Source: an uncultured Flavobacteriaceae bacterium
Lineage (GTDB): Bacteria > Bacteroidota > Bacteroidia > Flavobacteriales > Flavobacteriaceae
Assembly: GCA_947500435.1 (NCBI GenBank)
Contig: CANMRV010000006.1
Coordinates: 248,001 to 312,000 of the forward strand
DNA: 64,000 nucleotides
Direction: 5' to 3'
Of the stretch, positions 1 to 64,000 are shown in pieces. Below the pieces are notes generated by a model. That model searched no databases. It was given only the letters and a program-made list of their open reading frames with translations, and was not told where the DNA came from. The translations under genes were made by a program, and so were the position numbers. Positions within the stretch are counted from its first letter, which is position 1; every line of letters begins with the position of its first letter.

Positions 1-1600
1 TAAGTGCTGTACCTTCATTGGTTGCATAATCGACGGTTACGTTTTCAGAAATGGCTCCAGTACGGGTTACCGTATAGAGAGCAAAAGAATCTGTTCCCTC
101 AGTAACGATTACATTTGTATTCGTAAAGGCTATTCCGGTTCCTGGAATACTTGCGTCATCATCGTTGATAGTTCCGTTGGCGGTGTTGGTAGTATTCCCA
201 TCGACAAAACCGATTCCTAGATTTGAGACTATATTCGAAAGCGTTACCGAGAAATTCTCTTGTGGTTCAATTACTGAATCATCTACAATTGGAACCTGAA
301 TATCCAAGGAACTAATTGTTGGTGTAAAGGTCAATGTTCCCGAAGTTGTTGTAAAATCTCCAGGATTTAGAGACGTACCTTCATTGGTCGTGTAATCGAC
401 GGTTACGTTTTCCGAGATTGTACCCGTAAGTGTTACGGTATAGATAGCAAAAGCATCGGCACCCTCGGTAACGATTACGTTGGTGTTTGTAAAGGCTATA
501 CCATCACCAACATTGAAATCGTCATCGTTGATGGTCCCGTTTGCCGTATTGGTCGGGTTACCGTCGACAAAGCCTACCCCCAGATTTGAAACGATATTAG
601 AAAGCGTTACTGAGAAATTCTCTTGTGGTTCAATAACCGAATCATCGGTAATTGGCACCTGAATATCCAAAGAGCTGACCATTGGAGTAAAAGTGAGTGT
701 ACCTGAAGTTGTAATAAAGTCACCTGGGTTTCGTGCCGTCCCTTCATTAGTTGTGTAATCAACAGTCACGTTTTGAGATATGTTTCCCGTAAGTGTTACC
801 GTGAAGACAGCGAAAGCGTCGGTACCCTCGGTAACAATTACATTCGAATTTGCAAAGGCTATTCCAGTTCCCGGCGTACTTGCATCATCATCGTTGATAG
901 TACCGTTAGCGGTATTGGTCGTATTTCCATCCACAAAACCGATTCCTAGATTTGAGACTATATTCGAAAGCGTTACCGAGAAATTCTCCTGTATCTCGAT
1001 AATATTGTCATCCGCAATGGGAACCTGGATATCCAAAGAGCTGATTGTCGATGTAAAAGTGAGTGTGCCAGCAGTCGTTGTAAAGTCCCCGGGATTTAGT
1101 GCCGATCCTTCATTAGTTGTGTAGTCAACAGTCACGTTTTCCGAGATTGTACCCGTAAGTGTTACGGTATAGATAGCAAAAGCATCGGTACCCTCGGTAA
1201 CGATTACGTCGGTGTTTGTAAAGGCTATCCCATCACCAACATTAAAATCGTCATCGTTGATGGTCCCGTTTGCCGTATTGGTCGGGTTACCGTCGACAAA
1301 ACCTACCCCCAGATTTGAAACGATATTCGAAAGCGTTACCGAGAAATTCTCTTGTGGTTCAATAACTGAATCATCGGTAATTGGCACCTGAATATCCAAA
1401 GAACCAATTGTTGGGGTAAAAGTCAATGTTCCCGAAGTTGTCGTAAAATCACCTGAGTTTAGTGCCGTCCCTTCATTTGTGGTATAATCAACGGTTACGT
1501 TTTCAGATATGTTTCCCGTAAGGGTAACGTTGTAAACCGCAAAAGAGTCAGTTCCTTCAGTTACTATAACATCGGTGTTTGCAAATGCTATTCCAACACC
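1..1600 (-). repeat. Tandem Calx-beta coding repeats with alternating 366/363-bp units
   Basis: The same point in the unit (the TAxTCxACxGTxACG stretch on the plus strand) recurs at about 31, 397, 760, 1126 and 1489, giving spacings of 366, 363, 366 and 363 bases. The units alternate in type: units ending GNTTNTANGTINDDD are followed by the linker AS(T/I)PGTG, units ending GNPTNTANGTINDDD by FNVGDG. Blocks 729 bases apart (for example near 572 and 1301) are more alike in DNA than adjacent units, so the duplicated module is a dimer of about 243 residues. At least four full units and one partial unit lie in the window, and a more divergent unit precedes them (about 1600-1960). Confidence 0.85.
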
Positions 1601-3493
1601 AGCGACCAAATCATTATCAAGAATTGAACCAGTTGCAGTATTGTCTAATAGTGTAATATTTGCTGTTGATGAAGCTACTATATCAAAGGCTTCTGTAATT
1701 TCAATAATGGAATCATCTAATGCCGGAACATTAAAAGAAGTGTTGCCGGTTCCGGTAGGAACCGTAAATGTATTAACGACTGCATAGTCACTATCCGAAG
1801 CGGTAATATTGTTATATGTTAAGCTCAAAAGCGCATCTTCCGCAAGTAAATGGGAAGATGATATTCCGAAAATTATATTATCACCTTCAACGGCTGAAGC
1901 GTCGTTTATAGAAAGTACTGGGGTTACATATAAAAAGGTAGGGTCATGATTACCTATACCACAAGGGTTTACGGTTCCCGAACTCAATGTACCCACTGTA
2001 TTGGTGTTAATTGCTCCTGTAAAGGTAGCAAGTGCTTGTAAGCCAATAGCTGCGCTACAGGTTAAACATTCATTGTTGACGAATAAATTAAAATCTAGCT
2101 GATATTCGGGATCATTAATATCGGTATATCCATCTTCTACAAAAAAACGAAGTTCTCTTGAGACGGTATCAAAATTATAAGTTACTCCTGGTGGCAGTGG
2201 TTCGGTATTCAAAAATTCTACTTGAGGAGGCAAAGTCAAAGCAATCTCAAGATTAAGTATATCATCATTTCCAACATTTTGAATACGTATTTCGACAGGA
2301 GCATTGTCTCCCGGGTCAAAATTAGCGCCAACAACATTTGTGGTAAAACTTAAAGCGCCGAGGCTTGGTTCGAAAACTTCTACACTCAGTCCCATTAGAT
2401 AGAGGCCATAAGTCTCTTGATTTGAAGTCATTCTAACGGTAGCCGAAGTTTGATTATTTGCAATTAATGAATTACCTGTATTTGGAAGGACAAAACACGA
2501 AGCATCGAAACCAAGGGTATTTGTACTAGCCGGAACCCTATCAATAAATGGAGTTTCGTTCGTTGTAATTTTACTGTTGAAAAAGTTGTTTGCTGGCCTT
2601 TCAGCGGTTGAGAGTGGTACCCAAGAGTTGGTAGTATCAAGAATCTCTAAAGCGTCTCCTTGAATAGATCTATCTCCTTCTAAGGCGCCTATTACAATAT
2701 TGGAATTAACATCGCCATTTGCTACAGTTTGGAAACCATTAAAATCAACATTGAACTGATTTTGAGTTTGAGTTACATGAGCATAACCATCAAATATTGT
2801 AATGTTTCTACTATGAAGTTCTGGACTCTCATAAACAAATACAATTTGCCATCCACCCGACGTGCCTGTTCTACCTCCGCCACCATGCGAGTTGAGTCTT
2901 CCTTCAGCCCCTTTGACATTAGCTACTTGAAATGTACCATAAGGGGTAGCGAGCGCTTGAACCTCTGTTGTAATGTCTTTAACGCAGACATAAGGGTCAT
3001 TAACAAAATGACTAGCTCTGCCCTGATAAATCGTTTGGTCAGCGGTAATAGTGTTATAGGTACTAGAACCAGGTAACATTAATTTCACTTCATTGAAGTT
3101 CCATATGGGCTCAGACCCACCATTTCCAGTATTTCCGCCGTATTCTTTATCCGCTGCGACCCAATATAAATAGGCTTTTTTGATAGTTAAGCAGTTGCTT
3201 GTTGGCGAGGGATTGCTGAAATTGGCACTACTTGAATTAAAAGTTGTTGGATCAGTATCAATATCGACAAATACAGTGGTAAAATCATGATTGTCAGTCG
3301 TACCTGTATAACTGCCGGTAGCAGTATTAGAGACGGTGTTATTGGCGATGGTTGTGAAGTCACCATTGACCACATCTGAGAAGCGAGGGGTAAAACCCTG
3401 TTGAACTTGCCCGATGGCCGTTAAGGATAGCAACATTACTCCGAAAAGGAGAATATATTTCAAGTTTTTTGTTTCAAGTGTAATATTGCACAT
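1..3493 (-). CDS. Large secreted Calx-beta repeat surface protein (partial, C-terminus outside window)
   Basis: Reading the minus strand from 3493 down to base 1 gives one uninterrupted frame of more than 1,160 codons, so the gene is cut by the left edge. The N-terminus has a hydrophobic stretch ending TAIGQ, a likely signal peptide. About residues 80-350 form a beta-rich N-terminal region (motifs such as KKAYLYWVA and GGWQIVFVYE), followed by a DUF11-like segment near residues 370-480 (motif NFDPGDNAPVEIRIQN). From there the protein is built of Calx-beta units carrying VTEGTD...VTLTG...VDYTTNEG...LDIQVPI and ending NGTINDDD; these Asp-rich loops usually bind calcium. Such proteins are commonly type IX secretion substrates, but the C-terminal signal is not in view. 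Start is uncertain: ATG at 3493 or 3499, or a TTG at 3463 giving a cleaner 19-residue signal peptide (MKYILLFGVMLLSLTAIGQ). Family call is firm; ligand unknown. Confidence 0.85.
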   Translation of the reverse strand, partial: MCNITLETKNLKYILLFGVMLLSLTAIGQVQQGFTPRFSDVVNGDFTTIANNTVSNTATGSYTGTTDNHDFTTVFVDIDTDPTTFNSSSANFSNPSPTSNCLTIKKAYLYWVAADKEYGGNTGNGGSEPIWNFNEVKLMLPGSSTYNTITADQTIYQGRASHFVNDPYVCVKDITTEVQALATPYGTFQVANVKGAEGRLNSHGGGGRTGTSGGWQIVFVYESPELHSRNITIFDGYAHVTQTQNQFNVDFNGFQTVANGDVNSNIVIGALEGDRSIQGDALEILDTTNSWVPLSTAERPANNFFNSKITTNETPFIDRVPASTNTLGFDASCFVLPNTGNSLIANNQTSATVRMTSNQETYGLYLMGLSVEVFEPSLGALSFTTNVVGANFDPGDNAPVEIRIQNVGNDDILNLEIALTLPPQVEFLNTEPLPPGVTYNFDTVSRELRFFVEDGYTDINDPEYQLDFNLFVNNECLTCSAAIGLQALATFTGAINTNTVGTLSSGTVNPCGIGNHDPTFLYVTPVLSINDASAVEGDNIIFGISSSHLLAEDALLSLTYNNITASDSDYAVVNTFTVPTGTGNTSFNVPALDDSIIEITEAFDIVASSTANITLLDNTATGSILDNDLVAGVGIAFANTDVIVTEGTDSFAVYNVTLTGNISENVTVDYTTNEGTALNSGDFTTTSGTLTFTPTIGSLDIQVPITDDSVIEPQENFSVTLSNIVSNLGVGFVDGNPTNTANGTINDDDFNVGDGIAFTNTDVIVTEGTDAFAIYTVTLTGTISENVTVDYTTNEGSALNPGDFTTTAGTLTFTSTISSLDIQVPIADDNIIEIQENFSVTLSNIVSNLGIGFVDGNTTNTANGTINDDDASTPGTGIAFANSNVIVTEGTDAFAVFTVTLTGNISQNVTVDYTTNEGTARNPGDFITTSGTLTFTPMVSSLDIQVPITDDSVIEPQENFSVTLSNIVSNLGVGFVDGNPTNTANGTINDDDFNVGDGIAFTNTNVIVTEGADAFAIYTVTLTGTISENVTVDYTTNEGTSLNPGDFTTTSGTLTFTPTISSLDIQVPIVDDSVIEPQENFSVTLSNIVSNLGIGFVDGNTTNTANGTINDDDASIPGTGIAFTNTNVIVTEGTDSFALYTVTRTGAISENVTVDYATNEGTAL

Positions 3494-4248
3494 AGGCATA
3501 CATTTGCTAACCGTCACTTGACAACGTATGGAGAAAAATAAATTCTTAATAGGAAAGTTTAGAAGCTACTTTGATTCACCATCGCATTGCAGTTTTTGAT
3601 TTGATAAAATGTTAAATAGGTTAAATTTACTGTGTCAAAGAACGGTCTAAAGCAAACTATATTGTTTGTTAAATGGCTTAAAGACCCAATATTTTCGGTA
3701 ACTGACAGATAATTCGGCAATATGTAAGAATTGATGGATGTAGGAAGGAGGGAAATTTTTTAACATTTCGCTGAAATGCTCAAAAAGCTCGTGAACTAAC
3801 TTGCCGAGAAGCAAGCCAACTACTTGAAAACAAAAGCATTGGTAAAAGAAAAGGTCCTTCGCAACTTGAATGTGAAGGACCTCTTTGGATATATATAGAC
3901 GCTCTCGCGGAATGTTTCTTTATTTACGTAGCAATTCCATCCTTTGGATGGCGTAATAGCGTTAAAAAAGTATTAAATACAACCCGTTTTGCATTTTGAG
4001 TCGATTTTCTGGATTTTTTCCCTCCTTAAAGGATGAATCCATGAAATCTTCATTTTATCCCCTAGAATTCCAGGCAGGAAATGAATATTCTAAATCCAAT
4101 AAGCGAAAAGCAACCAAAATGCACAACTGGTTAAATACTCTGTAAAAACACTTTTCGGTTATGTTAGACCTATTTGCCGGTACTTCCTTACTAGAGAAAC
4201 CTATTTTTATTAACTTTAAAATCTATTCCATAAACTACGAATAGATAT
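3494..4248. other. Non-coding stretch of about 755 bases
   Basis: No open frame with coding character was found on either strand. The stretch separates the divergently transcribed Calx-beta gene (-) and kmo (+), so both promoters should lie here, though I could not pick a convincing TTTG/TAnnTTTG pair. It contains a perfect hairpin (3852-3882) and two AT-rich segments near 3963-4000 and 4118-4155 that resemble each other loosely in inverted orientation (both include a TTTGCATTTT / AAAATGCA core). No mobile-element gene remnant is recognisable. Confidence 0.6.
3852..3882. repeat. Inverted repeat (hairpin) in intergenic region
   Basis: AGGTCCTTC at 3852-3860 pairs exactly with GAAGGACCT at 3874-3882, and the next three pairs (GCA/TGT, one G-U) extend the stem to 12 pairs around the loop ACTTGAA. 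It lacks a clear T-run on either side, so it is not a textbook terminator. It could be a protein site, an RNA structure in the kmo 5' region, or a palindromic repeat unit. Confidence 0.5.
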
Positions 4249-5589
4249 ATGTCGCAAACTTCTAAAAACATTGCTATTATAGGATCTGGATTAGTAGGTT
4301 CTTTATTAGCAATATATCTCAAAAGACTGGGTCACTCGATAACCGTTTTTGATCGTCGTCCAGATATTCGTAATATTGAATTTTCTGGTCGTTCTATTAA
4401 CCTAGCAATGAGCAATAGGGGGTGGAAAACACTACGGGAGGTAGGGCTTGAAGAGGAAATTAAGAAGATAGCAATTCCTTTGGATAAAAGAGCAATGCAT
4501 CTCATAGGTCAAGCGGAGTATCACCAAAAGTACGGCAAAGAAGGGGAGGCTATTTGGTCAATATCAAGAGGCGTTCTAAATCGAAGAATGATTGATTTAG
4601 CCGAGAATGCCGGTGTGACTTTCAAGTTTGAAGAAAAAGTATGGGATGTTAATCTACCCGAGGCTAAACTTTATACGGGTGACACTGAAAAAGGAGAATG
4701 GCAAGAATACCAATTTGATATTATTTTTGGATGTGATGGTGCGTTTTCCCGTGTACGCCACAAGATGCAAAGACGCAGTAGGTTTGATTATTCTCAGGAT
4801 TTTATTGACGTTGGGTATAAAGAATTGACAATTCCACCTAACGAAGATGGGACACATAAGTTGGATAAGAATTCCTTTCATATATGGCCTAGAGGGAAGT
4901 TTATGCTGATTGCCATGCCCAATTTGGATGGAAGTTTTACCTGTACGCTATTTATGCCCTTTGAAGGTGAAATTTCGTTTGAAAATATAACTACCAAAGA
5001 AGAGGCGAAGATTTTCTTTTCAACGTATTTCCCCAATGTGATGCAAGTTATGGATGACCTGATGGAAGATTTTTTCAAGAACCCAACAAGTGCAATGGTC
5101 ACAATGAAATGCTATCCCTGGACGTACTGGGACAAGGTAGCCTTAGTCGGCGATTCTGCACATGCGGTGGTCCCGTTTTATGGGCAGGGAATGAACGCTG
5201 GTTTCGAAGATATTTATGTTTTAAACCAAATTATTGAGAAACATGGTGATAATTGGGAGTCTATTTTTCAAGAATATCAGAAAGAGCGAAAACCCAATGC
5301 CGATGCAATTGCCGAATTAAGTTATCGTAATTTTATTGAAATGAGCAGCAAGACTGCAGACCCTCATTTTTTACTGCAAAAGAAGATTGAAAAACATTTT
5401 GCAAGTAAACATCCTGAAAAGTGGCTTCCCGCATATTCGCGAGTGACTTTTTCTGATAGGCCTTATGCCGAAGCACTAGCTTTAGGAGATACTCAGGAAG
5501 CTATCATGCAAAAAGTAATGGAAATACCTGGAATCGAATCTAAATGGGATAGTAAGGAGGTGGAGGATAAAATATTAAGTCTGCTCTAA
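4249..5589 (+). CDS. kmo: Kynurenine 3-monooxygenase
   Basis: A 446-residue FAD-dependent aromatic hydroxylase converting L-kynurenine to 3-hydroxykynurenine in aerobic tryptophan breakdown, the route that can feed de novo NAD synthesis via quinolinate. Seen in the sequence: N-terminal Rossmann dinucleotide site GSGLVGSLLA (residues 12-21) followed by FDRRPD; the family region GRSINLAMSNRG (about 46-57); and the second FAD motif VGDSAHAVVPFYGQGMNAGF (about 300-319), typical of KMO rather than other group A hydroxylases. Length matches the bacterial family, and the C-terminal helix is not a membrane anchor. It stands alone: kynureninase, tryptophan dioxygenase and 3-hydroxyanthranilate dioxygenase are not in the window. 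Its stop overlaps that of the convergent DUF4174 gene (shared bases CTAA). Confidence 0.93.
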   Translation: MSQTSKNIAIIGSGLVGSLLAIYLKRLGHSITVFDRRPDIRNIEFSGRSINLAMSNRGWKTLREVGLEEEIKKIAIPLDKRAMHLIGQAEYHQKYGKEGEAIWSISRGVLNRRMIDLAENAGVTFKFEEKVWDVNLPEAKLYTGDTEKGEWQEYQFDIIFGCDGAFSRVRHKMQRRSRFDYSQDFIDVGYKELTIPPNEDGTHKLDKNSFHIWPRGKFMLIAMPNLDGSFTCTLFMPFEGEISFENITTKEEAKIFFSTYFPNVMQVMDDLMEDFFKNPTSAMVTMKCYPWTYWDKVALVGDSAHAVVPFYGQGMNAGFEDIYVLNQIIEKHGDNWESIFQEYQKERKPNADAIAELSYRNFIEMSSKTADPHFLLQKKIEKHFASKHPEKWLPAYSRVTFSDRPYAEALALGDTQEAIMQKVMEIPGIESKWDSKEVEDKILSLL

Positions 5590-6023
5590 TCAATTTTCTT
5601 CGTGTTGCTCATTTCAGTCTTGCGCATGGGCATACTATCTATCAATTCAATAATTTCTGATGAATGAACAATAAACTCCTCCTTTAACTTAGTTGTGCCA
5701 TCTTTTCCAATAAGCACTAAGCCTTCAAAATTTGAAAGACCGTATTTGGTTATTATCGAATCGGCTTGAAGCCCTGTCTTTGTCAGCATTCCGTCATACA
5801 CTCCCTTATTATTTACTAAAAACAACACTACTTCCCTTTCCAGTAGTTCTTGAGCATTTGATTTTAGGCGTTTGAGCTGTGCTTGCAACCAATCAGAATC
5901 TAGATTCTCATCTTTTAGGAGTATGACACGATTTTTCCATTGGTAACTATCCAAATCTTGCGAGAAGACCTTTGATGAGGACATAAAAAATATTAAAACC
6001 AGTAAAAGGGCTATAAATCGCAT
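5586..6023 (-). CDS. DUF4174 domain secreted protein
   Basis: A 145-residue protein with an N-terminal hydrophobic segment ending SSSKVFSQ, which looks like a signal peptide, so periplasmic or surface location is likely. The body starts with YQWKNRVILL, the usual opening of the DUF4174 family (a thioredoxin-like fold without an obvious CxxC in this member; I see no cysteine in the mature part). It contains a DGMLTKTGLQADSIITKYGL segment and ends in a charged tail. Function is not established. It converges on kmo, overlapping by four bases, and lies downstream of the hairpin terminator of the next minus-strand gene, so it is probably transcribed on its own. Confidence 0.75.
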   Translation of the reverse strand: MRFIALLLVLIFFMSSSKVFSQDLDSYQWKNRVILLKDENLDSDWLQAQLKRLKSNAQELLEREVVLFLVNNKGVYDGMLTKTGLQADSIITKYGLSNFEGLVLIGKDGTTKLKEEFIVHSSEIIELIDSMPMRKTEMSNTKKID

Positions 6024-6054
6024 GAGACTTTGAATTGATACTATAAAATTAAAT

Positions 6055-6088
6055 AAAAAAAGCCATTCGCTTGAAAACGAATGGCTTT
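6055..6088 (-). terminator. Rho-independent terminator
   Basis: On the minus strand AAAGCCATTCG (6088-6078) pairs with CGAATGGCTTT (6069-6059) around an 8-base loop and is followed by a run of T. It sits just after the stop of the zinc-ribbon-like gene at 6110 and would end the Nif3 / zinc-ribbon-like transcript. Confidence 0.85.
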
Positions 6089-6109
6089 GAAATTTTTAAA
6101 ACAGTCGTT

Positions 6110-6889
6110 CTATAACTTAGCGAACATTTTTTTCATTTTCGCCTGTTCTTCTTCTGCTAATACAGGGTCAACCAAAATTCTACCGCTATGCTCATCAGTA
6201 ATGATTTTCTTTCTAGAAGCAATCTCTACCTGAACCTGTGGTGGAATGGTAAAGAAGGAACCACCTGAAGCTCCTCTTTCGATTGGTACAACGGCTAAAC
6301 CGTTCTTGACGTTTTTGCGAATACGAACATAAGCCTTAACCAAACGCTCCTCAATATCTTTCTGAAACTTTTCAGATTTGCTTAAAAGTGCTTTTTCTTC
6401 CTTTTCGGTTTCAGCTAAAATGGCATTTAATTCACTCTTCTTGTGTTTTAAATGTGTTTCTCTTTCTCCTAATCGTTCTTTGGTTTCAGCAACAACAATT
6501 TTCTTTTGTTCAATCTGAGCTTTGAATTCCTTGATATTCTTCTCTGCAAGCTGAATCTCTAGTTCTTGAAATTCCAATTCCTTAGTGATTGAATTAAACT
6601 CACGACTATTACGAACATTTTTTTGTTGCTCGGTATATTTTTTAATCAAAGCTTTTGACTCATCAATTAAATTCTTCTTAGCTGTAATTTCGAAATTGAT
6701 AGTCTCGACATCTGTCTTCAACTTATCCATTCTAGTTTTAAGACCCAATACATCATCTTCAAGGTCTTCAACCTCTAAAGGAAGCTCACCGCGAACATTA
6801 CGAATTTCGTCAACTCTAGAGTCGATTAATTGTAAATCATACAACGCTCTTAACTTATCTTCTACAGTTGCTTCTGCTTTTTTTGCCAT
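6110..6889 (-). CDS. Coiled-coil C4-type zinc-ribbon family protein lacking the zinc cysteines
   Basis: A 259-residue protein made of a long coiled coil (about residues 10-185, rich in E, K, L with heptad spacing) followed by a C-terminal domain. That C-terminal region (about 200-245; GGSFFTIPPQVQVEIA and HSGRILVDP) aligns by eye with the zf-RING_7/CT398-type domain, whose family pattern is CGGC...IPPQ...CxxCGRIL. Here none of the four cysteines is present, so no zinc should be bound there. It lies two bases downstream of a Nif3-family gene, an association often seen for this family, and ends in a good terminator. Role unknown; proposed links of the family to flagella or secretion in other phyla need not hold here. 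Confidence 0.8.
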   Translation of the reverse strand: MAKKAEATVEDKLRALYDLQLIDSRVDEIRNVRGELPLEVEDLEDDVLGLKTRMDKLKTDVETINFEITAKKNLIDESKALIKKYTEQQKNVRNSREFNSITKELEFQELEIQLAEKNIKEFKAQIEQKKIVVAETKERLGERETHLKHKKSELNAILAETEKEEKALLSKSEKFQKDIEERLVKAYVRIRKNVKNGLAVVPIERGASGGSFFTIPPQVQVEIASRKKIITDEHSGRILVDPVLAEEEQAKMKKMFAKL

Positions 6890-6891
6890 AT

Positions 6892-7986
6892 CTATAAATA
6901 CTTGATTGGATTGGTTTTACTTTCCGCTAAACGGACTGCAAAATTAGGAATTTTTTTCGTAAGATAATCAACTAAAAGGTTTTTTGTAAACTGCTCAGTT
7001 TCATAGTGTCCGATATCTACAATTAGCATTTTATCTTCAGCTTCGTAAAATTGATGGTACTTTACATCAGCAGTTATAAAAACATCCGCACCAGCAGCCT
7101 TTGCCGCTGAAATCGCAAAAGCACCACTGCCGCCTAAAACAGCGATTTTTTGAACTGACTTCCCCAATAAATTAGAGTGCCTCACGCTAGCGGCATTCAT
7201 AGTTTCCTTAACATGATTCAGAAAAGGCATTTCTTTCATAGAATTTTTTAGGGTTCCAATCATTCCCATACCAATATGCTGATTGGTGTTTTCTAGGGAA
7301 TAAATCTCGTAAGCTACCTCATCATACGGATGATTTTTAAACAAGGCATTTAAAACTTTCCCTTCTTGAGATTTTTGATAGGTCACATGTATTTGCTTCT
7401 CTTTTTCTAAATGAATTTCGCCAATGTGTCCCTTAACGGGATTTGCATCTGCCTCGGCTTGAAAACTTCCAGTACCTTCATTTACAAAACTGCAATGGCT
7501 GTAATTTCCTATGTTTCCGGCCCCGGCTTCAAAAAGTGCTGTTTTTAAAGCATCAGCATTCGCTTCAGGAACGTAAGTTGTCAATTTTTTAATCGTTCGT
7601 TTTTGAGGAATCAATATTTCCGGATTTTCTACCCCAAGAACTTCACAAATTTTTGCATTTACACCGTGCTGAGAATTATCCAACGCGGTATGCATGCTAT
7701 AAATAGCAATATTATTTCGAATTGCCTTTAGAACAACTCTTTCCACATAGGTCTTTCCAGTTATCTTTTTGAGTCCGCTGAAAATAATAGGATGAAAGCT
7801 AATGATAAGATTACAATTGTTTTCAATTGCTTCGTCTACGACATTTTCCAGAGTGTCTAAAGTCACCAGAATTCCCGATACTTCAGATTTGGCATCGCCA
7901 ACCAGAAGTCCCACATTATCAAAATCCTCGGCGTAGGCCAAAGGCGCTAATTCCTCAAGTATATCGGTAACTTCTTTTACTAGCAT
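6892..7986 (-). CDS. Nif3-like dinuclear metal centre protein
   Basis: A 364-residue member of the Nif3/YbgI family (often named GTP cyclohydrolase I type 2 homolog), which forms hexameric rings with a two-metal site. Visible features: the N-terminal half with DNVGLLVGD and the metal motif SFHPIIFSGLK (about residues 62-72), the C-terminal half with AVLGGSGAFAI and the second metal motif DVKYHQF...DIGHYETE (about 305-327). The length and the insert between the halves (about residues 130-235, PII-like) fit the long form common in Bacteroidota and Firmicutes. Biochemical role is unsettled. It leads a two-gene transcript with the coiled-coil protein and diverges from lpxK. Confidence 0.88.
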   Translation of the reverse strand: MLVKEVTDILEELAPLAYAEDFDNVGLLVGDAKSEVSGILVTLDTLENVVDEAIENNCNLIISFHPIIFSGLKKITGKTYVERVVLKAIRNNIAIYSMHTALDNSQHGVNAKICEVLGVENPEILIPQKRTIKKLTTYVPEANADALKTALFEAGAGNIGNYSHCSFVNEGTGSFQAEADANPVKGHIGEIHLEKEKQIHVTYQKSQEGKVLNALFKNHPYDEVAYEIYSLENTNQHIGMGMIGTLKNSMKEMPFLNHVKETMNAASVRHSNLLGKSVQKIAVLGGSGAFAISAAKAAGADVFITADVKYHQFYEAEDKMLIVDIGHYETEQFTKNLLVDYLTKKIPNFAVRLAESKTNPIKYL

Positions 7987-8035
7987 TCTTATGAATTTTA
8001 AGATGGTAAAGATAAAATATTATATTTTCGCTCAA

Positions 8036-9040
8036 ATGTGGCTTCTTAGAAAAATACTTTTTCCAGTTTCTTTAATTTACGGCTTGGTCGTATATCTGAG
8101 AAATCGATGCTATGATTGGGGTGTATTTCCATCGAAATCATATAGAACACCCATCATTTGTATTGGTAATTTAAATGTTGGCGGAACTGGAAAAACTCCG
8201 ATGGTGGAATTTTTAATTGCTCTTCTTCAAGATAGATACAAAGTTGCGATATTGAGTAGGGGTTACCGAAGAAAATCCAAAGGATTTGTTTTAGCCAATG
8301 CGAATAGTACGGTCCACGATTTGGGAGACGAACCGTATCAAATACACTTAAAGTTTAAAAACGTTCAAATAGCCGTGGATGCAGACCGCCAAAATGGAAT
8401 CGCTATTTTGGAGAAGGATGTAAAACCAGATGTTATTCTTTTGGATGATGCCTTTCAACATCGAAAGGTAAAACCAGGCCTCTCAATCTTGCTTACCGCT
8501 TTCGATGGCCTATATACATCAGATTGGTATCTGCCCACTGGAAACCTTCGTGATAGTAGGAGGGAAGCAAAACGAGCGGATATCTTGGTGGTCACAAAAA
8601 GTCCCCCAGAAAGTTCAGAAACAGAACATATCAAAATCAAACATAAGTTAAGTCCAAAACCGCATCAGAAAATCCTTTTTAGTTATTTGGATTACGACAG
8701 AAATCTTCAAGGAAATGGTGCGTTAAAAGATATTGATGATTTGAAGGGAAAGAAAATTACTTTAGTTACCGGTATTGCCAATCCAAATCCGTTGACCTAC
8801 TTTCTAAAAGAAAACGGAATTTCATTTGAGCACCTATCTTTTAAGGACCATCATGGTTTTAGCGACCAAGAGCTTGAAACTATAAAATCAAAGCCTAATA
8901 TTTTGACAACAGAGAAGGATTATGTAAGATTAGTAAATGGTGTTACCTGTAATTATATCGAGATAAAGCACGTCTTTTTTGGCAACGGATTGGAAGAATT
9001 AAAAACCAGTTTAGAAGTTTTTATGAACCAGTACTCTTAA
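8036..9040 (+). CDS. lpxK: Tetraacyldisaccharide 4'-kinase
   Basis: LpxK phosphorylates the 4' position of the lipid A disaccharide precursor at the inner membrane. The N-terminus MWLLRKILFPVSLIYGL is the hydrophobic membrane-associating helix, followed by the P-loop motif GNLNVGGTGKTP (about residues 43-54), then DDAFQHR and the basic NLRDSRREAKRADI stretch, all family hallmarks. I place the start at the ATG at 8036; an upstream ATG at 7991 would add 15 residues not typical of the family. Length (334 residues) is normal. It diverges from the Nif3 gene, and its last 20 bases overlap the end of the convergent histidine kinase. Confidence 0.93.
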   Translation: MWLLRKILFPVSLIYGLVVYLRNRCYDWGVFPSKSYRTPIICIGNLNVGGTGKTPMVEFLIALLQDRYKVAILSRGYRRKSKGFVLANANSTVHDLGDEPYQIHLKFKNVQIAVDADRQNGIAILEKDVKPDVILLDDAFQHRKVKPGLSILLTAFDGLYTSDWYLPTGNLRDSRREAKRADILVVTKSPPESSETEHIKIKHKLSPKPHQKILFSYLDYDRNLQGNGALKDIDDLKGKKITLVTGIANPNPLTYFLKENGISFEHLSFKDHHGFSDQELETIKSKPNILTTEKDYVRLVNGVTCNYIEIKHVFFGNGLEELKTSLEVFMNQYS

Positions 9041-11243
9041 CTCTTTTGCTAAAAATATTTTCACCTATTTTTTGATAGAAAACCTCGGGCTTAAATGGTT
9101 TAGTAACAACATCATTGCAGCCTGCGGCATAAAAACTCTCTAAGCTATCATCAAGTGAGATAGCCGTTAGGGCGATAATAGGTGTGCTAATATCGAATTT
9201 CCGTATTCGTATCGTTGCTTCTTCTCCACTAATGCCTGGCATATGAATATCCATTAGAATAGCATCGTAGTTATTTGTTTCGGCGAGTTCTACAGCTTCA
9301 AGTCCGTTGTTGGCGATATCACTTGTCATCTCTTTCTTAGATAACATTTTCTTGGTGATGACTTGATTGATCTTGTTGTCCTCAACAATCAGTAGGTGTA
9401 ACCCTTTAAAGTCAAAATCATGCTGGGTGATTTCAAACGGAATATCATCGACGATGCTGTCTTTACTTTTTAATTCAAGCTCAAAAAAGAATGAACTACC
9501 CTTATTAGGTTCGCTTTCAAGCTGAATTTTGCTATCAAATAAGCCGAGAAGACTTTTTACAATAGTAAGGCCTAAACCTGTCCCACCGTACTCCCTGTTA
9601 ATTTGTATAGAACCTTGCTCAAAGCCTTCAAAAATACTTTCTTGTTTTTCTTTGGAAATGCCGATTCCTGTATCCGCTACTTCAAAATAAAGGGTCACAT
9701 CTTCGTCTTCCTTTTTCATTAGTTTGGCAATAACCTTTACTTCTCCATCTTTAGTAAATTTCAGAGCGTTTCCAACTAGGTTCATGAAAATTTGGGAAAG
9801 CTTAATGGGGTCGCTCATCAGATGACCCGGAATATCTTCATCATAGTCCAGAATAATTTTAGTTCTGTTGGATTTTGCACTCTGCTGCAGTGAATCGATA
9901 ACCTCTTGTATAGTTCTCTTTAAATTGAAATCAATATTAAGAGGCTCCAATTTGTCAGCATCAATTTTGTTGATTTGTAGAATATCATTGATGAAGTTTA
10001 GCAAGTAATCTCCTGAAAATTTGAGTGCTTTTAGGTGCTCTTGTTGGTTTTTACTCGGATTTTCTTCTAGTAATAGATGTGTTAGACCTGTTACGGCATA
10101 TAGTGGAGTTCGAAGTTCATGACTTACCGTTGATAAGAAATTAGTTTTGGCTTCCATCGCACTAACGGCGGCATCTCTTGCCCCCTGAAGCTCACTATTC
10201 TTTGTTTGTAGAAGATCGTTGGTTTTCAGTTTTATCTGATTGTTTCTATAGAGGGAAACAGCCAGCAGGGATATAATTATCAAAAATGCAGAAACCAAGA
10301 TTACGATAATCTCAGATCTATTGGTCGCGTCAGTGAGGTCTTCGATTTCATTATCTTGCTTTTCAATTTGATCCTTCATGAAATCGAACTGAATCTTATC
10401 CGCTGTTTTGGCCTCTGTTCTTACTTTTTCAATGTTAAAAATGGAATCTTTTATCTGGATAAGATTTCTGTTATTGTTCAACGATAAATCAAAACGGCCC
10501 ATTTTCTCATAGATAAGGGTCAATTGCTCATTTGCTTCCTTTATTTCTTTATCGAAGTTGTTAATTAGCGCTATCTGCAACGCACTTTCACCTTGAGCCG
10601 CACTTTCCTCGTAGTTCTCAGTCTTAAAGTTCAACAATGACATGCCTAGGTGAGCCTTTGTCGCCAAATATTCCTTCTCGTAAACATCAGTGTTTACAAT
10701 TAAGGAGTTGAAATTTTTCGATGCCACCTCATATTTTTCAAGATCCACATAGATAATGCCTTCGAGTAAGAGAATGTTATTAAAAAAGTTACGGTCGTTA
10801 TTCAGCTGTTTTGCTTCCTCAAGCATCAATAGGGCCTGAAATTTATTATCTCGCCTGTAAAGCATTATGGCTTCTATGTATTTGAAAATGGCATTTCCGT
10901 AGGGGTATTCAATATCTTCTAAAAGACTTTTTGAACGATCCCAAAATATTTCGGCTCCATCTTGCTTATCGAGTTGGAGGAATAGAATGGCCTGTTTTTG
11001 ATAACTGTCTATCAGGAGTTTCCTATCATCTTTTTGTTCTGCTAACTCCTCAGCATTTTTGAGAGTCTCAAGAGCAAGATTAAGTTTATTCTGGTTTTGC
11101 AGAATCCTAGCTTCTTCAAAATATAGAGCTATGCTATCGGTTGCAGTGCTATCAATTTGACCCTGAAGAAATGGGGCAATAGCTAGAAACACCAGTAAAA
11201 CTAGTATTGTGGGTGTTTTAATATGTGATGCTAAAAATTTCAA
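9021..11243 (-). CDS. Hybrid sensor histidine kinase / response regulator with TPR sensor
   Basis: A 740-residue membrane protein. Order of parts: signal/anchor segment (about 10-28, ending FLQGQ), a periplasmic TPR-like helical sensor region (about 30-290), a transmembrane helix (about 309-330, IIVILVSAFLIIISLLAV), a short coiled coil, HisKA with FLSTVSHELRTPL (phospho-His near 375), HATPase_c with NLVGNALKF, DTGIGIS and GGTGLGL, and a C-terminal receiver with LIVEDN, phospho-acceptor in DAILMDIHMPG (near 663) and the Lys of VVTKPF. No DNA-binding output is attached, so signal must pass to another protein. Its ATG overlaps the GAPDH stop by four bases, so the two are co-translated; the ligand is unknown. 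Confidence 0.9.
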   Translation of the reverse strand: MKFLASHIKTPTILVLLVFLAIAPFLQGQIDSTATDSIALYFEEARILQNQNKLNLALETLKNAEELAEQKDDRKLLIDSYQKQAILFLQLDKQDGAEIFWDRSKSLLEDIEYPYGNAIFKYIEAIMLYRRDNKFQALLMLEEAKQLNNDRNFFNNILLLEGIIYVDLEKYEVASKNFNSLIVNTDVYEKEYLATKAHLGMSLLNFKTENYEESAAQGESALQIALINNFDKEIKEANEQLTLIYEKMGRFDLSLNNNRNLIQIKDSIFNIEKVRTEAKTADKIQFDFMKDQIEKQDNEIEDLTDATNRSEIIVILVSAFLIIISLLAVSLYRNNQIKLKTNDLLQTKNSELQGARDAAVSAMEAKTNFLSTVSHELRTPLYAVTGLTHLLLEENPSKNQQEHLKALKFSGDYLLNFINDILQINKIDADKLEPLNIDFNLKRTIQEVIDSLQQSAKSNRTKIILDYDEDIPGHLMSDPIKLSQIFMNLVGNALKFTKDGEVKVIAKLMKKEDEDVTLYFEVADTGIGISKEKQESIFEGFEQGSIQINREYGGTGLGLTIVKSLLGLFDSKIQLESEPNKGSSFFFELELKSKDSIVDDIPFEITQHDFDFKGLHLLIVEDNKINQVITKKMLSKKEMTSDIANNGLEAVELAETNNYDAILMDIHMPGISGEEATIRIRKFDISTPIIALTAISLDDSLESFYAAGCNDVVTKPFKPEVFYQKIGENIFSKRVKSTGS

Positions 11244-12250
11244 ACGTGTTTTTTAGAAACCAATAAGTTGATTGAATCAATTATTCTACTACTATAGCCT
11301 GTTTCATTATCGTACCATCCTATTATTTTGACCATTTTACCTATGACCGAAGTCATCTGTGAATCAAACGTACAAGAGTAACAACTATTGTTTATATCTA
11401 CGGATACAATTGGGTCTTGGGTGTAAAAAAGGATGCCTTGTAGCTCGTTTTTCGAAATTCTTTCAAAAGTATCATTAATTTCCTGAATAGTTGTAGGTTT
11501 TTTAACATTGAAAGTGATATCTGTCAGAGATCCATTAGCAACTGGTACTCTAATACCGCAGCCTCCGATTACATCGCTCAAATCAGGGAAAATCTTCGTT
11601 AACGCTTTAGCCGCTCCAGTCGTAGTTGGCACAATGGACTGTGACGCCGCTCTAGCTCTTCTCAGGTCCCTATGCGGTTGATCATGCAAACTTTGGTCGG
11701 TTGTATAGGAATGTATAGTAGTAATATAGGCTTGTTCAATTCCGCAAAGGTCATTAATGACCTTTATCATTGGGGCAGCATTGTTTGTAGTGCAGGAAGC
11801 GTTTGATATAATATTATCTTCTTCGGCAATGATATCCTCGTTAATACCGTGAACCACCATTTTTATATCATCATCAGCCGGTGGAACAGCTAAAATCACT
11901 TTTTTAGCTCCATTTTTAAGATGATGATTGAGTATTTCCTTGGTTTTGAATTTTCCGGTGCATTCGACAACAATATCTACCTTATGAACAGCCCAATTGA
12001 TATTTTCTGGGGATTTTTCATTGAGAAACGCAATGGTGGTCCCGTCAACAACAATACTGTTATCGGTAAAGTCAATTCTTTGATTCGAAACTCCGTGTAT
12101 ACTATCGTACTTCAAAAGATGTGACATGGTTCTCGCATCTGCTAAATCATTGATAGCAACTACTTGCAAGTGCTCATGTTCGCTTAGCAATCGGAAAACC
12201 GTTCGTCCAATTCTACCGAAACCATTAATACCTATTGTTGTTTTTTGCAT
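11240..12250 (-). CDS. gap: Type I glyceraldehyde-3-phosphate dehydrogenase
   Basis: A 336-residue GAPDH that oxidises glyceraldehyde 3-phosphate to 1,3-bisphosphoglycerate with NAD(P). Motifs: GINGFGRIGR at the N-terminus (NAD binding), AINDLADARTMSHLLKYDS, the catalytic SNASCTTN (Cys near 153), the partner His in HSYTTDQ, phosphate-binding TTTGAAKA and the closing WYDNETGYSSR. The Asp of INDLAD after the second strand suggests NAD preference. Flavobacteria often carry more than one GAPDH; whether this is the main glycolytic copy or a second one cannot be told from the window. It is the upstream gene of a pair with the hybrid histidine kinase (ATGA overlap), which is unusual for a glycolytic enzyme. 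Confidence 0.92.
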   Translation of the reverse strand: MQKTTIGINGFGRIGRTVFRLLSEHEHLQVVAINDLADARTMSHLLKYDSIHGVSNQRIDFTDNSIVVDGTTIAFLNEKSPENINWAVHKVDIVVECTGKFKTKEILNHHLKNGAKKVILAVPPADDDIKMVVHGINEDIIAEEDNIISNASCTTNNAAPMIKVINDLCGIEQAYITTIHSYTTDQSLHDQPHRDLRRARAASQSIVPTTTGAAKALTKIFPDLSDVIGGCGIRVPVANGSLTDITFNVKKPTTIQEINDTFERISKNELQGILFYTQDPIVSVDINNSCYSCTFDSQMTSVIGKMVKIIGWYDNETGYSSRIIDSINLLVSKKHV

Positions 12251-12295
12251 GAAAGGAATTCTATTGTCGGAAGAGAATTTGTAGTAGCGATACCT

Positions 12296-13168
12296 CTAGT
12301 TGATATGCTTATGTGCCTTATAAGATGAACGGACTAGTGCCCCACTTTCAACATGTCGGAAGCCCATTTTTAAGCCCAATTCCTCATATTTCTTGAATTG
12401 TTCGGGTAGAATAAACTCTTTTACGGGTAAGTGTTTTTTTGAGGGCTGCAGGTATTGACCGATAGTAACTACATCTACATTTGCTTTTCGAAGGTCTTCC
12501 ATAGTTTCTATTACTTCCTCTTCCAATTCGCCAAGACCAAGCATAATGCCAGATTTTGTTCGGTTTACACCTTCACCTAAGTATCTTAGTACTTCCAGAC
12601 TGCGTTCGTATTTTGCTTGGATACGGACTTCACGTGTCAGACGTTTTACGGTTTCCATGTTATGGGAAACCACTTCAGGCTGTACCTCGATAATACGGTC
12701 GATATGTCTTTCAATTCCCTGAAAATCAGGAATTAAAGTTTCAAGTGTGGTTTCGGGGTTCATTCTTCGGATGGCCTTTACAGTTTCGGCCCAAATGATG
12801 GAGCCCATATCCTTTAAATCATCGCGATCCACAGAGGTTACAACAGCATGTTTAATGCTCATTATTTTGATGGAACGTGCCACTTTTTCAGGTTCTGCCC
12901 AGTCTACATCTTCTGGTCTACCGGTTTTCACACCGCAAAATCCGCAAGAGCGGGTGCAAACGTTTCCTAATATCATAAATGTCGCAGTACCTTCTCCCCA
13001 GCATTCGCCCATATTAGGGCAACTACCAGAGGTACATATGGTATGTAAATCGTATTTTTCTACTAATCCTCGTAACTGCGTGTACTTTTTACCAGTAGGC
13101 AGTTTAACACGAAGCCATTTCGGTTTTCCTTTAGGAGGAAGAACACTTTTTAAAGTATCAGTACTCAT
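12296..13168 (-). CDS. lipA: Lipoyl synthase
   Basis: A radical-SAM enzyme inserting two sulfurs into the octanoyl chain on lipoyl domains of 2-oxoacid dehydrogenases and the glycine cleavage system. Both iron-sulfur sites are present: the auxiliary cluster cysteines in [12 protein letters not shown] (about residues 42-53) and the radical-SAM CTRSCGFC (about 71-78); the C-terminal RSSYKA serine motif that completes the auxiliary cluster is also visible. I take the ATG at 13168 (MSTDTLKS) because the upstream in-frame start at 13174 is a TTG. A TATATTTG element lies 15 bases upstream of this ATG. Length, about 290 residues, is normal. Confidence 0.95.
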
Positions 13169-13183
13169 AGTCAAATTTTAAAC

Positions 13184-13191
13184 AAATATAC
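13184..13191 (-). promoter_or_regulatory. Candidate -7 element for lipA
   Basis: TATATTTG on the minus strand matches the Bacteroidota -7 consensus TAnnTTTG and lies 15 bases before the lipA ATG at 13168. I do not see a clear TTTG at the expected -33 distance, so this is a partial match. Confidence 0.4.
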
Positions 13192-13243
13192 GAACTAATT
13201 GGAGGATTGATTATCCAGAAATTCATTCAAATGAGCATGAAGT

Positions 13244-13804
13244 TTAGCTCTTTTTCTTGATGACCTCAGCAAGTAGTTTTTTTGCTCGTAGGAGCTTCAC
13301 CTTTACATTATTAATCGGTTCGTCGAGTTCCGTAGCGATTGCCGCATAGCTTAACTCATTAAAAAAGCGAAGATTGATAACCTCTTGGTAATGTGGTTTT
13401 AATTGCTTGATATGTTCTAAAAGTGTGGCGAGGTTTTGTTCTGTAATAAGGCGGTCTTCTGCTGTTGGAGCATCGTCAAGTACTTTTTTAACGGCTTCAT
13501 TGCCTCCCCAAGAATCTAAAATGCTACGTTTCCTTTTGCGAACGAGGTCAATATGAATATTCTTTGAAATTGCAATCAGCCATGTCTTAAACTCATACTC
13601 CTCGTTATAGGTACTTAATTTGTCAAAGGCTTTTGAGAATGTTTGAACAGTGATATCTTCAGCGTCGTTTTCGTTTTCTGTACGTTTTAATTGGAATCCG
13701 TAGACATCGTTCCAGAAAGTATCAAGCAAATTACTAAAAGCGATTTGGCTTCCGGCTTTTGCTTTGGTAATGATGTCTTGAATAGTGTTCTCAATTTTAT
13801 CCAA
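13244..13804 (-). CDS. ECF-type RNA polymerase sigma factor
   Basis: A 186-residue group 4 (ECF) sigma factor. Region 2 is visible at about residues 20-95 (NDAEDITVQTFSKAFDKLSTY, then FKTWLIAISKNIHIDLVRKRKR, the -10 recognition helix), a short linker, and region 4 at about 125-180 (HYQEVINLRFFNELSYAAIATELDEPINNVKVKLLRAKKLL), which would read the -35. The start is a TTG; no in-frame ATG fits better. No anti-sigma gene follows directly; the anti-sigma at 14171-14929 belongs with the other sigma gene at 14965. A 69-residue cysteine-containing membrane protein precedes it by 33 bases and may be co-transcribed. Confidence 0.88.
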   Translation of the reverse strand: MDKIENTIQDIITKAKAGSQIAFSNLLDTFWNDVYGFQLKRTENENDAEDITVQTFSKAFDKLSTYNEEYEFKTWLIAISKNIHIDLVRKRKRSILDSWGGNEAVKKVLDDAPTAEDRLITEQNLATLLEHIKQLKPHYQEVINLRFFNELSYAAIATELDEPINNVKVKLLRAKKLLAEVIKKKS

Positions 13805-13837
13805 AAGTAATACTGCTATAAAATGGTAAACTCATTG

Positions 13838-14047
13838 CTACTGCAGTTCAGGTGCAGTATCTTTTCTACAATCTTGTTCGCTAGGTAGTTTTCCGCACAT
13901 ACCACAAGCTTCTCCATCTTGATTTAAAAAGGGACTCTGACTGGCGCAGGTACCTGCAAATTTTCCGTCTTTCTTAGACCAAATTTTTATGGCAATTCCC
14001 GCAAAAGCAATAGCTAACAATCCAATCGTTAATAATACAAGTTTCAT
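13838..14047 (-). CDS. Small membrane-anchored cysteine-containing protein
   Basis: A 69-residue protein: one N-terminal transmembrane or signal-anchor helix (residues 1-22, LVLLTIGLLAIAFAGIAIKIW), then a short exposed tail with four cysteines (CASQSPF, EACGMCGKL, QDC). The CGMCG pair could bind a metal or be redox active, but the second cysteine pair is widely spaced. Similar short proteins occur in flavobacterial genomes and are annotated only as membrane or secreted protein. It sits between two ECF sigma genes, 33 bases upstream of the 13244 sigma gene and downstream of a terminator, so it probably leads that two-gene transcript. Function unknown. Confidence 0.65.
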   Translation of the reverse strand: MKLVLLTIGLLAIAFAGIAIKIWSKKDGKFAGTCASQSPFLNQDGEACGMCGKLPSEQDCRKDTAPELQ

Positions 14048-14126
14048 CCGTTCTGACTTCGATATTAATTTAGACGTGATAGACTAATGAAAGTTACATT
14101 TACATCTGGTACAAAGGTATAAAAAT

Positions 14127-14148
14127 AAAGCCCCGAAAACGGGGCTTT
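14127..14148 (-). terminator. Rho-independent terminator
   Basis: AAAGCCCCG and CGGGGCTTT form a 9-bp perfect stem around a 4-base loop; on the minus strand it is followed by TATTTTTAT. It lies 23 bases past the stop of the anti-sigma gene and would end the sigma/anti-sigma transcript. Confidence 0.88.
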
Positions 14149-14170
14149 AAAACTTGTTTGTGAATCTTTT

Positions 14171-14929
14171 CTAGTAAGCTATATTCGCTACAATATTTTC
14201 AACGGTTGGTGTTTCATTACCACCAAGAGGTTCAATAGTAATATAACCTACGGCCTCATCACCATACGGAAGCTCCATAAGATTATCTTGGCTTTGGGCT
14301 TCTTTGATAACGCCTAAGTTCACCATTTCACCATTTACTTCAGCCCACATCTGAAAAACTTGATTCTCAGGTAGGTTTGGTAATTTGCTAACGTTGATAT
14401 AAGAAAGTTTTTTAACAGGGTTGACATAAGCAACTGCTTTTAATTCTTTCGCCTTCTTATTACCGTTCACATTGTATTTTTTTGTATTCTTATTCTGTAA
14501 TACAATAAACTGATTACGCATGTCTTCTAATCCAGCTTTCATATCTTCCTTCAATAGCTCAATCTGGTTTGTAACCATTTCATTCTCTTGCTGAAGACTT
14601 TGGTTCTGATTGTAAAAGAAATAAGCGGCTGTAGCACATAAAAAGGCTGCAAAACTAGCTGCGATAGCATATTGAAAAAATCTTTTTCTTCCTGCTCTTT
14701 CACCTCTAATTCTTGCGATTATCTTTTCTTTAAGTCCTTCAGGAGTTTTTACGGCATGCATTTTGGCGAATGTCTCCAAATTTTCTTGAAGTTCGTCAAA
14801 CTCTTTTGCTACCTCAGGGTACATAGCTATATAGCGTTCTACCTGAAATGATTCCTCATTTGTGGTATTGCCTAAGAGATACTTCTCTAGAAGATCGGTA
14901 TCTAAAAATATTCGTATTTTTTCTTTCAT
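14171..14929 (-). CDS. Anti-sigma factor, RskA family
   Basis: A 252-residue single-pass membrane protein. The N-terminal cytosolic part (residues 1-95) contains a zinc-less anti-sigma-like helical region (LLEKYLLGNTTNEESFQVERY...MYPEVAKEFDEL), one transmembrane helix at about 100-120 (FQYAIAASFAAFLCATAAYFFY), a coiled-coil stretch (about 122-155) and a C-terminal RskA domain (motifs LPENQVFQMWAEVNG, VNLGVI and ITIEPLGG). It would hold the ECF sigma factor encoded 35 bases upstream at the membrane until regulated proteolysis frees it. Gene order sigma then anti-sigma on one strand with a terminator after it supports a dedicated pair. Confidence 0.85.
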   Translation of the reverse strand: MKEKIRIFLDTDLLEKYLLGNTTNEESFQVERYIAMYPEVAKEFDELQENLETFAKMHAVKTPEGLKEKIIARIRGERAGRKRFFQYAIAASFAAFLCATAAYFFYNQNQSLQQENEMVTNQIELLKEDMKAGLEDMRNQFIVLQNKNTKKYNVNGNKKAKELKAVAYVNPVKKLSYINVSKLPNLPENQVFQMWAEVNGEMVNLGVIKEAQSQDNLMELPYGDEAVGYITIEPLGGNETPTVENIVANIAY

Positions 14930-14964
14930 CTGTTTTGTTTTTGTTTGCCTTTTTTGGTCAAACT

Positions 14965-15531
14965 TTATATAAAAACACTAATAATTAGTGCAAGCATCGC
15001 GGTTGGGTCATATATCTTTCTTAATTCACGTAAGCCAATTTTTAACCTTGACTTGATTGTTCCAAGTGGAATGTCCAACTCATCGCTGGCCTCTTGTTGT
15101 GTCATGCCTTCAAAAAATAGGGCGTCAAGTACAATTTGATACTTTTCTTCTATCTTTTCAAGATTTTCACGTACGTCAATTAAATCGGGTCTAATACCTT
15201 CGACACCTAGATTATATACGTCAGAAACATCCATTTGGATTTCCTTGTCCGTTTTTGTGTTTACACTTCTGAGTTTATCAATGGCGGTGTTTCTAGTAAT
15301 ACGAAAGAGCCAAGTAAATAATTTTGCTTTAGTAGGGTCGTAAGTATCTGATTTTTTCCAGATTTTCACAAAACTTTCCTGCAAAACATCCTGAGCCAAT
15401 TCATCGTTACGAACTACTTTGTGGGCAACACCGTACAAAGTGTCTCCATAGTTTTCATATAAGAGGGATATTGCTTTTTCATTGCGCTCTTGAAGAAGCT
15501 CAACGATTGTTTTTTCTAGTAGTGTGCTCAT
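14965..15531 (-). CDS. ECF-type RNA polymerase sigma factor (SigK-like)
   Basis: A 188-residue group 4 sigma factor. Region 2: LAQDVLQESFVKIWKKSDTYDPTKAKLFTWLFRITRNTAIDKLR (about residues 45-90); region 4: LDALFFEGMTQQEASDELDIPLGTIKSRLKIGLRELRKIY (about 130-172). The next gene downstream (14171-14929) encodes an RskA-type anti-sigma factor, so this is a sigma/anti-sigma module. The upstream 204 bases up to murB contain no gene, and the promoter should lie there, possibly self-recognised. The target regulon cannot be read from the sequence. Confidence 0.9.
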   Translation of the reverse strand: MSTLLEKTIVELLQERNEKAISLLYENYGDTLYGVAHKVVRNDELAQDVLQESFVKIWKKSDTYDPTKAKLFTWLFRITRNTAIDKLRSVNTKTDKEIQMDVSDVYNLGVEGIRPDLIDVRENLEKIEEKYQIVLDALFFEGMTQQEASDELDIPLGTIKSRLKIGLRELRKIYDPTAMLALIISVFI

Positions 15532-15709
15532 AAATTGTGTTAGGTTCGAAAAAAAATTCAGCTTGGGGCATCCAATTTAATCATCTCTACCGTATATAGG
15601 TAAACGCTAATTTATAAAATTGATTGTTAAGTTAGTGTTTCTAAGATTTTAATTAGATAAATGTGTAGCTGGTAACTATACATTTAGTTTTTGGTTAGTT
15701 TGGTTTGGT

Positions 15710-15739
15710 ATAACCCTCGTTACTTGTAACGGGGGTTAT
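15710..15739 (-). terminator. Hairpin at the murB stop codon, probable terminator
   Basis: A 13-pair stem (ATAACCCTCGTTA / TAACGGGGGTTAT, one G-U pair) with a CTTG loop. It covers the murB stop codon. On the minus strand no T-run follows it, while on the plus strand it is followed by TTTATTATATT; so it could be a weak terminator for murB or act as a stabilising 3' hairpin. Confidence 0.5.
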
Positions 15740-16755
15740 TTTATTATATTAACCTCTGGTGTGATTTGAATAGCGAATTTGTCTTCAACAGAAGCTATAA
15801 TTTTATGGGCTAAGTCTAAAATCTCGCTCCCAGTGGCATTCCCATAGTTAACCATTACCAAAGCTTGGTTCTTATGTACTCCAGCATCCCCAAAACGTTT
15901 TCCTTTGAATCCACATTGCTCGATGAGCCATCCGGCCGGTATTTTATATGCCACATCTGAAACTTTGTAAAAAGGTGCGTCTGGATGATGCAAAGCGAAT
16001 TTTTCAAATACCTTTTTAGAAACCACCGGATTTTTAAAAAAACTACCACTATTCCCTAACTCAGCAGGGTTAGGAAGTTTGCTTTGCCGTATTGCAATTA
16101 CAGCATTCGAAACGTCTTTTATAGTCGGATGAGCTACTTTTTGTTTCTGCAATTCTTGTTCAATTGCTCCATAGGAAGTATTTAAGCTGTGATTTCTTTT
16201 CGATAATTTAAAAGTAACAGAGGTAATAATATACTTTCCTTTTCCTTCATTTTTAAAATATGAATCACGATAACCGAATTGGCAATCTTCCTTGGAAAAT
16301 GTTCTTGTTTTTTGATTAGCAATTTCCATCGCTTCACAACTTTCGAAAGTATCTTTTAGTTCAACGCCATAAGCACCGATATTTTGAATGGGCGCTGTTC
16401 CCGTATTTCCGGGGATTAATGACATGTTTTCCAGTCCGCCAAAACCCTGTTCGAGCGTCCAAAGTACCATTTGATGCCAGTTTTCCCCTGCCATTACTTT
16501 TAAAATGACATGGTCATCCGTTTCAGAGATAATTTCCTTCCCTTTAATATTGATGTGTACCACCAAAGCGACAATATCTTGAGTAATCAGCATATTACTT
16601 CCGCCACTGATGATAAACTTCTCTGGATATTCATCCATCCGAAGAACAGCTATCAAATCATCAACTGAATTAACCTCACAGAAAAACTTCGCTTTGGCCG
16701 AAATGCCAAACGTATTGTACTTTTTTAAGGAAATGTCTTGTTGAACGGTCATCAA
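15736..16755 (-). CDS. murB: UDP-N-acetylenolpyruvoylglucosamine reductase
   Basis: FAD enzyme that reduces UDP-GlcNAc-enolpyruvate to UDP-MurNAc with NADPH, the second committed step of peptidoglycan synthesis. The N-terminus has YNTFGI and the FAD-binding GGSNML (about residues 51-56); the middle has LSLIPGNTGTAPIQNIGAYG (type I MurB) and the catalytic RDSYFK; the substrate-binding NSGSFFKNP (Ser as proton donor) is at about 233-241, and the C-terminal half ends HKNQALVMVN. The 339-residue length agrees with type I MurB. Its start overlaps the end of the upstream aminotransferase by four bases, so the two are co-translated. Confidence 0.95.
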   Translation of the reverse strand: MMTVQQDISLKKYNTFGISAKAKFFCEVNSVDDLIAVLRMDEYPEKFIISGGSNMLITQDIVALVVHINIKGKEIISETDDHVILKVMAGENWHQMVLWTLEQGFGGLENMSLIPGNTGTAPIQNIGAYGVELKDTFESCEAMEIANQKTRTFSKEDCQFGYRDSYFKNEGKGKYIITSVTFKLSKRNHSLNTSYGAIEQELQKQKVAHPTIKDVSNAVIAIRQSKLPNPAELGNSGSFFKNPVVSKKVFEKFALHHPDAPFYKVSDVAYKIPAGWLIEQCGFKGKRFGDAGVHKNQALVMVNYGNATGSEILDLAHKIIASVEDKFAIQITPEVNIIK

Positions 16756-17942
16756 CCTATATAACTCTTAAGGGCTTCCTTTAGTATGTTCACAGAACGC
16801 TTTAAACTTTCTTTTTCAAGTACATAGGCGATTCTGATTTGATTTTTGCCTAATCCTTTCGTAGCGTAAAATCCGGCAGCAGGTGCCACCATAACCGTTT
16901 CATTATCCAATCTAAAATCTTCTAATAACCATTGTGCAAAATCTTCGGCATCTTCTATAGGTAGTGCAGCTATACAATAAAATGCACCTTTAGGCCTAGC
17001 CACGCTTACACCTTCAATTTTTTCAAGTTCGTCGATAAGCAAGTTGCGGCGCTCTACATATTCTGCTTTGACTTCATCAAAGTAGTCCTGTGTAGTTTCC
17101 AAAGCGGCTTCTGCGGCAATTTGTGCATAGGTTGGCGGAGATAAGCGTGCCTGCGCAAACTTCATCGCCGTTTTGATGACTTCTTTGTTTTTGGTTACCA
17201 AACAACCGATACGGGCGCCGCACATGCTGTAACGTTTTGAAACGGAATCCACGATAATGGCATGTTCTTCCAAACCAGCTTCCTGTAAAATGGAATAATG
17301 TTCTACCCCATCATAAGTAAACTCGCGATATACTTCATCTGCCACTAAAAACAGATTGTGTTTTTTTACAATGGAGGCCAGTTTTTGTAATTCTTCTTTA
17401 CTATATAGATATCCAGTCGGATTCCCTGGATTGCAAATTAATATGGCTTTAGTTTTCGGAGTAATCAGTTTTTCAAATTCTTCAATAGGAGGTAGGGCAA
17501 AATTATCTTCGATTCGGGAAACAACAGGAACCACTGTAACTCCCGAGCTAGTAGCGAATCCGTTATAATTGGCATAGAAGGGCTCGGGAATGATAATTTC
17601 GTTGTCTGCATCGGCTATGCTTCCCATAACAAAAGATAAAGCCTCTGAACCGCCTGTGGTCACAATAATGTCGCTAGCTGCTACATGAATATCGTTTTTA
17701 GCATAATAGGCTGCTAATTTCTCACGATAGGTTTCTGAACCTTCTGTTCGGCTGTAAGCCAAAACATCAATGGTATTGTTTTTTACAGCATCAAGCGCAA
17801 CTTGGGGAGTTTTAATATCTGGTTGTCCAATGTTCAAGTGGAGCACTTTAGCGCCTCTTTTTTTTGCTGCTTCAGCAAAAGGAACAAGTTTACGTATAGG
17901 TGATTCGGGCATATTAAGCCCTTTTTGGGATACGGTAGGCAT
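16752..17942 (-). CDS. Pyridoxal-phosphate aminotransferase, class I/II
   Basis: A 396-residue fold-type I aminotransferase, probably acting on aspartate or another amino acid with 2-oxoglutarate. Visible: substrate-binding LHLNIGQPDIKTP near residues 34-46, GSEAL (cofactor phosphate contact) near 98, NPGNPTG (about 173-179), ADEVYREFTYDG, the PLP lysine in SVSKRYSMCGARIG (about 237-250), and the carboxylate-binding Arg in IRIAYV near the C-terminus. Substrate cannot be fixed by eye; the family includes AspC-like and Aro/Met-type enzymes. It is upstream of and overlaps murB by four bases; nothing in the pair suggests a shared pathway beyond cell wall precursor supply. Confidence 0.88.
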   Translation of the reverse strand: MPTVSQKGLNMPESPIRKLVPFAEAAKKRGAKVLHLNIGQPDIKTPQVALDAVKNNTIDVLAYSRTEGSETYREKLAAYYAKNDIHVAASDIIVTTGGSEALSFVMGSIADADNEIIIPEPFYANYNGFATSSGVTVVPVVSRIEDNFALPPIEEFEKLITPKTKAILICNPGNPTGYLYSKEELQKLASIVKKHNLFLVADEVYREFTYDGVEHYSILQEAGLEEHAIIVDSVSKRYSMCGARIGCLVTKNKEVIKTAMKFAQARLSPPTYAQIAAEAALETTQDYFDEVKAEYVERRNLLIDELEKIEGVSVARPKGAFYCIAALPIEDAEDFAQWLLEDFRLDNETVMVAPAAGFYATKGLGKNQIRIAYVLEKESLKRSVNILKEALKSYIG

Positions 17943-18092
17943 TTCAGAATTATTTTAAACAAAAATCGGGAATAGTAACGGAGTAGACAATAGAAAAGAG
18001 TTCATATTGTTGCTTTAATAGAGTGTTAAATTCTAAACACTCACTTAAAATAATTGTAACTTAAGGAACAAGATTAATTTCATTACAGGCCA

Positions 18093-19433
18093 TTGTTTAG
18101 AAAAATTGTACATATCACCCTTTTTTTGTGTTGCTTTTCATTCGTTGCATCAGCGCAATATTTCGATCTGCCCGATGGGAAGAAATTCGAGAAGGTCAAA
18201 TTTCAATTAATTAATAACGTAATTGTTGTTCCTTTAGAGGTTAATGGTGCCGAGCTTTCTTTTATACTTGATTCTGGAGTAAGTACACCTATTCTTTTTA
18301 ATCTTGCCGAGCAAGACTCGATTCAAATAAACCAAGTTTCCGAGGTTACAATTCGGGGCCTTGGTGGAGGTGACCCAATACAAGCCTTGAGCTCACGGAA
18401 TAATATGTTCCGAATGGGTTCAGTTATGAATCCAAGTCAGGAATTGTACGTGGTTCTAGACGAGTCCCTTAATTTTTCACCATCACTTGGAATTCCGGTA
18501 CATGGTATTATTGGATATGATTTATTTCGTGATTTTGTTGTCGAGATTAATTACAATGCGGAGCATATTAAATTTCATAACCCTGAGTTGTACAATAATA
18601 GACGGCATAAGAAAAGCCAAACACTTTCCTTATCAATTCTAAGAAAGAAGGCGTATGTTGATGGATCAGTTGTCCTCAACGACTCTAAAGAAGTCCCAAT
18701 TCGGATGCTTTTGGATACGGGAAGTAGTGATGCTATTTGGTTATTTGAAAATGAAATTATTGGTATACCTGATAAGAATTATGATGATTTTCTGGGAAGA
18801 GGGCTTGCTGGAGATATATATGGAAAACGGACTAAAGTTCGAAGCATTAAGATTGGAGATTTTGTTATTGAAGATGCAAAAACTGCCTTTCCGGACCAAT
18901 CATCCTTTAGCGGAATTAAGAATTTAGGCAACAGAAATGGAAGCCTGGGTGGTGAGGTTTTAAAACGATTCAATTTTGTTTTTGACTATGGAAATAGGAC
19001 TATATCACTCCGAAAAAACGGGAATTTCAAATCCCCTTTTCAGTACAATTTGAGTGGAATAGACCTGCAACACAGTGGAGTTAGGTACATTGCTGAAAGT
19101 ATAGCTGACCCAAGTGGTGTCGTGAAGCAAAATGAGTCGGTGACCTACAGTAATGTTCAGATTCTTATGGAAAACCAAACCCGATTAAGTTTGGTTCCTG
19201 AAATAGTGGTTTCTGGTATTCGCGCGGGAAGTCCTGCTGAGAGTGCTGGTTTACAAGAGGGGGATGTTATTCTGGCTGTTAACGGTAAGAGTGTCCATAC
19301 GTATAAGCTGCAGCAAATTCTTCATATGTTGAATGCGAAAAAAGGAAAACGTATTCGGGTTCTTATTGAACGTGCGAATTCTGATAAGCTTTTTACTTAT
19401 GTGCTGAAGGATGTGTTTAAAGAAAAACCATGA
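18093..19433 (+). CDS. Secreted retropepsin-like aspartyl protease with PDZ domain
   Basis: A 446-residue exported protein. The start is a TTG at 18093, followed by a signal peptide ending FVASAQ; the next in-frame ATG lies too far inside to be right. Two aspartyl-protease-like motifs are present: FILDSGVSTPI (about residues 59-69) and MLLDTGSSDAIW (about 206-217), as expected of a two-lobed periplasmic pepsin/retropepsin-like domain in a single chain. The first has DSG and the second DTG, so both catalytic aspartates are retained. A PDZ domain closes the protein (about 360-435; VSGIRAGSPAESAGLQEGDVIL). Similar proteins are common in Bacteroidota; substrate unknown. It is flanked downstream by a palindromic repeat region. 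Confidence 0.87.
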   Translation: MFRKIVHITLFLCCFSFVASAQYFDLPDGKKFEKVKFQLINNVIVVPLEVNGAELSFILDSGVSTPILFNLAEQDSIQINQVSEVTIRGLGGGDPIQALSSRNNMFRMGSVMNPSQELYVVLDESLNFSPSLGIPVHGIIGYDLFRDFVVEINYNAEHIKFHNPELYNNRRHKKSQTLSLSILRKKAYVDGSVVLNDSKEVPIRMLLDTGSSDAIWLFENEIIGIPDKNYDDFLGRGLAGDIYGKRTKVRSIKIGDFVIEDAKTAFPDQSSFSGIKNLGNRNGSLGGEVLKRFNFVFDYGNRTISLRKNGNFKSPFQYNLSGIDLQHSGVRYIAESIADPSGVVKQNESVTYSNVQILMENQTRLSLVPEIVVSGIRAGSPAESAGLQEGDVILAVNGKSVHTYKLQQILHMLNAKKGKRIRVLIERANSDKLFTYVLKDVFKEKP

Positions 19434-19514
19434 TATCTCCATCCTAGCCTTCCCAGTAGGGGAAGGAAACGCTTAGGTTTGTTTTTTGGATGACGGTTTA
19501 ATTCTACCAAAATA

Positions 19515-19560
19515 TATACCCCTCCTTCAGGAGGGTTTAGTGGAGGACTTTTCCACCCCC
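19515..19560. repeat. REP-like palindromic intergenic element
   Basis: Two hairpins in a row: CCCTCC-TTCA-GGAGGG (19520-19535) and GTGGA...TCCAC (about 19540-19555). The sequence style (CCCTCC...GGAGGGTTTAGTGGAGG) is the same as in the element between trpB and trpF at 57674-57746. Such GC-richer palindromes in otherwise AT-rich intergenic DNA are scattered in flavobacterial genomes. Confidence 0.6.
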
Positions 19561-19592
19561 TTTAGCCTCAGGGCAAACTTTTAAGCCATAAA

Positions 19593-19620
19593 AAAACCCC
19601 AACATTGCTCTTGAGGTTTT
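19593..19620 (-). terminator. Rho-independent terminator
   Basis: AAAACCCCAA and TTGAGGTTTT form a 10-bp stem with one mismatch around an 8-base loop; on the minus strand it is followed by TTTTTTATGG. It lies 21 bases past the stop of the DUF1573 gene. Confidence 0.75.
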
Positions 19621-19641
19621 AAATTTTATACTAAATCAGGA

Positions 19642-20028
19642 TTACTTTCCGTCAATAGCTTTTACTTCTCCTTTAATCTTCAAAACCTTTGTTGGTGTAT
19701 CTGCATTAGAGATAACCGTTATCGCTTTTCTGATTGGACCAACTCTGTTGGTATCATATTTCACTGAAATCTCACCAGTTTTTCCTGGTAAAATCGGAGC
19801 TTCTGGTTTTTTAGGAATTGTACATCCACAGCTAGAACTAACTTTACTTACTATCAATGGAGCATCTCCTGTATTAGTGAATTCGAATACACGAACACCA
19901 TCAGAACCTTTGGCTATTTCACCGTAATCTACAGTTTCAGTCTTAAATTCGATTTTGGCCGCCGCATCTTGCGCAGTCATCGTAAATCCTAGTAGGCCAA
20001 CAAATAATACGAGTACTATTTTTTTCAT
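19642..20028 (-). CDS. DUF1573 domain exported protein
   Basis: A 128-residue protein with a signal peptide (residues 1-19, ending GFTMTAQ) and one DUF1573 domain, an Ig-like beta sandwich of the MSP/ASPM type. Recognisable signature: VDYGEIAKGSDGVRVFEFTN, then APLIVSKVSSSCGCTIP with the conserved CGC, and GEISVKYDTNRVGP. These proteins are abundant in Bacteroidota, usually periplasmic or surface, with no defined biochemical role. A near-ideal promoter lies just upstream (20051-20081) and a terminator follows, so it forms a single-gene transcript. Confidence 0.88.
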   Translation of the reverse strand: MKKIVLVLFVGLLGFTMTAQDAAAKIEFKTETVDYGEIAKGSDGVRVFEFTNTGDAPLIVSKVSSSCGCTIPKKPEAPILPGKTGEISVKYDTNRVGPIRKAITVISNADTPTKVLKIKGEVKAIDGK

Positions 20029-20050
20029 CTTTTTTGTTTTGGGTGAATTT

Positions 20051-20081
20051 CAAAAGTAAATGTTTTTAATGAACCTCCAAA
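20051..20081 (-). promoter_or_regulatory. Flavobacterial-type promoter for the DUF1573 gene
   Basis: On the minus strand TTTG (20081-20078), a 19-base spacer, then TACTTTTG (20058-20051), a match to the -33 TTTG and -7 TAnnTTTG pattern of the Bacteroidota housekeeping sigma factor. It is 22 bases before the ATG, with an A-rich leader. Confidence 0.65.
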
Positions 20082-20086
20082 ATTCT

Positions 20087-20116
20087 TTTGTTATATACTA
20101 ACGTTAGCTATTTTTG
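20087..20116 (+). promoter_or_regulatory. Candidate promoter for valS
   Basis: TTTG (20087-20090), 18-base spacer, TATTTTTG (20109-20116) on the plus strand. It lies back to back with the DUF1573 promoter, five bases apart, and would give a leader of roughly 100 bases before the valS ATG at 20227. An 8-base palindrome (TAACGTTA) lies in the spacer. Confidence 0.5.
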
Positions 20117-20226
20117 TTTCGTATTTGATTTTTAATAAAAAATTCAACAAATACTGTTATTTAACAAACGCCTTTTATGGTGCGTTTTTCGTACCGCCAA
20201 CAGTTAGACAAAAACCGTTCCAAAAA

Positions 20227-22875
20227 ATGGAAATTCCTTCTAAATATGACCCTCAAAATGCTGAAAATCGCTGGTATGACTACTGGATGCAGCATAAGTA
20301 CTTTCATTCCACACCTGATGACCGTGAGCCGTATACCATCGTAATACCGCCACCAAATGTCACAGGAGTACTGCATATGGGGCATATGTTGAACAATACT
20401 ATTCAGGATTTATTGACGCGAAGAGCCCGTATGATGGGCAAAAACGCTTGTTGGGTACCCGGTATGGACCATGCCTCTATTGCTACTGAGGCTAAAGTTG
20501 TGGCTAAATTGAAGGAAGAAGGTGTCAATAAGTCAGATTTGACGCGTGATGAGTTCTTAAAGCATGCTTGGGAATGGACAGACAAGTATGGAGGTGTAAT
20601 CTTAGAGCAGTTAAAAAAGTTGGGTTGCTCCTGTGATTGGGATCGTACGGCTTTTACTATGGATGAAGAGCGCTATGCCAGTGTTATTAAGGTTTTTGTT
20701 GATTTATTCAACAAAGGCCAGATTTACAGAGGCTACCGCATGGTAAATTGGGACCCTGAGGCACAAACCACACTTTCTGATGAAGAAGTGATTTATGAAG
20801 AAAAACAAGGACTTTTATACTATTTGGAGTACCAAATTGAGGGTTCTGATGAAAAAGTGACCATTGCAACTACGCGGCCTGAAACAATTTTGGGTGATAC
20901 CGCCATCTGTATCAACCCGAATGATGAGCGTTTTCAGCATTTGAAAGGGAAAAAGGCGATTGTTCCTATCTGTAATCGTGTTATTCCGATTATTGAAGAT
21001 GATTATGTTGATATAGAGTTCGGTACGGGATGTTTAAAAGTCACGCCTGCACATGATATCAATGATAAGGCTCTGGGCGAAAAACATAAGCTAGAAACTA
21101 TCGATATATTTAACGCCGATGCCAGTTTGAATTCCTTTGGAATGCATTATGAAGGTAAAGACCGCTTTGTAGTTCGAAAGGAAATTTCAAAAGAACTGGA
21201 AGAAAAGGGCATTCTGGTTAAGAAAGAGCAGTACATGAATAATGTTGGTACCTCAGAACGTACCAAAGCAGTGATTGAACCAAGACTATCTGACCAATGG
21301 TTTTTAAAGATGGAAGACTTAGTAAAACCGGCTATAAAAGGAGTTTTAGGAAGTGATGACATTAAGTTCTTTCCGAAAAAGTTTGAAAACACCTACCGCC
21401 ACTGGATGGAAAACATCCGCGATTGGAATATTTCGCGCCAACTTTGGTGGGGTCAACAAATTCCCGCTTATTATTTTGGCGACGGGCAAGACGATTTCGT
21501 GGTTGCAAAGTCGAAAGAGGAGGCATTGCGTTTGGCAAATGAAAAACGCTATGTCACTTCGAGCGGAGTCGAGAAGCTTTTAACTATAGATGACTTAAGA
21601 CAAGATGAAGACGTTTTAGACACCTGGTTCTCCTCGTGGCTATGGCCGATGAGTGTTTTTGGTGGTATTACGAATCCCGATAATGAAGAAGTAAACTATT
21701 ACTATCCAACCAATGATTTGGTGACAGGTCCTGATATTATTTTCTTCTGGGTAGCACGTATGATTATCTCGGGATACGAATACAGAGACGAAAGACCCTT
21801 TGAAAATGTATATTTTACAGGCTTAGTTCGCGACAAACAACGTCGTAAAATGTCAAAACAGCTAGGTAATTCTCCTGATGCCTTGGAGCTCATGAAGAAG
21901 TACGGTGCAGATGGGGTTCGTGTTGGAATGTTATTGTGTTCTGCCGCTGGGAATGATTTAATGTTTGATGAAGACCTATGCCAACAAGGAAAGAATTTCG
22001 CTAATAAAATCTGGAATGGTTTCCGATTGGTAAAAGGATGGGAAGTTGCAGATTTGCCCCAACCCGAAGCCTCAAAAATGGGAATCGCTTGGTACCAGTC
22101 CAAATTCAATCAGACCCTATCTGATATAGAAAACCACTTTAGCAAATACCGAATTTCAGATGCTCTTATGGCAATCTATAAATTGGTATGGGATGATTAC
22201 AGTTCTTCCTTGTTAGAGATTATCAAACCTGCCTATCAGCAGCCTATTGATAGAACCACTTTTGACCAAGTCATTCATATTTTCGAGCAGAATTTAAAAT
22301 TGCTTCACCCGTTTATGCCCTTCCTTACAGAAGAAGTTTGGCAGCATATTGCAGAGCGAACCCCTGAAGAAGCCTTAATCATTGCAGAATGGCCTAAAGT
22401 TGGTGCTATTGATACTAATTTAATCGATGGATTTGAGTTTGCAGATAATGTGATTTCAGGTATTCGTACGATTCGAAAGGAAAAGAATATTCCAATGAAA
22501 GATGCCTTAGAAGTTTCGGTTATGAATGAGCAAAAAACGCCCAAAGATTGGGATGCTGTTATTCAAAAGCTAACCAATGTTTCTGAAATCTCTTATGTAG
22601 ATAAAGCCGTTGAAGGCGCTTTGTCTTTTCGAGTAAAGGCAAATGAGTACTTTATTCCGATTAGCGGTGCCATTGATGTAGAAGCTGAAATTGCTAAAAT
22701 TCAGGAAGAGCTGAAATACACCAAAGGCTTTTTAACATCGGTGCAGAAGAAACTTTCAAATGAACGTTTTGTAAATAATGCCCCCGAGCAAGTGATTGCA
22801 GTCGAGCGCAAAAAGCAAGCTGATGCTGAGGCAAAGATTGAAACTTTGGAAAAGAGTTTGGCGAGTTTGGGGTAA
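20227..22875 (+). CDS. valS: Valine--tRNA ligase
   Basis: Class I aminoacyl-tRNA synthetase charging tRNA-Val, with an editing domain that hydrolyses Thr-tRNA-Val. HIGH-type motif PNVTGVLHMGHML (about residues 43-55), CP1 editing domain with TTRPETILGDTAI (about 214-226), WDP-containing zinc/insert region, KMSKQLGNSPD (the KMSKS signature, about 540-550), anticodon-binding domain, and a C-terminal coiled-coil arm (about 815-880, EAEIAKIQEELKYTKGFL). I chose the ATG at 20227 (MEIPSKYDPQ), since the upstream extension to 20125 is not conserved-looking and falls in the leader. With 882 residues the length is typical. Confidence 0.96.
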   Translation: MEIPSKYDPQNAENRWYDYWMQHKYFHSTPDDREPYTIVIPPPNVTGVLHMGHMLNNTIQDLLTRRARMMGKNACWVPGMDHASIATEAKVVAKLKEEGVNKSDLTRDEFLKHAWEWTDKYGGVILEQLKKLGCSCDWDRTAFTMDEERYASVIKVFVDLFNKGQIYRGYRMVNWDPEAQTTLSDEEVIYEEKQGLLYYLEYQIEGSDEKVTIATTRPETILGDTAICINPNDERFQHLKGKKAIVPICNRVIPIIEDDYVDIEFGTGCLKVTPAHDINDKALGEKHKLETIDIFNADASLNSFGMHYEGKDRFVVRKEISKELEEKGILVKKEQYMNNVGTSERTKAVIEPRLSDQWFLKMEDLVKPAIKGVLGSDDIKFFPKKFENTYRHWMENIRDWNISRQLWWGQQIPAYYFGDGQDDFVVAKSKEEALRLANEKRYVTSSGVEKLLTIDDLRQDEDVLDTWFSSWLWPMSVFGGITNPDNEEVNYYYPTNDLVTGPDIIFFWVARMIISGYEYRDERPFENVYFTGLVRDKQRRKMSKQLGNSPDALELMKKYGADGVRVGMLLCSAAGNDLMFDEDLCQQGKNFANKIWNGFRLVKGWEVADLPQPEASKMGIAWYQSKFNQTLSDIENHFSKYRISDALMAIYKLVWDDYSSSLLEIIKPAYQQPIDRTTFDQVIHIFEQNLKLLHPFMPFLTEEVWQHIAERTPEEALIIAEWPKVGAIDTNLIDGFEFADNVISGIRTIRKEKNIPMKDALEVSVMNEQKTPKDWDAVIQKLTNVSEISYVDKAVEGALSFRVKANEYFIPISGAIDVEAEIAKIQEELKYTKGFLTSVQKKLSNERFVNNAPEQVIAVERKKQADAEAKIETLEKSLASLG

Positions 22876-22890
22876 GAATAAATACGCTGT

Positions 22891-23271
22891 ATGAATACTA
22901 TCGCACCGAAAAAACTATTTCTTATTGATGGTTTTGGCGCACTGGTATCAGCTCTATTTTTAGGTGTTGTTCTGGTTAGGCTAGAGGATAAAATTGGAAT
23001 GCCAATCAATGTGCTCTATTTTCTAGCGGTTCTACCGATTTTCTTTGCCATCTATTCGTTTAGTTGCTATTTCTTAGCTAAGGAGAAAAGTAAACCCTTT
23101 CTTAAAGGAATTGCCACTTTGAATCTTTTGTATTGCTTTCTAACAGTAGGCCTTCTTTTTCTCTACGACCATAATCTTACTTCTTTAGGCTGGACCTATT
23201 TCATCGCAGAATTAATCGTTCTTGTCATTTTGATAGGGCTGGAATTTAAAGCAAGTTCAAAAAATGCGTAG
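22891..23271 (+). CDS. Small four-helix membrane protein
   Basis: A 126-residue integral membrane protein with four hydrophobic helices (about residues 14-30, 40-60, 72-92 and 100-120). No cysteine or charged active-site pattern stands out. It follows valS by 15 bases and may be read through from it. I do not recognise a family with a known job; similar hypothetical proteins of this size occur in flavobacteria. ATG start is unambiguous. Confidence 0.6.
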   Translation: MNTIAPKKLFLIDGFGALVSALFLGVVLVRLEDKIGMPINVLYFLAVLPIFFAIYSFSCYFLAKEKSKPFLKGIATLNLLYCFLTVGLLFLYDHNLTSLGWTYFIAELIVLVILIGLEFKASSKNA

Positions 23272-23309
23272 GTATAGGACAAACCAAAAAATTGTGTATT
23301 TTTAATCCC

Positions 23310-23498
23310 ATGAATATCAAAAAAATACTCGGTTTAGTACTTACCTTATTAGGTATTGGGGGATTAATTTATACTGCAATTCTGTATGTCAATGGCTCAG
23401 GTGAGTTTAAGATATTGGCGGTATATGGCATTCTTGGTGCTATTTTCTTCTTTTCAGGAATGGGCTTGATTAAACGTTTGGGAAGCTCCAATGAGTGA
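23310..23498 (+). CDS. Small two-helix membrane protein
   Basis: A 62-residue protein with two transmembrane helices (MNIKKILGLVLTLLGIGGLIY and a second, ILGAIFFFSGMGLI) joined by a short loop. The ATG at 23310 is preferred to the TTG at 23292 because it starts directly at a typical positive N-terminus. Short proteins of this pattern are common in Flavobacteriaceae, where they are annotated as hypothetical. It lies 38 bases after the previous small membrane protein, so both may share a transcript. Confidence 0.65.
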   Translation: MNIKKILGLVLTLLGIGGLIYTAILYVNGSGEFKILAVYGILGAIFFFSGMGLIKRLGSSNE

Positions 23499-23530
23499 TT
23501 AATTTCTTGTTAGGTAATTTATAAAACCCT

Positions 23531-23914
23531 CTGAACCTTTTCGAATACATAGGTATAGGATTTCTTTTACTAGTTGTAGGATTCATTATCTATAAGCTAT
23601 TTCAATCTTTGTATTGTCGATATTTTGATACTTATGACAAGCAAATTGAAAACTATTTAAAGAAAAATGGCTTACAGCAAATCAAGATAGAATCCCCGAA
23701 AAAAGAAGATTGGGCCAATTCTCCCTTTAAAAGTCCTAAGAAAATAGAAATCAGTTTAGTTCAAATTCGTGTTCTAGGAATGCCAGTCGATTACAGTTCC
23801 AAGAAGTATAAACTTATACTGGCAAAATCTGCCGATGGTAAAACTCGACGAGTTTGGATGGAGGTAGAATCTAATCTATTTAGTAAACCAAAATTCAAGT
23901 TCTCTGTTGAATAA
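23531..23914 (+). CDS. Single-pass membrane protein, probable CTG start
   Basis: An open frame from just after a TAA (23522-23524) to 23914. Counted from the first standard start, TTG at 23609, the product is 101 residues and soluble. But the 26 codons before that TTG stay in frame and encode a clean hydrophobic helix (YIGIGFLLLVVGFIIYKLF). The only plausible initiator upstream of the helix is a CTG at 23531, giving 127 residues anchored at the N-terminus. An ATAAAA stretch lies just upstream of the CTG. The soluble part (about residues 35-127) is charged and mixed alpha/beta with VRVWMEVE-like strands; no family recognised. Confidence 0.5.
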   Translation: MNLFEYIGIGFLLLVVGFIIYKLFQSLYCRYFDTYDKQIENYLKKNGLQQIKIESPKKEDWANSPFKSPKKIEISLVQIRVLGMPVDYSSKKYKLILAKSADGKTRRVWMEVESNLFSKPKFKFSVE

Positions 23915-23926
23915 AAAACTTATGTT

Positions 23927-24445
23927 TTGAAAATCCATACTAGTACTTTAGAAGACCTACCAGAAATCTTCCGTCTCTATGGTTTAGCGACCGAATATCA
24001 GAAAACAATCTTTCCTGAAAATACCTGGCCAAATTTTGAACACGAACTCGTCGAAACAGAGATTCGAGAAAAAAGACAATTCAAAATGGTCATTGCTAAT
24101 GAAATCGCTTGTGTTTGGGCGGTGACTTTCACAGATCCTCAAATCTGGGAAGAACGCGATAAAGATCCATCCATTTATATCCATAGAATAGCTACAAATC
24201 CCGATTTTCGTGGGCGACAATTTGTAAATGAGATAGTAGAGTGGGCAAGAGGCTATGCAAAATCCCACCAAAAAGAATTCATTCGTTTAGATACCTGTGG
24301 TAATAATCAAAAACTTATTAAGCATTACACAAATTGTGGATTTGATTTCTTAGGAATTGTGCGATTAGAAAACGCTGATGAACTCCCGAGTCATTATCAA
24401 GATGCTGATGTTTGTCTTTTTGAAATTAAACTTGAAGGCACATGA
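23927..24445 (+). CDS. GNAT family N-acetyltransferase
   Basis: A 172-residue acetyl-CoA-dependent acyltransferase. Core GNAT features: N-terminal KIHTSTLEDLPEIFRLY, a central strand pair with acidic residues, the acetyl-CoA pyrophosphate loop region IHRIATNPDFRGRQFVNEIVEWAR (about residues 85-108; the R-G-R-Q-F loop corresponds to the Q/RxxGxG/A motif, with variation), and the DTCGNNQKLIKHYTNCGFDF motif B end (about 120-140). Start is a TTG at 23927. The stop overlaps the ATG of the next gene, a Crp-type regulator, by four bases, so the pair is co-translated. Substrate unknown. Confidence 0.8.
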   Translation: MKIHTSTLEDLPEIFRLYGLATEYQKTIFPENTWPNFEHELVETEIREKRQFKMVIANEIACVWAVTFTDPQIWEERDKDPSIYIHRIATNPDFRGRQFVNEIVEWARGYAKSHQKEFIRLDTCGNNQKLIKHYTNCGFDFLGIVRLENADELPSHYQDADVCLFEIKLEGT

Positions 24446-25020
24446 TGGATGACATAATAGCATCGATAGTATCAGAATTTGGAGCTCTTTCTCAAGAAGC
24501 CATAAATGAGGTGAAAAATGTTGGCCAAATACGAAAGGTGAATAAGGGAGATATTTTGGTCAAAGAAGGTGTGTTTTCATATGAATTGTATTTTGTAGCC
24601 AAAGGCGGTGCGAGGGCTTATTATTTAAAAGATGGAAAAACAATTACAGATTGGTTTGCCTTTGAAAACGATTTTATTTCTTCAATAGTCAGTTTTTTTC
24701 TCGGCGTGCCTAGCCAGCACTATATTGAAGTGCTAGAAGACACAACCTTTATGGTATTGCAACTTAAAGATATTGAAATGCTCTGCGATAAATACCATGA
24801 CTTTGAAAGATTGGCGCGTATGAGTACAACGAAAACAATGCTACAACTGCAACAACGGATCGTATCCTTACAATTCAAGTCTTCAAAAGAACGATATGAT
24901 AGCTTGCTTGAAAAGTACCCTCAGATTGAATTGCGTGCTCCTCTTGGTGATATTGCATCGTATTTAGGAATTACGCAAGAGACTTTAAGCCGTATTCGGA
25001 ATTCTAAAAACGGAATTTGA
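24442..25020 (+). CDS. Crp/Fnr family transcriptional regulator
   Basis: A 192-residue protein with an N-terminal cyclic-nucleotide-binding-like beta barrel (about residues 20-115; KGDILVKEGVFSYELYFVAKGGAR) and a C-terminal helix-turn-helix (about 145-190; LGDIASYLGITQETLSRIRN). No cysteine cluster for an iron-sulfur centre is seen, so it is not an FNR-type oxygen sensor; the cyclic-nucleotide contacts are also degenerate, as is usual for Bacteroidota Crp-like proteins. Overlaps the GNAT gene by four bases. It probably governs the following membrane protein and oxidoreductase genes, but that is inference from position. Confidence 0.85.
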   Translation: MMDDIIASIVSEFGALSQEAINEVKNVGQIRKVNKGDILVKEGVFSYELYFVAKGGARAYYLKDGKTITDWFAFENDFISSIVSFFLGVPSQHYIEVLEDTTFMVLQLKDIEMLCDKYHDFERLARMSTTKTMLQLQQRIVSLQFKSSKERYDSLLEKYPQIELRAPLGDIASYLGITQETLSRIRNSKNGI

Positions 25021-25073
25021 TTTATATCAAAGGAAAGCTTCTTTTACCCATTTACCTTTGGTAAAAAAAGAAG

Positions 25074-25466
25074 ATGAATACAGTATTAATAATAGCCAAC
25101 GCCCTAGTTTTATTCACTTTTATCATCCACACATTTGGGGGAGACAAAAATCTTAGAGCGATAGAACCAGAGCCGGATAGTCCAAAAAGACTTCGAATAT
25201 TCTGGACGATGAGTCGGGGCGCATTTCATATCGTTTCTATTGATTTCTTATTTGCTTCCATAGGTTTGGCTTTAATCAATTTCACAAATTATTTTAAAGA
25301 CACGAAACTATTACTTAACCTTCTGGCGCTTTATTTTTTGGGTTACGGAATTGCATTTTTGGTAAGCTTAATCATCTCTAGAAAGTTTCAAAATATCTAT
25401 TTCAAAATGTGGCAATGGCTATTAATGCTGCTAATTGCTGGTCTCATTTATTGGGGCAATTCATGA
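25074..25466 (+). CDS. Four-helix membrane protein
   Basis: A 130-residue integral membrane protein with hydrophobic segments at about residues 3-20, 48-68, 75-98 and 105-125. Between the first and second is the polar stretch GGDKNLRAIEPEPDSPKRLR, followed by WTMSRGAFH, resembling a group of short uncharacterised membrane proteins in Bacteroidota and Proteobacteria. It begins 53 bases after the Crp-type regulator and ends 16 bases before the oxidoreductase start, so it is likely part of one regulated cluster. Function unknown. Confidence 0.6.
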   Translation: MNTVLIIANALVLFTFIIHTFGGDKNLRAIEPEPDSPKRLRIFWTMSRGAFHIVSIDFLFASIGLALINFTNYFKDTKLLLNLLALYFLGYGIAFLVSLIISRKFQNIYFKMWQWLLMLLIAGLIYWGNS

Positions 25467-25482
25467 TTTAAAACAACTAACT

Positions 25483-26058
25483 ATGAAAATATTACTCATC
25501 AATGGGCATCCAGATAAGGAAAGCTATAATCATGCTTTAGCGGCAGCGTACATGGAAGGTGCTGGAAATTCTGGGGCTGAGGTTCAGGAAATTAATATTG
25601 GGGAGCTGGACTTTAATCCCAATCTAGGATGCGGCTATCGCAAACGCACAGAATTGGAACCTGATTTAGTAAAGGCTCAAGAAAGTATCAAATGGGCAGA
25701 CCATATTGTTTGGGTATATCCTGTTTGGTGGGGTTCTGTTCCAGCACTTATGAAAGGGTTTTTGGACAGAGTGTTGCTTCCTGGTTTTGCATTTAAGAAA
25801 AGAGAAGGTTCTGTTTGGTGGGATAAATATCTAACAGGAAAAACATCTCGAATCATATGCACAATGGACCAACCTACTTGGTATTACCGATGGATTAATG
25901 CCAGACCTAGTCATATTGCAATGAAAAAGTTAACAATGAACTTCATCGGAATTAAGAAAGTGAGTATTACTTCAATTGGGCCGTTACGGCTTTCAAAATA
26001 TGGATTCCGTCAAAAGTGGCTGGCAAAAGTGGAAAAACTAGGTTTTCAAAATCGATAG
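25483..26058 (+). CDS. NAD(P)H-dependent flavodoxin-fold oxidoreductase
   Basis: A 191-residue member of the NQO1/KefF/MdaB-like quinone reductase family: N-terminal MKILLINGHPDKESYNHALA (FMN/FAD phosphate contact), central YPVWWGSVPALMKGFLDRVLLPGFAF (about residues 79-104), and a WYYRWINARPSH segment, all characteristic of the flavodoxin-2 fold. It would reduce quinones or similar electrophiles by two electrons. The ATG at 25483 is chosen over the upstream in-frame start at 25435, because that lies inside the previous coding region and adds a non-family extension. Position next to a Crp-type regulator suggests stress-dependent expression. Confidence 0.88.
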   Translation: MKILLINGHPDKESYNHALAAAYMEGAGNSGAEVQEINIGELDFNPNLGCGYRKRTELEPDLVKAQESIKWADHIVWVYPVWWGSVPALMKGFLDRVLLPGFAFKKREGSVWWDKYLTGKTSRIICTMDQPTWYYRWINARPSHIAMKKLTMNFIGIKKVSITSIGPLRLSKYGFRQKWLAKVEKLGFQNR

Positions 26059-26082
26059 TTAGGCTGCACTAGCTTTTTTAAG

Positions 26083-26946
26083 TTACTCAATTGATATTGA
26101 GTCTGATTTTACATCGAGAATTTCTAGCGTCTCCGTAGTATCTTTTGCTATCTCTTTTTCTCCGTAAAATGGCAACAATTTATCCTTATCTGCAAACCTA
26201 CCGCCTAAATCTTCGTCTGTTGGTGTTTTTACAAGTACTGTATTCCATTTGCCTTCAACACCAATATAATATTCGCTGATACTATCTAAAGTTGGCATCG
26301 TCGCAAGGCAATCCTCAACCACATCAATAACTATTTTTCTGTCAGAGGGTTCGACTTCTTTGATATTCCGAATGCGTAGAAGCACCAAGAGTTTCCGCTC
26401 TCTGATTTTAGTGAAGTATTGAATTTTGTCTGTGTTCAATCCGCTTTCAATATCATAATCAACACATTCTTTTAGTGCCAAGGTCAAAGTGGCTTTTTCG
26501 CCTGTAATTAAAGCTGTGGTTTTCTTAAAGTCAGCGTTTAGATATTTTTTTCGTACATCTTTTTCCAAAGCTGAATCATTTTTAAAATCGTCTCCAAAAT
26601 AGACGCCGTAAATTGATATACTAAATACTACTAAGAAGAACCCTGTAATGAGCATACAACCGCAACCTTGCCATATTGGTCTTTTAGCAGGGTTGGTTTC
26701 AATTGCTCTATTCAGAGCAGCATTCATTTCAGGTGTAAATTCATGCTGCGAATAACTCTTTCTGCAATGAGAACATTCCGCTACATGGGTTTTGAACAAA
26801 GGAATAATTGGTACAAAGAAAAAATGAAAATACTTAGAGAATGTTGAAACGGTAAACGAATCTTTTGTTTCACAATGCGGGCAGGTGGTTCTCTTAAGTT
26901 TGCGTTCTTTTATTTTCGAAGCTCGGCTGCCAAAAAAGAAAATCAT
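26083..26946 (-). CDS. Zinc-ribbon membrane protein
   Basis: A 287-residue protein. The N-terminus has a four-cysteine ribbon: TTCPHCETKDSF (about residues 21-32) and AECSHCRKSY (about 56-65), with an FFFVPIIPLFKTH core between, as in the zinc-ribbon family of membrane proteins in Bacteroidota. A transmembrane helix follows at about 100-118 (CGCMLITGFFLVVFSISIYGVYF). The C-terminal half (about 125-287) is an exposed domain without a recognised fold, ending acidic. It converges on the oxidoreductase gene and starts divergently from the lipoprotein gene at 27078. Role unknown. Confidence 0.7.
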   Translation of the reverse strand: MIFFFGSRASKIKERKLKRTTCPHCETKDSFTVSTFSKYFHFFFVPIIPLFKTHVAECSHCRKSYSQHEFTPEMNAALNRAIETNPAKRPIWQGCGCMLITGFFLVVFSISIYGVYFGDDFKNDSALEKDVRKKYLNADFKKTTALITGEKATLTLALKECVDYDIESGLNTDKIQYFTKIRERKLLVLLRIRNIKEVEPSDRKIVIDVVEDCLATMPTLDSISEYYIGVEGKWNTVLVKTPTDEDLGGRFADKDKLLPFYGEKEIAKDTTETLEILDVKSDSISIE

Positions 26947-27053
26947 AAGGTTGGTTTTGAATGCTAAATATAATTAACTACAAATCAATGCTGATTATTG
27001 TCAAAACTAGGAAGTATGGTTAACCTTTGAATCCCCTTTTTCAGGGAATTTGC

Positions 27054-27061
27054 TATCTTTA
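27054..27061 (+). promoter_or_regulatory. Candidate -7 element for the lipoprotein gene
   Basis: TATCTTTA, one base off TAnnTTTG, lies 16 bases before the ATG at 27078. A TTTG occurs at 27026-27029, a 24-base spacer, somewhat longer than ideal. The downstream lipoprotein and sterol-desaturase genes could share this promoter. Confidence 0.4.
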
Positions 27062-27077
27062 GAAAAACTACTATATC

Positions 27078-27668
27078 ATGAAAAATTTATTTTTAACATG
27101 TTTGGCATTATCAATGTTTTCATCTTGCGCACAAGAGGAAAAGCCTGAAATCATGCCGAAGGAAATCCAGATAAAAACAGCAATGTTAGCTGCGCCTGAA
27201 GATAAAAGGGAAGGTGCAATGGTTTACGGATATGATGAAGATGGAGAAGTCGTTGTTCTTCGTGAAGGATCCAATGACTTGGTTTGCCTGGCAGATAACC
27301 CCTATAATAAGGGCATAAGTGTTTCTTGTTACTTCAAAGAATTAGATTCATTCATGAAAAGAGGACGGGAGTTAAAGAAAGATGGCAAGGAAACCATGGA
27401 GATTAGAAAAATGCGCGGCGAGGAAGTCGCCTCCGGAAAATTGAAAATGCCCGAGGCTCCTAGTATGATGTACATTTTCTATGGAAGCGAAGAAACCTAT
27501 GATAAAACAAAGGCAACCTTAGGCGACGGTCAGTTTAGATATGTAATCTATACTCCTTTCGCCACGGCAGAATCTACAGGTCTACCTCTAAAACCCTATA
27601 CCAAGGGTATGCCTTGGTTGATGGATCCCGGCACTCACCGCGCTCATATTATGGTTGGACCGAATTAA
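27078..27668 (+). CDS. Lipoprotein of unknown function
   Basis: A 196-residue predicted lipoprotein: signal peptide with lipobox SMFSSC (Cys at about residue 17), then a short linker AQEEKPE. The mature part has a distinctive region EVVVLREGSNDLVCLADNPYNKGISVSCYF and a later SMMYIFYGSEETYDK segment; the pair of cysteines in the first could be a disulfide. I do not recognise a named domain. It is 20 bases upstream of the sterol-desaturase-family gene and in the same direction, so they are probably one transcript. Confidence 0.7.
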   Translation: MKNLFLTCLALSMFSSCAQEEKPEIMPKEIQIKTAMLAAPEDKREGAMVYGYDEDGEVVVLREGSNDLVCLADNPYNKGISVSCYFKELDSFMKRGRELKKDGKETMEIRKMRGEEVASGKLKMPEAPSMMYIFYGSEETYDKTKATLGDGQFRYVIYTPFATAESTGLPLKPYTKGMPWLMDPGTHRAHIMVGPN

Positions 27669-27688
27669 GCAATAAAGAGTTCAAAAAT

Positions 27689-28960
27689 ATGGAAACCTAC
27701 GCAAAAGCACTCTTATATGCCATTCCTTTTTTCATGCTTCTTTTGGCTTTTGAAATCCTCTATGGCTATTTCATAAAGAATCAGAAATACAAAGTAATGG
27801 ACACTGTCTCGAGCATAAGTTCGGGATTTACCAATATTCTGAAAGATTCTTTGGGATTAGGAATCATTTTGGTAACCTACCCATATCTGGTGGAGAATTT
27901 GTCTTTAATGGAAATCAAAGCAACTTGGCTCGTTTGGTTGGCGGCTTTCATCGCCATTGATTTTGCGGGATACTGGAATCATCGTTTAAGCCATAAGATC
28001 AATTTCTTTTGGAATCAACATGTCATCCACCATAGTAGTGAAGAATTTAATTTGGCTTGCGCACTAAGGCAATCAGTTTCGAATTTGTTGGGCTACTTTC
28101 CTTTTTTACTTATTCCCGCTGCTTTAGTCGGAGTACCCAATGAGGTAATTGCAATTTTGGCTCCCATACATTTGTTTGCTCAATTCTGGTACCATACACA
28201 GCATATTGGTAAGCTGGGATGGTTAGAATATATCATCATTACCCCTTCGCAGCATCGTGTGCATCATGCTATAAATCCCGAATACATTGATAAAAATTTA
28301 GGACAGATTCTTTCCATTTGGGATAGACTATTTGGCACCTTTCAGGAAGAACTTGAAGATGTTCCTCCTCAATACGGAGTCTTGAAACCGGCTGCCACTT
28401 GGAATCCTGTGCTTATCAATTTTCAGCATATTTGGCGACTTATGAAAGATGCATGGCGAACCAATAGTTTTTGGGATAAAATCCGAATTTGGTTTATGCC
28501 AACAGGTTGGCGCCCTGCCGATGTAAAGGAAAAATATCCCATCCCCATAATTGAAGATGTGTATGAGTTTGAACGATATACCACGCCAAGTTCTAAGGCC
28601 TTGAATGCTTATTCCATATTTCAGTTATTTGCAACCCTAGGTTTCTTATTGTTTATGTTCTATAATTACAGTAACATTGGTTTTGATGGTCTTCTTCTTT
28701 TTGGAGCCTTTGTTTTTGTGGGAATCTATGGGTATACTACATTGATGGACCGCACCAATTATGCCATATGGATTGAAGTCATTCGAGGGTTAGCAGGCCT
28801 TGCCCTTATTTTCACAGTAAAAGACTGGTTCGGCATTAATGAATATTTGACCTCTGGAAGCTTTCTTATTGCGGGCTATTTTGTAATTACTATTTGTGCA
28901 GGAATCTATTTTACCCTTTTTGAACCACAGGTGCCAAGTGCAAAGGCGGCAGTGCACTGA
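27689..28960 (+). CDS. Sterol desaturase / fatty acid hydroxylase family membrane protein (AGMO-like)
   Basis: A 423-residue multi-pass membrane protein. The di-iron histidine motifs of the family are present: HRLSH (about residue 99-103), HVIHHSS (about 113-119) and QHRVHH (about 191-196), with an extra HTQH between them. These enzymes use two irons and O2 to hydroxylate or desaturate lipids. The C-terminal 150 residues form additional transmembrane helices, as in alkylglycerol monooxygenase-type members rather than short fatty acid hydroxylases. Start at ATG 27689 is chosen; the upstream in-frame start at 27614 lies within the lipoprotein gene. Lipid substrate unknown. Confidence 0.87.
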   Translation: METYAKALLYAIPFFMLLLAFEILYGYFIKNQKYKVMDTVSSISSGFTNILKDSLGLGIILVTYPYLVENLSLMEIKATWLVWLAAFIAIDFAGYWNHRLSHKINFFWNQHVIHHSSEEFNLACALRQSVSNLLGYFPFLLIPAALVGVPNEVIAILAPIHLFAQFWYHTQHIGKLGWLEYIIITPSQHRVHHAINPEYIDKNLGQILSIWDRLFGTFQEELEDVPPQYGVLKPAATWNPVLINFQHIWRLMKDAWRTNSFWDKIRIWFMPTGWRPADVKEKYPIPIIEDVYEFERYTTPSSKALNAYSIFQLFATLGFLLFMFYNYSNIGFDGLLLFGAFVFVGIYGYTTLMDRTNYAIWIEVIRGLAGLALIFTVKDWFGINEYLTSGSFLIAGYFVITICAGIYFTLFEPQVPSAKAAVH

Positions 28961-29033
28961 AGGGAAGTTCACAAGAAATTTAATTTTATTCCGTTTACTT
29001 CATATAGCCAAACCAATTTAGAAATCTCATCGA

Positions 29034-29465
29034 ATGAAGACGTACAGTTTATTGCTTGTCCTAGTATTACCGTTTTTTAATCTGTCTGCTCAGAACGCCA
29101 CTACAACTGTAGAAGATGCGCTAATTGGAGACCATATGTTCGGTGTTCAATTTATTTGGGATGGTTATGGTACTGCGGAAATTTCTAGAAATGAAGAAGG
29201 TGCCTTAGTAATAAAAGGGGAGCAATGTTCAAGTAACAAAGAAGAATACGTTTTATTAGAGGGAGAGATTAATGTAATAGATGATAAGAACTTCACTATT
29301 ACAGGGCACCTAAAACTATTTACAGAGGGTTGTTGTGGATTATTAGACCGAGATGTCTCCTATACCTTTAGAAAAACAGGAAGCCGAAAGTATTGGCGTT
29401 TAAAAGAGCGAAACGACCTCTGTGACCAATATACCTGTGCCTATTACATGGATATTTTTGAATAA
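29034..29465 (+). CDS. Secreted cysteine-containing protein, unknown
   Basis: A 143-residue exported protein with a signal peptide ending FFNLSAQ (about residues 1-19). The mature part has five cysteines in GEQCSSNK, EGCCGLL, NDLCDQYTCAYY, which could form disulfides in the periplasm. The overall pattern is beta-rich (alternating VIKGE, VLLEGEINVI, FTITGHLKLF). I know no family name. It stands between the sterol-desaturase gene and the creatininase-family gene, 73 bases after the former. Confidence 0.65.
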   Translation: MKTYSLLLVLVLPFFNLSAQNATTTVEDALIGDHMFGVQFIWDGYGTAEISRNEEGALVIKGEQCSSNKEEYVLLEGEINVIDDKNFTITGHLKLFTEGCCGLLDRDVSYTFRKTGSRKYWRLKERNDLCDQYTCAYYMDIFE

Positions 29466-29511
29466 ACCTTCAAATCTCGGAACGACTTCTTAAGTTTGTG
29501 TAACTAACACG

Positions 29512-30279
29512 ATGCTTATGAGACCTTATATTCTAGCCGAGACCAATTGGGATGCTCTTAAAGATGCTAAATTCGACCTAGCAATTCTGCCTTGGGGGGC
29601 GACCGAAGCCCATAACTATCATTTGCCTTACGCTACCGACAATATTCAAGCAGATCATATGGTTGCTGAATCTGCGAAAGTTGCTTGGGAAAAAGGAGGG
29701 AAGGTAATCGTTTTACCTACAATCCCTTTCGGGGTGAACACAGGCCAATCTGATATTTATTTGGACATTAACCTGAATCCGAGCACACAATTGGCAATGT
29801 TAACTGATATTGTTGAAGTTTTAAATCGACAAGGAATTTATAAATTGTTAATCCATAATGGTCATGGGGGAAACAATTTCAAGCCAATTATTCGTGAGTT
29901 GGGACTGAAATTCCCTAAAATGTTTATTAGCCTTTCTTTTTTCCCTGGAACGCTTGACAAGTATTCATATTTTGAAGAGAAAGGTGACCACGCTGATGAG
30001 ATGGAAACCAGCCTTATGTTATACTTGAGGCCTGACCTAGTTTTGCCAAGGGAAAGGTGGGGCGATGGAAAAGATAAAAAGTATAAGATTAAAGCCTTCT
30101 CAGAAGGTTGGGTGTGGGCCGAAAGAAAATGGTCTGAAATAAGCGAGGATACAGGGGTAGGGAATCCTCATAAATCTACCGCTGAAAAAGGAGAACTTTT
30201 TTTCAATGACCTGACTCAAAAAATGGGAAAATTATTTTATGAAATCTGTGAAGCTGATTTGAATGACTTATATGAGTGA
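29512..30279 (+). CDS. Creatininase family amidohydrolase-like protein
   Basis: A 255-residue metal-dependent hydrolase of the creatininase/FAPy deformylase family. Metal and catalytic motifs: LPWGATEAHNYHLPYATD (about residues 26-43; the Glu and His are ligands, Asp too), NGHGGN (about 119-124) and GDHADEMETS (about 159-168, with the family's Glu). Family members act on creatinine, in riboflavin/F420-related steps or on formylamino-pyrimidines; the substrate here cannot be told. Two in-frame ATGs (29512, 29518) are possible; the difference is two residues. It converges on the acyl-CoA-binding protein gene. Confidence 0.85.
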   Translation: MLMRPYILAETNWDALKDAKFDLAILPWGATEAHNYHLPYATDNIQADHMVAESAKVAWEKGGKVIVLPTIPFGVNTGQSDIYLDINLNPSTQLAMLTDIVEVLNRQGIYKLLIHNGHGGNNFKPIIRELGLKFPKMFISLSFFPGTLDKYSYFEEKGDHADEMETSLMLYLRPDLVLPRERWGDGKDKKYKIKAFSEGWVWAERKWSEISEDTGVGNPHKSTAEKGELFFNDLTQKMGKLFYEICEADLNDLYE

Positions 30280-30283
30280 ATTA

Positions 30284-30544
30284 CTACCTTTTGATTTCTT
30301 TCTTGACTAATTTTATATATTCTTTCATTGCTTTTTCACGACCAATATTCTTTGCTTGAATAAGTGCATTTGCCTTGAAAGCATTAATCAAAGGAGTAGT
30401 GCTCCCAGGGTGGTTTTTGTTCTTATTGGCAATTTTGTAGTAAGCGTATAGCTTTAAGAGCAAATCTGCAGGTAATGGTTCTGTGTAACTGTTTACATAT
30501 TCTACGGCTGCCGAGAAATCCCTATTTAGTTTTTCACTCTTCAT
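30284..30544 (-). CDS. Acyl-CoA-binding protein
   Basis: An 86-residue ACBP-family four-helix bundle that binds medium to long acyl-CoA esters. Family motifs: LLKLYAYYKIANKNKN (about residues 28-43, containing the acyl-CoA-contacting Tyr and Lys), then LINAFKANALIQAKNIGREKAMKEYIKLV (about 51-79). Start at ATG 30544 (MKSEKLN) is chosen; an upstream start at 30589 would only add residues read within psd. It overlaps the psd end by 11 bases, so it is the last gene of the rsfS-ftsH-LUD-cdsA-psd group. In that context a role in supplying acyl groups for phospholipid synthesis is an attractive inference. Confidence 0.88.
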   Translation of the reverse strand: MKSEKLNRDFSAAVEYVNSYTEPLPADLLLKLYAYYKIANKNKNHPGSTTPLINAFKANALIQAKNIGREKAMKEYIKLVKKEIKR

Positions 30545-31214
30545 TGTCTTTTTTGGTAATACATGCGGCAATACAAGTTTTAGCCCCAACTACTTTTTGG
30601 TCTAGCTTTACGGCTACAGCGCAATCTAAGGGTAAGAATAAGTCGACCCTTGATCCAAATTTTATAAACCCGGCATCATCACCTTGCTGAACACTTTCCC
30701 CTTCTTCTGCATAATTAATAATGCGTCGGGCCATTGCTCCGGCAACTTGGCGATATAAAATCTCCCCAAATTTAGGAGTATTGATTACAACCGTAGTTCT
30801 CTCATTATCGGTACTTGATTTAGGATGCCATGCTACTAAGTATTTTCCGGGATGGTATTTAGAATACTTCACCGTTCCGCTAGCGGGGTAACGCGTAACA
30901 TGTACATTAATTGGAGACATGAAGATAGAAACCTGTCGTCTTTTATCCTTGAAATATTCAGTTTCCTCTACTTCTTCAATGACAACAACCTTGCCGTCCA
31001 CCGGTGCTAATATTTCATCAAAATCAAGTTTGACAGTCCGTTTGGGATTTCTAAAAAATTGGAGAATAAGAACAAGAATTACAATGCTTCCAATTTGCAA
31101 TGCCATTCGCAACCATGGAATATCAATATAATATTGAGATACCAATACTATAGCACAAACTGTAAAAAATGCGGTAAGTATTATTTTTTGGCCCTCTCTA
31201 TGAAACATATGCAA
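30534..31214 (-). CDS. psd: Phosphatidylserine decarboxylase proenzyme (small, PSD-B type)
   Basis: A 226-residue decarboxylase making phosphatidylethanolamine, the main phospholipid head group in this phylum. It has an N-terminal membrane segment (about residues 11-50, two helices), then DEILAPVDGKVVVIEE, the active-site His region PINVHVTRYPASGTV (about 93-107), and the self-cleavage region GFIKFGSRVDLFLP (about 186-199), where the Gly-Ser bond is cut to form the pyruvoyl group. The short form matches the archaetidylserine/PSD-B-type enzymes. Alternative ATG at 31208 is possible. It overlaps cdsA by 17 bases and the ACBP gene by 11, so the three are tightly coupled. Confidence 0.92.
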   Translation of the reverse strand: MHMFHREGQKIILTAFFTVCAIVLVSQYYIDIPWLRMALQIGSIVILVLILQFFRNPKRTVKLDFDEILAPVDGKVVVIEEVEETEYFKDKRRQVSIFMSPINVHVTRYPASGTVKYSKYHPGKYLVAWHPKSSTDNERTTVVINTPKFGEILYRQVAGAMARRIINYAEEGESVQQGDDAGFIKFGSRVDLFLPLDCAVAVKLDQKVVGAKTCIAACITKKDNEE

Positions 31215-32019
31215 AAATATTTAATGTTAAATATGCAAATGGGGCAGCAAATACTAAGCTATCCAAACGATCTAGCATTCCCCCATGCCCTGGTAAAATC
31301 GCTCCACTATCCTTTACTCCACCAACTCTCTTAAATTTTGATTCCACCAAATCCCCTAAGCTTCCAGCTACGACAATTACTCCAGCTAAAATCATCCATT
31401 GTGTTGTATTGATGATAGGTTCGTATTGTCCAATAAAGTAAGCAGCAATCAAGGCAAAGATAAATCCTCCTAAAGTACCTTCGATAGTTTTCTTTGGGGA
31501 AACTGCTGAATATAATTTTGTACGCCCAATTGCTGACCCAACTAGATATGCAAAGGTATCGTTCACCCAAATTAAGATAAAAATACCCATTATCAAGAGT
31601 TTCGCAAAATCATCATCTTTATAAGGGATCATGGTAAGAAAAATACAACCTCCCCCAATATAAAATAGTCCGATAATAAATTTTTGAACTGTACTAAAGT
31701 GCTTTTCTTTTTCTGAGAATAAATATACAAGCAACACGAAATTAATTGTTAGCGTAACAAACATCAAAAGATTGATAAGGATTTTATCATTAACGAAAAC
31801 TTGGTCTGGTACGAGATATATAAATACCCACCACAAAGCCAAATAGGCAATAAAAATATGATATCCTTTAAGTTGAACGAGTCTTTTGTATTCATACAGG
31901 CAAGCCAAGCCGAAAGTCATAAAAAGAAAGTCGAATGCATCGGAGTTTAGAAAAACTGCCGACAAGAGTAAAACAATGTAAACAGCTCCAGTTAATGCTC
32001 GTCTTAGAACTTCCTTCAT
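31198..32019 (-). CDS. cdsA: Phosphatidate cytidylyltransferase (CDP-diglyceride synthase)
   Basis: A 273-residue integral membrane enzyme converting phosphatidic acid and CTP to CDP-diacylglycerol. Eight or so hydrophobic helices are visible, with the conserved region SPKKTIEGTLGGFIFA (about residues 168-183) and the C-terminal signature LGDLVESKFKRVGGVKDSG...GHGGMLDRLDSL (about 217-250), typical of the family. Start ATG 32019 (MKEVLRR) is preferred; the in-frame extension to 32085 runs into the LUD gene. It sits two bases after the LUD gene and overlaps psd, supplying its substrate precursor. Confidence 0.94.
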   Translation of the reverse strand: MKEVLRRALTGAVYIVLLLSAVFLNSDAFDFLFMTFGLACLYEYKRLVQLKGYHIFIAYLALWWVFIYLVPDQVFVNDKILINLLMFVTLTINFVLLVYLFSEKEKHFSTVQKFIIGLFYIGGGCIFLTMIPYKDDDFAKLLIMGIFILIWVNDTFAYLVGSAIGRTKLYSAVSPKKTIEGTLGGFIFALIAAYFIGQYEPIINTTQWMILAGVIVVAGSLGDLVESKFKRVGGVKDSGAILPGHGGMLDRLDSLVFAAPFAYLTLNIFAYVS

Positions 32020-32020
32020 C

Positions 32021-32632
32021 TTATAAATCTTCCAGAAGTAAGAGGTAAAGATTCTTTGAGCTACTTCCGTAGGTGAGGAAGTCATCCGAATTTTCTTCGT
32101 TAGCCTGAAAATGTTTTAGCGTGGTAATGTTGGCCGGAATGCTATGGCCATATTTTTTCTTTATCTTTTTCAATCCCTCACCGATAGATTCTACCAATTG
32201 ACTTGTAGTGGCAAAGACGATTACATTTGAGGGTATTTCATTTAATTTCTTCTCATTAAGTTGATTAGAGCATACTAAAATCGAACCATTTTGAGCAATC
32301 AAGTGTTCACAGGTAGTAAAAAAAACATCGCTCTCTTTAGCTTTGCTGGTAAAGGTGATACCTTCCTTTATGAATTTTTGCTCAAGCGCATCATTCATAA
32401 TAAAGAAAGGATGATTTTGCCAATCATTCTCATTGAGAATATTTTTTAAAGCTTGAGAGATTTCCTTGAAGGAATCACAGTATAGAAATTTCCCTCCATT
32501 TTTTCTAAAATGAATAGTGAATTTCTCATCAATAGGAATATTCAAATCGGGCATATGGAGACCTCTTGTCTCCGCAGTCTCTTTGGAAACCTTCTTTTTA
32601 CCACCCCCAAAAAGTTTGTCAAATAACCCCAT
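32021..32632 (-). CDS. LUD domain protein
   Basis: A 203-residue protein of the LUD (LutC/YkgG, formerly DUF162) superfamily, also found in lactate utilisation proteins. Features: a short basic N-terminal tail with a glycine-rich start (MGLFDKLFGGGKKK), TETRGL-type loop, a beta/alpha body with FTTCEHLIAQNGSILVCSNQLNEKKLNEIPSNVIVFATTSQLV (about 110-150), where other LUD proteins carry their active-site region. It lacks the ferredoxin domains of LutB. Consistently placed in Bacteroidota between ftsH and cdsA; its substrate is unknown. Two bases separate it from cdsA. Confidence 0.78.
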   Translation of the reverse strand: MGLFDKLFGGGKKKVSKETAETRGLHMPDLNIPIDEKFTIHFRKNGGKFLYCDSFKEISQALKNILNENDWQNHPFFIMNDALEQKFIKEGITFTSKAKESDVFFTTCEHLIAQNGSILVCSNQLNEKKLNEIPSNVIVFATTSQLVESIGEGLKKIKKKYGHSIPANITTLKHFQANEENSDDFLTYGSSSKNLYLLLLEDL

Positions 32633-32706
32633 TAATGATACTGCTGTATAAACGATTGTTTTCAGGCCTTACCTGAAAAACGTTAAATGTAATTATTTAT
32701 TCTCTT

Positions 32707-34707
32707 TTAGATTTCTTGAGAGGCAACATCCTCATCCATATCTGCTGCTGTTCTTTCTGTAACAGCCTCTCCGTTTTCATTAAATTCTTCTTCGCCGGCA
32801 AAAGGCCTTTTCCCGAATATTTTCTCAAGATCTTCCTTGAAAATAACCTCCTTCTCGAGAAGTCTTTCGGCCAGGGTTGTAAGTTTATCTTTATGCTCTG
32901 TTAAGACCTCAATAGCTCTTTGATATTGCGCTTCAATAATTTTAGAAATTTCTTGGTCGATTTTTTGTGCGGTTTCCTCACTATATGGTTTTGAGAATCC
33001 GTATGAATCTTGTCCTGAAGAGTCGTAATAGGTAAGGTTTCCTATTTCGTCATTTAGTCCGTAAACGGTAACCATGGCTCTCGCTTGCTTTGTAACTTTT
33101 TCTAAATCACTTAAAGCCCCTGTAGAAATTTTATTAAAAATCACCTTTTCTGCCGCTCTGCCTCCCAAGGTGGCACACATTTCATCTAGCATTTGCTCAG
33201 GACGAACAATCAACCTTTCTTCAGGTAAGTACCACGCTGCACCTAAGGATTGTCCTCTAGGTACAATAGTAACTTTCACTAATGGAGCTGCATGTTCTAG
33301 CATCCAACTCGTAGTAGCGTGACCCGCCTCATGATATGCGATGGTCTTTTTCTCACCAGGAGTGATGATTTTATTCTTCTTTTCAAGTCCACCTACAATT
33401 CTGTCAACGGCATCTAAGAAATCTTGTTTAGTAACAGCTTTCTTTTCTTTACGCGCCGCAATCAATGCTGCTTCATTACAAACGTTGGCAATATCTGCCC
33501 CTGAGAACCCAGGAGTTTGTCTTGCCAAGAAATCTAAGTCTAAGGTTTCAGCCGTTTTGATAGGCCTAAGATGGACTTCAAAAATTTCTTTTCTTTCTCT
33601 AATATCTGGTAAATCAACATAAATTTGTCTGTCAAATCGACCGGCGCGCATTAGAGCTTTATCTAAAACATCTGCACGATTGGTAGCCGCCAAAACAATT
33701 ACATTGGTATTTGTTCCGAAACCATCCATCTCGGTTAAGAGTTGGTTAAGCGTGTTTTCGCGCTCATCATTAGAGCCCGTAAAATTATTCTTACCTCTTG
33801 CTCGACCAATCGCATCAATCTCATCGATAAAGATAATTGCAGGAGATTTATCCTTGGCTTGCTTAAAAAGGTCACGAACTCTTGACGCACCCACACCAAC
33901 GAACATCTCAACAAAATCGGAACCTGATAAAGAAAAGAAAGGTACTTTTGCTTCACCAGCAACCGCTTTGGCTAATAAGGTCTTACCAGTTCCTGGAGGT
34001 CCTACCAATAAGGCTCCTTTTGGAATTTTCCCACCCAAAGAAGTGTACTTGTCAGGGTTTCTCAAGAACTCCACAATTTCTTCTACCTCTTCTTTAGCAC
34101 CTTCTAAGCCGGCCACATCTTTAAAAGAGGTACGTGTATCAGTCTTTTCATCAAAGAGTTTTGCCTTCGATTTTCCGATGTTGAAAATCTGCCCTCCGGC
34201 ACCTCCGCCTCCGCCGCCTGACATTCTGCGCATCAAGTATATCCAAATACCGATAATCAAAACAAAAGGTAACACAGAAACCAAAATATCTAACAACAGG
34301 TTATTTTCGCTGTCAAATTTAATTACGGTATCTAAGTTGTTCTCAGTCTTAATTTCTTTAATGTCATCTTCGAAGTTTTGAGGGTCTCCGAATTTTACCA
34401 TATACTGAGGGTTATTGCTTCCTAAGAAAGCAGGTTTGCCAGATACGTCTTTATGAACTTCTTTAGCGAGTGCCTCTTCAGTTAAGAATACTTTTGCCTG
34501 ACGGGTATTATTGATTACCAATATTTTGTCGACATCCCCATTTCTTAAGAATTCATGTAGTTCGGAAGTTGTTGTTTCGGAAGTGTTATTAAAACTACTA
34601 CTTCCTATAAACTGAAAACCAATTAGTACAACTGCAATTAATCCGTAGATCCACCACGAGTTGAATTTAGGTTTTTTGGAATTTGTATCGTTATTATCTT
34701 TAGCCAT
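32707..34707 (-). CDS. ftsH: ATP-dependent zinc metalloprotease FtsH
   Basis: A 666-residue membrane AAA+ protease that degrades misfolded membrane proteins and regulatory proteins. N-terminal transmembrane helices at about 19-38 and 142-163; between them a periplasmic loop; a Gly-rich linker (SGGGGGGAGGQ); AAA domain with Walker A GPPGTGKT (about 236-243), Walker B IIFIDEIDAIG, second region of homology MRAGRFDRQIYVDLPD; peptidase domain with HEAGH (about 458-462). All catalytic parts are intact. It is followed by the LUD gene after 74 bases and preceded by rsfS after 9 bases. Confidence 0.97.
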   Translation of the reverse strand: MAKDNNDTNSKKPKFNSWWIYGLIAVVLIGFQFIGSSSFNNTSETTTSELHEFLRNGDVDKILVINNTRQAKVFLTEEALAKEVHKDVSGKPAFLGSNNPQYMVKFGDPQNFEDDIKEIKTENNLDTVIKFDSENNLLLDILVSVLPFVLIIGIWIYLMRRMSGGGGGGAGGQIFNIGKSKAKLFDEKTDTRTSFKDVAGLEGAKEEVEEIVEFLRNPDKYTSLGGKIPKGALLVGPPGTGKTLLAKAVAGEAKVPFFSLSGSDFVEMFVGVGASRVRDLFKQAKDKSPAIIFIDEIDAIGRARGKNNFTGSNDERENTLNQLLTEMDGFGTNTNVIVLAATNRADVLDKALMRAGRFDRQIYVDLPDIRERKEIFEVHLRPIKTAETLDLDFLARQTPGFSGADIANVCNEAALIAARKEKKAVTKQDFLDAVDRIVGGLEKKNKIITPGEKKTIAYHEAGHATTSWMLEHAAPLVKVTIVPRGQSLGAAWYLPEERLIVRPEQMLDEMCATLGGRAAEKVIFNKISTGALSDLEKVTKQARAMVTVYGLNDEIGNLTYYDSSGQDSYGFSKPYSEETAQKIDQEISKIIEAQYQRAIEVLTEHKDKLTTLAERLLEKEVIFKEDLEKIFGKRPFAGEEEFNENGEAVTERTAADMDEDVASQEI

Positions 34708-34716
34708 TATGTTTTT

Positions 34717-35094
34717 TTACTGATTTACGCTACTTTCTATTTCGGTGAACTTTGCATCTCCCCAAAGACCTTCTATATCATAGAACTCTCTAATTTGTTT
34801 TTGGAAGACATGAACTACGACGTTTACGTAATCCATAAGAACCCATTCGGAATTATCTTGACCTTCAATATGCCAAGGTTTGTCTTTAATAGCTTTGCTA
34901 ACTGTTTTTTGGATTGACCCGACGATGGCGTTCACTTGCGTATTCGAAGTACCATTACAAATAATAAAGTAGTCACATACGGTGTTTTCAATTTCTCGTA
35001 AATCGAGTAAAACGATATCATGTCCTTTTACATCTTCTATGCCTTGTAAAATTAATGCTATCAACTCGTCTGCGCTAGCTTTTCCTTTCTGCAT
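34717..35094 (-). CDS. rsfS: Ribosomal silencing factor RsfS
   Basis: A 125-residue RsfS/YbeB-family protein, which binds uL14 on the large ribosomal subunit and blocks subunit joining in slow growth. Core sequence: DIVLLDLREIENTVCDYFIICNGTSNTQVNAIVGSI, then KDKPWHIEGQDNSEWVLMDYVNVVVHVF (about residues 75-102), the most conserved part of the family. It begins the operon rsfS-ftsH-LUD-cdsA-psd-ACBP, nine bases before ftsH, and diverges from birA with about 93 bases between starts. Confidence 0.94.
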   Translation of the reverse strand: MQKGKASADELIALILQGIEDVKGHDIVLLDLREIENTVCDYFIICNGTSNTQVNAIVGSIQKTVSKAIKDKPWHIEGQDNSEWVLMDYVNVVVHVFQKQIREFYDIEGLWGDAKFTEIESSVNQ

Positions 35095-35113
35095 TCAAAA
35101 TTATTAGTTTGTA

Positions 35114-35121
35114 CAAAGTTA
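35114..35121 (-). promoter_or_regulatory. Candidate -7 element for the rsfS operon
   Basis: TAACTTTG on the minus strand matches TAnnTTTG and is 19 bases before the rsfS ATG at 35094. No convincing TTTG is visible at the expected -33 distance. Confidence 0.4.
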
Positions 35122-35187
35122 TTATTTTTTTGTTCTTTTAGCCCTAGTTTTTAAGAATAGATTATCATTCATTATTAGGGGATTTAT

Positions 35188-35919
35188 ATGCTTATAGTCA
35201 AACTTGATGCCACGGACTCAACAAACCAATATTTAAAAGAGCTATTGCTGTCTGAGGAAGTAGAGGATTTTACCGTGGTTACGGCCAAAAAACAACTACA
35301 AGGCAGAGGCCAAATGGGTGCTAAATGGGAATCTGAATCCGGTAAAAATCTCACTATTAGTGTTTTAAAAAAAAATAAACAATTTCCCATTTCCAATCAG
35401 TTTCTACTGAATATTTGTGTTTCTCTAGCAGTTTTAGATACCCTAAAGGGATTATCCGTCCCTGACTTAACTGTGAAATGGCCTAACGACATTCTGTCAG
35501 GTACTTCAAAAATATGTGGAATTCTTATTGAAAACATGATTATAGGTAGTCAAATACAGACTTCAATAATCGGTGTTGGCCTTAATGTAAACCAACAGGC
35601 GTTTGATACCCTATCTAACGCTTCATCATTAAAATTGTTGTTGGGGCGAACGCTTAATCTTGAGGAAGTTTTGCATGAAATTTTGAATAACCTAAAAACG
35701 AATTTTCAAAGGCTTGAAGAAGGCCACAACAATGAGCTTTGGCATAGGTATGAAAGCAAATTATTTCGAAAAGATAAACCTTCCACTTTTAAGGATGCTC
35801 ACGGAAATTCATTTATGGGATTTATACGCAAAATATCCCCTCAAGGAAAACTGGTCGTCGAACTTGAAGACGCTGTTTTGAAGGAGTTTGATTTAAAGGA
35901 AATTAAATTGCAGTATTAG
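35188..35919 (+). CDS. birA: Biotin--[acetyl-CoA carboxylase] ligase
   Basis: A 243-residue biotin protein ligase without a DNA-binding domain. Biotin/biotinyl-AMP loop: KKQLQGRGQMGAKWESESGKNL (about residues 34-55), then the conserved VKWPNDI (about 97-103) with K, W, P, N, D, and IIGVGLNVNQ (about 130-140) where the biotin-contacting residues lie. C-terminal SH3-like domain follows. No helix-turn-helix is present, so it does not act as a BirA-type repressor. Its end overlaps the convergent SRPBCC gene by four bases. Confidence 0.93.
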   Translation: MLIVKLDATDSTNQYLKELLLSEEVEDFTVVTAKKQLQGRGQMGAKWESESGKNLTISVLKKNKQFPISNQFLLNICVSLAVLDTLKGLSVPDLTVKWPNDILSGTSKICGILIENMIIGSQIQTSIIGVGLNVNQQAFDTLSNASSLKLLLGRTLNLEEVLHEILNNLKTNFQRLEEGHNNELWHRYESKLFRKDKPSTFKDAHGNSFMGFIRKISPQGKLVVELEDAVLKEFDLKEIKLQY

Positions 35920-36308
35920 ACTTTCGCCAAATTCTCAGAAAGAGTGCCCATAAAGTTTGTTATAGGTGACTTAATCATCATCGCCATCATGGCATTGAAT
36001 TCTCCCGTGAAACTTAAAACGACCTCAGATTTGGTTTCCTCCAAAGACTTAATGTCAGCCTTCAAGGTAAAAGGAAGTTTTTCACTTGCAGCGCCTAAAA
36101 TCAGTTGACTGAATTCGGTTTGTTCTTTGCGCTCCAATACGATTTCAGGCATACCTTTAAGGGCAAAAAGAAAGCGGTTTTCATTGATGACTTCGAACTT
36201 ATCAATATTCTCTGGCATTAATTGTTCGAAGTTTTTGAGGTCCGTTAGAAATTCAAAAACTTCCTTAGTACTTTTATTTAGTATTGTGTTAGGGGCTTCT
36301 ATAAACAT
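35916..36308 (-). CDS. SRPBCC/START-like domain protein
   Basis: A 130-residue protein of the SRPBCC superfamily (helix-grip fold), with a hydrophobic ligand cavity expected. Sequence features: a start TILNKSTKEVFEFLTDLKNFEQLMPENIDKFEVI, a central strand FALKGMPEIVLERKEQTEFSQLIL, and a final long helix with MMAMMIKSPITNFMGTLSENL. It is found next to pyrE in many Bacteroidota, which I take as family context rather than proof. It is two bases from the pyrE stop, so it is part of that unit. Ligand unknown. Confidence 0.78.
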   Translation of the reverse strand: MFIEAPNTILNKSTKEVFEFLTDLKNFEQLMPENIDKFEVINENRFLFALKGMPEIVLERKEQTEFSQLILGAASEKLPFTLKADIKSLEETKSEVVLSFTGEFNAMMAMMIKSPITNFMGTLSENLAKV

Positions 36309-36309
36309 A

Positions 36310-36951
36310 TCAGGGTTTCCATTCGGATGGATTTGTTCTCCATTCCATTAAAGTATTCAATTGTTCTTCTTTGATGTAACCAGATTCCGCCGCTCTTTCG
36401 GCCAAATTGCTATAATCACTTAAAGTATGTAAATCTATATTTTTCTTATCAAAATTGGTTGTTGCAATATCAAACCCATACGTGAAAATGGCAAGCATTC
36501 CTTTGATGTTGGCCCCATGACTTTCCAAAGCATCAACAGCATTCAAGCTGCTTTTACCAGTGCTTATCAAATCTTCGATTACAACTACACTTTGGTTTTC
36601 TTCTAGCTTACCTTCTATTTTATTCTGCCTTCCATGAGCTTTTGCCTCAGGTCTGACATAAATAAAAGGCAATCCGAGATATTCAGCCACTAGCATACCA
36701 ATACCGATGGCGCCAGTAGCAACCCCAGCGATTACATCAGGCTTTCCATAAAGGGCTTCAACTTGCTTGCCCATTTCTTCTCGAACATAGTTTCGTATTG
36801 CTGGATAGGATAGTATAATTCTATTGTCGCAATATATTGGAGATTTCCATCCAGAAGCCCAGGTAAAAGGGTTTTCAGGTTCCAATTTAATTGCATTAAT
36901 TTGTAAGAGAAGTTCGGCAGTTTTTTTTGCCGTGTCTTTGTTCAAAATCAT
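36310..36951 (-). CDS. pyrE: Orotate phosphoribosyltransferase
   Basis: A 213-residue enzyme of the pyrimidine route, joining orotate and PRPP to make OMP. Seen: substrate loop region PFTWASGWKSPIYCDNR, active loop with the Lys/His-rich RPEAKAHGRQNKIEGK (about residues 99-114), and the PRPP binding motif VVVIEDLISTGKSSL (about 122-136). Start ATG at 36951 is chosen (MILNKDTAKK), which leaves just seven bases to the divergent NUDIX start at 36959. Followed by an SRPBCC gene after a single base. Confidence 0.94.
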   Translation of the reverse strand: MILNKDTAKKTAELLLQINAIKLEPENPFTWASGWKSPIYCDNRIILSYPAIRNYVREEMGKQVEALYGKPDVIAGVATGAIGIGMLVAEYLGLPFIYVRPEAKAHGRQNKIEGKLEENQSVVVIEDLISTGKSSLNAVDALESHGANIKGMLAIFTYGFDIATTNFDKKNIDLHTLSDYSNLAERAAESGYIKEEQLNTLMEWRTNPSEWKP

Positions 36952-36958
36952 ACCGCAA

Positions 36959-37546
36959 ATGTATAAAGTTTTTGTCAATGAGCGCCCTCTCATTTTAACA
37001 AATAAACTCTCCGAAACGGCAAACGGCGATTATTTTTTATTAAATGGTAATGCAATTCAAGAGGCGATTGATGCCTTGCGAAAAAAGAAACTGAAGGAAG
37101 CATATATTTACCATCCGAACCACGAAGAAATTCTCAAGAAGTTCACCAATAAAATTCCCTTGGAAGTTGCAGCTGGGGGAGTAGTTACTAATAAAAAAGG
37201 TAAAGTGCTTTTTATCTATAGGAATGATAAATGGGATTTGCCCAAGGGAAAATTGGACAAAGGTGAATCAATAGAAGAATGCGCTCTAAGGGAAGTTGAA
37301 GAAGAAACGGGAGTGAAGAAACTCAAAATCGAAAACTTTTTGCAAACTACCTATCACGTTTTCAAAAGAAATGGTACTTATAAATTAAAGGAGGTGCATT
37401 GGTATGCGATGAAAACCTCTTACAAGGGAAAGCTCAAAGGACAGAAAAACGAAGGTATTGAAAGAGTAAAGTGGAAAGGGCCAAAGAAAATTGAAAAAGC
37501 TTTACAAAACTCCTATATCAATATTAAGATTTTATTTGGGCATTGA
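36959..37546 (+). CDS. NUDIX hydrolase
   Basis: A 195-residue hydrolase of nucleoside diphosphate-linked compounds. The Nudix box is complete: GKLDKGESIEECALREVEEETGV (GX5EX7REVEEETGV, about residues 95-117). The N-terminal ~65 residues (MYKVFVNERPLIL...) do not belong to the Nudix fold and probably form a small extra domain often seen in Bacteroidota members. Start ATG 36959 is chosen over the track start at 36824, which lies inside pyrE. Substrate cannot be inferred. Its start lies seven bases from the pyrE ATG on the other strand, so the promoter must lie within pyrE's coding sequence. Confidence 0.85.
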   Translation: MYKVFVNERPLILTNKLSETANGDYFLLNGNAIQEAIDALRKKKLKEAYIYHPNHEEILKKFTNKIPLEVAAGGVVTNKKGKVLFIYRNDKWDLPKGKLDKGESIEECALREVEEETGVKKLKIENFLQTTYHVFKRNGTYKLKEVHWYAMKTSYKGKLKGQKNEGIERVKWKGPKKIEKALQNSYINIKILFGH

Positions 37547-37596
37547 ATATTGCACGATTTTTGGTGTTTGATACCCGAAGTTTTTGGCAGAATCTT

Positions 37597-39351
37597 TTAC
37601 TTTTTCAAAACCCTATAAACAGGATACTGCATATGAGCTTCCTCATAATGCTTTGATCGTTTAAAAAGCCAATCTAGTTGTGCATACCAGTTTTGGGCAA
37701 AGGCCTCATCTGATTGTTTCTTAAGCTCGAAGTATTCTTTTAGTTCTGCATCCTCGCTCAGCATTTGCAAAGCTTCATCCTCAAAGACATAGGGCGAAAA
37801 ACCTTCTTTTTGTTGAAGGATTGGGTCGAAGAAATTCCAATTGAAAAAAGAGTCTTTAGCTTCTGGTTCTAATGTCTCCAGCAAATATCGAATACCAATT
37901 TGGTCCGTCGGGATTAAAATATCTCCTTTTGAAAAAGCAATTATTTTTACTGTACCCTCCACTTTGGTGTCGTAATGGGGATAATGCCCCTCGTATGGCC
38001 GTTGCTGTGTTTTATAAGTTCCAATGCGATATGATTCAACAGTAACTGTACTATCTTCATCTAAAACGGAATATTTAATTTCATTGAGTTCTAGACGGTC
38101 GATAATATTGTTCCACCCTTTTTTGATGATATAGGCTTCTGGAATTTCAATTGAATCTGTCGGCTTGAAATAATTTTGGTACGCCACCTCTTTTGTAAAA
38201 GGTCGCGTTCTATCATATTTTAGTCTGTTTAAGCCGGTTACTTCACTTATTAAGGTATCTGCTTCAAAGCCTTTGAAATTTAGGGTTGAAGTTTTTGTGG
38301 TATCAACAGCCCATGCGACTGGGTAATGCTTCCAGTTGAGATGGCGGGTTCTTGCATTTTTACGAAGTTCTTTTATTTTGCTTCCGTCTTTCTCGGCAAT
38401 CGCAATCATTTTATTCATCAAATGGTATGTGCCTTCAACTCGTTGCTTATAGGGTTTCAACATGTGAGTTTCTACCATCATACCTAGTGAATTCCATAAG
38501 GTGGTATATCCTGTAGAATATCTTGGGTAATCCATAAATTGAGAAAAACCTTTTTCAGGTACGGAATTGAATACATTTACATACGGAGTGATATCCCATT
38601 CCATTTCAGCAAGACTTTTTTCTAGTTGGGGCATCATTCCACCATTAAGATAGTTGCCAAGTTCTCCTCCTAACTTATTATGCTGGGTAAAAAGATGTGT
38701 CAAAGTATATTGATAATCGGCTCCATTACTCACATGATTATCAATAAATATATCAGGATTTGCCAAATGAAAAATCTGTGAAAAGGTTTTGGCATTTTTG
38801 GTATCGGCTTTGATGAAATCTCGGTTTAAATCATAGTTTTGAGTATTCCCTCTAAAACCATATGATTTAGGCCCGTTTTGATTAGCCCGCGTGGTACTAT
38901 TTCGATTCAAAGCACCTCCAACATTATAAACAGGAATGGCAACTAACACCGTATTCTTAGGAGGATTGATTTTACCAACGGCTAAATCTCGATATAAAAG
39001 CATCGTAGCATCGATACCGTCACTCTCACCGGGGTGAATGCCATTATTGATTAAAATAATAGTTTTCTCGTCCGCTATCTTTTTGAGGTTGAAATTTCCA
39101 TCAATATTAAATGTAACCATATGCAAAGGATTTCCACTATCGGTATTTCCAATGGTTTGAATATTGATTTCAGGGAATTCTTTTGCCAGTTGGATATAGA
39201 AATCGATAACCTGTAAATAGGTGGCAGTTTCCTCACCATCCGTCGTTTCGAAATGCGTTGGAAAATTGACTGTCTTGTCTTCAGTGACCGTTTCACAGGC
39301 GACAAAAACAAAAAGAAATACTAGTATTAAAACAAACTTCGAGGTTTTCAT
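37597..39351 (-). CDS. M14 family zinc carboxypeptidase, lipoprotein
   Basis: A 584-residue M14 peptidase. N-terminal signal peptide with lipobox VFVAC (Cys near residue 19), then ETVTEDK. Zinc ligands: NNGIHPGESDG (His and Glu, about residues 87-97) and the third His in IDNHVSNG (about 194-201). Length exceeds a bare M14 domain; an added C-terminal region (about 370-584) of unknown role follows, with a predicted beta-rich then helical part. Lipid anchoring suggests outer-membrane location and degradation of peptides from outside the cell. It precedes a response regulator gene in the same direction by about 63 bases. Confidence 0.85.
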   Translation of the reverse strand: MKTSKFVLILVFLFVFVACETVTEDKTVNFPTHFETTDGEETATYLQVIDFYIQLAKEFPEINIQTIGNTDSGNPLHMVTFNIDGNFNLKKIADEKTIILINNGIHPGESDGIDATMLLYRDLAVGKINPPKNTVLVAIPVYNVGGALNRNSTTRANQNGPKSYGFRGNTQNYDLNRDFIKADTKNAKTFSQIFHLANPDIFIDNHVSNGADYQYTLTHLFTQHNKLGGELGNYLNGGMMPQLEKSLAEMEWDITPYVNVFNSVPEKGFSQFMDYPRYSTGYTTLWNSLGMMVETHMLKPYKQRVEGTYHLMNKMIAIAEKDGSKIKELRKNARTRHLNWKHYPVAWAVDTTKTSTLNFKGFEADTLISEVTGLNRLKYDRTRPFTKEVAYQNYFKPTDSIEIPEAYIIKKGWNNIIDRLELNEIKYSVLDEDSTVTVESYRIGTYKTQQRPYEGHYPHYDTKVEGTVKIIAFSKGDILIPTDQIGIRYLLETLEPEAKDSFFNWNFFDPILQQKEGFSPYVFEDEALQMLSEDAELKEYFELKKQSDEAFAQNWYAQLDWLFKRSKHYEEAHMQYPVYRVLKK

Positions 39352-39414
39352 CTAGATACGTTACATGAATATTTGAGCAACGTAAAACTAATCAAAATAT
39401 AGATATTCGGAATC

Positions 39415-39819
39415 CTAGGCCACTTTGGTTATTTCGGCAATTTCCTGTTTTCTAATAGGCTTGTGATTGTAAGTAACGGTGTGATGTGTTTTGCCTTTGT
39501 ATAATATCCAGTTTTCTTCGTCGGTGCTATCTATTGACGATGTTATAATATTGATACGAACTTTGTTGGTAATGGGAAGTGCAATGAATTCCTCTAAAAA
39601 CTGCCATCCATCCATAATAGGCATATTGATATCTAAGAAAATTACCTCAGGAATTTCTTGGACATCGGTTATCATATCTTTTATACCGTCGATGGCAAGT
39701 TTACCATTTTTGAATGTATTCATAGTATTGTAGGTGACCAGAGAATCTAGCATTTTCCTCATGCCGAACACCGTTATAGGGTCGTCATCTATTATACATA
39801 TGCAGTTAATCTTTGTCAT
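39415..39819 (-). CDS. Single-domain response regulator (CheY-like)
   Basis: A 134-residue receiver domain without output domain. The acidic pair DDD is in CIIDDDPI (about residues 7-14), the phospho-acceptor Asp in EVIFLDINMPIMDGW (about 57-71), and the conserved Thr/Ser region IITSSIDS (about 86-93); the Lys in the family's usual position is in NHKPI (about 118). It overlaps the upstream PAS histidine kinase by 14 bases, so they are a dedicated two-component pair. Such stand-alone receivers in Bacteroidota pass the signal to unlinked partners. Confidence 0.88.
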   Translation of the reverse strand: MTKINCICIIDDDPITVFGMRKMLDSLVTYNTMNTFKNGKLAIDGIKDMITDVQEIPEVIFLDINMPIMDGWQFLEEFIALPITNKVRINIITSSIDSTDEENWILYKGKTHHTVTYNHKPIRKQEIAEITKVA

Positions 39820-41657
39820 TGAAATAAATTTTAAATGTAGTGCCCTTGCCTACTTTGCTGTCAAGGGTCACTTTTCCTTTCATAGCCTCTATTTGATTTT
39901 TTGTAATGTAGAGGCCGATGCCTTTTGCATCTTTGTTGTTATGGAACGTTTTGTACATTCCGAATAGTTTTTCACCATACTTATCCAGATCAATACCAAG
40001 TCCATTGTCTTCGATATGTAATACTGTATAATCTCCTTCTACGGACGCGCTCAATCGTATGAAAGAATCTCGTTCGGGAGACCGGTATTTAATGCCATTA
40101 GTCATGAAATTGGTGAGAATACTATCTATATATGCGGGCACCACGCGTATTTTTACGTGATTTTTAATAGTATTGATTACTTCAATATTATGCTGGTCCA
40201 ATTCGGCACTCAAATTTTGTTGGACAGCGGCTATTTTTTTATTTATCTGAATGTATTTTTTGTGTAAGCTGGTATTGGTAGTGATATGAACTACCTCATT
40301 TAAATTATCAAGTGTCTCCAGAAGATTGTCGGAAGAGTCAACGAGCATTTTCATGATTCTTTCCTTTTCCGTTTCGGATTTTTCGTTAGTCAAAAAGTCT
40401 AAGAGCATCGAAAAATTAGCACTATGTGAACGCAAATTGTGCGATACAATATGAGCGAAATTGATTAATTTTTCGTTCTGTGAGGAAGTGACATCAACTA
40501 ACTTACGAAGCTCAATCTCTTTTCGTTTAATATCTGTAATGTCCATTCTAATGCTTACTAGTCCATATGCATGACCATCAGTATCTATCAACGGAGTCTT
40601 TGAAATCAAGAAAGTCCCATTTTTGTTGCCCTCGTCTTTTAGGGTAATTTCCTTTCTCAATATGGGCTTCAAATCTCTCATAACTTGCAAATCATCTTTG
40701 CGAGCTAGCTCCGCATTCTTTTTATCGAAAAAGTTAAAATCATCTTTTCCTATGATTTTTTTTTCATCCGTTACATCACAGAATTCCATTTCGGATTTAT
40801 TCACGAGTATTTTCCGTGATTCTAAATCTTTGATACATACACTTAGTGGTAAGTTGTCTATAAGTGTTCTCAAAAGACGTTGGTTTTCTTTTGTTTTAAC
40901 CTCACTTAGATGGCGTTCGTTAATATTTTGAATGGTTCCCACCATGCCATAAAACTTACCATTTTTGTATAAGGGTTTGCCAGATACGATTACCCATATT
41001 TCATTACCTTTTGTAGTAATCAATTGTAGTTTTTCACTAAAGGGAACTTCGTTGGTAATGGCCTTGTTCACGGTCATTGAAATAGTGTTTCTGCTATAAC
41101 CGAGTTTATAAAAATTTGAGGTTTCAATAAAATTAGGGATGTTGTCGTCAGGTACTTCATGAATTGCTTTGGTACGACTATCCCAAAACATTTTGTTTTC
41201 CGCAAGATTGTAATCCCAAAAACCTATTTCTGCAATATCGGAAATGTCCTCAGATATGATTTCTAGTTTTTCTAGTTTGGTCTCAGTTAAAACCCTCAGA
41301 GTAATGTCTTCCAACTGTATTATGGTGCCAATTATATTCTCGCTTTCCTCATACCATGGGGTGCTTTTTAATTCAAACCATTTTTTGTTACCGTCGGGGT
41401 CAACGTAACTTTCAGTCAAAGTTAGTTTGGGCAATCCTTTTAAGCATTCTGCAATGCTATGTTTCCATTCTGGATTTGAATTCTTAAAAAGTGAAATAAT
41501 GTTTTTGCCAATTACCGCATAATTGTCCAGTTCGAAGTCATTCAACCATTTATCTGATACATAAACGATGGCTTTTCGTTTGTCTACGAAAACCGTCGCC
41601 TTAGGCCAACTGCTTAATCAGATAATTGTTGGTGGATTTTTGACTTCCTTTCAACAT
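39806..41657 (-). CDS. PAS-domain sensor histidine kinase with a probable one-base frameshift near its start
   Basis: The intact frame 39806-41545 gives 579 residues from a TTG start: three or more PAS domains (EKLEIISEDISDIAEIGFWDY..., RLLRTLIDNLPLSVCIKDLESRKILVN...), HisKA with NFAHIVSHNLRSH (phospho-His near 370), and HATPase with NFMTNGIKYRSPE, HIEDNGLGIDL and KGIGLYITK. But PAS sequence extends upstream of the TTG without a start codon (AT VFVDKRKAIVYVSDKW), back to a TGA at 41618-41620. A second frame starting at ATG 41657 reads MLKGSQKSTNNYLIKQLA and stops at 41601-41603. Dropping one G in the TTGGCC at about 41604-41609 would join both into IKQLPKATVFVDKRK, a natural PAS start. So this is a real frameshift or a sequencing error. 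Operon with the receiver at 39415. Confidence 0.8.
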
Positions 41658-41829
41658 AATTGTTGTATTTTCCTACAATTATAAGTTGAATTTTGAATGA
41701 AATTTAATTTATGTTGTGAATCGCACGAATGTAGTGGTATCCTTCCCTTTTTTATATGGAAAACTTATCAGACGGTTGAGGTTTTCCTCATGCGAATTCC
41801 TACAAAATACTTAAAGTATGGAGAAATTC

Positions 41830-42285
41830 CTATTTCACAATAACCGTTGATGGAACCAAACCGGTATAATCGCCACCATTTCGGATAACGTCACGAACTA
41901 TTGATGAACTTATAAATGATTTGCCTGAGGATGTGAGCAGAAATACCGTTTCAATCTCGGTGAGCGACCGATTTGTGTGGGCAATGGCTTTTTCGAACTC
42001 AAAATCTGCGGGATTTCTCAAACCCCTAAGAATAAAATTTGCATCCACTTTTTTGCAGAAATCGACTGTAAGTCCTTTATAGGTCTGCACTTTGATTTTG
42101 GGTTCATTGGCAAAGGCCTCTGTAATAAAACGCATGCGCTCTTCTATGGAAAACATGTACTTTTTATCCGCATTTACGCCAATTGCGATAATCAATTCAT
42201 CAAAAAGGGTAACACCTCTTTGTATAATGTCATGATGTCCTAGTGTTAAGGGATCAAAAGAACCTGGGAAAATTGCGCGTCTCAT
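41830..42285 (-). CDS. coaD: Pantetheine-phosphate adenylyltransferase
   Basis: A 151-residue enzyme joining 4'-phosphopantetheine and ATP to dephospho-CoA, the penultimate step of CoA synthesis. Motifs: PGSFDPLTLGHHDII (about residues 7-21; the TxGH nucleotidyltransferase motif), active-site NADKKYMFSIEER, GLRNPADFEFE (about 88-98), and ISSSIVRD (about 125-132; the ISSTxxR motif). Length is typical (about 150-160). It stands 25 bases after ddl in the same direction, so they may be co-transcribed. Confidence 0.95.
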   Translation of the reverse strand: MRRAIFPGSFDPLTLGHHDIIQRGVTLFDELIIAIGVNADKKYMFSIEERMRFITEAFANEPKIKVQTYKGLTVDFCKKVDANFILRGLRNPADFEFEKAIAHTNRSLTEIETVFLLTSSGKSFISSSIVRDVIRNGGDYTGLVPSTVIVK

Positions 42286-42310
42286 CTAATTCGGTCTTAT
42301 TTGTTTAAAG

Positions 42311-43297
42311 TTACCCTTTTTTGGCAAACGCTTCATCGATGGCACTTTCAAAAAGCTGAGAAAGTGAAATGCCCGCTTCTTCAGCCTGTTGTGGAAGAAG
42401 GCTTTGCTCGGTTAGCCCAGGTGTGGTATTCATTTCTAGCATAAAAGGTTCATCGTCTATAAATATGAATTCACTACGGGAATACCCCGTCATTTTAAGT
42501 ATATCATAGGCTTTTTGTGCCATTTCTACTACTTTTTTTTCTTGTACTTTGGATATTCTAGCTGGAGTAATTTCAGTGGACTTTCCTTCATATTTGGCCT
42601 CGTAGTCAAAGAAGTCATTGTCTGTTACAATTTCGGTAATGGGAAGCACTTTTGTTTTTCCCTCATATTTGATGACCCCAACAGATACTTCAGTGCCATC
42701 TAAGAAAGCTTCTATAATGATTTCATCATCTTCTTTGTAGGCATTTTCTATTGCCGTTTTCAAATCTTCTTTCTCGTAAACTTTCGAAATACCAAAACTA
42801 CTTCCAGCTTTGTTTGCTTTTACGAAACAAGGCAACCCTACTTTGGCAACGATAGCATCTTCATCAATCTTATCTCCTAAATTCAGGTAGTATGATTCGG
42901 CTGAGGGAATTCCGTAAGGCTTTAAAACACTTAATAAATCTCGTTTATTGAACGTAAGAGCTGATTGGTAATAGTCGCAAGATGTCTGTGGAATATTCAA
43001 CAATTCAAAATAGGCTTGCATCAAACCATCCTCACCAGGAGTGCCGTGTATAGCATTAAAGACACAATCGAATTTTATGGTTTCGCTTCCTAATAATCGA
43101 ACTGAAAAATCATCTCTATTTACCGGGTATTCATTTCCATCGGCATCCACGTATACCCATCTATCTTTCAAAATATGTATACGAAAGGTTTCGAACTTAT
43201 GGGTGTCTAAATACTTAAAAACCACATTTCCACTCTTCAGCGAAATTTCATATTCGCTGGAGTAACCGCCCATAATAATGGCAATTTTTTTCTTCAT
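42311..43297 (-). CDS. ddl: D-alanine--D-alanine ligase
   Basis: A 328-residue ATP-grasp enzyme making the D-Ala-D-Ala dipeptide for the peptidoglycan stem. N-terminal MKKKIAIIMGGYSSEYEISLKSG (GGYSSEYE is the family motif), substrate Glu; central VKANKAGSSFGISKV (about residues 140-154), and the C-terminal EFIFIDDEPFMLEMNTTPGLTEQSLLPQQAEEAG (about 285-318), where magnesium and ATP are held. Start ATG 43297 is chosen; an upstream in-frame start at 43327 gives residues not conserved. Lies divergent from the PASTA gene, which is also cell-wall related. Confidence 0.94.
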   Translation of the reverse strand: MKKKIAIIMGGYSSEYEISLKSGNVVFKYLDTHKFETFRIHILKDRWVYVDADGNEYPVNRDDFSVRLLGSETIKFDCVFNAIHGTPGEDGLMQAYFELLNIPQTSCDYYQSALTFNKRDLLSVLKPYGIPSAESYYLNLGDKIDEDAIVAKVGLPCFVKANKAGSSFGISKVYEKEDLKTAIENAYKEDDEIIIEAFLDGTEVSVGVIKYEGKTKVLPITEIVTDNDFFDYEAKYEGKSTEITPARISKVQEKKVVEMAQKAYDILKMTGYSRSEFIFIDDEPFMLEMNTTPGLTEQSLLPQQAEEAGISLSQLFESAIDEAFAKKG

Positions 43298-43443
43298 TGA
43301 TTCTAAATTATCAAACGATAAGCTCAAATGTATAATTTATAATCAATAATTAGTAATCTCAGTTTTAGAAAGAGTTACCAATGTTTTACTTCTCTTACTT
43401 TTTTAAAGACCGCAACCCTTTCGTGAAATATGAGTTCATTTCC

Positions 43444-43451
43444 TATCTTTG
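43444..43451 (+). promoter_or_regulatory. Candidate -7 element for the PASTA-rluD genes
   Basis: TATCTTTG matches TAnnTTTG exactly, 18 bases before the ATG at 43470. A TTTCG at 43419-43423 stands 20 or so bases upstream, an imperfect -33. Confidence 0.5.
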
Positions 43452-43469
43452 CTTAGATAAATTCAACTG

Positions 43470-44057
43470 ATGAGAAATTTTTTAAGCTTTTTAAAGAGCA
43501 AAACTTTTTTTATACAATTAGGACTTGCTCTTTTAGCAATAGTTCTTTTAGTTTTCCTTCTTTTAAGATGGTTGAATAGTACTACCAACCACGGAGAGTT
43601 TGTTGAAGTACCTGATTTCTCGAAAATGTCGGTTATGGAGATGAGAGCAGCGGTTGAAGAAGCAGATTTGAGATACGAAGTTTTAGACTCAGCGAATTTT
43701 AATCCTGATTACCCTCGTTTTTCTATTATAGAACAGGATCCGGCTGCTGGAAATAAGGTAAAAGAAAATCGGAAAATCTATTTCACGGTAAATCCGTCAG
43801 GATATAAAAAAGTAACCATACCCAATGTGATTCAAGTAACACAACGAAATGCTTCTTCAATGCTCCGTGCCGTGGGGCTTGATGTGCAACGTGTTACTTA
43901 TATCGACCAAATCGGTAAGAATATGGTTTACTATATTAAACACAAGGGGAAACAGGTAAAACCCGGTGATAAACTGCCGAAAACTTCAAAGGTAGAATTA
44001 GTTTGTGGCAATGGCAGAATTGGCGAGCGAGCGCAAATCAAAGCTGATTCCGAATAG
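43470..44057 (+). CDS. PASTA domain membrane protein
   Basis: A 195-residue protein with an N-terminal transmembrane helix (about residues 14-36, FIQLGLALLAIVLLVFLLLRW) and two periplasmic PASTA domains: EVPDFSKMSVMEMRAAVEEADLRYEVL (about 48-110) and TIPNVIQVTQRNASSMLRAVGLDVQR (about 118-180). PASTA domains bind uncrosslinked peptidoglycan or its stem peptides. No kinase or penicillin-binding domain is attached. It is divergent from ddl and lies 3 bases before the RluD-family gene, a conserved flavobacterial order. Its role in sensing the cell wall is inferred from the family. Confidence 0.9.
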   Translation: MRNFLSFLKSKTFFIQLGLALLAIVLLVFLLLRWLNSTTNHGEFVEVPDFSKMSVMEMRAAVEEADLRYEVLDSANFNPDYPRFSIIEQDPAAGNKVKENRKIYFTVNPSGYKKVTIPNVIQVTQRNASSMLRAVGLDVQRVTYIDQIGKNMVYYIKHKGKQVKPGDKLPKTSKVELVCGNGRIGERAQIKADSE

Positions 44058-44060
44058 AAT

Positions 44061-45086
44061 ATGGGACCTGAAAATAGCCCTGAACTTCAAGAGGGCGAGC
44101 TTTATGAGCATCATAAAATTTTAGCTCCAAACGGACAAAAGCCACTCCGTGTAGATAAGTTTTTGATGAACTTCATTGAAAATGCAACTCGAAATAAAAT
44201 ACAGCAAGCCGCAAAAGATGGTAATGTTTGGGTAAACGGAGCTGCTGTAAAGCAGAACTACAAAGTAAAAGCAGGCGATGAGGTAAAGGTTATGTTTGAG
44301 CACCCTCCTCATGAGTTTTTATTGGTTCCTGAGGATATTCCTTTGGATATTGTCTACGAAGATGACGCACTTTTAGTAGTGAACAAACCGGCGGGAATGG
44401 TGGTTCACCCTGGGCATGGCAATTATTCTGGTACTTTAATCAACGCTTTATTACATCATACAGACAATCTTGCTTTAAATAGCAATGAGCGGCCTGGCCT
44501 AGTACATCGTATAGATAAAGATACTTCTGGGTTGTTATTGGTTGCTAAAACTGAAGCGGCGATGACACATCTATCCAAACAATTTTTTGACAAAACCTCA
44601 GAACGAGAATATGTGGCTTTGGTTTGGGGAAATATGGAAGATGATGAAGGCACCATTGAAGGGAATATTGCTAGACATCCGAAGAACAGGTTGCAAATGC
44701 ATGTTTTTCCTGAAGGTGACGAAGGAAAGGAAGCCGTTACGCATTTCAAAGTGATGGAACGTTTAGGCTATGTAACTTTGGTGTCTTGTAAATTGGAAAC
44801 AGGAAGAACACATCAAATACGCGTTCATATGAAATATATTGGACACACCTTGTTCAATGACGAACGTTATGGAGGTGAAAAAATATTAAAGGGAACCACA
44901 TTTACGAAATACAAACAATTTGTCGAAAATGCGTTCAAAATTCTTCCACGCCAAGCACTTCATGCGAAGACTTTAGGGTTTGTTCACCCAGTGACAAAAA
45001 AAATGATGCGTTTTGATTCTGAATTGCCCGATGATATGAAGCATTGTATCGAAAAATGGAAGCAATATTCGAAGAATAGTCAGTAA
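44061..45086 (+). CDS. RluD-family pseudouridine synthase
   Basis: A 341-residue pseudouridine synthase with an N-terminal S4 domain (about residues 25-85, RVDKFLMNFIENATRNKIQQAAKDGNVWVNG) and a catalytic domain: VVNKPAGMVVHPG (about 113-125), catalytic Asp in HRIDKDTSGLLL (about 152-163), and RTHQIRVHM (about 251-259). These are standard RluA/RluD features. By analogy with E. coli RluD it should modify 23S rRNA helix 69, but the site cannot be shown from the sequence. Follows the PASTA gene after 3 bases. Confidence 0.92.
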   Translation: MGPENSPELQEGELYEHHKILAPNGQKPLRVDKFLMNFIENATRNKIQQAAKDGNVWVNGAAVKQNYKVKAGDEVKVMFEHPPHEFLLVPEDIPLDIVYEDDALLVVNKPAGMVVHPGHGNYSGTLINALLHHTDNLALNSNERPGLVHRIDKDTSGLLLVAKTEAAMTHLSKQFFDKTSEREYVALVWGNMEDDEGTIEGNIARHPKNRLQMHVFPEGDEGKEAVTHFKVMERLGYVTLVSCKLETGRTHQIRVHMKYIGHTLFNDERYGGEKILKGTTFTKYKQFVENAFKILPRQALHAKTLGFVHPVTKKMMRFDSELPDDMKHCIEKWKQYSKNSQ

Positions 45087-45096
45087 AGATTTAAGT

Positions 45097-45780
45097 TTGA
45101 GTATGTTCCCAAAAATAATCTTTGTTGCTTTTGTCTTTTCCGGTATTATTGCTTTAAGTGGTTGTGGTATGTCTGCAAAAGACAAAAATCCAATTGCAAA
45201 CGCCAAAGAAACTATTTCTGATACGATTCTTTTAGATAGTATTCCCGAAAAGGAGATTGAAATCGACTCTTCAAAAATTGCTTTTGGCTTTGATTTTCCT
45301 GTGGGAAAGCCTGATGGAAAAGGATATTATGATTACCAAGGTTTTACCAAAAACAATCATTTAGGGGAAGATTGGAATGGACTTCGTGGCGGAAATAGTG
45401 ATTTGGGAGATACCATTTATTCTATCGCAAACGGACAAATTACATATGCTGAAGATTTCGGTGGAGGCTGGGGAAATACTGTTCGTATAGTACATGAATT
45501 ACCAGACGGAAAATTTTATGAATCGGTGTACGCTCATTGTGATAGTATTTTGACAATGCCGCATGCTTGGGTTCTTAAGGGAGACCCCATAGGTACTATT
45601 GGCACAGCGAATGGCCAATACTATGCGCATCTGCATTTAGAACTACGTGAGGAAATAGGCTTACCCATAGGAGAAGGTTATTCAGCTGATACTACTGGAT
45701 ACTTGAATCCAACTGCTTTTATAAAAATGCATCGCCAGATTGCTAATGAAATTGATTCGGTTACTACCAAAAATCAGTAA
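45097..45780 (+). CDS. M23 family peptidase, lipoprotein
   Basis: A 227-residue LytM-like metallopeptidase that probably cuts peptidoglycan cross-bridges. N-terminal signal with lipobox LSGC (about residues 22-25), so it is probably lipid-anchored. Catalytic motifs: NHLGEDWNG (His and Asp zinc ligands, about 86-94), HCDSILTMPH, and YYAHLHLELRE (HxH zinc ligands, about 175-185). All ligands expected for an active M23 fold are present. Lies ten bases after the pseudouridine synthase gene in the same direction. Confidence 0.88.
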   Translation: MSMFPKIIFVAFVFSGIIALSGCGMSAKDKNPIANAKETISDTILLDSIPEKEIEIDSSKIAFGFDFPVGKPDGKGYYDYQGFTKNNHLGEDWNGLRGGNSDLGDTIYSIANGQITYAEDFGGGWGNTVRIVHELPDGKFYESVYAHCDSILTMPHAWVLKGDPIGTIGTANGQYYAHLHLELREEIGLPIGEGYSADTTGYLNPTAFIKMHRQIANEIDSVTTKNQ

Positions 45781-45877
45781 TATTTATTTTTGTAATAGAA
45801 GTATAGAAAAGTCCTTTTTGTAGAAATAGGCAATTCCAAAAATTGGCATTATTTTTAACCTAATTAAATTGTTACAG

Positions 45878-46639
45878 ATGAAAATTGTTATTTCTCCTGC
45901 CAAATCGTTGGACTTTGAAAGTGAGCTTCCAACTAAAAAATATACCCAGCCACAATTTCTTGAGCAAGCCGCAAAGCTGAACCAGGTTTTAGTGAAGAAA
46001 AAACCAAAGGCTTTATCAAAATTAATGTCTATTTCAGATAATTTGGCACAGTTAAATTGGGAAAGAAATCATCAATTTTCAATTCCGTTTACAACTGAAA
46101 ATGCTCGCCCTGCGGTTTATGCCTTTAACGGCGATGTATATCAAGGTTTAGATGCCTCAACGATTTCAGAAGATAAACTAGATAATCTTCAAGATACCCT
46201 ACGGATTTTATCCGGACTTTACGGAATATTAAAACCTTTGGATTTAATTCAACCCTATCGCCTAGAAATGGGTACCCAGTTAAAAATAGGCCGTAAAAAG
46301 AATTTATATGAATTCTGGAAAAAGGACCTTACCTCCCATTTGAATGATGAATTAGAAGATGGAGAGCTTTTTGTAAATCTTGCCAGTAACGAATATTTTG
46401 GGGCCGTTGATGAAAAAGCATTGAAAGTGCCGGTGATTACACCTATTTTCAAGGATTGGAAGAATGATAAACTGAAAATCATAAGTTTCTTTGCAAAAAA
46501 GGCTAGGGGTTCTATGGTGCGTTATATTATTGATACCAATGCCAAAACTTTAGAAGATATCAAAGGTTTTAATTTGGACGATTACATGTTTAGTAAAGAA
46601 CATACGCTTAAAGAGAATCAACCTGTATTTATTAGATAG
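45878..46639 (+). CDS. yaaA: Peroxide stress protein YaaA
   Basis: A 253-residue YaaA (DUF328) protein; in E. coli it lowers intracellular free iron during peroxide stress and binds DNA via a helix-hairpin-helix-like site. Family hallmarks: [13 protein letters not shown] at the start, [16 protein letters not shown] (about residues 83-98), [22 protein letters not shown] (about 110-131), and [11 protein letters not shown] (about 167-177). The ATG at 45878 is preferred to the TTG at 45869. It stands free on both sides. Confidence 0.92.
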
Positions 46640-46695
46640 AATAATTTTAGAAAGTACCCGTTTTATAAGTATCGAACTTGTTTAAAGGTGTACTT

Positions 46696-47058
46696 ATGAA
46701 GTTATTGGTTTCTATTCTAATTTGTTTTTCTGTTGTCTTGTTTTCATGTACCGACCGTGACGACAAACTTGAAGGTGTACAAATACGAGTTCAAAATACC
46801 ACCAGTACTTCATTTGCAGAAGTTGGTATTGATTCGTTGGTTTTTACAGATATTCAATCCGGTCGTACAGTATTTTATCAGCAATATAATGGAGACGTCC
46901 TTCCAAGTAGCGTAATTCTGACTACAGATTCATTATCCACAAGCATCGTTGTTGATAACACTTTCGAAATCGATTCTACCGTTTTAAACCTTTTTACCTA
47001 TAAAATCGGCGGTCTTTCAGAAGGAGGAAATGCAACTATTGAAATAATAAAGGACTAA
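46696..47058 (+). CDS. Small lipoprotein, unknown function
   Basis: A 120-residue protein with a lipoprotein signal (MKLLVSILICFSVVLFSC, lipobox LFSC at about residue 15-18), then a mature domain rich in Thr, Ser and beta strands, with the start VQIRVQNTTSTSFAEVGIDSLVF. It looks like a small beta-sandwich of the sort found on Bacteroidota outer membranes. No family name. ATG at 46696 chosen over the start at 46678. Converges on the tiny THX gene with a gap of three bases. Confidence 0.65.
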   Translation: MKLLVSILICFSVVLFSCTDRDDKLEGVQIRVQNTTSTSFAEVGIDSLVFTDIQSGRTVFYQQYNGDVLPSSVILTTDSLSTSIVVDNTFEIDSTVLNLFTYKIGGLSEGGNATIEIIKD

Positions 47059-47061
47059 TCA

Positions 47062-47190
47062 TCATTTCTTTTTACCTGCCGCAATTTTCTCTTCAATGCG
47101 AACTCGCTTTTTGATTTTCCTGAGTCTTCTGACCCCGTAAGATTTATTGGCTATTTTCCCTCTTCTCGATTTAATATCACCTCTACCCAT
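47062..47190 (-). CDS. 30S ribosomal protein THX
   Basis: A 42-residue, very basic protein on the minus strand, too short for standard length cutoffs: it opens MGRGDIKSRRGKIANKSYG and ends AAGKKK, ATG at 47190 and TGA at 47062-47064. The sequence matches the THX (bTHX) family, a small peptide held at the top of the small ribosomal subunit head in Thermus and found widely in Bacteroidota. It lies convergent to a lipoprotein gene and divergent from the PLD-N/TPR protein. Confidence 0.9.
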   Translation of the reverse strand: MGRGDIKSRRGKIANKSYGVRRLRKIKKRVRIEEKIAAGKKK

Positions 47191-47367
47191 AATTGTCCGT
47201 TTGTATTATAATTTCCGTCATTAACGGGAATCAGTTAATTAATTTTTTTGATTCAACCTAAGGTACTAGATCATAACCAGAATGTCAATCCTCGCTGTTC
47301 TTGAAGCTTTTACCGATTTATAAGGAAATAGAGCTTCAGAACTATCAGAAGTTCTTATTTTAGAAAA

Positions 47368-48093
47368 ATGTACTATTATCTTGTATTGGCTCTTCAAGTC
47401 TACTGCGCCTATCATTGTTATACCAAACGAAACGACTATTACTGGTATTTTGCAATTATTTTCCTGCCCGTAATTGGATCACTCATTTACCTATTCATAA
47501 ACGTTATCCAAAAACAGGATATTGATAAAGTACAACAAGGATTGACAGCTGTTATTAATCCCAGTAAGAAAATCATTGATTTGGAAAAGCGTTTTAAGTT
47601 TGCCGCAACCTTTGAAAATCAGGTTGCCTTGGCAGATGCATACTTAGAAGCAGAGCACTTTGAAAAAGCAATTGAAAACTATGAAGCATCTTTGAAAGAT
47701 GTTTTCAAGGAGGATTTTTATGTCATTTCAAGATTACAAGAAGCGCATTATTTCTCTTCGGAATTCGATAAGGCCAAAGAATATGCCGAGCGAATTAAAG
47801 ACCATCAGAAGTTTGAAAAATCAAGAGCTTCTTTTTTGTATGCCTTAACATTGGAAAAGGAAGGTGGTGTCGAGGAAGCAGAAACACGTCTGAAAACTTT
47901 TGATGCCCCTTACGCCAGATATCAGGAAAGACTTGAACTCGCCAAATTTTTTATTCGTAATGCCAAAACAACCGAGGCAAGAGAACTTCTTTATGAAATA
48001 GATACAGAGTCAGAGGGAATGTCAAAAACAAGCCATCGCCAAAATCGGGTTTTAATTAAAAAGGCCAAAGAACTATTGGCTTCTGGTTTTTAA
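47368..48093 (+). CDS. PLDc_N-like membrane segment with tetratricopeptide repeats
   Basis: A 241-residue protein: two N-terminal hydrophobic helices (about residues 2-20 and 26-44; YYWYFAIIFLPVIGSLIYLF resembles the cardiolipin-synthase N-terminal PLDc_N motif), then helical TPR-like repeats (about 75-230; ENQVALADAYLEAEHFEKAIENYEAS and EKSRASFLYALTLEKEGGVEEAETRL). It likely acts as a membrane-tethered scaffold facing the cytosol. Its stop TAATG overlaps the start of the UDG-like gene by one base, so the two are co-translated. Partner unknown. Confidence 0.75.
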   Translation: MYYYLVLALQVYCAYHCYTKRNDYYWYFAIIFLPVIGSLIYLFINVIQKQDIDKVQQGLTAVINPSKKIIDLEKRFKFAATFENQVALADAYLEAEHFEKAIENYEASLKDVFKEDFYVISRLQEAHYFSSEFDKAKEYAERIKDHQKFEKSRASFLYALTLEKEGGVEEAETRLKTFDAPYARYQERLELAKFFIRNAKTTEARELLYEIDTESEGMSKTSHRQNRVLIKKAKELLASGF

Positions 48094-48788
48094 TGTTTCT
48101 CCATACGCACCCATATGAACCATTTTTGTTTCCTGAAGCAACAAAGCTAATTGTTGGTACCCTGCCGCCACCTAGGTTTACGATAGGGGAGCTCAAAGAC
48201 GATGATGTGGACTTTTGTTACGGAAGTCGAAACGGACAATTATGGCCAATTCTAGATAAAATTTTCAATCTGGACTTGAAATACGAAACCACAGATTTTG
48301 CCGCGAAGCAACGAAAGGATTTTCTTCTGAAATATAAGATTGGGGTTTGTGATATTGTTGCAAGCGCAGAACGTGATAAGATAGATGCTTCGGATTTGGG
48401 AATGCAGAACATCAAACTACGGAACATAGTCAGCTATTTACACGAATATAAAAAGGTAGACACACTTTTGTTTACCGGAGGAAATAGTAAAAACGGCCCA
48501 GAATACTTTTTTAGGAAACATTTAAAAGAGCATGGGCTAAAGCTGAATGTAGTTTCCGATATCGTACCAAGAATTCACGAATTTCAACTACCTGTCAGTC
48601 TGAGCGCTGTCGAAGAGCCGAAGAGGACAAAATCTAGAGTCATTAAAACCGTTTCCCTGACCGCACCTTCTGGAGCTGCGAATAGAGCGGTTGGTAGTAT
48701 GGAGCTTTATAAGAAACTAAAGAACGAAAACCCAGATTTTAATACATTGGATTTTAGGGCGATGCAGTATAAACCTTTCTTTGAATAA
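48093..48788 (+). CDS. Uracil-DNA glycosylase superfamily protein
   Basis: A 231-residue protein of the UDG-like fold. Visible: LIVGTLPPPRF (about residues 19-29) as the first loop, CYGSRNGQLWPILDK (about 42-56), the acid/Asn region GVCDIVASAERDKIDASDLG, and the closing TAPSGAANRAVG (about 190-201), comparable to the DNA-binding loop near the C-terminus. Family members excise uracil or related bases, but the exact class and activity of this branch are not settled. It overlaps the upstream membrane TPR gene by one base, which is an odd partnership for a repair enzyme. Confidence 0.78.
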   Translation: MFLHTHPYEPFLFPEATKLIVGTLPPPRFTIGELKDDDVDFCYGSRNGQLWPILDKIFNLDLKYETTDFAAKQRKDFLLKYKIGVCDIVASAERDKIDASDLGMQNIKLRNIVSYLHEYKKVDTLLFTGGNSKNGPEYFFRKHLKEHGLKLNVVSDIVPRIHEFQLPVSLSAVEEPKRTKSRVIKTVSLTAPSGAANRAVGSMELYKKLKNENPDFNTLDFRAMQYKPFFE

Positions 48789-48807
48789 TAAAATATACAT
48801 ATAACTA

Positions 48808-48841
48808 AAAAGAGCTCAATCAATTAAGACTAAGCTCTTTT
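48808..48841 (+). terminator. Probable terminator after the UDG-like gene
   Basis: AAAAGAGCT (48808-48816) pairs with AGCTCTTTT (48833-48841). The stem is 9 pairs with a 16-base loop; the T-run is short, so it is a modest terminator. It lies 19 bases past the stop. Confidence 0.5.
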
Positions 48842-49077
48842 ACGAGAACACTATATGAAAATGAAAAAATTTTATTTCGTTTTTATTACATAGTAAATGT
48901 ACCCTCATCTTACGCCTTTACATAAATATTGTTGTGAACGGTGTTGGTTTTGTGGTATAGCTTGTTTTTTTTGTGATTTCAAATGTTTTCAGACGAGCAA
49001 TTCCCTAATAATGGCGATATTTGAGGTTCACTTTATGAATCCTATTTAATGGGATTTCCCCAATTTCAAATAGAAAT

Positions 49078-51624
49078 ATGCAGCAGTCAGAACGTCTAGT
49101 AGAGTTTAAAAAATCGGTCAATAACAAGTTCAATGTCTATAATAGCTTGTTTCTAAATTTACCGTATCGAAATATTGAAAATGTGGGTATGCTAATTCCC
49201 TTGATGTTAGACCAATGTCAAAAGGGTTTGCAATCAGGAAAAAATCCAAAGGAAATACTAGAAGCCTTTTTTCAGACCTTTGTTAATATTGAATCTGAAG
49301 AGGATCGCATCGATTTTATGTTTCGAATTATTCAGTATGTAGAACGACAAGTAGTGCTTTATGATAGTGTTGAAGATGCGGCCTTTCCTAAATTACATGA
49401 ACATACGAGTTCCCTATCTATAAAAGACTATTTTCAATTAGTAGATAAGAATAAAAGTTGGGATAGAATTACAGACCAACTTTCAAATTTTAGCGCTCGC
49501 ATTGTACTTACGGCTCATCCGACCCAGTTTTATACACCTGCCATTTTAGATATCATAGCGAATCTGCGGTCTTTGATATTAGAAGATAAGATTGATGAAA
49601 TCGATGTCGCTCTGCAACAGTTGGGTTTAACCTCTTTAATCAACGCTAAGAAACCGACACCTTTAGATGAGGCAAAGAATATTATTTACATTCTTAGAAA
49701 CGTGTATTACGAGGCTGTTGGTGATTTGTATTCGTATATCAAAAGTAATGTAGGGGAGCGTAATTTCGAAAATCATAACATCATGAAGCTGGGCTTTTGG
49801 CCCGGTGGAGACCGAGATGGAAATCCATTTGTAACGGCGGACATTACAAATGATGTTGCTGATGAGCTTCGGGTGAACCTAATGAAGTGTTATTACAATG
49901 ATTTGAAAGTTTTACAGCAGAAACTTACTTTCAAAGAATTACAGGGTTCAATAACACAACTAAGAAATAACCTGTATACAGCGATGTTCAACCCAAAGAA
50001 GACGGTTGGATACGAAGACATTATAGGTCCTTTGTTAGATATCCGTGAAGGATTGATAGCAAAATACCACGGATTGTATCTAAAAGACTTGGATCAACTC
50101 ATTGATAAAGTCAAAATATTCAAAACACATTTCGCGACTTTAGACATTCGCCAAGACCATAGTCAACATTATTTGACGGTTGAAACGATTTTAAAGAAAA
50201 ACGGAGTGATAACAGAAAATCTAAATGAGCTTTCACAAGAAGAATTACAAGAGTTGTTATTGCATAAGAATTTCAAAGTTTCAGCTGACGACTTCGATGA
50301 AGGTATTGTAAAGGATACGTTGAACAATATTTCCCAATTAAAAAGCATTCAGCAAAAGAATGGTGAGGAAGGTTGTAATCGCTATATTATCAGTAATTCG
50401 GAGGATATATTCTCGATCCTTTTTGTTTACGGACTATTCCGATGGTGTGGATGGAATTCCGGGGAAATCACCTTTGATATTGTTCCACTTTTTGAAACTA
50501 TGATAGGTATGGATGGCGCTGAGGCGACCATGCAGCACCTATTTAATTTACCGGAATATAGAAGTCATTTGAAAAGAAGAAAAGACAAGCAGACTATAAT
50601 GCTTGGTTTCTCTGATGGAACAAAAGACGGGGGTTACTTAAAAGCAAACTGGTCTATCTTAAAAACTAAGGAAACCTTGTCCTCGGTCTGCGGAAAGAAT
50701 GACATCAAGGCCATTTTCTTTGATGGTCGTGGAGGTCCGCCAGCACGTGGAGGTGGTAAAACACATCGTTTTTATGCTGCTCAGACAAAGGATGTTGCTA
50801 ATAATGAAATTCAACTAACGATTCAAGGTCAGACCATAACCAGTACTTACGGAACCAAAGAACAATTCAAATACAACTGTGAGCAACTTTTAACTGCTGG
50901 CTTGTCCAATAATATATTTGGAAAGGAAAATGTAATTTCCTCTGAACAAAGAAATTTGATTGAAGAACTTTCTGAATTGAGTTTTGAAAAATACGATGCA
51001 TTGAAACATCACGAGAATTTCATGTCGTATTTGGAAAATCGAAGTACATTAAAGTATTACACCAAAGCAAATATTGGTAGTCGCCCAGGAAAACGTGGTA
51101 ACAAAGCCAAACTGGAATTAAGCGACCTTCGCGCGATATCATTTGTAGGCTCCTGGAGTCAATTGAAACAGAACGTGCCAGGCTATTTTGGTATCGGTTC
51201 TGCTTTAGAGACGATGAAGAATCAGGGTAGGTTAGATGAAGTGAAAACACTTTTCAAAGAAGTACCTTTCTTTAAAGCATTGATGTTGAATAGTATGATG
51301 TCGTTGTCAAAATGCTATTTTGAACTAACAAGCTACATGAAGGAGGACGAGGAGTATGGAGATTTTTGGATGATTCTTCATGCTGAATATCTGTTGTCTA
51401 AAGAAATGCTTTTAGAGATTTCTGATATGGATATTCTAATGGAGCGCGAAGCTGTCTCAAGGGAATCAATCAAAATTCGTGAGAACATCGTACTGCCTTT
51501 ATTGGTTATTCAGCAATACGCCTTGCAGAAAATAGGAAGTAGTTCTAAACACAAAGAGCTTTATGAAAAGATTGTAACGCGTTCGCTCTATGGAAACATT
51601 AATGCGAGCCGTAATTCCGCTTAA
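49078..51624 (+). CDS. ppc: Phosphoenolpyruvate carboxylase
   Basis: A 848-residue anaplerotic enzyme that carboxylates PEP to oxaloacetate with bicarbonate. The signature sites are present: VLTAHPTQ (about residues 141-148, with the catalytic His), GFWPGGDRDGNPF (about 239-251), FFDGRGGPPARGG (about 544-556) and GSRPGKRG (about 666-673). It is somewhat shorter than the 880-930 residues of E. coli type and belongs to the Bacteroidota form; the C-terminal end is NASRNSA. The allosteric sites cannot be judged by eye. About 289 bases of non-coding DNA precede it, with only a terminator and vestigial short frames. Confidence 0.95.
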   Translation: MQQSERLVEFKKSVNNKFNVYNSLFLNLPYRNIENVGMLIPLMLDQCQKGLQSGKNPKEILEAFFQTFVNIESEEDRIDFMFRIIQYVERQVVLYDSVEDAAFPKLHEHTSSLSIKDYFQLVDKNKSWDRITDQLSNFSARIVLTAHPTQFYTPAILDIIANLRSLILEDKIDEIDVALQQLGLTSLINAKKPTPLDEAKNIIYILRNVYYEAVGDLYSYIKSNVGERNFENHNIMKLGFWPGGDRDGNPFVTADITNDVADELRVNLMKCYYNDLKVLQQKLTFKELQGSITQLRNNLYTAMFNPKKTVGYEDIIGPLLDIREGLIAKYHGLYLKDLDQLIDKVKIFKTHFATLDIRQDHSQHYLTVETILKKNGVITENLNELSQEELQELLLHKNFKVSADDFDEGIVKDTLNNISQLKSIQQKNGEEGCNRYIISNSEDIFSILFVYGLFRWCGWNSGEITFDIVPLFETMIGMDGAEATMQHLFNLPEYRSHLKRRKDKQTIMLGFSDGTKDGGYLKANWSILKTKETLSSVCGKNDIKAIFFDGRGGPPARGGGKTHRFYAAQTKDVANNEIQLTIQGQTITSTYGTKEQFKYNCEQLLTAGLSNNIFGKENVISSEQRNLIEELSELSFEKYDALKHHENFMSYLENRSTLKYYTKANIGSRPGKRGNKAKLELSDLRAISFVGSWSQLKQNVPGYFGIGSALETMKNQGRLDEVKTLFKEVPFFKALMLNSMMSLSKCYFELTSYMKEDEEYGDFWMILHAEYLLSKEMLLEISDMDILMEREAVSRESIKIRENIVLPLLVIQQYALQKIGSSSKHKELYEKIVTRSLYGNINASRNSA

Positions 51625-51644
51625 AGAAAAGGTGATTTTTTATA

Positions 51645-51746
51645 ATGGACTTTTTCCAGTTGCTACAATTTGGTACCGTTTTTGTTGCCTTTTATTTGAT
51701 ACTATTTTTATCCATAAAAGCTAATCCAACTTACTATGAAAAGTAA
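51645..51746 (+). CDS. Possible 33-residue single-helix membrane protein
   Basis: A short open frame: ATG at 51645, stop TAA at 51744-51746, translated MDFFQLLQFGTVFVAFYLIL followed by FLSIKANPTYYEK. One strongly hydrophobic helix with a positively charged C-terminal side. Its last bases overlap the start of the next gene (51736) by 11. It could be a real small protein or a fortuitous frame; the strong helix and tight spacing after ppc (20 bases) favour the first. Confidence 0.35.
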   Translation: MDFFQLLQFGTVFVAFYLILFLSIKANPTYYEK

Positions 51747-52392
51747 AATTATGATTTTTGTTTTTTTTACTTTTTTGTCGATTTCGGTAGCAGTCGCTCA
51801 AAACGGTAACTTCAAGACGGTCAAGGTTAAAGGTCTTGTTACAAATGCTGAAGGTATTCCTATAAAAAAGGGTGATGTATTTGTTGACTCCCTAAAAACC
51901 GGGTTGCGGACAAATAAAAGAGGGGAGTATAAATTTCGAATTCCTGTTAAATCCAATTTCATTAGTATTTATTCTGAGGAATATGGAATACTTACTATGG
52001 TTTATAATGGAGAAGGAATAGTCAATTTTACTTTCCCCAAAAACAATGAAGTAAAAACTGAAAGTGAACTTTCTAAGTTAGGCTATATTTTCGATGTTGA
52101 AGCATTCAGAAATATGGGTAAAAAGAGCTTTTCTGAGTATACCGATATTTTTCAAATAATTAGAGAGAAGTTTTCCGGTGTTAGAATTGAAGGGAGTACA
52201 ATATATGTAAGAGGTATTATTAGTTTAGACGGCAATCAAACTCCATTATATGTCGTTGACGGTAACTATGTTACTAGTATTGCAAATATTAACCCTGATG
52301 AGTTAAAATCCATAGATCTTTTAAAGGGTGAAGACGCTTCTATTTATGGCGCAAGAGGCGCTGCGGGAGTTTTCGTTATTAGTTTGAAATAA
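51736..52392 (+). CDS. Secreted carboxypeptidase-regulatory-like / TonB-plug domain protein
   Basis: A 218-residue exported protein: signal peptide (residues 1-21, ending SVAVAQ), a carboxypeptidase D regulatory-like beta domain (about 28-95, VKVKGLVTNAEGIPIKKGDVFVDSLKTGLRTNKRGEYKF), and a domain resembling the plug of TonB-dependent receptors (about 125-218; GSTIYVRG, TPLYVVDGNYVTSIANINPDELKSIDLLKGEDASIYGARGAAGVFVI). It ends where the barrel would start, so it is a stand-alone plug. Similar short proteins occur in Bacteroidota; role unknown. Its stop lies 3 bases from that of the convergent next gene. Confidence 0.85.
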   Translation: MKSKIMIFVFFTFLSISVAVAQNGNFKTVKVKGLVTNAEGIPIKKGDVFVDSLKTGLRTNKRGEYKFRIPVKSNFISIYSEEYGILTMVYNGEGIVNFTFPKNNEVKTESELSKLGYIFDVEAFRNMGKKSFSEYTDIFQIIREKFSGVRIEGSTIYVRGIISLDGNQTPLYVVDGNYVTSIANINPDELKSIDLLKGEDASIYGARGAAGVFVISLK

Positions 52393-52395
52393 GTT

Positions 52396-53370
52396 TTACT
52401 TCGCAAAAACTTTTAATTCAGCACCCATTCCGTAGTTTCTATGACCTGTTTGAATCAACTTTGACTTTGCATTGTACGATTTATCAAAAATCTGCCACTT
52501 TTTGTTATTCAAAAAAACGCGTCTTACATAGGTGTTTTGACCAACCAATTTATCTGAAAAGGGGAGTAGTGGACGAAAAGAAGTAGATATTTTCTGAACC
52601 CCTCTAGCTGTTTTGATTTCTCGGTATTGTTTGGTTTGAGCCAAGCGACCCTTTGAGTTCGCATAGCCCAATACTTGTAGTGATACAAAGATTCCATCCT
52701 CAGGAATGTAAATCGATTTTGAAGAAAGATTCAATTCAAAGACCTTATCTTCTTTCTCATTTATGGAAAAAACCACATTTTCATAACCTATTGGTTCTCC
52801 GGGAAGGGAATTATTATTTTCATAGAAGTTCACTCTGAATATGGTGGCAAACTTTCCTTTTCCTTTGGACTTGTATTTCGATTCTGCATTTATGGGAAGC
52901 AACAGTTTTGAAATTTGCGTTGGTTCACCCTCATGGCGTTTAAATAAAACGGCAACCTCACTTTCTACAGTAGGAAGCCAGGATGCGAATATATCAGCAT
53001 GTGAAATAGGTTTACGTTTTCGTAGTTTGAATTTTCCATTTTTCGGGGCCGAAACGACTACTTCGTTTAATTGGGAAACTTCTGGTTTCAGTGAAATGAT
53101 TTCAGGTAAAGTGTTGGTTAAAATTGCTTTTTCAGCGTATCCCATTGCTGAGATGAAAAGTGTGTCTACATCGCTGTACTTTTCTTTGGAAAAAGAGAAT
53201 CGCCCATCTTCATCTGCAAAATTTCCTAAGCCATTACCAAATGAAATCGTTGCAAAAGGAATTGGTTCTTGATTCAAGGAGTCTGCAATAGTGATGGTTT
53301 GCGCAATTGTAAAATTGACAACTAATATAAAAAGAGTTAGGAACGAATATTTCATGGAAATCTGCTTCAT
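52396..53370 (-). CDS. Carboxypeptidase-regulatory-like domain exported protein
   Basis: A 324-residue protein with signal peptide (ending NFTIAQ), followed by an Ig-like carboxypeptidase-D regulatory domain (about residues 28-95; LNQEPIPFATISFGNGLGNFADEDGRFSFS). The rest (about 110-324) is beta-rich with no recognised domain; EVAVLFKRHEGEPTQISKLLLPI starts it. Two ATGs are possible (53370 and 53355). It converges on the plug-domain gene, sharing related building blocks. Function unknown; surface or periplasmic location inferred. Confidence 0.78.
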   Translation of the reverse strand: MKQISMKYSFLTLFILVVNFTIAQTITIADSLNQEPIPFATISFGNGLGNFADEDGRFSFSKEKYSDVDTLFISAMGYAEKAILTNTLPEIISLKPEVSQLNEVVVSAPKNGKFKLRKRKPISHADIFASWLPTVESEVAVLFKRHEGEPTQISKLLLPINAESKYKSKGKGKFATIFRVNFYENNNSLPGEPIGYENVVFSINEKEDKVFELNLSSKSIYIPEDGIFVSLQVLGYANSKGRLAQTKQYREIKTARGVQKISTSFRPLLPFSDKLVGQNTYVRRVFLNNKKWQIFDKSYNAKSKLIQTGHRNYGMGAELKVFAK

Positions 53371-53429
53371 ACTTATGAAACGAAAAGAAAGCGGGTAAAG
53401 TGCCCGCTCTATATTTTGTGAATGTGATT

Positions 53430-53855
53430 TTAGCTGATTGCTTTAAGCAATTTTTTGCCACCATTCCAGCTGCAGGTGCCATCACTGGTTTGAAAAGTTT
53501 CGCCTCCATACCGCAGTACATAGGTGTCAACGGTTGAACACCCTCCCATGTGTAATGCTTGAAGTTGAAGTTCGAAGGTTCTAAACGCTTCGATTTCCTT
53601 TGCGTTAAGGGTTTTCTTAAAGTCTGGAAAACTTGCAGTTATTATTCCTGCTTCTTTAGAAACAAGTATTGTCTGTCTGTCACCACCAAAGCACCCAACT
53701 GAGGTAATTTCGATGGAGTAACTTTCACCGTTTTGCAGGGATTCTATAATTGTAGTTGTGGGTTCTTGTTCTGATTCTATTTGTACAAATGCTGATGCAG
53801 AATATGTCGTAAAAATTGAAAGAAGAAGTATTGTAAAGTAGTTTTTTGCTTTCAT
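53430..53855 (-). CDS. Secreted small cysteine protein, unknown
   Basis: A 141-residue exported protein: signal peptide ending SASAF (about residues 1-23). The mature part has four cysteines (VGCFGGD, MGGCSTVD, GTCSWNGG) that may form disulfides. Strand pattern SYSIEITSVGCFGG suggests a beta-rich fold. No family recognised. It lies between the carboxypeptidase-regulatory-like gene and the M20 peptidase gene in the same direction. Confidence 0.6.
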   Translation of the reverse strand: MKAKNYFTILLLSIFTTYSASAFVQIESEQEPTTTIIESLQNGESYSIEITSVGCFGGDRQTILVSKEAGIITASFPDFKKTLNAKEIEAFRTFELQLQALHMGGCSTVDTYVLRYGGETFQTSDGTCSWNGGKKLLKAIS

Positions 53856-53943
53856 ACGTTCAGTTAAAAATCAATAATTATGCCGTTTTTCCGGGACATC
53901 TCTAACATAAAGGACTCCATATAATTAACAATGTGGCAAAAGC

Positions 53944-55437
53944 TTACATTTTTGTGCTCAGCAATCCGTAGAAAACTTTAATTCCGTATGCAATTTGTCC
54001 AATTTTTAAGTTCTCATTAGGGCTATGTTGATTGTTATCAGAATTTACCATAGGGACGATAAAAGCGGGTATTTTCAATTCATTAATAAAAGGTGAGATT
54101 GGCACTGTACCGCCCATAATTCGAATTTGAACTACATCTTCATCGAAATTACTCTTTATAGTATTCAACAAAAACTCACCATAAGGATTGTTTAAATCAG
54201 TTCGAAAAGCATCGGTAACTCCCCGCTCGGTAATGGTCATTATTTTGTCATGTGCCATTCGTTGTTCTCTGTTAGGAATGGTATCCATAATATAAAAACC
54301 TTGCTTCTCTATATGTTTTTTAACCAGATTTTTTAAACGTGTTCCATCACTTTCTGGTACTAAGCGCAGATCAAGTTCGGCCGTAGCAGATTCAGGAACT
54401 ATGGTACGAGCTTTATCACCAATCCATCCAGAGCCTAAACCTCTAATGTTTAAAGAGGGATATTGTAATGACTCTTGATAAAAACCACCTACTTTTTCTG
54501 GAGTCTTAATTGCTAAATTGGTATTAATCGTTGTCGCGTTATCCGGAACACTTTTTATCACAGCCATAGCATTTTCATCTATGGTAATTCCATCGTAATA
54601 CCCTTCAATCGTGACCTTTCCGCCCTCGTCTTTCATGGTCGCCAAAACCTGTGCTAGCTGAAACCCAGGGTTAGGGGCATAATTGCCATAATGACCACTA
54701 TGCTGAGGTTTAATGGGGCCATGAGTGGTCAATGAAAGTGTTGTAATTCCTCTACAACCATATACAACAGTCGGTTTTCCGGAAACATGTACAGGACCAT
54801 CATTGATAACCAGAAAATCTGCTTCTAACAATTCGCGGTATTGTTTTACAGCTTTGGGTAACGGTTTACTTCCCTTTTCTTCTTCACTATCTAAAATGAT
54901 TTTTACATTGAATGGAATTTCTTGTCCGTTCTCTTTCAATAAATCAATCGCACTCAAGAACATAACTATCGGTCCTTTATCATCTGAAGTAGAGCGCCCG
55001 AACAAACGCCAATCATAATTGATATCTTCATTCAAATCTTCAAAGGCTTGATCTTTCCAGCCATCACCATCCGGAGATTTTAAGACCACTTCATATGGAT
55101 TGGGTTGATTCCATTTTGAAGGGTCAACTGATTGTCCATCTAAGTGCATATAGAACAAGATGGTAGGCTTGTTGTCTTCCATTGGGAGCGAAGCAAAGAA
55201 TAACGATTCACCTTCGGTAGGAAGTATTGAAGAATTAAACCCTCTGGCGTTGAAGTTCTTTTCAAGCCAAGTTAAATTTCGATTGATATCAGCATGTTCT
55301 AAGGCGTCATTGGGAATTTGAACAAAGCTTCTGATTTCATTTATTGCTTGTCTTACTTGTCCTTTAAGTTGCCCTTCTTCTTGAGAAGTAGCGCTAAAAA
55401 GGATAAAAAAGGAAAATATAAAAAGTACTTTTTTCAT
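53944..55437 (-). CDS. M20 family metallopeptidase (dipeptidase-type), exported
   Basis: A 497-residue M20 peptidase with a signal peptide (residues 1-18, ending LFSATSQ). Di-zinc motifs: FYMHLDGQSV (about 93-102), RSTSDDKGP (about 143-151), ILDSEEEKGSKPL (about 186-198), and VNDGP. The region ALHGPIKPQHSGHYGN (dimerisation domain) and the closing GGTVPISPFINEL (about 442-454) and NSDNNQHSPNENL with the last zinc His are all present. It most resembles CndP/dipeptidase-type M20 proteins. Exported location suggests peptide use from outside. It precedes the small protein at 55488 by a 50-base gap. Confidence 0.87.
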   Translation of the reverse strand: MKKVLFIFSFFILFSATSQEEGQLKGQVRQAINEIRSFVQIPNDALEHADINRNLTWLEKNFNARGFNSSILPTEGESLFFASLPMEDNKPTILFYMHLDGQSVDPSKWNQPNPYEVVLKSPDGDGWKDQAFEDLNEDINYDWRLFGRSTSDDKGPIVMFLSAIDLLKENGQEIPFNVKIILDSEEEKGSKPLPKAVKQYRELLEADFLVINDGPVHVSGKPTVVYGCRGITTLSLTTHGPIKPQHSGHYGNYAPNPGFQLAQVLATMKDEGGKVTIEGYYDGITIDENAMAVIKSVPDNATTINTNLAIKTPEKVGGFYQESLQYPSLNIRGLGSGWIGDKARTIVPESATAELDLRLVPESDGTRLKNLVKKHIEKQGFYIMDTIPNREQRMAHDKIMTITERGVTDAFRTDLNNPYGEFLLNTIKSNFDEDVVQIRIMGGTVPISPFINELKIPAFIVPMVNSDNNQHSPNENLKIGQIAYGIKVFYGLLSTKM

Positions 55438-55487
55438 TCGATTTTTGAATTGAATTACGGATTTTAAAAGTAAGGATAATTGAGGGA

Positions 55488-55709
55488 TTACGATTTGCTT
55501 TTAAGCTTTATAAATATCAAGCGTATTAAGAGTAAAAAAGGGAAACCGTGGAGTAGAACATCAAACCAATCCATCGCTCTCATGCCTATGGCACCGCCAG
55601 CTATCCATTTAAGTTTTCCCCAGATATGAGGTTCAGGAAAGAAAGGAGCAAGGCCTAGAGCCAGGCACAGAAGAATTATTAGTTTCCAACTATCTAAAAG
55701 GTCTTTCAA
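55488..55709 (-). CDS. Small membrane protein downstream of trpA
   Basis: A 73-residue protein with two hydrophobic segments (about residues 7-25, KLIILLCLALGLAPFF, and 50-68, WFDVLLHGFPFLLLIRLIF). The TTG at 55709, one base after the trpA stop codon, is preferred to an earlier TTG at 55739 that would overlap trpA by 29 bases. It is probably the last gene of the trp transcript. No known domain; possibly unrelated to tryptophan. Confidence 0.6.
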   Translation of the reverse strand: MKDLLDSWKLIILLCLALGLAPFFPEPHIWGKLKWIAGGAIGMRAMDWFDVLLHGFPFLLLIRLIFIKLKSKS

Positions 55710-55710
55710 A

Positions 55711-56475
55711 CTATTTGATTTTTTTAATGAAATTGCCAATGGAATCGACTCCGTGCTCAGTTAAATGTTTAATAAAAGCGGAACCAATAATTGCTCCTTT
55801 TGCATTTTTAGTGGCCGCTTGAAAAGTCTCTTCGTCCTTAATTCCAAAACCAACAATTTGCGGGTTTTTTAAATTCATGTTTGCAATACGTTCGAAGTAC
55901 TCGGCTTGTGTATTTCCAAATCCTGACTTGGAGCCTGTTACACTTGCCGAGCTTACCATATAGATAAATCCGTCAGAAGCCGCATCAATTTGATGAATAC
56001 GCTCATCGCTAGTCTGTGGCGTAATCAAGAATACATTGATAAGTCCGTATTTTTTGAAAGTTGCTTCATAATCAGCTTGATATACATCTAAAGGCAAATC
56101 AGGCATGATAATTCCGTCTATACCAATCTCATGACATTTTTTGCAGAAAGCTTCAACACCATATTGTAACATTGGGTTGAAATAGCCCATTACAATTAGC
56201 GGAATGGAAACGGTTTTGCGAATGTCTTTGAGTTGCTCAAAGAGTTTTTCGGTGGTCATTCCATTTTTCAAGGCGGCAGTAGAGCTATCTTGAATGGTTG
56301 GTCCATCAGCTAAAGGGTCACTAAAGGGCAGACCGATTTCAATCATGTCAATACCGTTTTGTTCTAAATCTTGAATGATTTTAACGGTGTCGTTTATTGA
56401 TGGATATCCAGCTGTGAAATATATGGAGAGGAGTTTTTTATCCTCTTGTAGCTTCTCATTAATTCTATTACTCAT
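55711..56475 (-). CDS. trpA: Tryptophan synthase alpha chain
   Basis: A 254-residue TIM barrel cleaving indole-3-glycerol phosphate to indole and glyceraldehyde 3-phosphate. Catalytic Glu and Asp: MIEIGLPFSDPLADGPTIQDSS (about residues 38-59) carries the Glu of IEIGLPFSDP; GIIMPDLPLD (about 122-131) carries the second site; VSSASVTGSKSGF (about 163-175) and GFGIKDEE (about 202-209) bind phosphate. Its start overlaps the trpB stop by one base, matching the tight alpha/beta enzyme coupling. Confidence 0.96.
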   Translation of the reverse strand: MSNRINEKLQEDKKLLSIYFTAGYPSINDTVKIIQDLEQNGIDMIEIGLPFSDPLADGPTIQDSSTAALKNGMTTEKLFEQLKDIRKTVSIPLIVMGYFNPMLQYGVEAFCKKCHEIGIDGIIMPDLPLDVYQADYEATFKKYGLINVFLITPQTSDERIHQIDAASDGFIYMVSSASVTGSKSGFGNTQAEYFERIANMNLKNPQIVGFGIKDEETFQAATKNAKGAIIGSAFIKHLTEHGVDSIGNFIKKIK

Positions 56476-57656
56476 TATGCCAACTTAAAGTAGTCTATAT
56501 ATGTATTCAAATCCTTGTCCCCTCGCCCTGAAAGACTGATTACCACAACATCATCTAATTTAAATTTCTTATGCTCAAAAATGGCAAACGCGTGCCCGGT
56601 TTCTATAGCTGGAATAATTCCTTCCAATTGTGAAAGTTCTAGTCCGGCAGTCATGGCTTCATCATCTGTTGCGGAATAGAATTCCGCCCTTCCTGATTTG
56701 TGCAAATGCGAATGCATCGGACCAACTCCAGGGTAATCTAATCCTGCGGAAATGGAATAGGGTTCTGTAATCTGTCCATCTGTAGTTTGCATCAACATGG
56801 TTTTGCAACCGTGAATAATCCCCACTTTCCCCAAAGCAGAAGTAGCTGCACTTTCACCGCTTTCAACACCTTTTCCTGCAGCTTCAACTGCTATGATACC
56901 AACTTCTTCTTCATCTAGGAAATGATAATACGTTCCCGCTGCGTTACTTCCCCCACCAATACAAGCTACCACATAATCAGGATTTTCACGGCCTTCTTTT
57001 TCTTTCAATTGCCATTTGATTTCTTCAGAAATTACCGATTGAAAACGAGTCACCATATCAGGGTAGGGGTGTGGCCCAATGGCTGAACCAATAATGTAAT
57101 GCGTATCTACAGGATTATTTATCCAATCACGAATCGCTTCGTTGGTGGCATCTTTTAATGTTCGACTTCCTGAAAGTGCTGGTCGAACTTCGGCTCCTAA
57201 CATTTTCATACGTGCTACATTAGGTGCTTGCCGAGCAATATCGATTTCGCCCATATAGACAATACATTTCATGCCCATCAATGCACAAACGGTTGCGGTT
57301 GCAACGCCATGTTGTCCGGCTCCCGTTTCAGCAATAATTCTGGTTTTACCTAACTTCTTGGCCATTAGAATCTGACCAATTGTATTATTTACTTTATGTG
57401 CTCCAGTATGATTTAAATCTTCTCGTTTGAGATAAATTTTACATCCGTGTTTTTCGGAAAGTCGTTTTGCAAAGTAAAGTGGCGAAGGCCTGCCTACATA
57501 GTCTTTGAGCAGTTGATGAAATTCCTTTTGAAAGGATTCCTCATACATGATTTCTAAATACTTTTGGCGTAACTCTTCTACATTCGGATAGAGCATTTCA
57601 GGAATAAAAGCGCCACCGAATTCTCCGTAATATCCTTTTTCGTCTGCGTGATACAT
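56475..57656 (-). CDS. trpB: Tryptophan synthase beta chain
   Basis: A 393-residue PLP enzyme joining indole and serine. PLP lysine in [13 protein letters not shown] (about residues 81-93), acid region [12 protein letters not shown] (about 106-117; with the catalytic Glu), phosphate loop [10 protein letters not shown] (about 226-235), and SGRGDKD near the end. N-terminal [15 protein letters not shown] is typical. Lies directly before trpA (overlap one base) and 61 bases after trpF; that gap holds a palindromic repeat element that could weaken expression downstream. Confidence 0.97.
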
Positions 57657-57673
57657 AACAATTATAATTTTAA

Positions 57674-57746
57674 TTCCCTCCTAATAAGGAGGGTTAGGGA
57701 GTTGTAAAACACACCCCTCAATCCCCTCTTTCTAGAGGGGAGGTTA
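57674..57746. repeat. REP-like palindromic element between trpB and trpF, reaching into trpF
   Basis: Two hairpins: CCCTCC-TAATAA-GGAGGG (57676-57693) and CCCCTCT-TTCT-AGAGGGG (57723-57740). The second is inside the trpF coding sequence, whose last codons it supplies. Same style as the element at 19515-19560. Such palindromes are dispersed in intergenic DNA of flavobacteria; in an operon they may affect mRNA stability or translation. Confidence 0.7.
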
Positions 57747-58413
57747 ATATGTTTTTAAACTTTTTCAATTTTTCAATATTTTTTAATCCCGGTTCGTCCT
57801 CAAATTTACTGTTCACATCGATAACATGGCAATACTGGGCTTCTGGTCGTTTCATGAACTCCTTAATAGAATCAATTTCTTCCAATCCAATACCACCACT
57901 TAGAAAATAGGGTTTGGTAGAAGGGTAATCTTTCAATACTTCCCAATTGAAAACATAGCCATTGCCACCTGGAAGCTTTCCTTTGGTATCAAACAAATAG
58001 AAATCACATACATCTTCAAATTGATATAATTGACCAAAATCGAAATCATCTTTTATTGAAAATACTTTTATGATTTTGACATGGGGAATTTGAGTTTTTA
58101 GCTGGTCACAAAAAGCCGGACTTTCCTTACCATGTAATTGTACCAACAACAGCCCGTACTTTTTTACTTTCTCCTGAATTATCACTATCCTTTCATCAAC
58201 AAAAACGCCTACTTTTTTAACCCCGTGAGGAATAGATGGTAAATCTCCTTCAAAATAGCGTTTGGAAGGCCCCCAGAAAATAAATCCTAAATAATCGGGT
58301 CTTAGAGCTGCAACCTCGGAAGTATTTTTATTCATACCACAGACTTTGAGCTTTAGCTCAGCCAAACTTTTGGTGATAGGCATTTCGTCTTTATTGGTAT
58401 AATAATAGTCCAT
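57718..58413 (-). CDS. trpF: Phosphoribosylanthranilate isomerase with repeat-derived C-terminus
   Basis: A 231-residue TIM barrel for the PRA to CDRP step. Catalytic Cys in KLKVCGMNKNTSE (about residues 21-33), RPDYLGFIFWGPSKRY, LVQLHGKES (about 89-97), and the catalytic Asp in YLFDTKGKLPGGNGYVFNW (about 137-155), then LSGGIGLEE. The last nine residues, LTSPLERGD, are encoded by the palindromic repeat at 57723-57740; the natural family end would lie before. The N-terminus (MDYYYTNKDEMPITKS) is also about 18 residues longer than usual; a later start is possible. Six bases after trpC. Confidence 0.92.
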   Translation of the reverse strand: MDYYYTNKDEMPITKSLAELKLKVCGMNKNTSEVAALRPDYLGFIFWGPSKRYFEGDLPSIPHGVKKVGVFVDERIVIIQEKVKKYGLLLVQLHGKESPAFCDQLKTQIPHVKIIKVFSIKDDFDFGQLYQFEDVCDFYLFDTKGKLPGGNGYVFNWEVLKDYPSTKPYFLSGGIGLEEIDSIKEFMKRPEAQYCHVIDVNSKFEDEPGLKNIEKLKKFKNILTSPLERGD

Positions 58414-58419
58414 TTGGTA

Positions 58420-59199
58420 CTATAATTTTTGAATGAATTTCAAGGCACTTTTTCCAGGATTATCTTTCTTCATAAAGTTCTCTCCGATTAAGAATCCTTG
58501 ATAATCGTATAGCTTTAAATCTTGTATCGCTTCAATTGAACTGATACCACTTTCAGAGACTTTAACAAAATCATCAGGAATTAGTTGAGACAACGACTTG
58601 CTTGTTTCAAGACTTACTTCAAATGTTTTTAAATCTCGATTGTTTACACCCAACATATCCAAACTTGGCATGATAGATTTATGTAATTCTTCTTCATTGT
58701 GAACTTCTAACAAAACATCTAAATCTAGACTTTTGGCCAGTTCCGAAAAGGTTTTGATTTCTTCTTTGGATAAAACTGCAGCGATAAGTAAAATCACATC
58801 CGCCCCATGGGCTTTCGCTTCGATGATTTGGTATTCATCAATAATAAATTCTTTGCGAAGTAAAGGCATGTCAGCCGATGCTCTTGCTAGCTGTAAATCT
58901 TCCAATGAGCCCCCAAAATACTTGATGTCGGTTAAAACACTCATTCCACATACTCCTGCTTTTTGGTAGCCTTTAGCTACTTGACCCACATTGGTATTTT
59001 GGTTGATTGTCCCTTTGGATGGAGAGCGTCTTTTATGTTCAGCGACGATTCCCGTTTTGCTGTTACGAAGGGCACTGGCCAAGGAGAAAGTTTCTCTTGT
59101 GAATAAGACAGAAGACTCCAATTGCTGGATTGGAATAAGTGATTTTTTTAAATCAACCTCTTTGTATTTGTCTGCTACTATTTTGTCTAGAATGTTCAT
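58420..59199 (-). CDS. trpC: Indole-3-glycerol phosphate synthase
   Basis: A 259-residue TIM barrel closing the indole ring. Catalytic Lys and phosphate sites: GIVAEHKRRSPSKG (about residues 50-63), VLTDIKYFGGS (about 88-98), LRKEFIIDEYQIIEA (about 112-126, Lys and Glu), LEVHNEEEL and NNRDLKTFEV (about 188-197), SESGISS (about 218-224). It is not fused to trpF, unlike in enteric bacteria; overlaps trpD by four bases. Confidence 0.96.
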   Translation of the reverse strand: MNILDKIVADKYKEVDLKKSLIPIQQLESSVLFTRETFSLASALRNSKTGIVAEHKRRSPSKGTINQNTNVGQVAKGYQKAGVCGMSVLTDIKYFGGSLEDLQLARASADMPLLRKEFIIDEYQIIEAKAHGADVILLIAAVLSKEEIKTFSELAKSLDLDVLLEVHNEEELHKSIMPSLDMLGVNNRDLKTFEVSLETSKSLSQLIPDDFVKVSESGISSIEAIQDLKLYDYQGFLIGENFMKKDNPGKSALKFIQKL

Positions 59200-60188
59200 C
59201 TACTTAACTCTTGTAGTTTCTTTAAAGCTTTCAATCCGTTGCCACTTCGCAAAGACTCTTTTGCTTTTTCAAAGCCGTCTTTCAAACTACTATTCTCGAC
59301 TGTTGAAATTGCAACTCCTGCATTAGCGCAAACCACGTTATTTTGAGCTTCCGTTCCTTTTCCTTGTAAGACGTTCAGGAAAATCTGAGCGGATTCTTCA
59401 ATACTATCTCCGCCAATAATTTCAGATTGTTGTATCGATGTAACTCCGAAGTCGGAAGGGGTTATCATTCCCTCGGAATTGTTGGAAATAGTTTTTGTAT
59501 TTCCTGTCAAGGAGATTTCATCATAACCGTCTAAGGCGTGCAGCACGGTAAAATTCTTGTCTGTGTTTTGATAGAGATAGCCGTACATACGGGCTAATTC
59601 CAAATTAAAAACACCAACCATTTGGTTCTTCGGGAAAGCCGGATTCACCATTGGTCCCAACATATTGAAAAAGGTTTTTACGCCCAATTCTCTTCTAATA
59701 GGAGCGACATTTTTCATGGCCGGATGGAATAGGGGAGCGTGCAAAACACAAATTCCCGCCTTATCAATGGACTTCTCTAAAAAGCTTGCTTCATTACTGA
59801 ATTTAATACCCAGGAATTCCATCACATTACTGCTTCCACATTTTGATGAAACTCCGTAATTCCCATGTTTGGTTACCTTCACACCTGCACCAGCAGTTAC
59901 AAATGAAGCCAAAGTTGAAATATTAAAAGTGTCTTTTCCGTCACCGCCCGTACCACATAAATCTATGGGATTATATGCTGATAAATCTATTGCCAAACAC
60001 AATTCTAAAAGGGCGTCACGAAAGCCCTCTAATTCTTCGATAGTGATGCTACGCATCATATATACAGTCAAAAAGGCCGCAATTTGACTGGTGTTGTAAT
60101 CACCTTTGGCGATATTGACCAAAATCTGTTTGGCATCTTCCTTTGAAAGGATGTCGTGGTTGATTAATTTGTTGAGTGTTTCTTTCAT
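59196..60188 (-). CDS. trpD: Anthranilate phosphoribosyltransferase
   Basis: A 330-residue enzyme attaching the phosphoribosyl group from PRPP to anthranilate. Characteristic pieces: DLCGTGGDGKDTFNIST (about residues 76-92; PRPP loop), KHGNYGVSSKCGSSNVME (about 104-121), HPAMKNVAPIRRELGVKTFFNMLGP (about 153-177), and HALDGYDEISL (about 212-222). It is separate from trpG here. Overlaps trpG and trpC by four bases each. Confidence 0.96.
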   Translation of the reverse strand: MKETLNKLINHDILSKEDAKQILVNIAKGDYNTSQIAAFLTVYMMRSITIEELEGFRDALLELCLAIDLSAYNPIDLCGTGGDGKDTFNISTLASFVTAGAGVKVTKHGNYGVSSKCGSSNVMEFLGIKFSNEASFLEKSIDKAGICVLHAPLFHPAMKNVAPIRRELGVKTFFNMLGPMVNPAFPKNQMVGVFNLELARMYGYLYQNTDKNFTVLHALDGYDEISLTGNTKTISNNSEGMITPSDFGVTSIQQSEIIGGDSIEESAQIFLNVLQGKGTEAQNNVVCANAGVAISTVENSSLKDGFEKAKESLRSGNGLKALKKLQELSR

Positions 60189-60748
60189 TTTTTTAACCAG
60201 TTTTCAAGAATCTTTTTTCCTTCAGGAGTTAAAACAGATTCTGGGTGAAATTGTACTGCGCAAACATCGTATTCTTTATGTCTTAGCGACATTACTTGTC
60301 CGTTTTTATCGAAAGATGTGGCTTCCAAAACTTCAGGAAGATTCGGGTCTACTACCCAAGAATGATATCTGCCTACTTCGATTTCTTTGGGCATTCCTTC
60401 AAACAAAATATCATCTTTCACAATGTTTATTTTCGTTGCGATACCGTGATACACTTCATCTAAATTTATCAGCGAACCACCAAAAACTTCCCCAATAGCT
60501 TGTTGCCCTAAACAGACTCCAAAAATACTTTTGGTTGGCGCATATCTTGCGATAATCTCTTTCAGAAGTCCTGCTTCATCTGGAATTCCAGGTCCGGGGG
60601 AGAGTACGATTTTATCGAAAACATCAACTTCATCTAAAGTCAATTGGTCGTTTCGTTTTACAATTACCTCGCAATCTAAATCCTCTAAATAATGGACTAG
60701 ATTATACGTGAAACTATCGTAGTTATCTATAACTAGTATCTTCTTCAT
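60185..60748 (-). CDS. trpG: Anthranilate synthase component II (glutamine amidotransferase)
   Basis: A 187-residue class I glutamine amidotransferase that supplies ammonia to TrpE. Catalytic triad: Cys in SIFGVCLGQQAIGE (about residues 73-86), His and Glu in AVQFHPESVLTPEG (about 164-177); oxyanion loop LSPGPGIPDE (about 48-57). ATG at 60748 (MKKILVIDNYDSFTYNLV) is preferred to 60766, which would overlap trpE by 17 bases. It overlaps trpD by four and follows trpE by one base. Confidence 0.96.
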   Translation of the reverse strand: MKKILVIDNYDSFTYNLVHYLEDLDCEVIVKRNDQLTLDEVDVFDKIVLSPGPGIPDEAGLLKEIIARYAPTKSIFGVCLGQQAIGEVFGGSLINLDEVYHGIATKINIVKDDILFEGMPKEIEVGRYHSWVVDPNLPEVLEATSFDKNGQVMSLRHKEYDVCAVQFHPESVLTPEGKKILENWLKK

Positions 60749-60749
60749 C

Positions 60750-62147
60750 TTAAATCGTTTCAGCAATTTCTAAGGCTTTTGTCAAAGCACCCAGTTTGTT
60801 ATAGGTTTCCTGTAATTCGTCGTCAGCATTTGAGGCTGCTACTAATCCTGCGCCAGCTTGGTAATGCAATTCATGGTTTTTGCTGAGGAAGGTTCGAATC
60901 ATAATCGCGTGATTGAAATTTCCTTTGAAATCCATAAAACCAATAGCCCCACCGTAATAGCCGCGACTTGTTTTTTCGTATTTCTCAATGAGCTGCATCG
61001 CCATATGTTTGGGTGCACCACTTAAGGTTCCTGCAGGAAAAGTATCGGCTACCACTTTCATTGTTGGAATATCCTTTTTCTTTTTTCCGGTAACTTTAGA
61101 AACCAAATGAATCACATGAGAAAAGAATTGTACTTCTCGGTAATTCGTTACTTCGACCATGCTTCCGTTACGACTTAAATCGTTACGGGCTAAATCTACC
61201 AGCATGACATGCTCGCTATTTTCTTTGTCATCTTCAGTGAGTTGTTTGGCGAGGATGGCATCTTGTTCGTCGTTTCCGGTGCGTTTAAAGGTGCCCGCGA
61301 TAGGGTGGATTTCAGCGATTCCCTCCTTGACAATAAGTTGTGCTTCTGGAGAACTTCCGAAGATTTTAAAATCTCCATAATCAAAATAGAATAAATATGG
61401 TGACGGATTTACAGAACGCAATGCTCGATATACGTTGAATTCATCCCCTTTAAACCCTTGTGAAAATCTGCGGGAAAGAACGAGTTGAAAAACATCTCCA
61501 CGTTGGCAATGTTTCTTGGCTAATTCTACGTGTTCCTTATATTCTTCATCCTTTAGATTTGAAGCCGCATCTCCCTCCAAAGAAAAATTATAGGAAGCAA
61601 AATTCTTGACATTCAGAATCTGCTCGATTTCGGGAACATTGTTTTCGGTCTCAAAGCAGTTAGCAAAAATGTACGCCTCATTCTTAAAATGATTGATGGC
61701 AATGATGTTCTGGTAAACCGCATAATAGATATCAGGTATCTTAACGGAATTCTCTTTCTTAGAAAGCTTTACGTCTTCATAATACCGAACAGCATCATAA
61801 GACATGTATCCGAAGAGTCCGTTATCAATGAATTTGAAATCACTTTTCCCGCTATCAAATCGTTGACTAAAATCGTGAATGATATCTACTACATTGGTTT
61901 CCTCCCCGATCTGAATTTCATCCGAAGAACCATCAGGAAAATGCTGCGTTACAATTTCGTTCTCCACTTTTATTGAAGCAATTGGGTTGCAGCAGATATA
62001 GGAGAAGCTATTGTCATTAGCATGGTAGTCACTACTTTCAAGGAGAATGCTATTCGGGAATCTGTCCCTTATTTTTAAGTAGACACTAACAGGAGTGATA
62101 GTATCCGCTAGTATTTTCTTATGATGTGATTGTAATTGATATTTCAT
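60750..62147 (-). CDS. trpE: Anthranilate synthase component I
   Basis: A 465-residue chorismate-using enzyme, the committed step and feedback target. The tryptophan-binding motif LLESS is present at about residues 34-38, so feedback inhibition by Trp is likely. C-terminal chorismate domain signatures: GDVFQLVLSRRFS (about 210-222), FGSSPEAQL and IHPIAGTFKRTGNDEQ (about 265-285), EHVMLVDLARNDL (about 305-317), PAGTLSGAPK (about 359-368) and YYGGAIGF. First gene of a complete trpEGDCFBA operon; 129 bases downstream of the trpL leader ORF start. Confidence 0.96.
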   Translation of the reverse strand: MKYQLQSHHKKILADTITPVSVYLKIRDRFPNSILLESSDYHANDNSFSYICCNPIASIKVENEIVTQHFPDGSSDEIQIGEETNVVDIIHDFSQRFDSGKSDFKFIDNGLFGYMSYDAVRYYEDVKLSKKENSVKIPDIYYAVYQNIIAINHFKNEAYIFANCFETENNVPEIEQILNVKNFASYNFSLEGDAASNLKDEEYKEHVELAKKHCQRGDVFQLVLSRRFSQGFKGDEFNVYRALRSVNPSPYLFYFDYGDFKIFGSSPEAQLIVKEGIAEIHPIAGTFKRTGNDEQDAILAKQLTEDDKENSEHVMLVDLARNDLSRNGSMVEVTNYREVQFFSHVIHLVSKVTGKKKKDIPTMKVVADTFPAGTLSGAPKHMAMQLIEKYEKTSRGYYGGAIGFMDFKGNFNHAIMIRTFLSKNHELHYQAGAGLVAASNADDELQETYNKLGALTKALEIAETI

Positions 62148-62165
62148 TTGATTCTATAAAATAAG

Positions 62166-62192
62166 TAAGGCCTGTCGTGATGACAGGCCTTA
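62166..62192 (-). terminator. trp operon attenuator hairpin
   Basis: TAAGGCCTGTC (62192-62182) and GACAGGCCTTA (62176-62166) form an 11-bp perfect stem with a 5-base loop on the minus strand, followed by CTTATTTTATAG. It lies between the trpL leader ORF and trpE, so transcription would end here unless the hairpin is blocked. It is GC-rich compared with its surroundings. Confidence 0.8.
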
Positions 62193-62219
62193 TATAGTTT
62201 TACTATAACGATGCTCAGC

Positions 62220-62276
62220 TCACGATGACTGTCGAGAGTTATTCCACCACCAAGTATTTGTATTTCTTGTTTTCAT
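62220..62276 (-). CDS. trpL: trp operon leader peptide
   Basis: An 18-codon frame on the minus strand, ATG at 62276, TGA at 62220-62222, translated MKTRNTNTWWWNNSRQSS. Three consecutive tryptophan codons (TGG TGG TGG) in an 18-residue peptide, in front of a terminator hairpin and trpE, is the classic arrangement of ribosome-mediated attenuation: when charged tRNA-Trp is short, the ribosome stalls on the Trp codons and changes folding downstream. The stop codon lies 28 bases before the terminator stem. I could find only short candidate pairings (GACAG with CTGTC) for an antiterminator, so that part is unproven. A promoter lies five bases upstream of the ATG. Confidence 0.85.
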   Translation of the reverse strand: MKTRNTNTWWWNNSRQSS

Positions 62277-62281
62277 TGGCT

Positions 62282-62312
62282 CAAATATAGAAATCATTTT
62301 TATAATCACCAA
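62282..62312 (-). promoter_or_regulatory. trp operon promoter
   Basis: On the minus strand TTG (62312-62310), 20-base spacer, TATATTTG (62289-62282), an exact match to TAnnTTTG. Only five bases lie between its final G and the trpL ATG, so the mRNA would start at or next to the leader start codon. Confidence 0.65.
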
Positions 62313-62332
62313 TATCAATTTAAATAAAAACA

Positions 62333-62368
62333 AAAACCCCGCATTTAATTAAAAAAATACGGGGCTGC
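62333..62368 (-). terminator. Rho-independent terminator after the YceI gene
   Basis: On the minus strand CCCCGTAT (62364-62357) pairs with ATGCGGGG (62344-62337), one mismatch, and is followed by TTTTTGTTTTTATTT. It lies 27 bases past the stop of YceI at 62391 and separates it from the trp operon. Confidence 0.85.
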
Positions 62369-62390
62369 TTAACTGTGAGGTTAAGTCTAG

Positions 62391-62969
62391 TTAAAACTCT
62401 AAATCTACAACCAAGTCAAACTCGTCATAGATAGTTTTGTCACCAAGATTTTCAAAGAAAGCTCCTGAACCATACTTCACATCATATTGTGAGCGGTCAA
62501 CTTTCATCGTGGCTGTTGCTTTGCTTCCATACACTGAAACATCAAATGTCACAGATTTGGTAATTCCTTTTATGGTAAGGTCTCCAGTAACTTCATAAGA
62601 ATTTTTACCTGAGGCAGTAACCTCTGTAAAAACCAATTTTGCAGTTGGATGAGTCGTTACTCCAAAGAAATCATCGGACTTTAAATGTCCTTCTAGTTTT
62701 CCTTTGTATTCACCTTCCAAATCTGTTGAAACTAAAGTAGGCATATCGACCACAAATTCACCTCCGATTAACTTATCTCCTTCAAACATCAATGCTCCTG
62801 AATTCAAATCAACAGTACCCGTGTGGGAACCTGTTACTTTGTACGCTTTCCAAGTAACTTTACTTGTTTCTGTATTTACTTCTTTTTTCTCGCCTTCAAT
62901 TGGTTCAGTTGCAGTTGCAGCGAAACCAAAAACTAATGCGAATGCTAAACTTAATACGCTCTTTTTCAT
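62391..62969 (-). CDS. YceI family periplasmic protein
   Basis: A 192-residue YceI-like protein: signal peptide (about residues 1-21, ending GFAATATE), then the lipocalin-like barrel of the family that binds polyisoprenoids in some members. Conserved parts: NTETSKVTWKAYKVTGSHTGTVDLNSG (about 32-58), GEFVVDMPTLVSTDLEGEYKGKLEGHLKSDDFFGV (about 70-104), and VTGDLTIKGITKSVTFDV (about 125-142). ATG start with a potential promoter in the 38-base gap from the MarR-type gene. Often co-located with MarR regulators in flavobacteria. Confidence 0.92.
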   Translation of the reverse strand: MKKSVLSLAFALVFGFAATATEPIEGEKKEVNTETSKVTWKAYKVTGSHTGTVDLNSGALMFEGDKLIGGEFVVDMPTLVSTDLEGEYKGKLEGHLKSDDFFGVTTHPTAKLVFTEVTASGKNSYEVTGDLTIKGITKSVTFDVSVYGSKATATMKVDRSQYDVKYGSGAFFENLGDKTIYDEFDLVVDLEF

Positions 62970-63007
62970 GATTTAATCAATTTGTAATTAATAATTAGTG
63001 TTTCTAT

Positions 63008-63454
63008 TTAAAATTTGTCGAAAAGAATGTTTAGTTGTTCCAATTCTTTTTTCGATAGATTATTTAACAAGTATTTCTCAGCTTTTGCCATAGCCTTGTC
63101 CATTTGATTCAATACTTTTTTTCCTTCGGAGGTTATACTAATTTCAACCTTTCTTCGATTAGATGGACAAGTTATTCTGTCCACAAAACCCTTTAAAATT
63201 AACTTATCTACCAATCGTGTTGTATTACTCATCTTGGTAACCATGCGGTCATTCAGCGTAGAAAGATTAGCAGGTTTTCCGTTTTGACCTCTTAAAATCC
63301 GCAATACATTAAATTGTTGTTCTGAAACTTCAAAAGGTTTCAAGGCGTTCGAAATAACCTCGTTGATTTTACTGTTGACCAACATGAAATGAATAATCGT
63401 CCGGCTTTCTAGCGGGATTACCTTCTCTGTTTTTATGATTTCTTCAACATTCAT
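63008..63454 (-). CDS. MarR family transcriptional regulator
   Basis: A 148-residue winged-helix regulator. N-terminal helices, then VSEQQFNVLRILRGQNGKPANLSTLNDRMVTKMSNTTRLVDKLILKGFVDRI (about residues 42-95), the DNA-recognition helix and wing (CPSNRRKVEISITSEGKKVL, about 97-116). C-terminal dimerisation helices follow. No obvious redox cysteines beyond one at 97. It has a likely palindromic operator at its own promoter (63468-63484) and sits directly upstream of YceI, which it may also control. Confidence 0.88.
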   Translation of the reverse strand: MNVEEIIKTEKVIPLESRTIIHFMLVNSKINEVISNALKPFEVSEQQFNVLRILRGQNGKPANLSTLNDRMVTKMSNTTRLVDKLILKGFVDRITCPSNRRKVEISITSEGKKVLNQMDKAMAKAEKYLLNNLSKKELEQLNILFDKF

Positions 63455-63467
63455 GTCGTTACAACAA

Positions 63468-63484
63468 TTGTATATACAAATGTA
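63468..63484 (-). promoter_or_regulatory. Palindromic operator overlapping the MarR-gene -7 element
   Basis: TTGTATATACAA (63468-63479) is a perfect 12-base palindrome, and on the minus strand TACATTTG (63484-63477), a TAnnTTTG match, overlaps its edge. The element is 23 bases upstream of the ATG at 63454. A MarR dimer bound there would block RNA polymerase, a common autorepression layout. Confidence 0.55.
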
Positions 63485-63631
63485 TATTTATTTTTCACCT
63501 AACGAAATGATTATTGAATAAAGTTTTGTTAAAAAAATGGGATGAATTTGGTATGGAAATTGTAATTTTGGGCTCGAAAGTAACCTTTAGATTTCCTACT
63601 TGTTGGGAATGATAATAAAATTAGATTTTTG

Positions 63632-63943
63632 ATGGCAGATTTATCACAAGAAGAATGGGCAGAGCAGCTGCAAAACGATGAGAATTCGTTTGTATTAGAT
63701 GTTCGTACTGAAGAGGAAGTAGAAGAGGGGCGCATTCCAAATTCTAGCAATATTGATATTTATTTAGGTCAAGGTTTTTTAGATGAGTTAGAAAAACTTG
63801 ACAAAAGCAAGAACTACTACGTATACTGTAGAAGTGGAAACCGAAGCGGCCAAGCTTGTGCAATCATGAATAGCGTTGGTATCGAAAATGCATATAACCT
63901 TGAAGGTGGTTTTATGAATTGGGAAGGTGAGGTCGCTGAATAG
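63632..63943 (+). CDS. Rhodanese-like domain protein
   Basis: A 103-residue single-domain rhodanese. Start ATG 63632 is preferred to the TTG at 63629. Hallmarks: FVLDVRTEEEVEEGRIPNSSNIDI (about residues 20-43), active-site loop VYCRSGNRSG with the catalytic Cys (near 66), and NLEGGFMNWEGE near the end. It may transfer sulfane sulfur, but the partner is not shown. It is divergent from the MarR-type gene and convergent with a possible gene from the right edge. Confidence 0.88.
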   Translation: MADLSQEEWAEQLQNDENSFVLDVRTEEEVEEGRIPNSSNIDIYLGQGFLDELEKLDKSKNYYVYCRSGNRSGQACAIMNSVGIENAYNLEGGFMNWEGEVAE

Positions 63944-64000
63944 ACTCCCTAATAATTTTTAAGAACGTTTCTGGTTCAGGTCTTACACGATAGTTGTCAG
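63911..64000 (-). CDS. Possible partial gene entering from the right edge
   Basis: On the minus strand one frame stays open from the edge to a TAA at 63911-63913, reading DNYRVRPEPETFLKIIRES and then IQRPHLPNS. The amino-acid composition looks coding, but the frame overlaps the rhodanese gene end by 33 bases and is short. No family is recognised from so short a piece. Confidence 0.25.

Follow-up and report, generated by a model that had tools for sequence, protein, structure and literature searches.

In the trp attenuator of E. coli, the stalling of a ribosome at consecutive Trp codons governs the interplay of a protector (strand 1), an antiterminator (strands 2:3) and a terminator (strands 3:4). 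Attenuation by a leader peptide requires close coupling of transcription and translation, which has been little tested in Bacteroidota, organisms that initiate translation without Shine-Dalgarno pairing. Weinberg et al. 2010 list a Bacteroid-trp RNA (RF01692; PMC2864571). In Flavobacterium psychrophilum, which belongs to the same bacterial family as the host of the locus described here, this element has been reported upstream of the trp operon (PMC9723704, PMC6414381), a Trp attenuator has been discussed (PMC6414381), and strong clues for leader-peptide attenuation have been found upstream of amino-acid operons (PMC9723704).

The window examined in the present study is a 64,000-nt stretch of DNA from a marine-type flavobacterium of the Flavobacteriaceae. 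It contains an element that we interpret, with a probability of roughly 0.9, as a transcription attenuator controlled through ribosomal translation of a short leader peptide rich in Trp. The system is ordinary in kind, well supported in its mechanism and already present in Rfam. The initial annotation had placed a Trp-codon leader ORF at 62276-62220 (minus strand), a hairpin at 62192-62166 and trpE thereafter, an arrangement confirmed with correct coordinates by the sequence, the Rfam match and the folding z-score. The features are as follows:

62310..62312, minus strand: TTG, a promoter element of the -33 type, in the layout TTG-N20-TATATTTG-N5-ATG
62282..62289, minus strand: -7 promoter box TATATTTG (Bacteroidota consensus TAnnTTTG), ending 5 nt before the leader ATG
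62277, minus strand: predicted transcription start, placed from the position of the -7 box and implying a 5' UTR of roughly 1 nt
62182..62296, minus strand: match to Rfam RF01692 (Bacteroid-trp), 52.0 bits against a gathering score of 49, over the full model length (1-131)
62220..62276, minus strand: leader peptide ORF MKTRNTNTWWWNNSRQSS followed by a stop, 18 codons, with the TGA included in the coordinates
62244..62252, minus strand: three tandem Trp codons (TGG TGG TGG), the regulatory codons
62232..62238, minus strand: protector strand (strand 1) CUCUCGA, which in the free fold pairs with UCGUGAG
62213..62225, minus strand: antiterminator strand 2, UCGUGAGCUGAGC, conserved at the nucleotide level and predicted to pair with the terminator loop when the Trp codons are occupied
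62193..62207, minus strand: small hairpin UAUAGU-AAA-ACUAUA between the antiterminator strands, folding in all states and missing in Flagellimonas-type relatives
62175..62189, minus strand: antiterminator strand 3, GGCCUGUCAUCACGA, identified by folding and covarying with strand 2 in distant families
62166..62192, minus strand: intrinsic terminator hairpin (from the fold), 11 bp with a 5-nt loop AUCAC and the tail CUUAUUUUAU, its sequence including the loop conserved in relatives
60750..62147, minus strand: trpE, first structural gene of the operon, whose best NCBIfam match is TIGR00564 (trpE_most) at 433 bits, short of the curated cut-off of 518
55711..60748, minus strand: trpG, trpD, trpC, trpF, trpB and trpA in that order

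Across the whole window, RF01692 was the sole Rfam family above its gathering score, and the enterobacterial trp element gave no match in the window. With the Bacteroid-trp RNA the locus shares its place before trp genes, the Trp-codon leader and an end-to-end model match; trpEGDCFBA follows directly downstream, and the relatives are Flavobacteriaceae. The RF01692 consensus differs in that it spans a hairpin around the Trp codons and ends inside the 5' arm of the terminator, without the complete terminator or the antiterminator found here, and the window clears its cut-off by only 3 bits. The family matched once in the whole genome and was present in 143 of 201 Flavobacteriaceae genomes; under stricter filters, a close relative of the same genus (G051) gave no RF01692 match although a complete leader (L122) is present. 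The published model, which lacks the terminator, seems under-sensitive, and the switch as delineated here gives an RNA model more complete than the present Rfam one. The expectation that such a system would be less documented in Flavobacteriia did not hold, given its cataloguing as RF01692 (PMC2864571) and its discussion for Flavobacterium (PMC6414381, PMC9723704).

Among approximately 1000 ATG-started short ORFs scanned on both strands of the window, the leader is the only one of 8-40 aa to encode WWW, and the trp leader region folds with a z-score of -3.7 (0 of 200 shuffles equal or better). An ORF encoding WWW lies upstream of trpE at 93/93 loci from relatives including Maribacter, Cellulophaga, Zobellia, Arenibacter and Flagellimonas, and is usually continued by the peptide pattern x-N-(L/S)-R-x-x-(S/T/A/P)-stop. 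The comparison with relatives proposed in the initial annotation thus found the Trp codons and the hairpin retained together at all 93 loci, which, with the existence of an alternative fold, supports its reading of the locus as ribosome-mediated trp attenuation. A GTG instead of an ATG apparently opens the leader ORFs of two loci (L201, L212). In F. psychrophilum the -7 box (consensus TAnnTTTG) occupies positions -12 to -5 relative to the transcription start and leaderless mRNAs are rare, at 5.5% (PMC9723704). By this spacing the start in the window is placed near 62277. The end of the -7 box is 4-8 nt from the leader ATG in about 89 of 93 relatives; 92 of them have such a box, and 88 of these carry a TTG 17-24 nt farther upstream. 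The promoter motif, located 5-7 nt ahead of the leader ATG in the window's clade, predicts a nearly leaderless leader mRNA there; some relatives outside it differ, with a -7 box further from the ATG and the antiterminator pairing UCGUGAA:UUCACGA.

In DNA the hairpin reads TAAGGCCTGTC-ATCAC-GACAGGCCTTA, a perfect 11-bp helix, and is followed by the tail CTTATTTTAT, T-rich but imperfect, so that an intrinsic terminator with an imperfect tail stands between the leader ORF and the first gene. The imperfect U-tract, and a hairpin ending just 18 nt before the trpE start in the window, would also suit an element acting on translation by controlling access to the trpE start, as would the finding that Bacteroidota initiate without Shine-Dalgarno pairing and have A-rich regions before the start codon (PMC7366714). 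We nevertheless consider this very unlikely, since the distance from terminator to trpE ranges from 17 to 467 nt among 81 relatives and exceeds 60 nt in 14 of them, with an ORF intervening in several while leader, element and terminator are unchanged. This variation argues for an element that would act on transcription and not at the trpE start codon.

The initial annotation had offered two antiterminator pairings, both of which exist in the window. GACAG:CTGTC is not conserved: GACAG spans the codons CGA-CAG, for which relatives carry CGAAAA, CGACGC, CGACGA or CGATAA with the same GGCCTGTC arm, and this pairing was rejected. TCGTGA:TCACGA is conserved and is the functional candidate for the antiterminator. 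The core of strand 2, UCGUGA at 62225-62220 (minus strand), coincides with the final sense codon plus the stop, and the core of strand 3, UCACGA at 62180-62175 (minus strand), combines the terminator loop with the two adjoining bases of the 3' arm; the loop UCAC and the G of the 3' arm are kept in nearly all Flavobacteriaceae. Of 111 distinct Flavobacteriaceae leaders, 110 have a CGTGA that starts 25-29 nt past the first Trp codon (offset 28 in 101), and the remaining one has TGTGA. The offset of the stop codon from the first Trp codon takes values of 15, 21, 27, 30 or 36 in the same leaders, and in the eight where it is 15 or 21, upstream of the element, the element is kept as non-coding sequence (in one as TGTGA). 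Since leaders stopping earlier or later retain it at the same offset, CGTGA is not kept merely as a stop codon; a constant offset with a varying stop fits an RNA element beyond a Trp-stalled ribosome. Nearly all leaders of the 93-locus set end in an NCG codon followed by TGA, though encoding S, T, A or P, compared with a baseline in nearby genes of 13.5% G-ending codons among NCN and 8.9% TCG among Ser codons. A direct repeat CATCGT...CATCGT, also pointed out in the initial annotation, is present in the window but not conserved, its second copy being mostly CATCATTG or CACC in relatives, and is incidental.

Folding with and without a ribosome on the Trp codons, as the initial annotation had suggested, revealed the alternative fold. 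Nascent RNA up to the terminator loop plus two bases was folded for the 111 distinct leaders with a ribosome placed on a given codon, using E. coli footprint limits. Placing it on Trp codon 2 or 3 gave the antiterminator P>0.5 in 111/111 leaders; the count was 109/111 for codon 1 and 1/111 for the stop. In the window, the nascent fold with the ribosome on a Trp codon extends UCGUGA:UCACGA by GCUGAGC pairing with the terminator 5' arm (-12.3 kcal/mol). When no ribosome was placed, CGUG was paired with a protector strand of the AACUUACGA type in 81/111 leaders (P>0.5). The window itself is in a mixed state (protector P 0.37, pairing of the antiterminator with the loop 0.48), and with so weak a protector its behaviour without translation is not clear-cut. 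Pairing with the loop averaged 0.79 for real leaders and 0.26 with the spacer shuffled, the real value being higher in 111/111. In the complete RNA the terminator (-21 to -27 kcal/mol) is more stable than the antiterminator (-12.3 kcal/mol), so the switch would have to be kinetic, as is assumed for other attenuators.

Strand-pair counts made with anchored scripts showed compensated pairs outside the Flavobacteriaceae, with CGUGA:UCACG replaced by CGUAAG:CUUACG and GUUGGUUC:GAACCGAC by GUUGAUUC:GAAUCGAC; further strand pairs in the two distant families (one in the class, another in the order) are UCGUGAGAA:UUCUUGCGA and CAAAGUCUU:AAGACUUUG. Duplexes between a leader and its own terminator averaged -13.1 kcal/mol over all families compared with -11.9 (sd 0.12) when permuted (0/300 permutations reaching the observed value), and -13.6 compared with -11.4 kcal/mol (sd 0.42) outside the Flavobacteriaceae (0/1000), values that are to be read as support and not as true probabilities because the relatedness of the sequences inflates them. 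Together with the folding of 111/111 leaders, this covariation supports computationally a mutually exclusive antiterminator that stalling at the Trp codons would free. The pairing lies mostly within the loop of the terminator (UCAC), and each strand is almost constant in Flavobacteriaceae, as would also be expected of a loop contact (pseudoknot) in which CGUGA:UCACG assists the terminator. Such a contact has in our view only a slight chance of being correct: the pairing continues for one or two bases into the 3' arm, nascent RNA extends it to the 5' arm, its distance from the Trp codons agrees with exposure on stalling, and in the two more distant families it reaches into or sits in the terminator 5' arm, as for the last of the pairs given above.

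Given this layout and its conservation, together with the covariation and the folds predicted for the three states, we infer the following course for an attenuator controlled by leader translation. Transcription would begin approximately 1 nt before the leader ATG. With ample charged tRNA-Trp, the ribosome would translate all three Trp codons, reach the stop codon and mask UCGUGA, and the terminator at 62192-62166 would halt transcription before trpE. When Trp is scarce, the ribosome would stall on the Trp codons and cover the protector CUCUCGA, leaving UCGUGAGCUGAGC free to capture the emerging GGCCUGUCAUCACGA (the 5' arm and loop of the terminator with the two bases that open its 3' arm), and trpEGDCFBA would be transcribed. 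If no ribosome is present, the protector would tend to sequester UCGUGAG, and the terminator would form. The likeness to E. coli trpL is that ribosome stalling at tandem Trp codons would read out a four-strand logic; the window differs in having three Trp codons instead of two, a strand 2 overlapping the stop codon, a strand 3 that takes in the terminator loop, and a leader mRNA predicted to be nearly leaderless and without a Shine-Dalgarno site. A TRAP-like trans-acting Trp-binding regulator or a T-box, both of which control trp genes in Bacillota, using the leader with the peptide incidental can practically be dismissed, since no T-box or other riboswitch family matched above its gathering score in the Rfam scan of the whole window and the WWW codons are constant at 93/93 loci, whereas the peptide's N-terminal residues differ among them.

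More broadly, the Bacteroid-trp elements of three Bacteroidota families likely share a common antiterminator. Its strand would lie some 28 nt beyond the first Trp codon, either overlapping the stop codon or downstream of it, and would pair and coevolve with the loop of the terminator and the arm bases next to it; in the clade of Maribacter- and Cellulophaga-like bacteria it would be read by ribosomes loading on a nearly leaderless mRNA. What is added here is the antiterminator, conserved in all Bacteroidota families examined, together with its constant spacing from the Trp codons and its covariation with the terminator, as well as a predicted start that leaves the mRNA nearly leaderless; the complete terminator and the antiterminator may already have been described in the supplement of Weinberg et al. 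2010. With its stall site defined, an element placed at a constant 28 nt and its antiterminator identified, the switch would provide a direct reporter of transcription-translation coupling.

A number of minor observations concern the surroundings of the attenuator and its occurrence elsewhere. Upstream in the window, a terminator-like hairpin (62366-62335) follows a YceI-family gene and sets it apart from the trp leader promoter. In five Flagellimonas and Muricauda loci (L080, L084, L088, L092, L100) a small ORF (MPAIRREKQLKKWNR...), which we presume may be a GIY-YIG-type endonuclease, separates the terminator from trpE; from its location, the attenuator would control that ORF too. Approximately 330-470 nt, with another short hairpin (e.g. 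ATTCCCGCCTTCGCGGGAAT), lie between attenuator and trpE in L034/L117 and L118. The possibility that the genome holds the element twice was discounted, RF01692 matching once and the spaced pattern CGTGAG...TCACGA occurring 4 times (this site included) compared with 3 for a reversed-pattern control, and runs of His codons in the genome yielded no leader-like ORF with promoter and terminator that could represent a sister histidine leader. One genome (G566) carries two Bacteroid-trp leaders (L186, L195) approximately 5 kb apart on a single contig (C6), which suggests two separately attenuated trp units.
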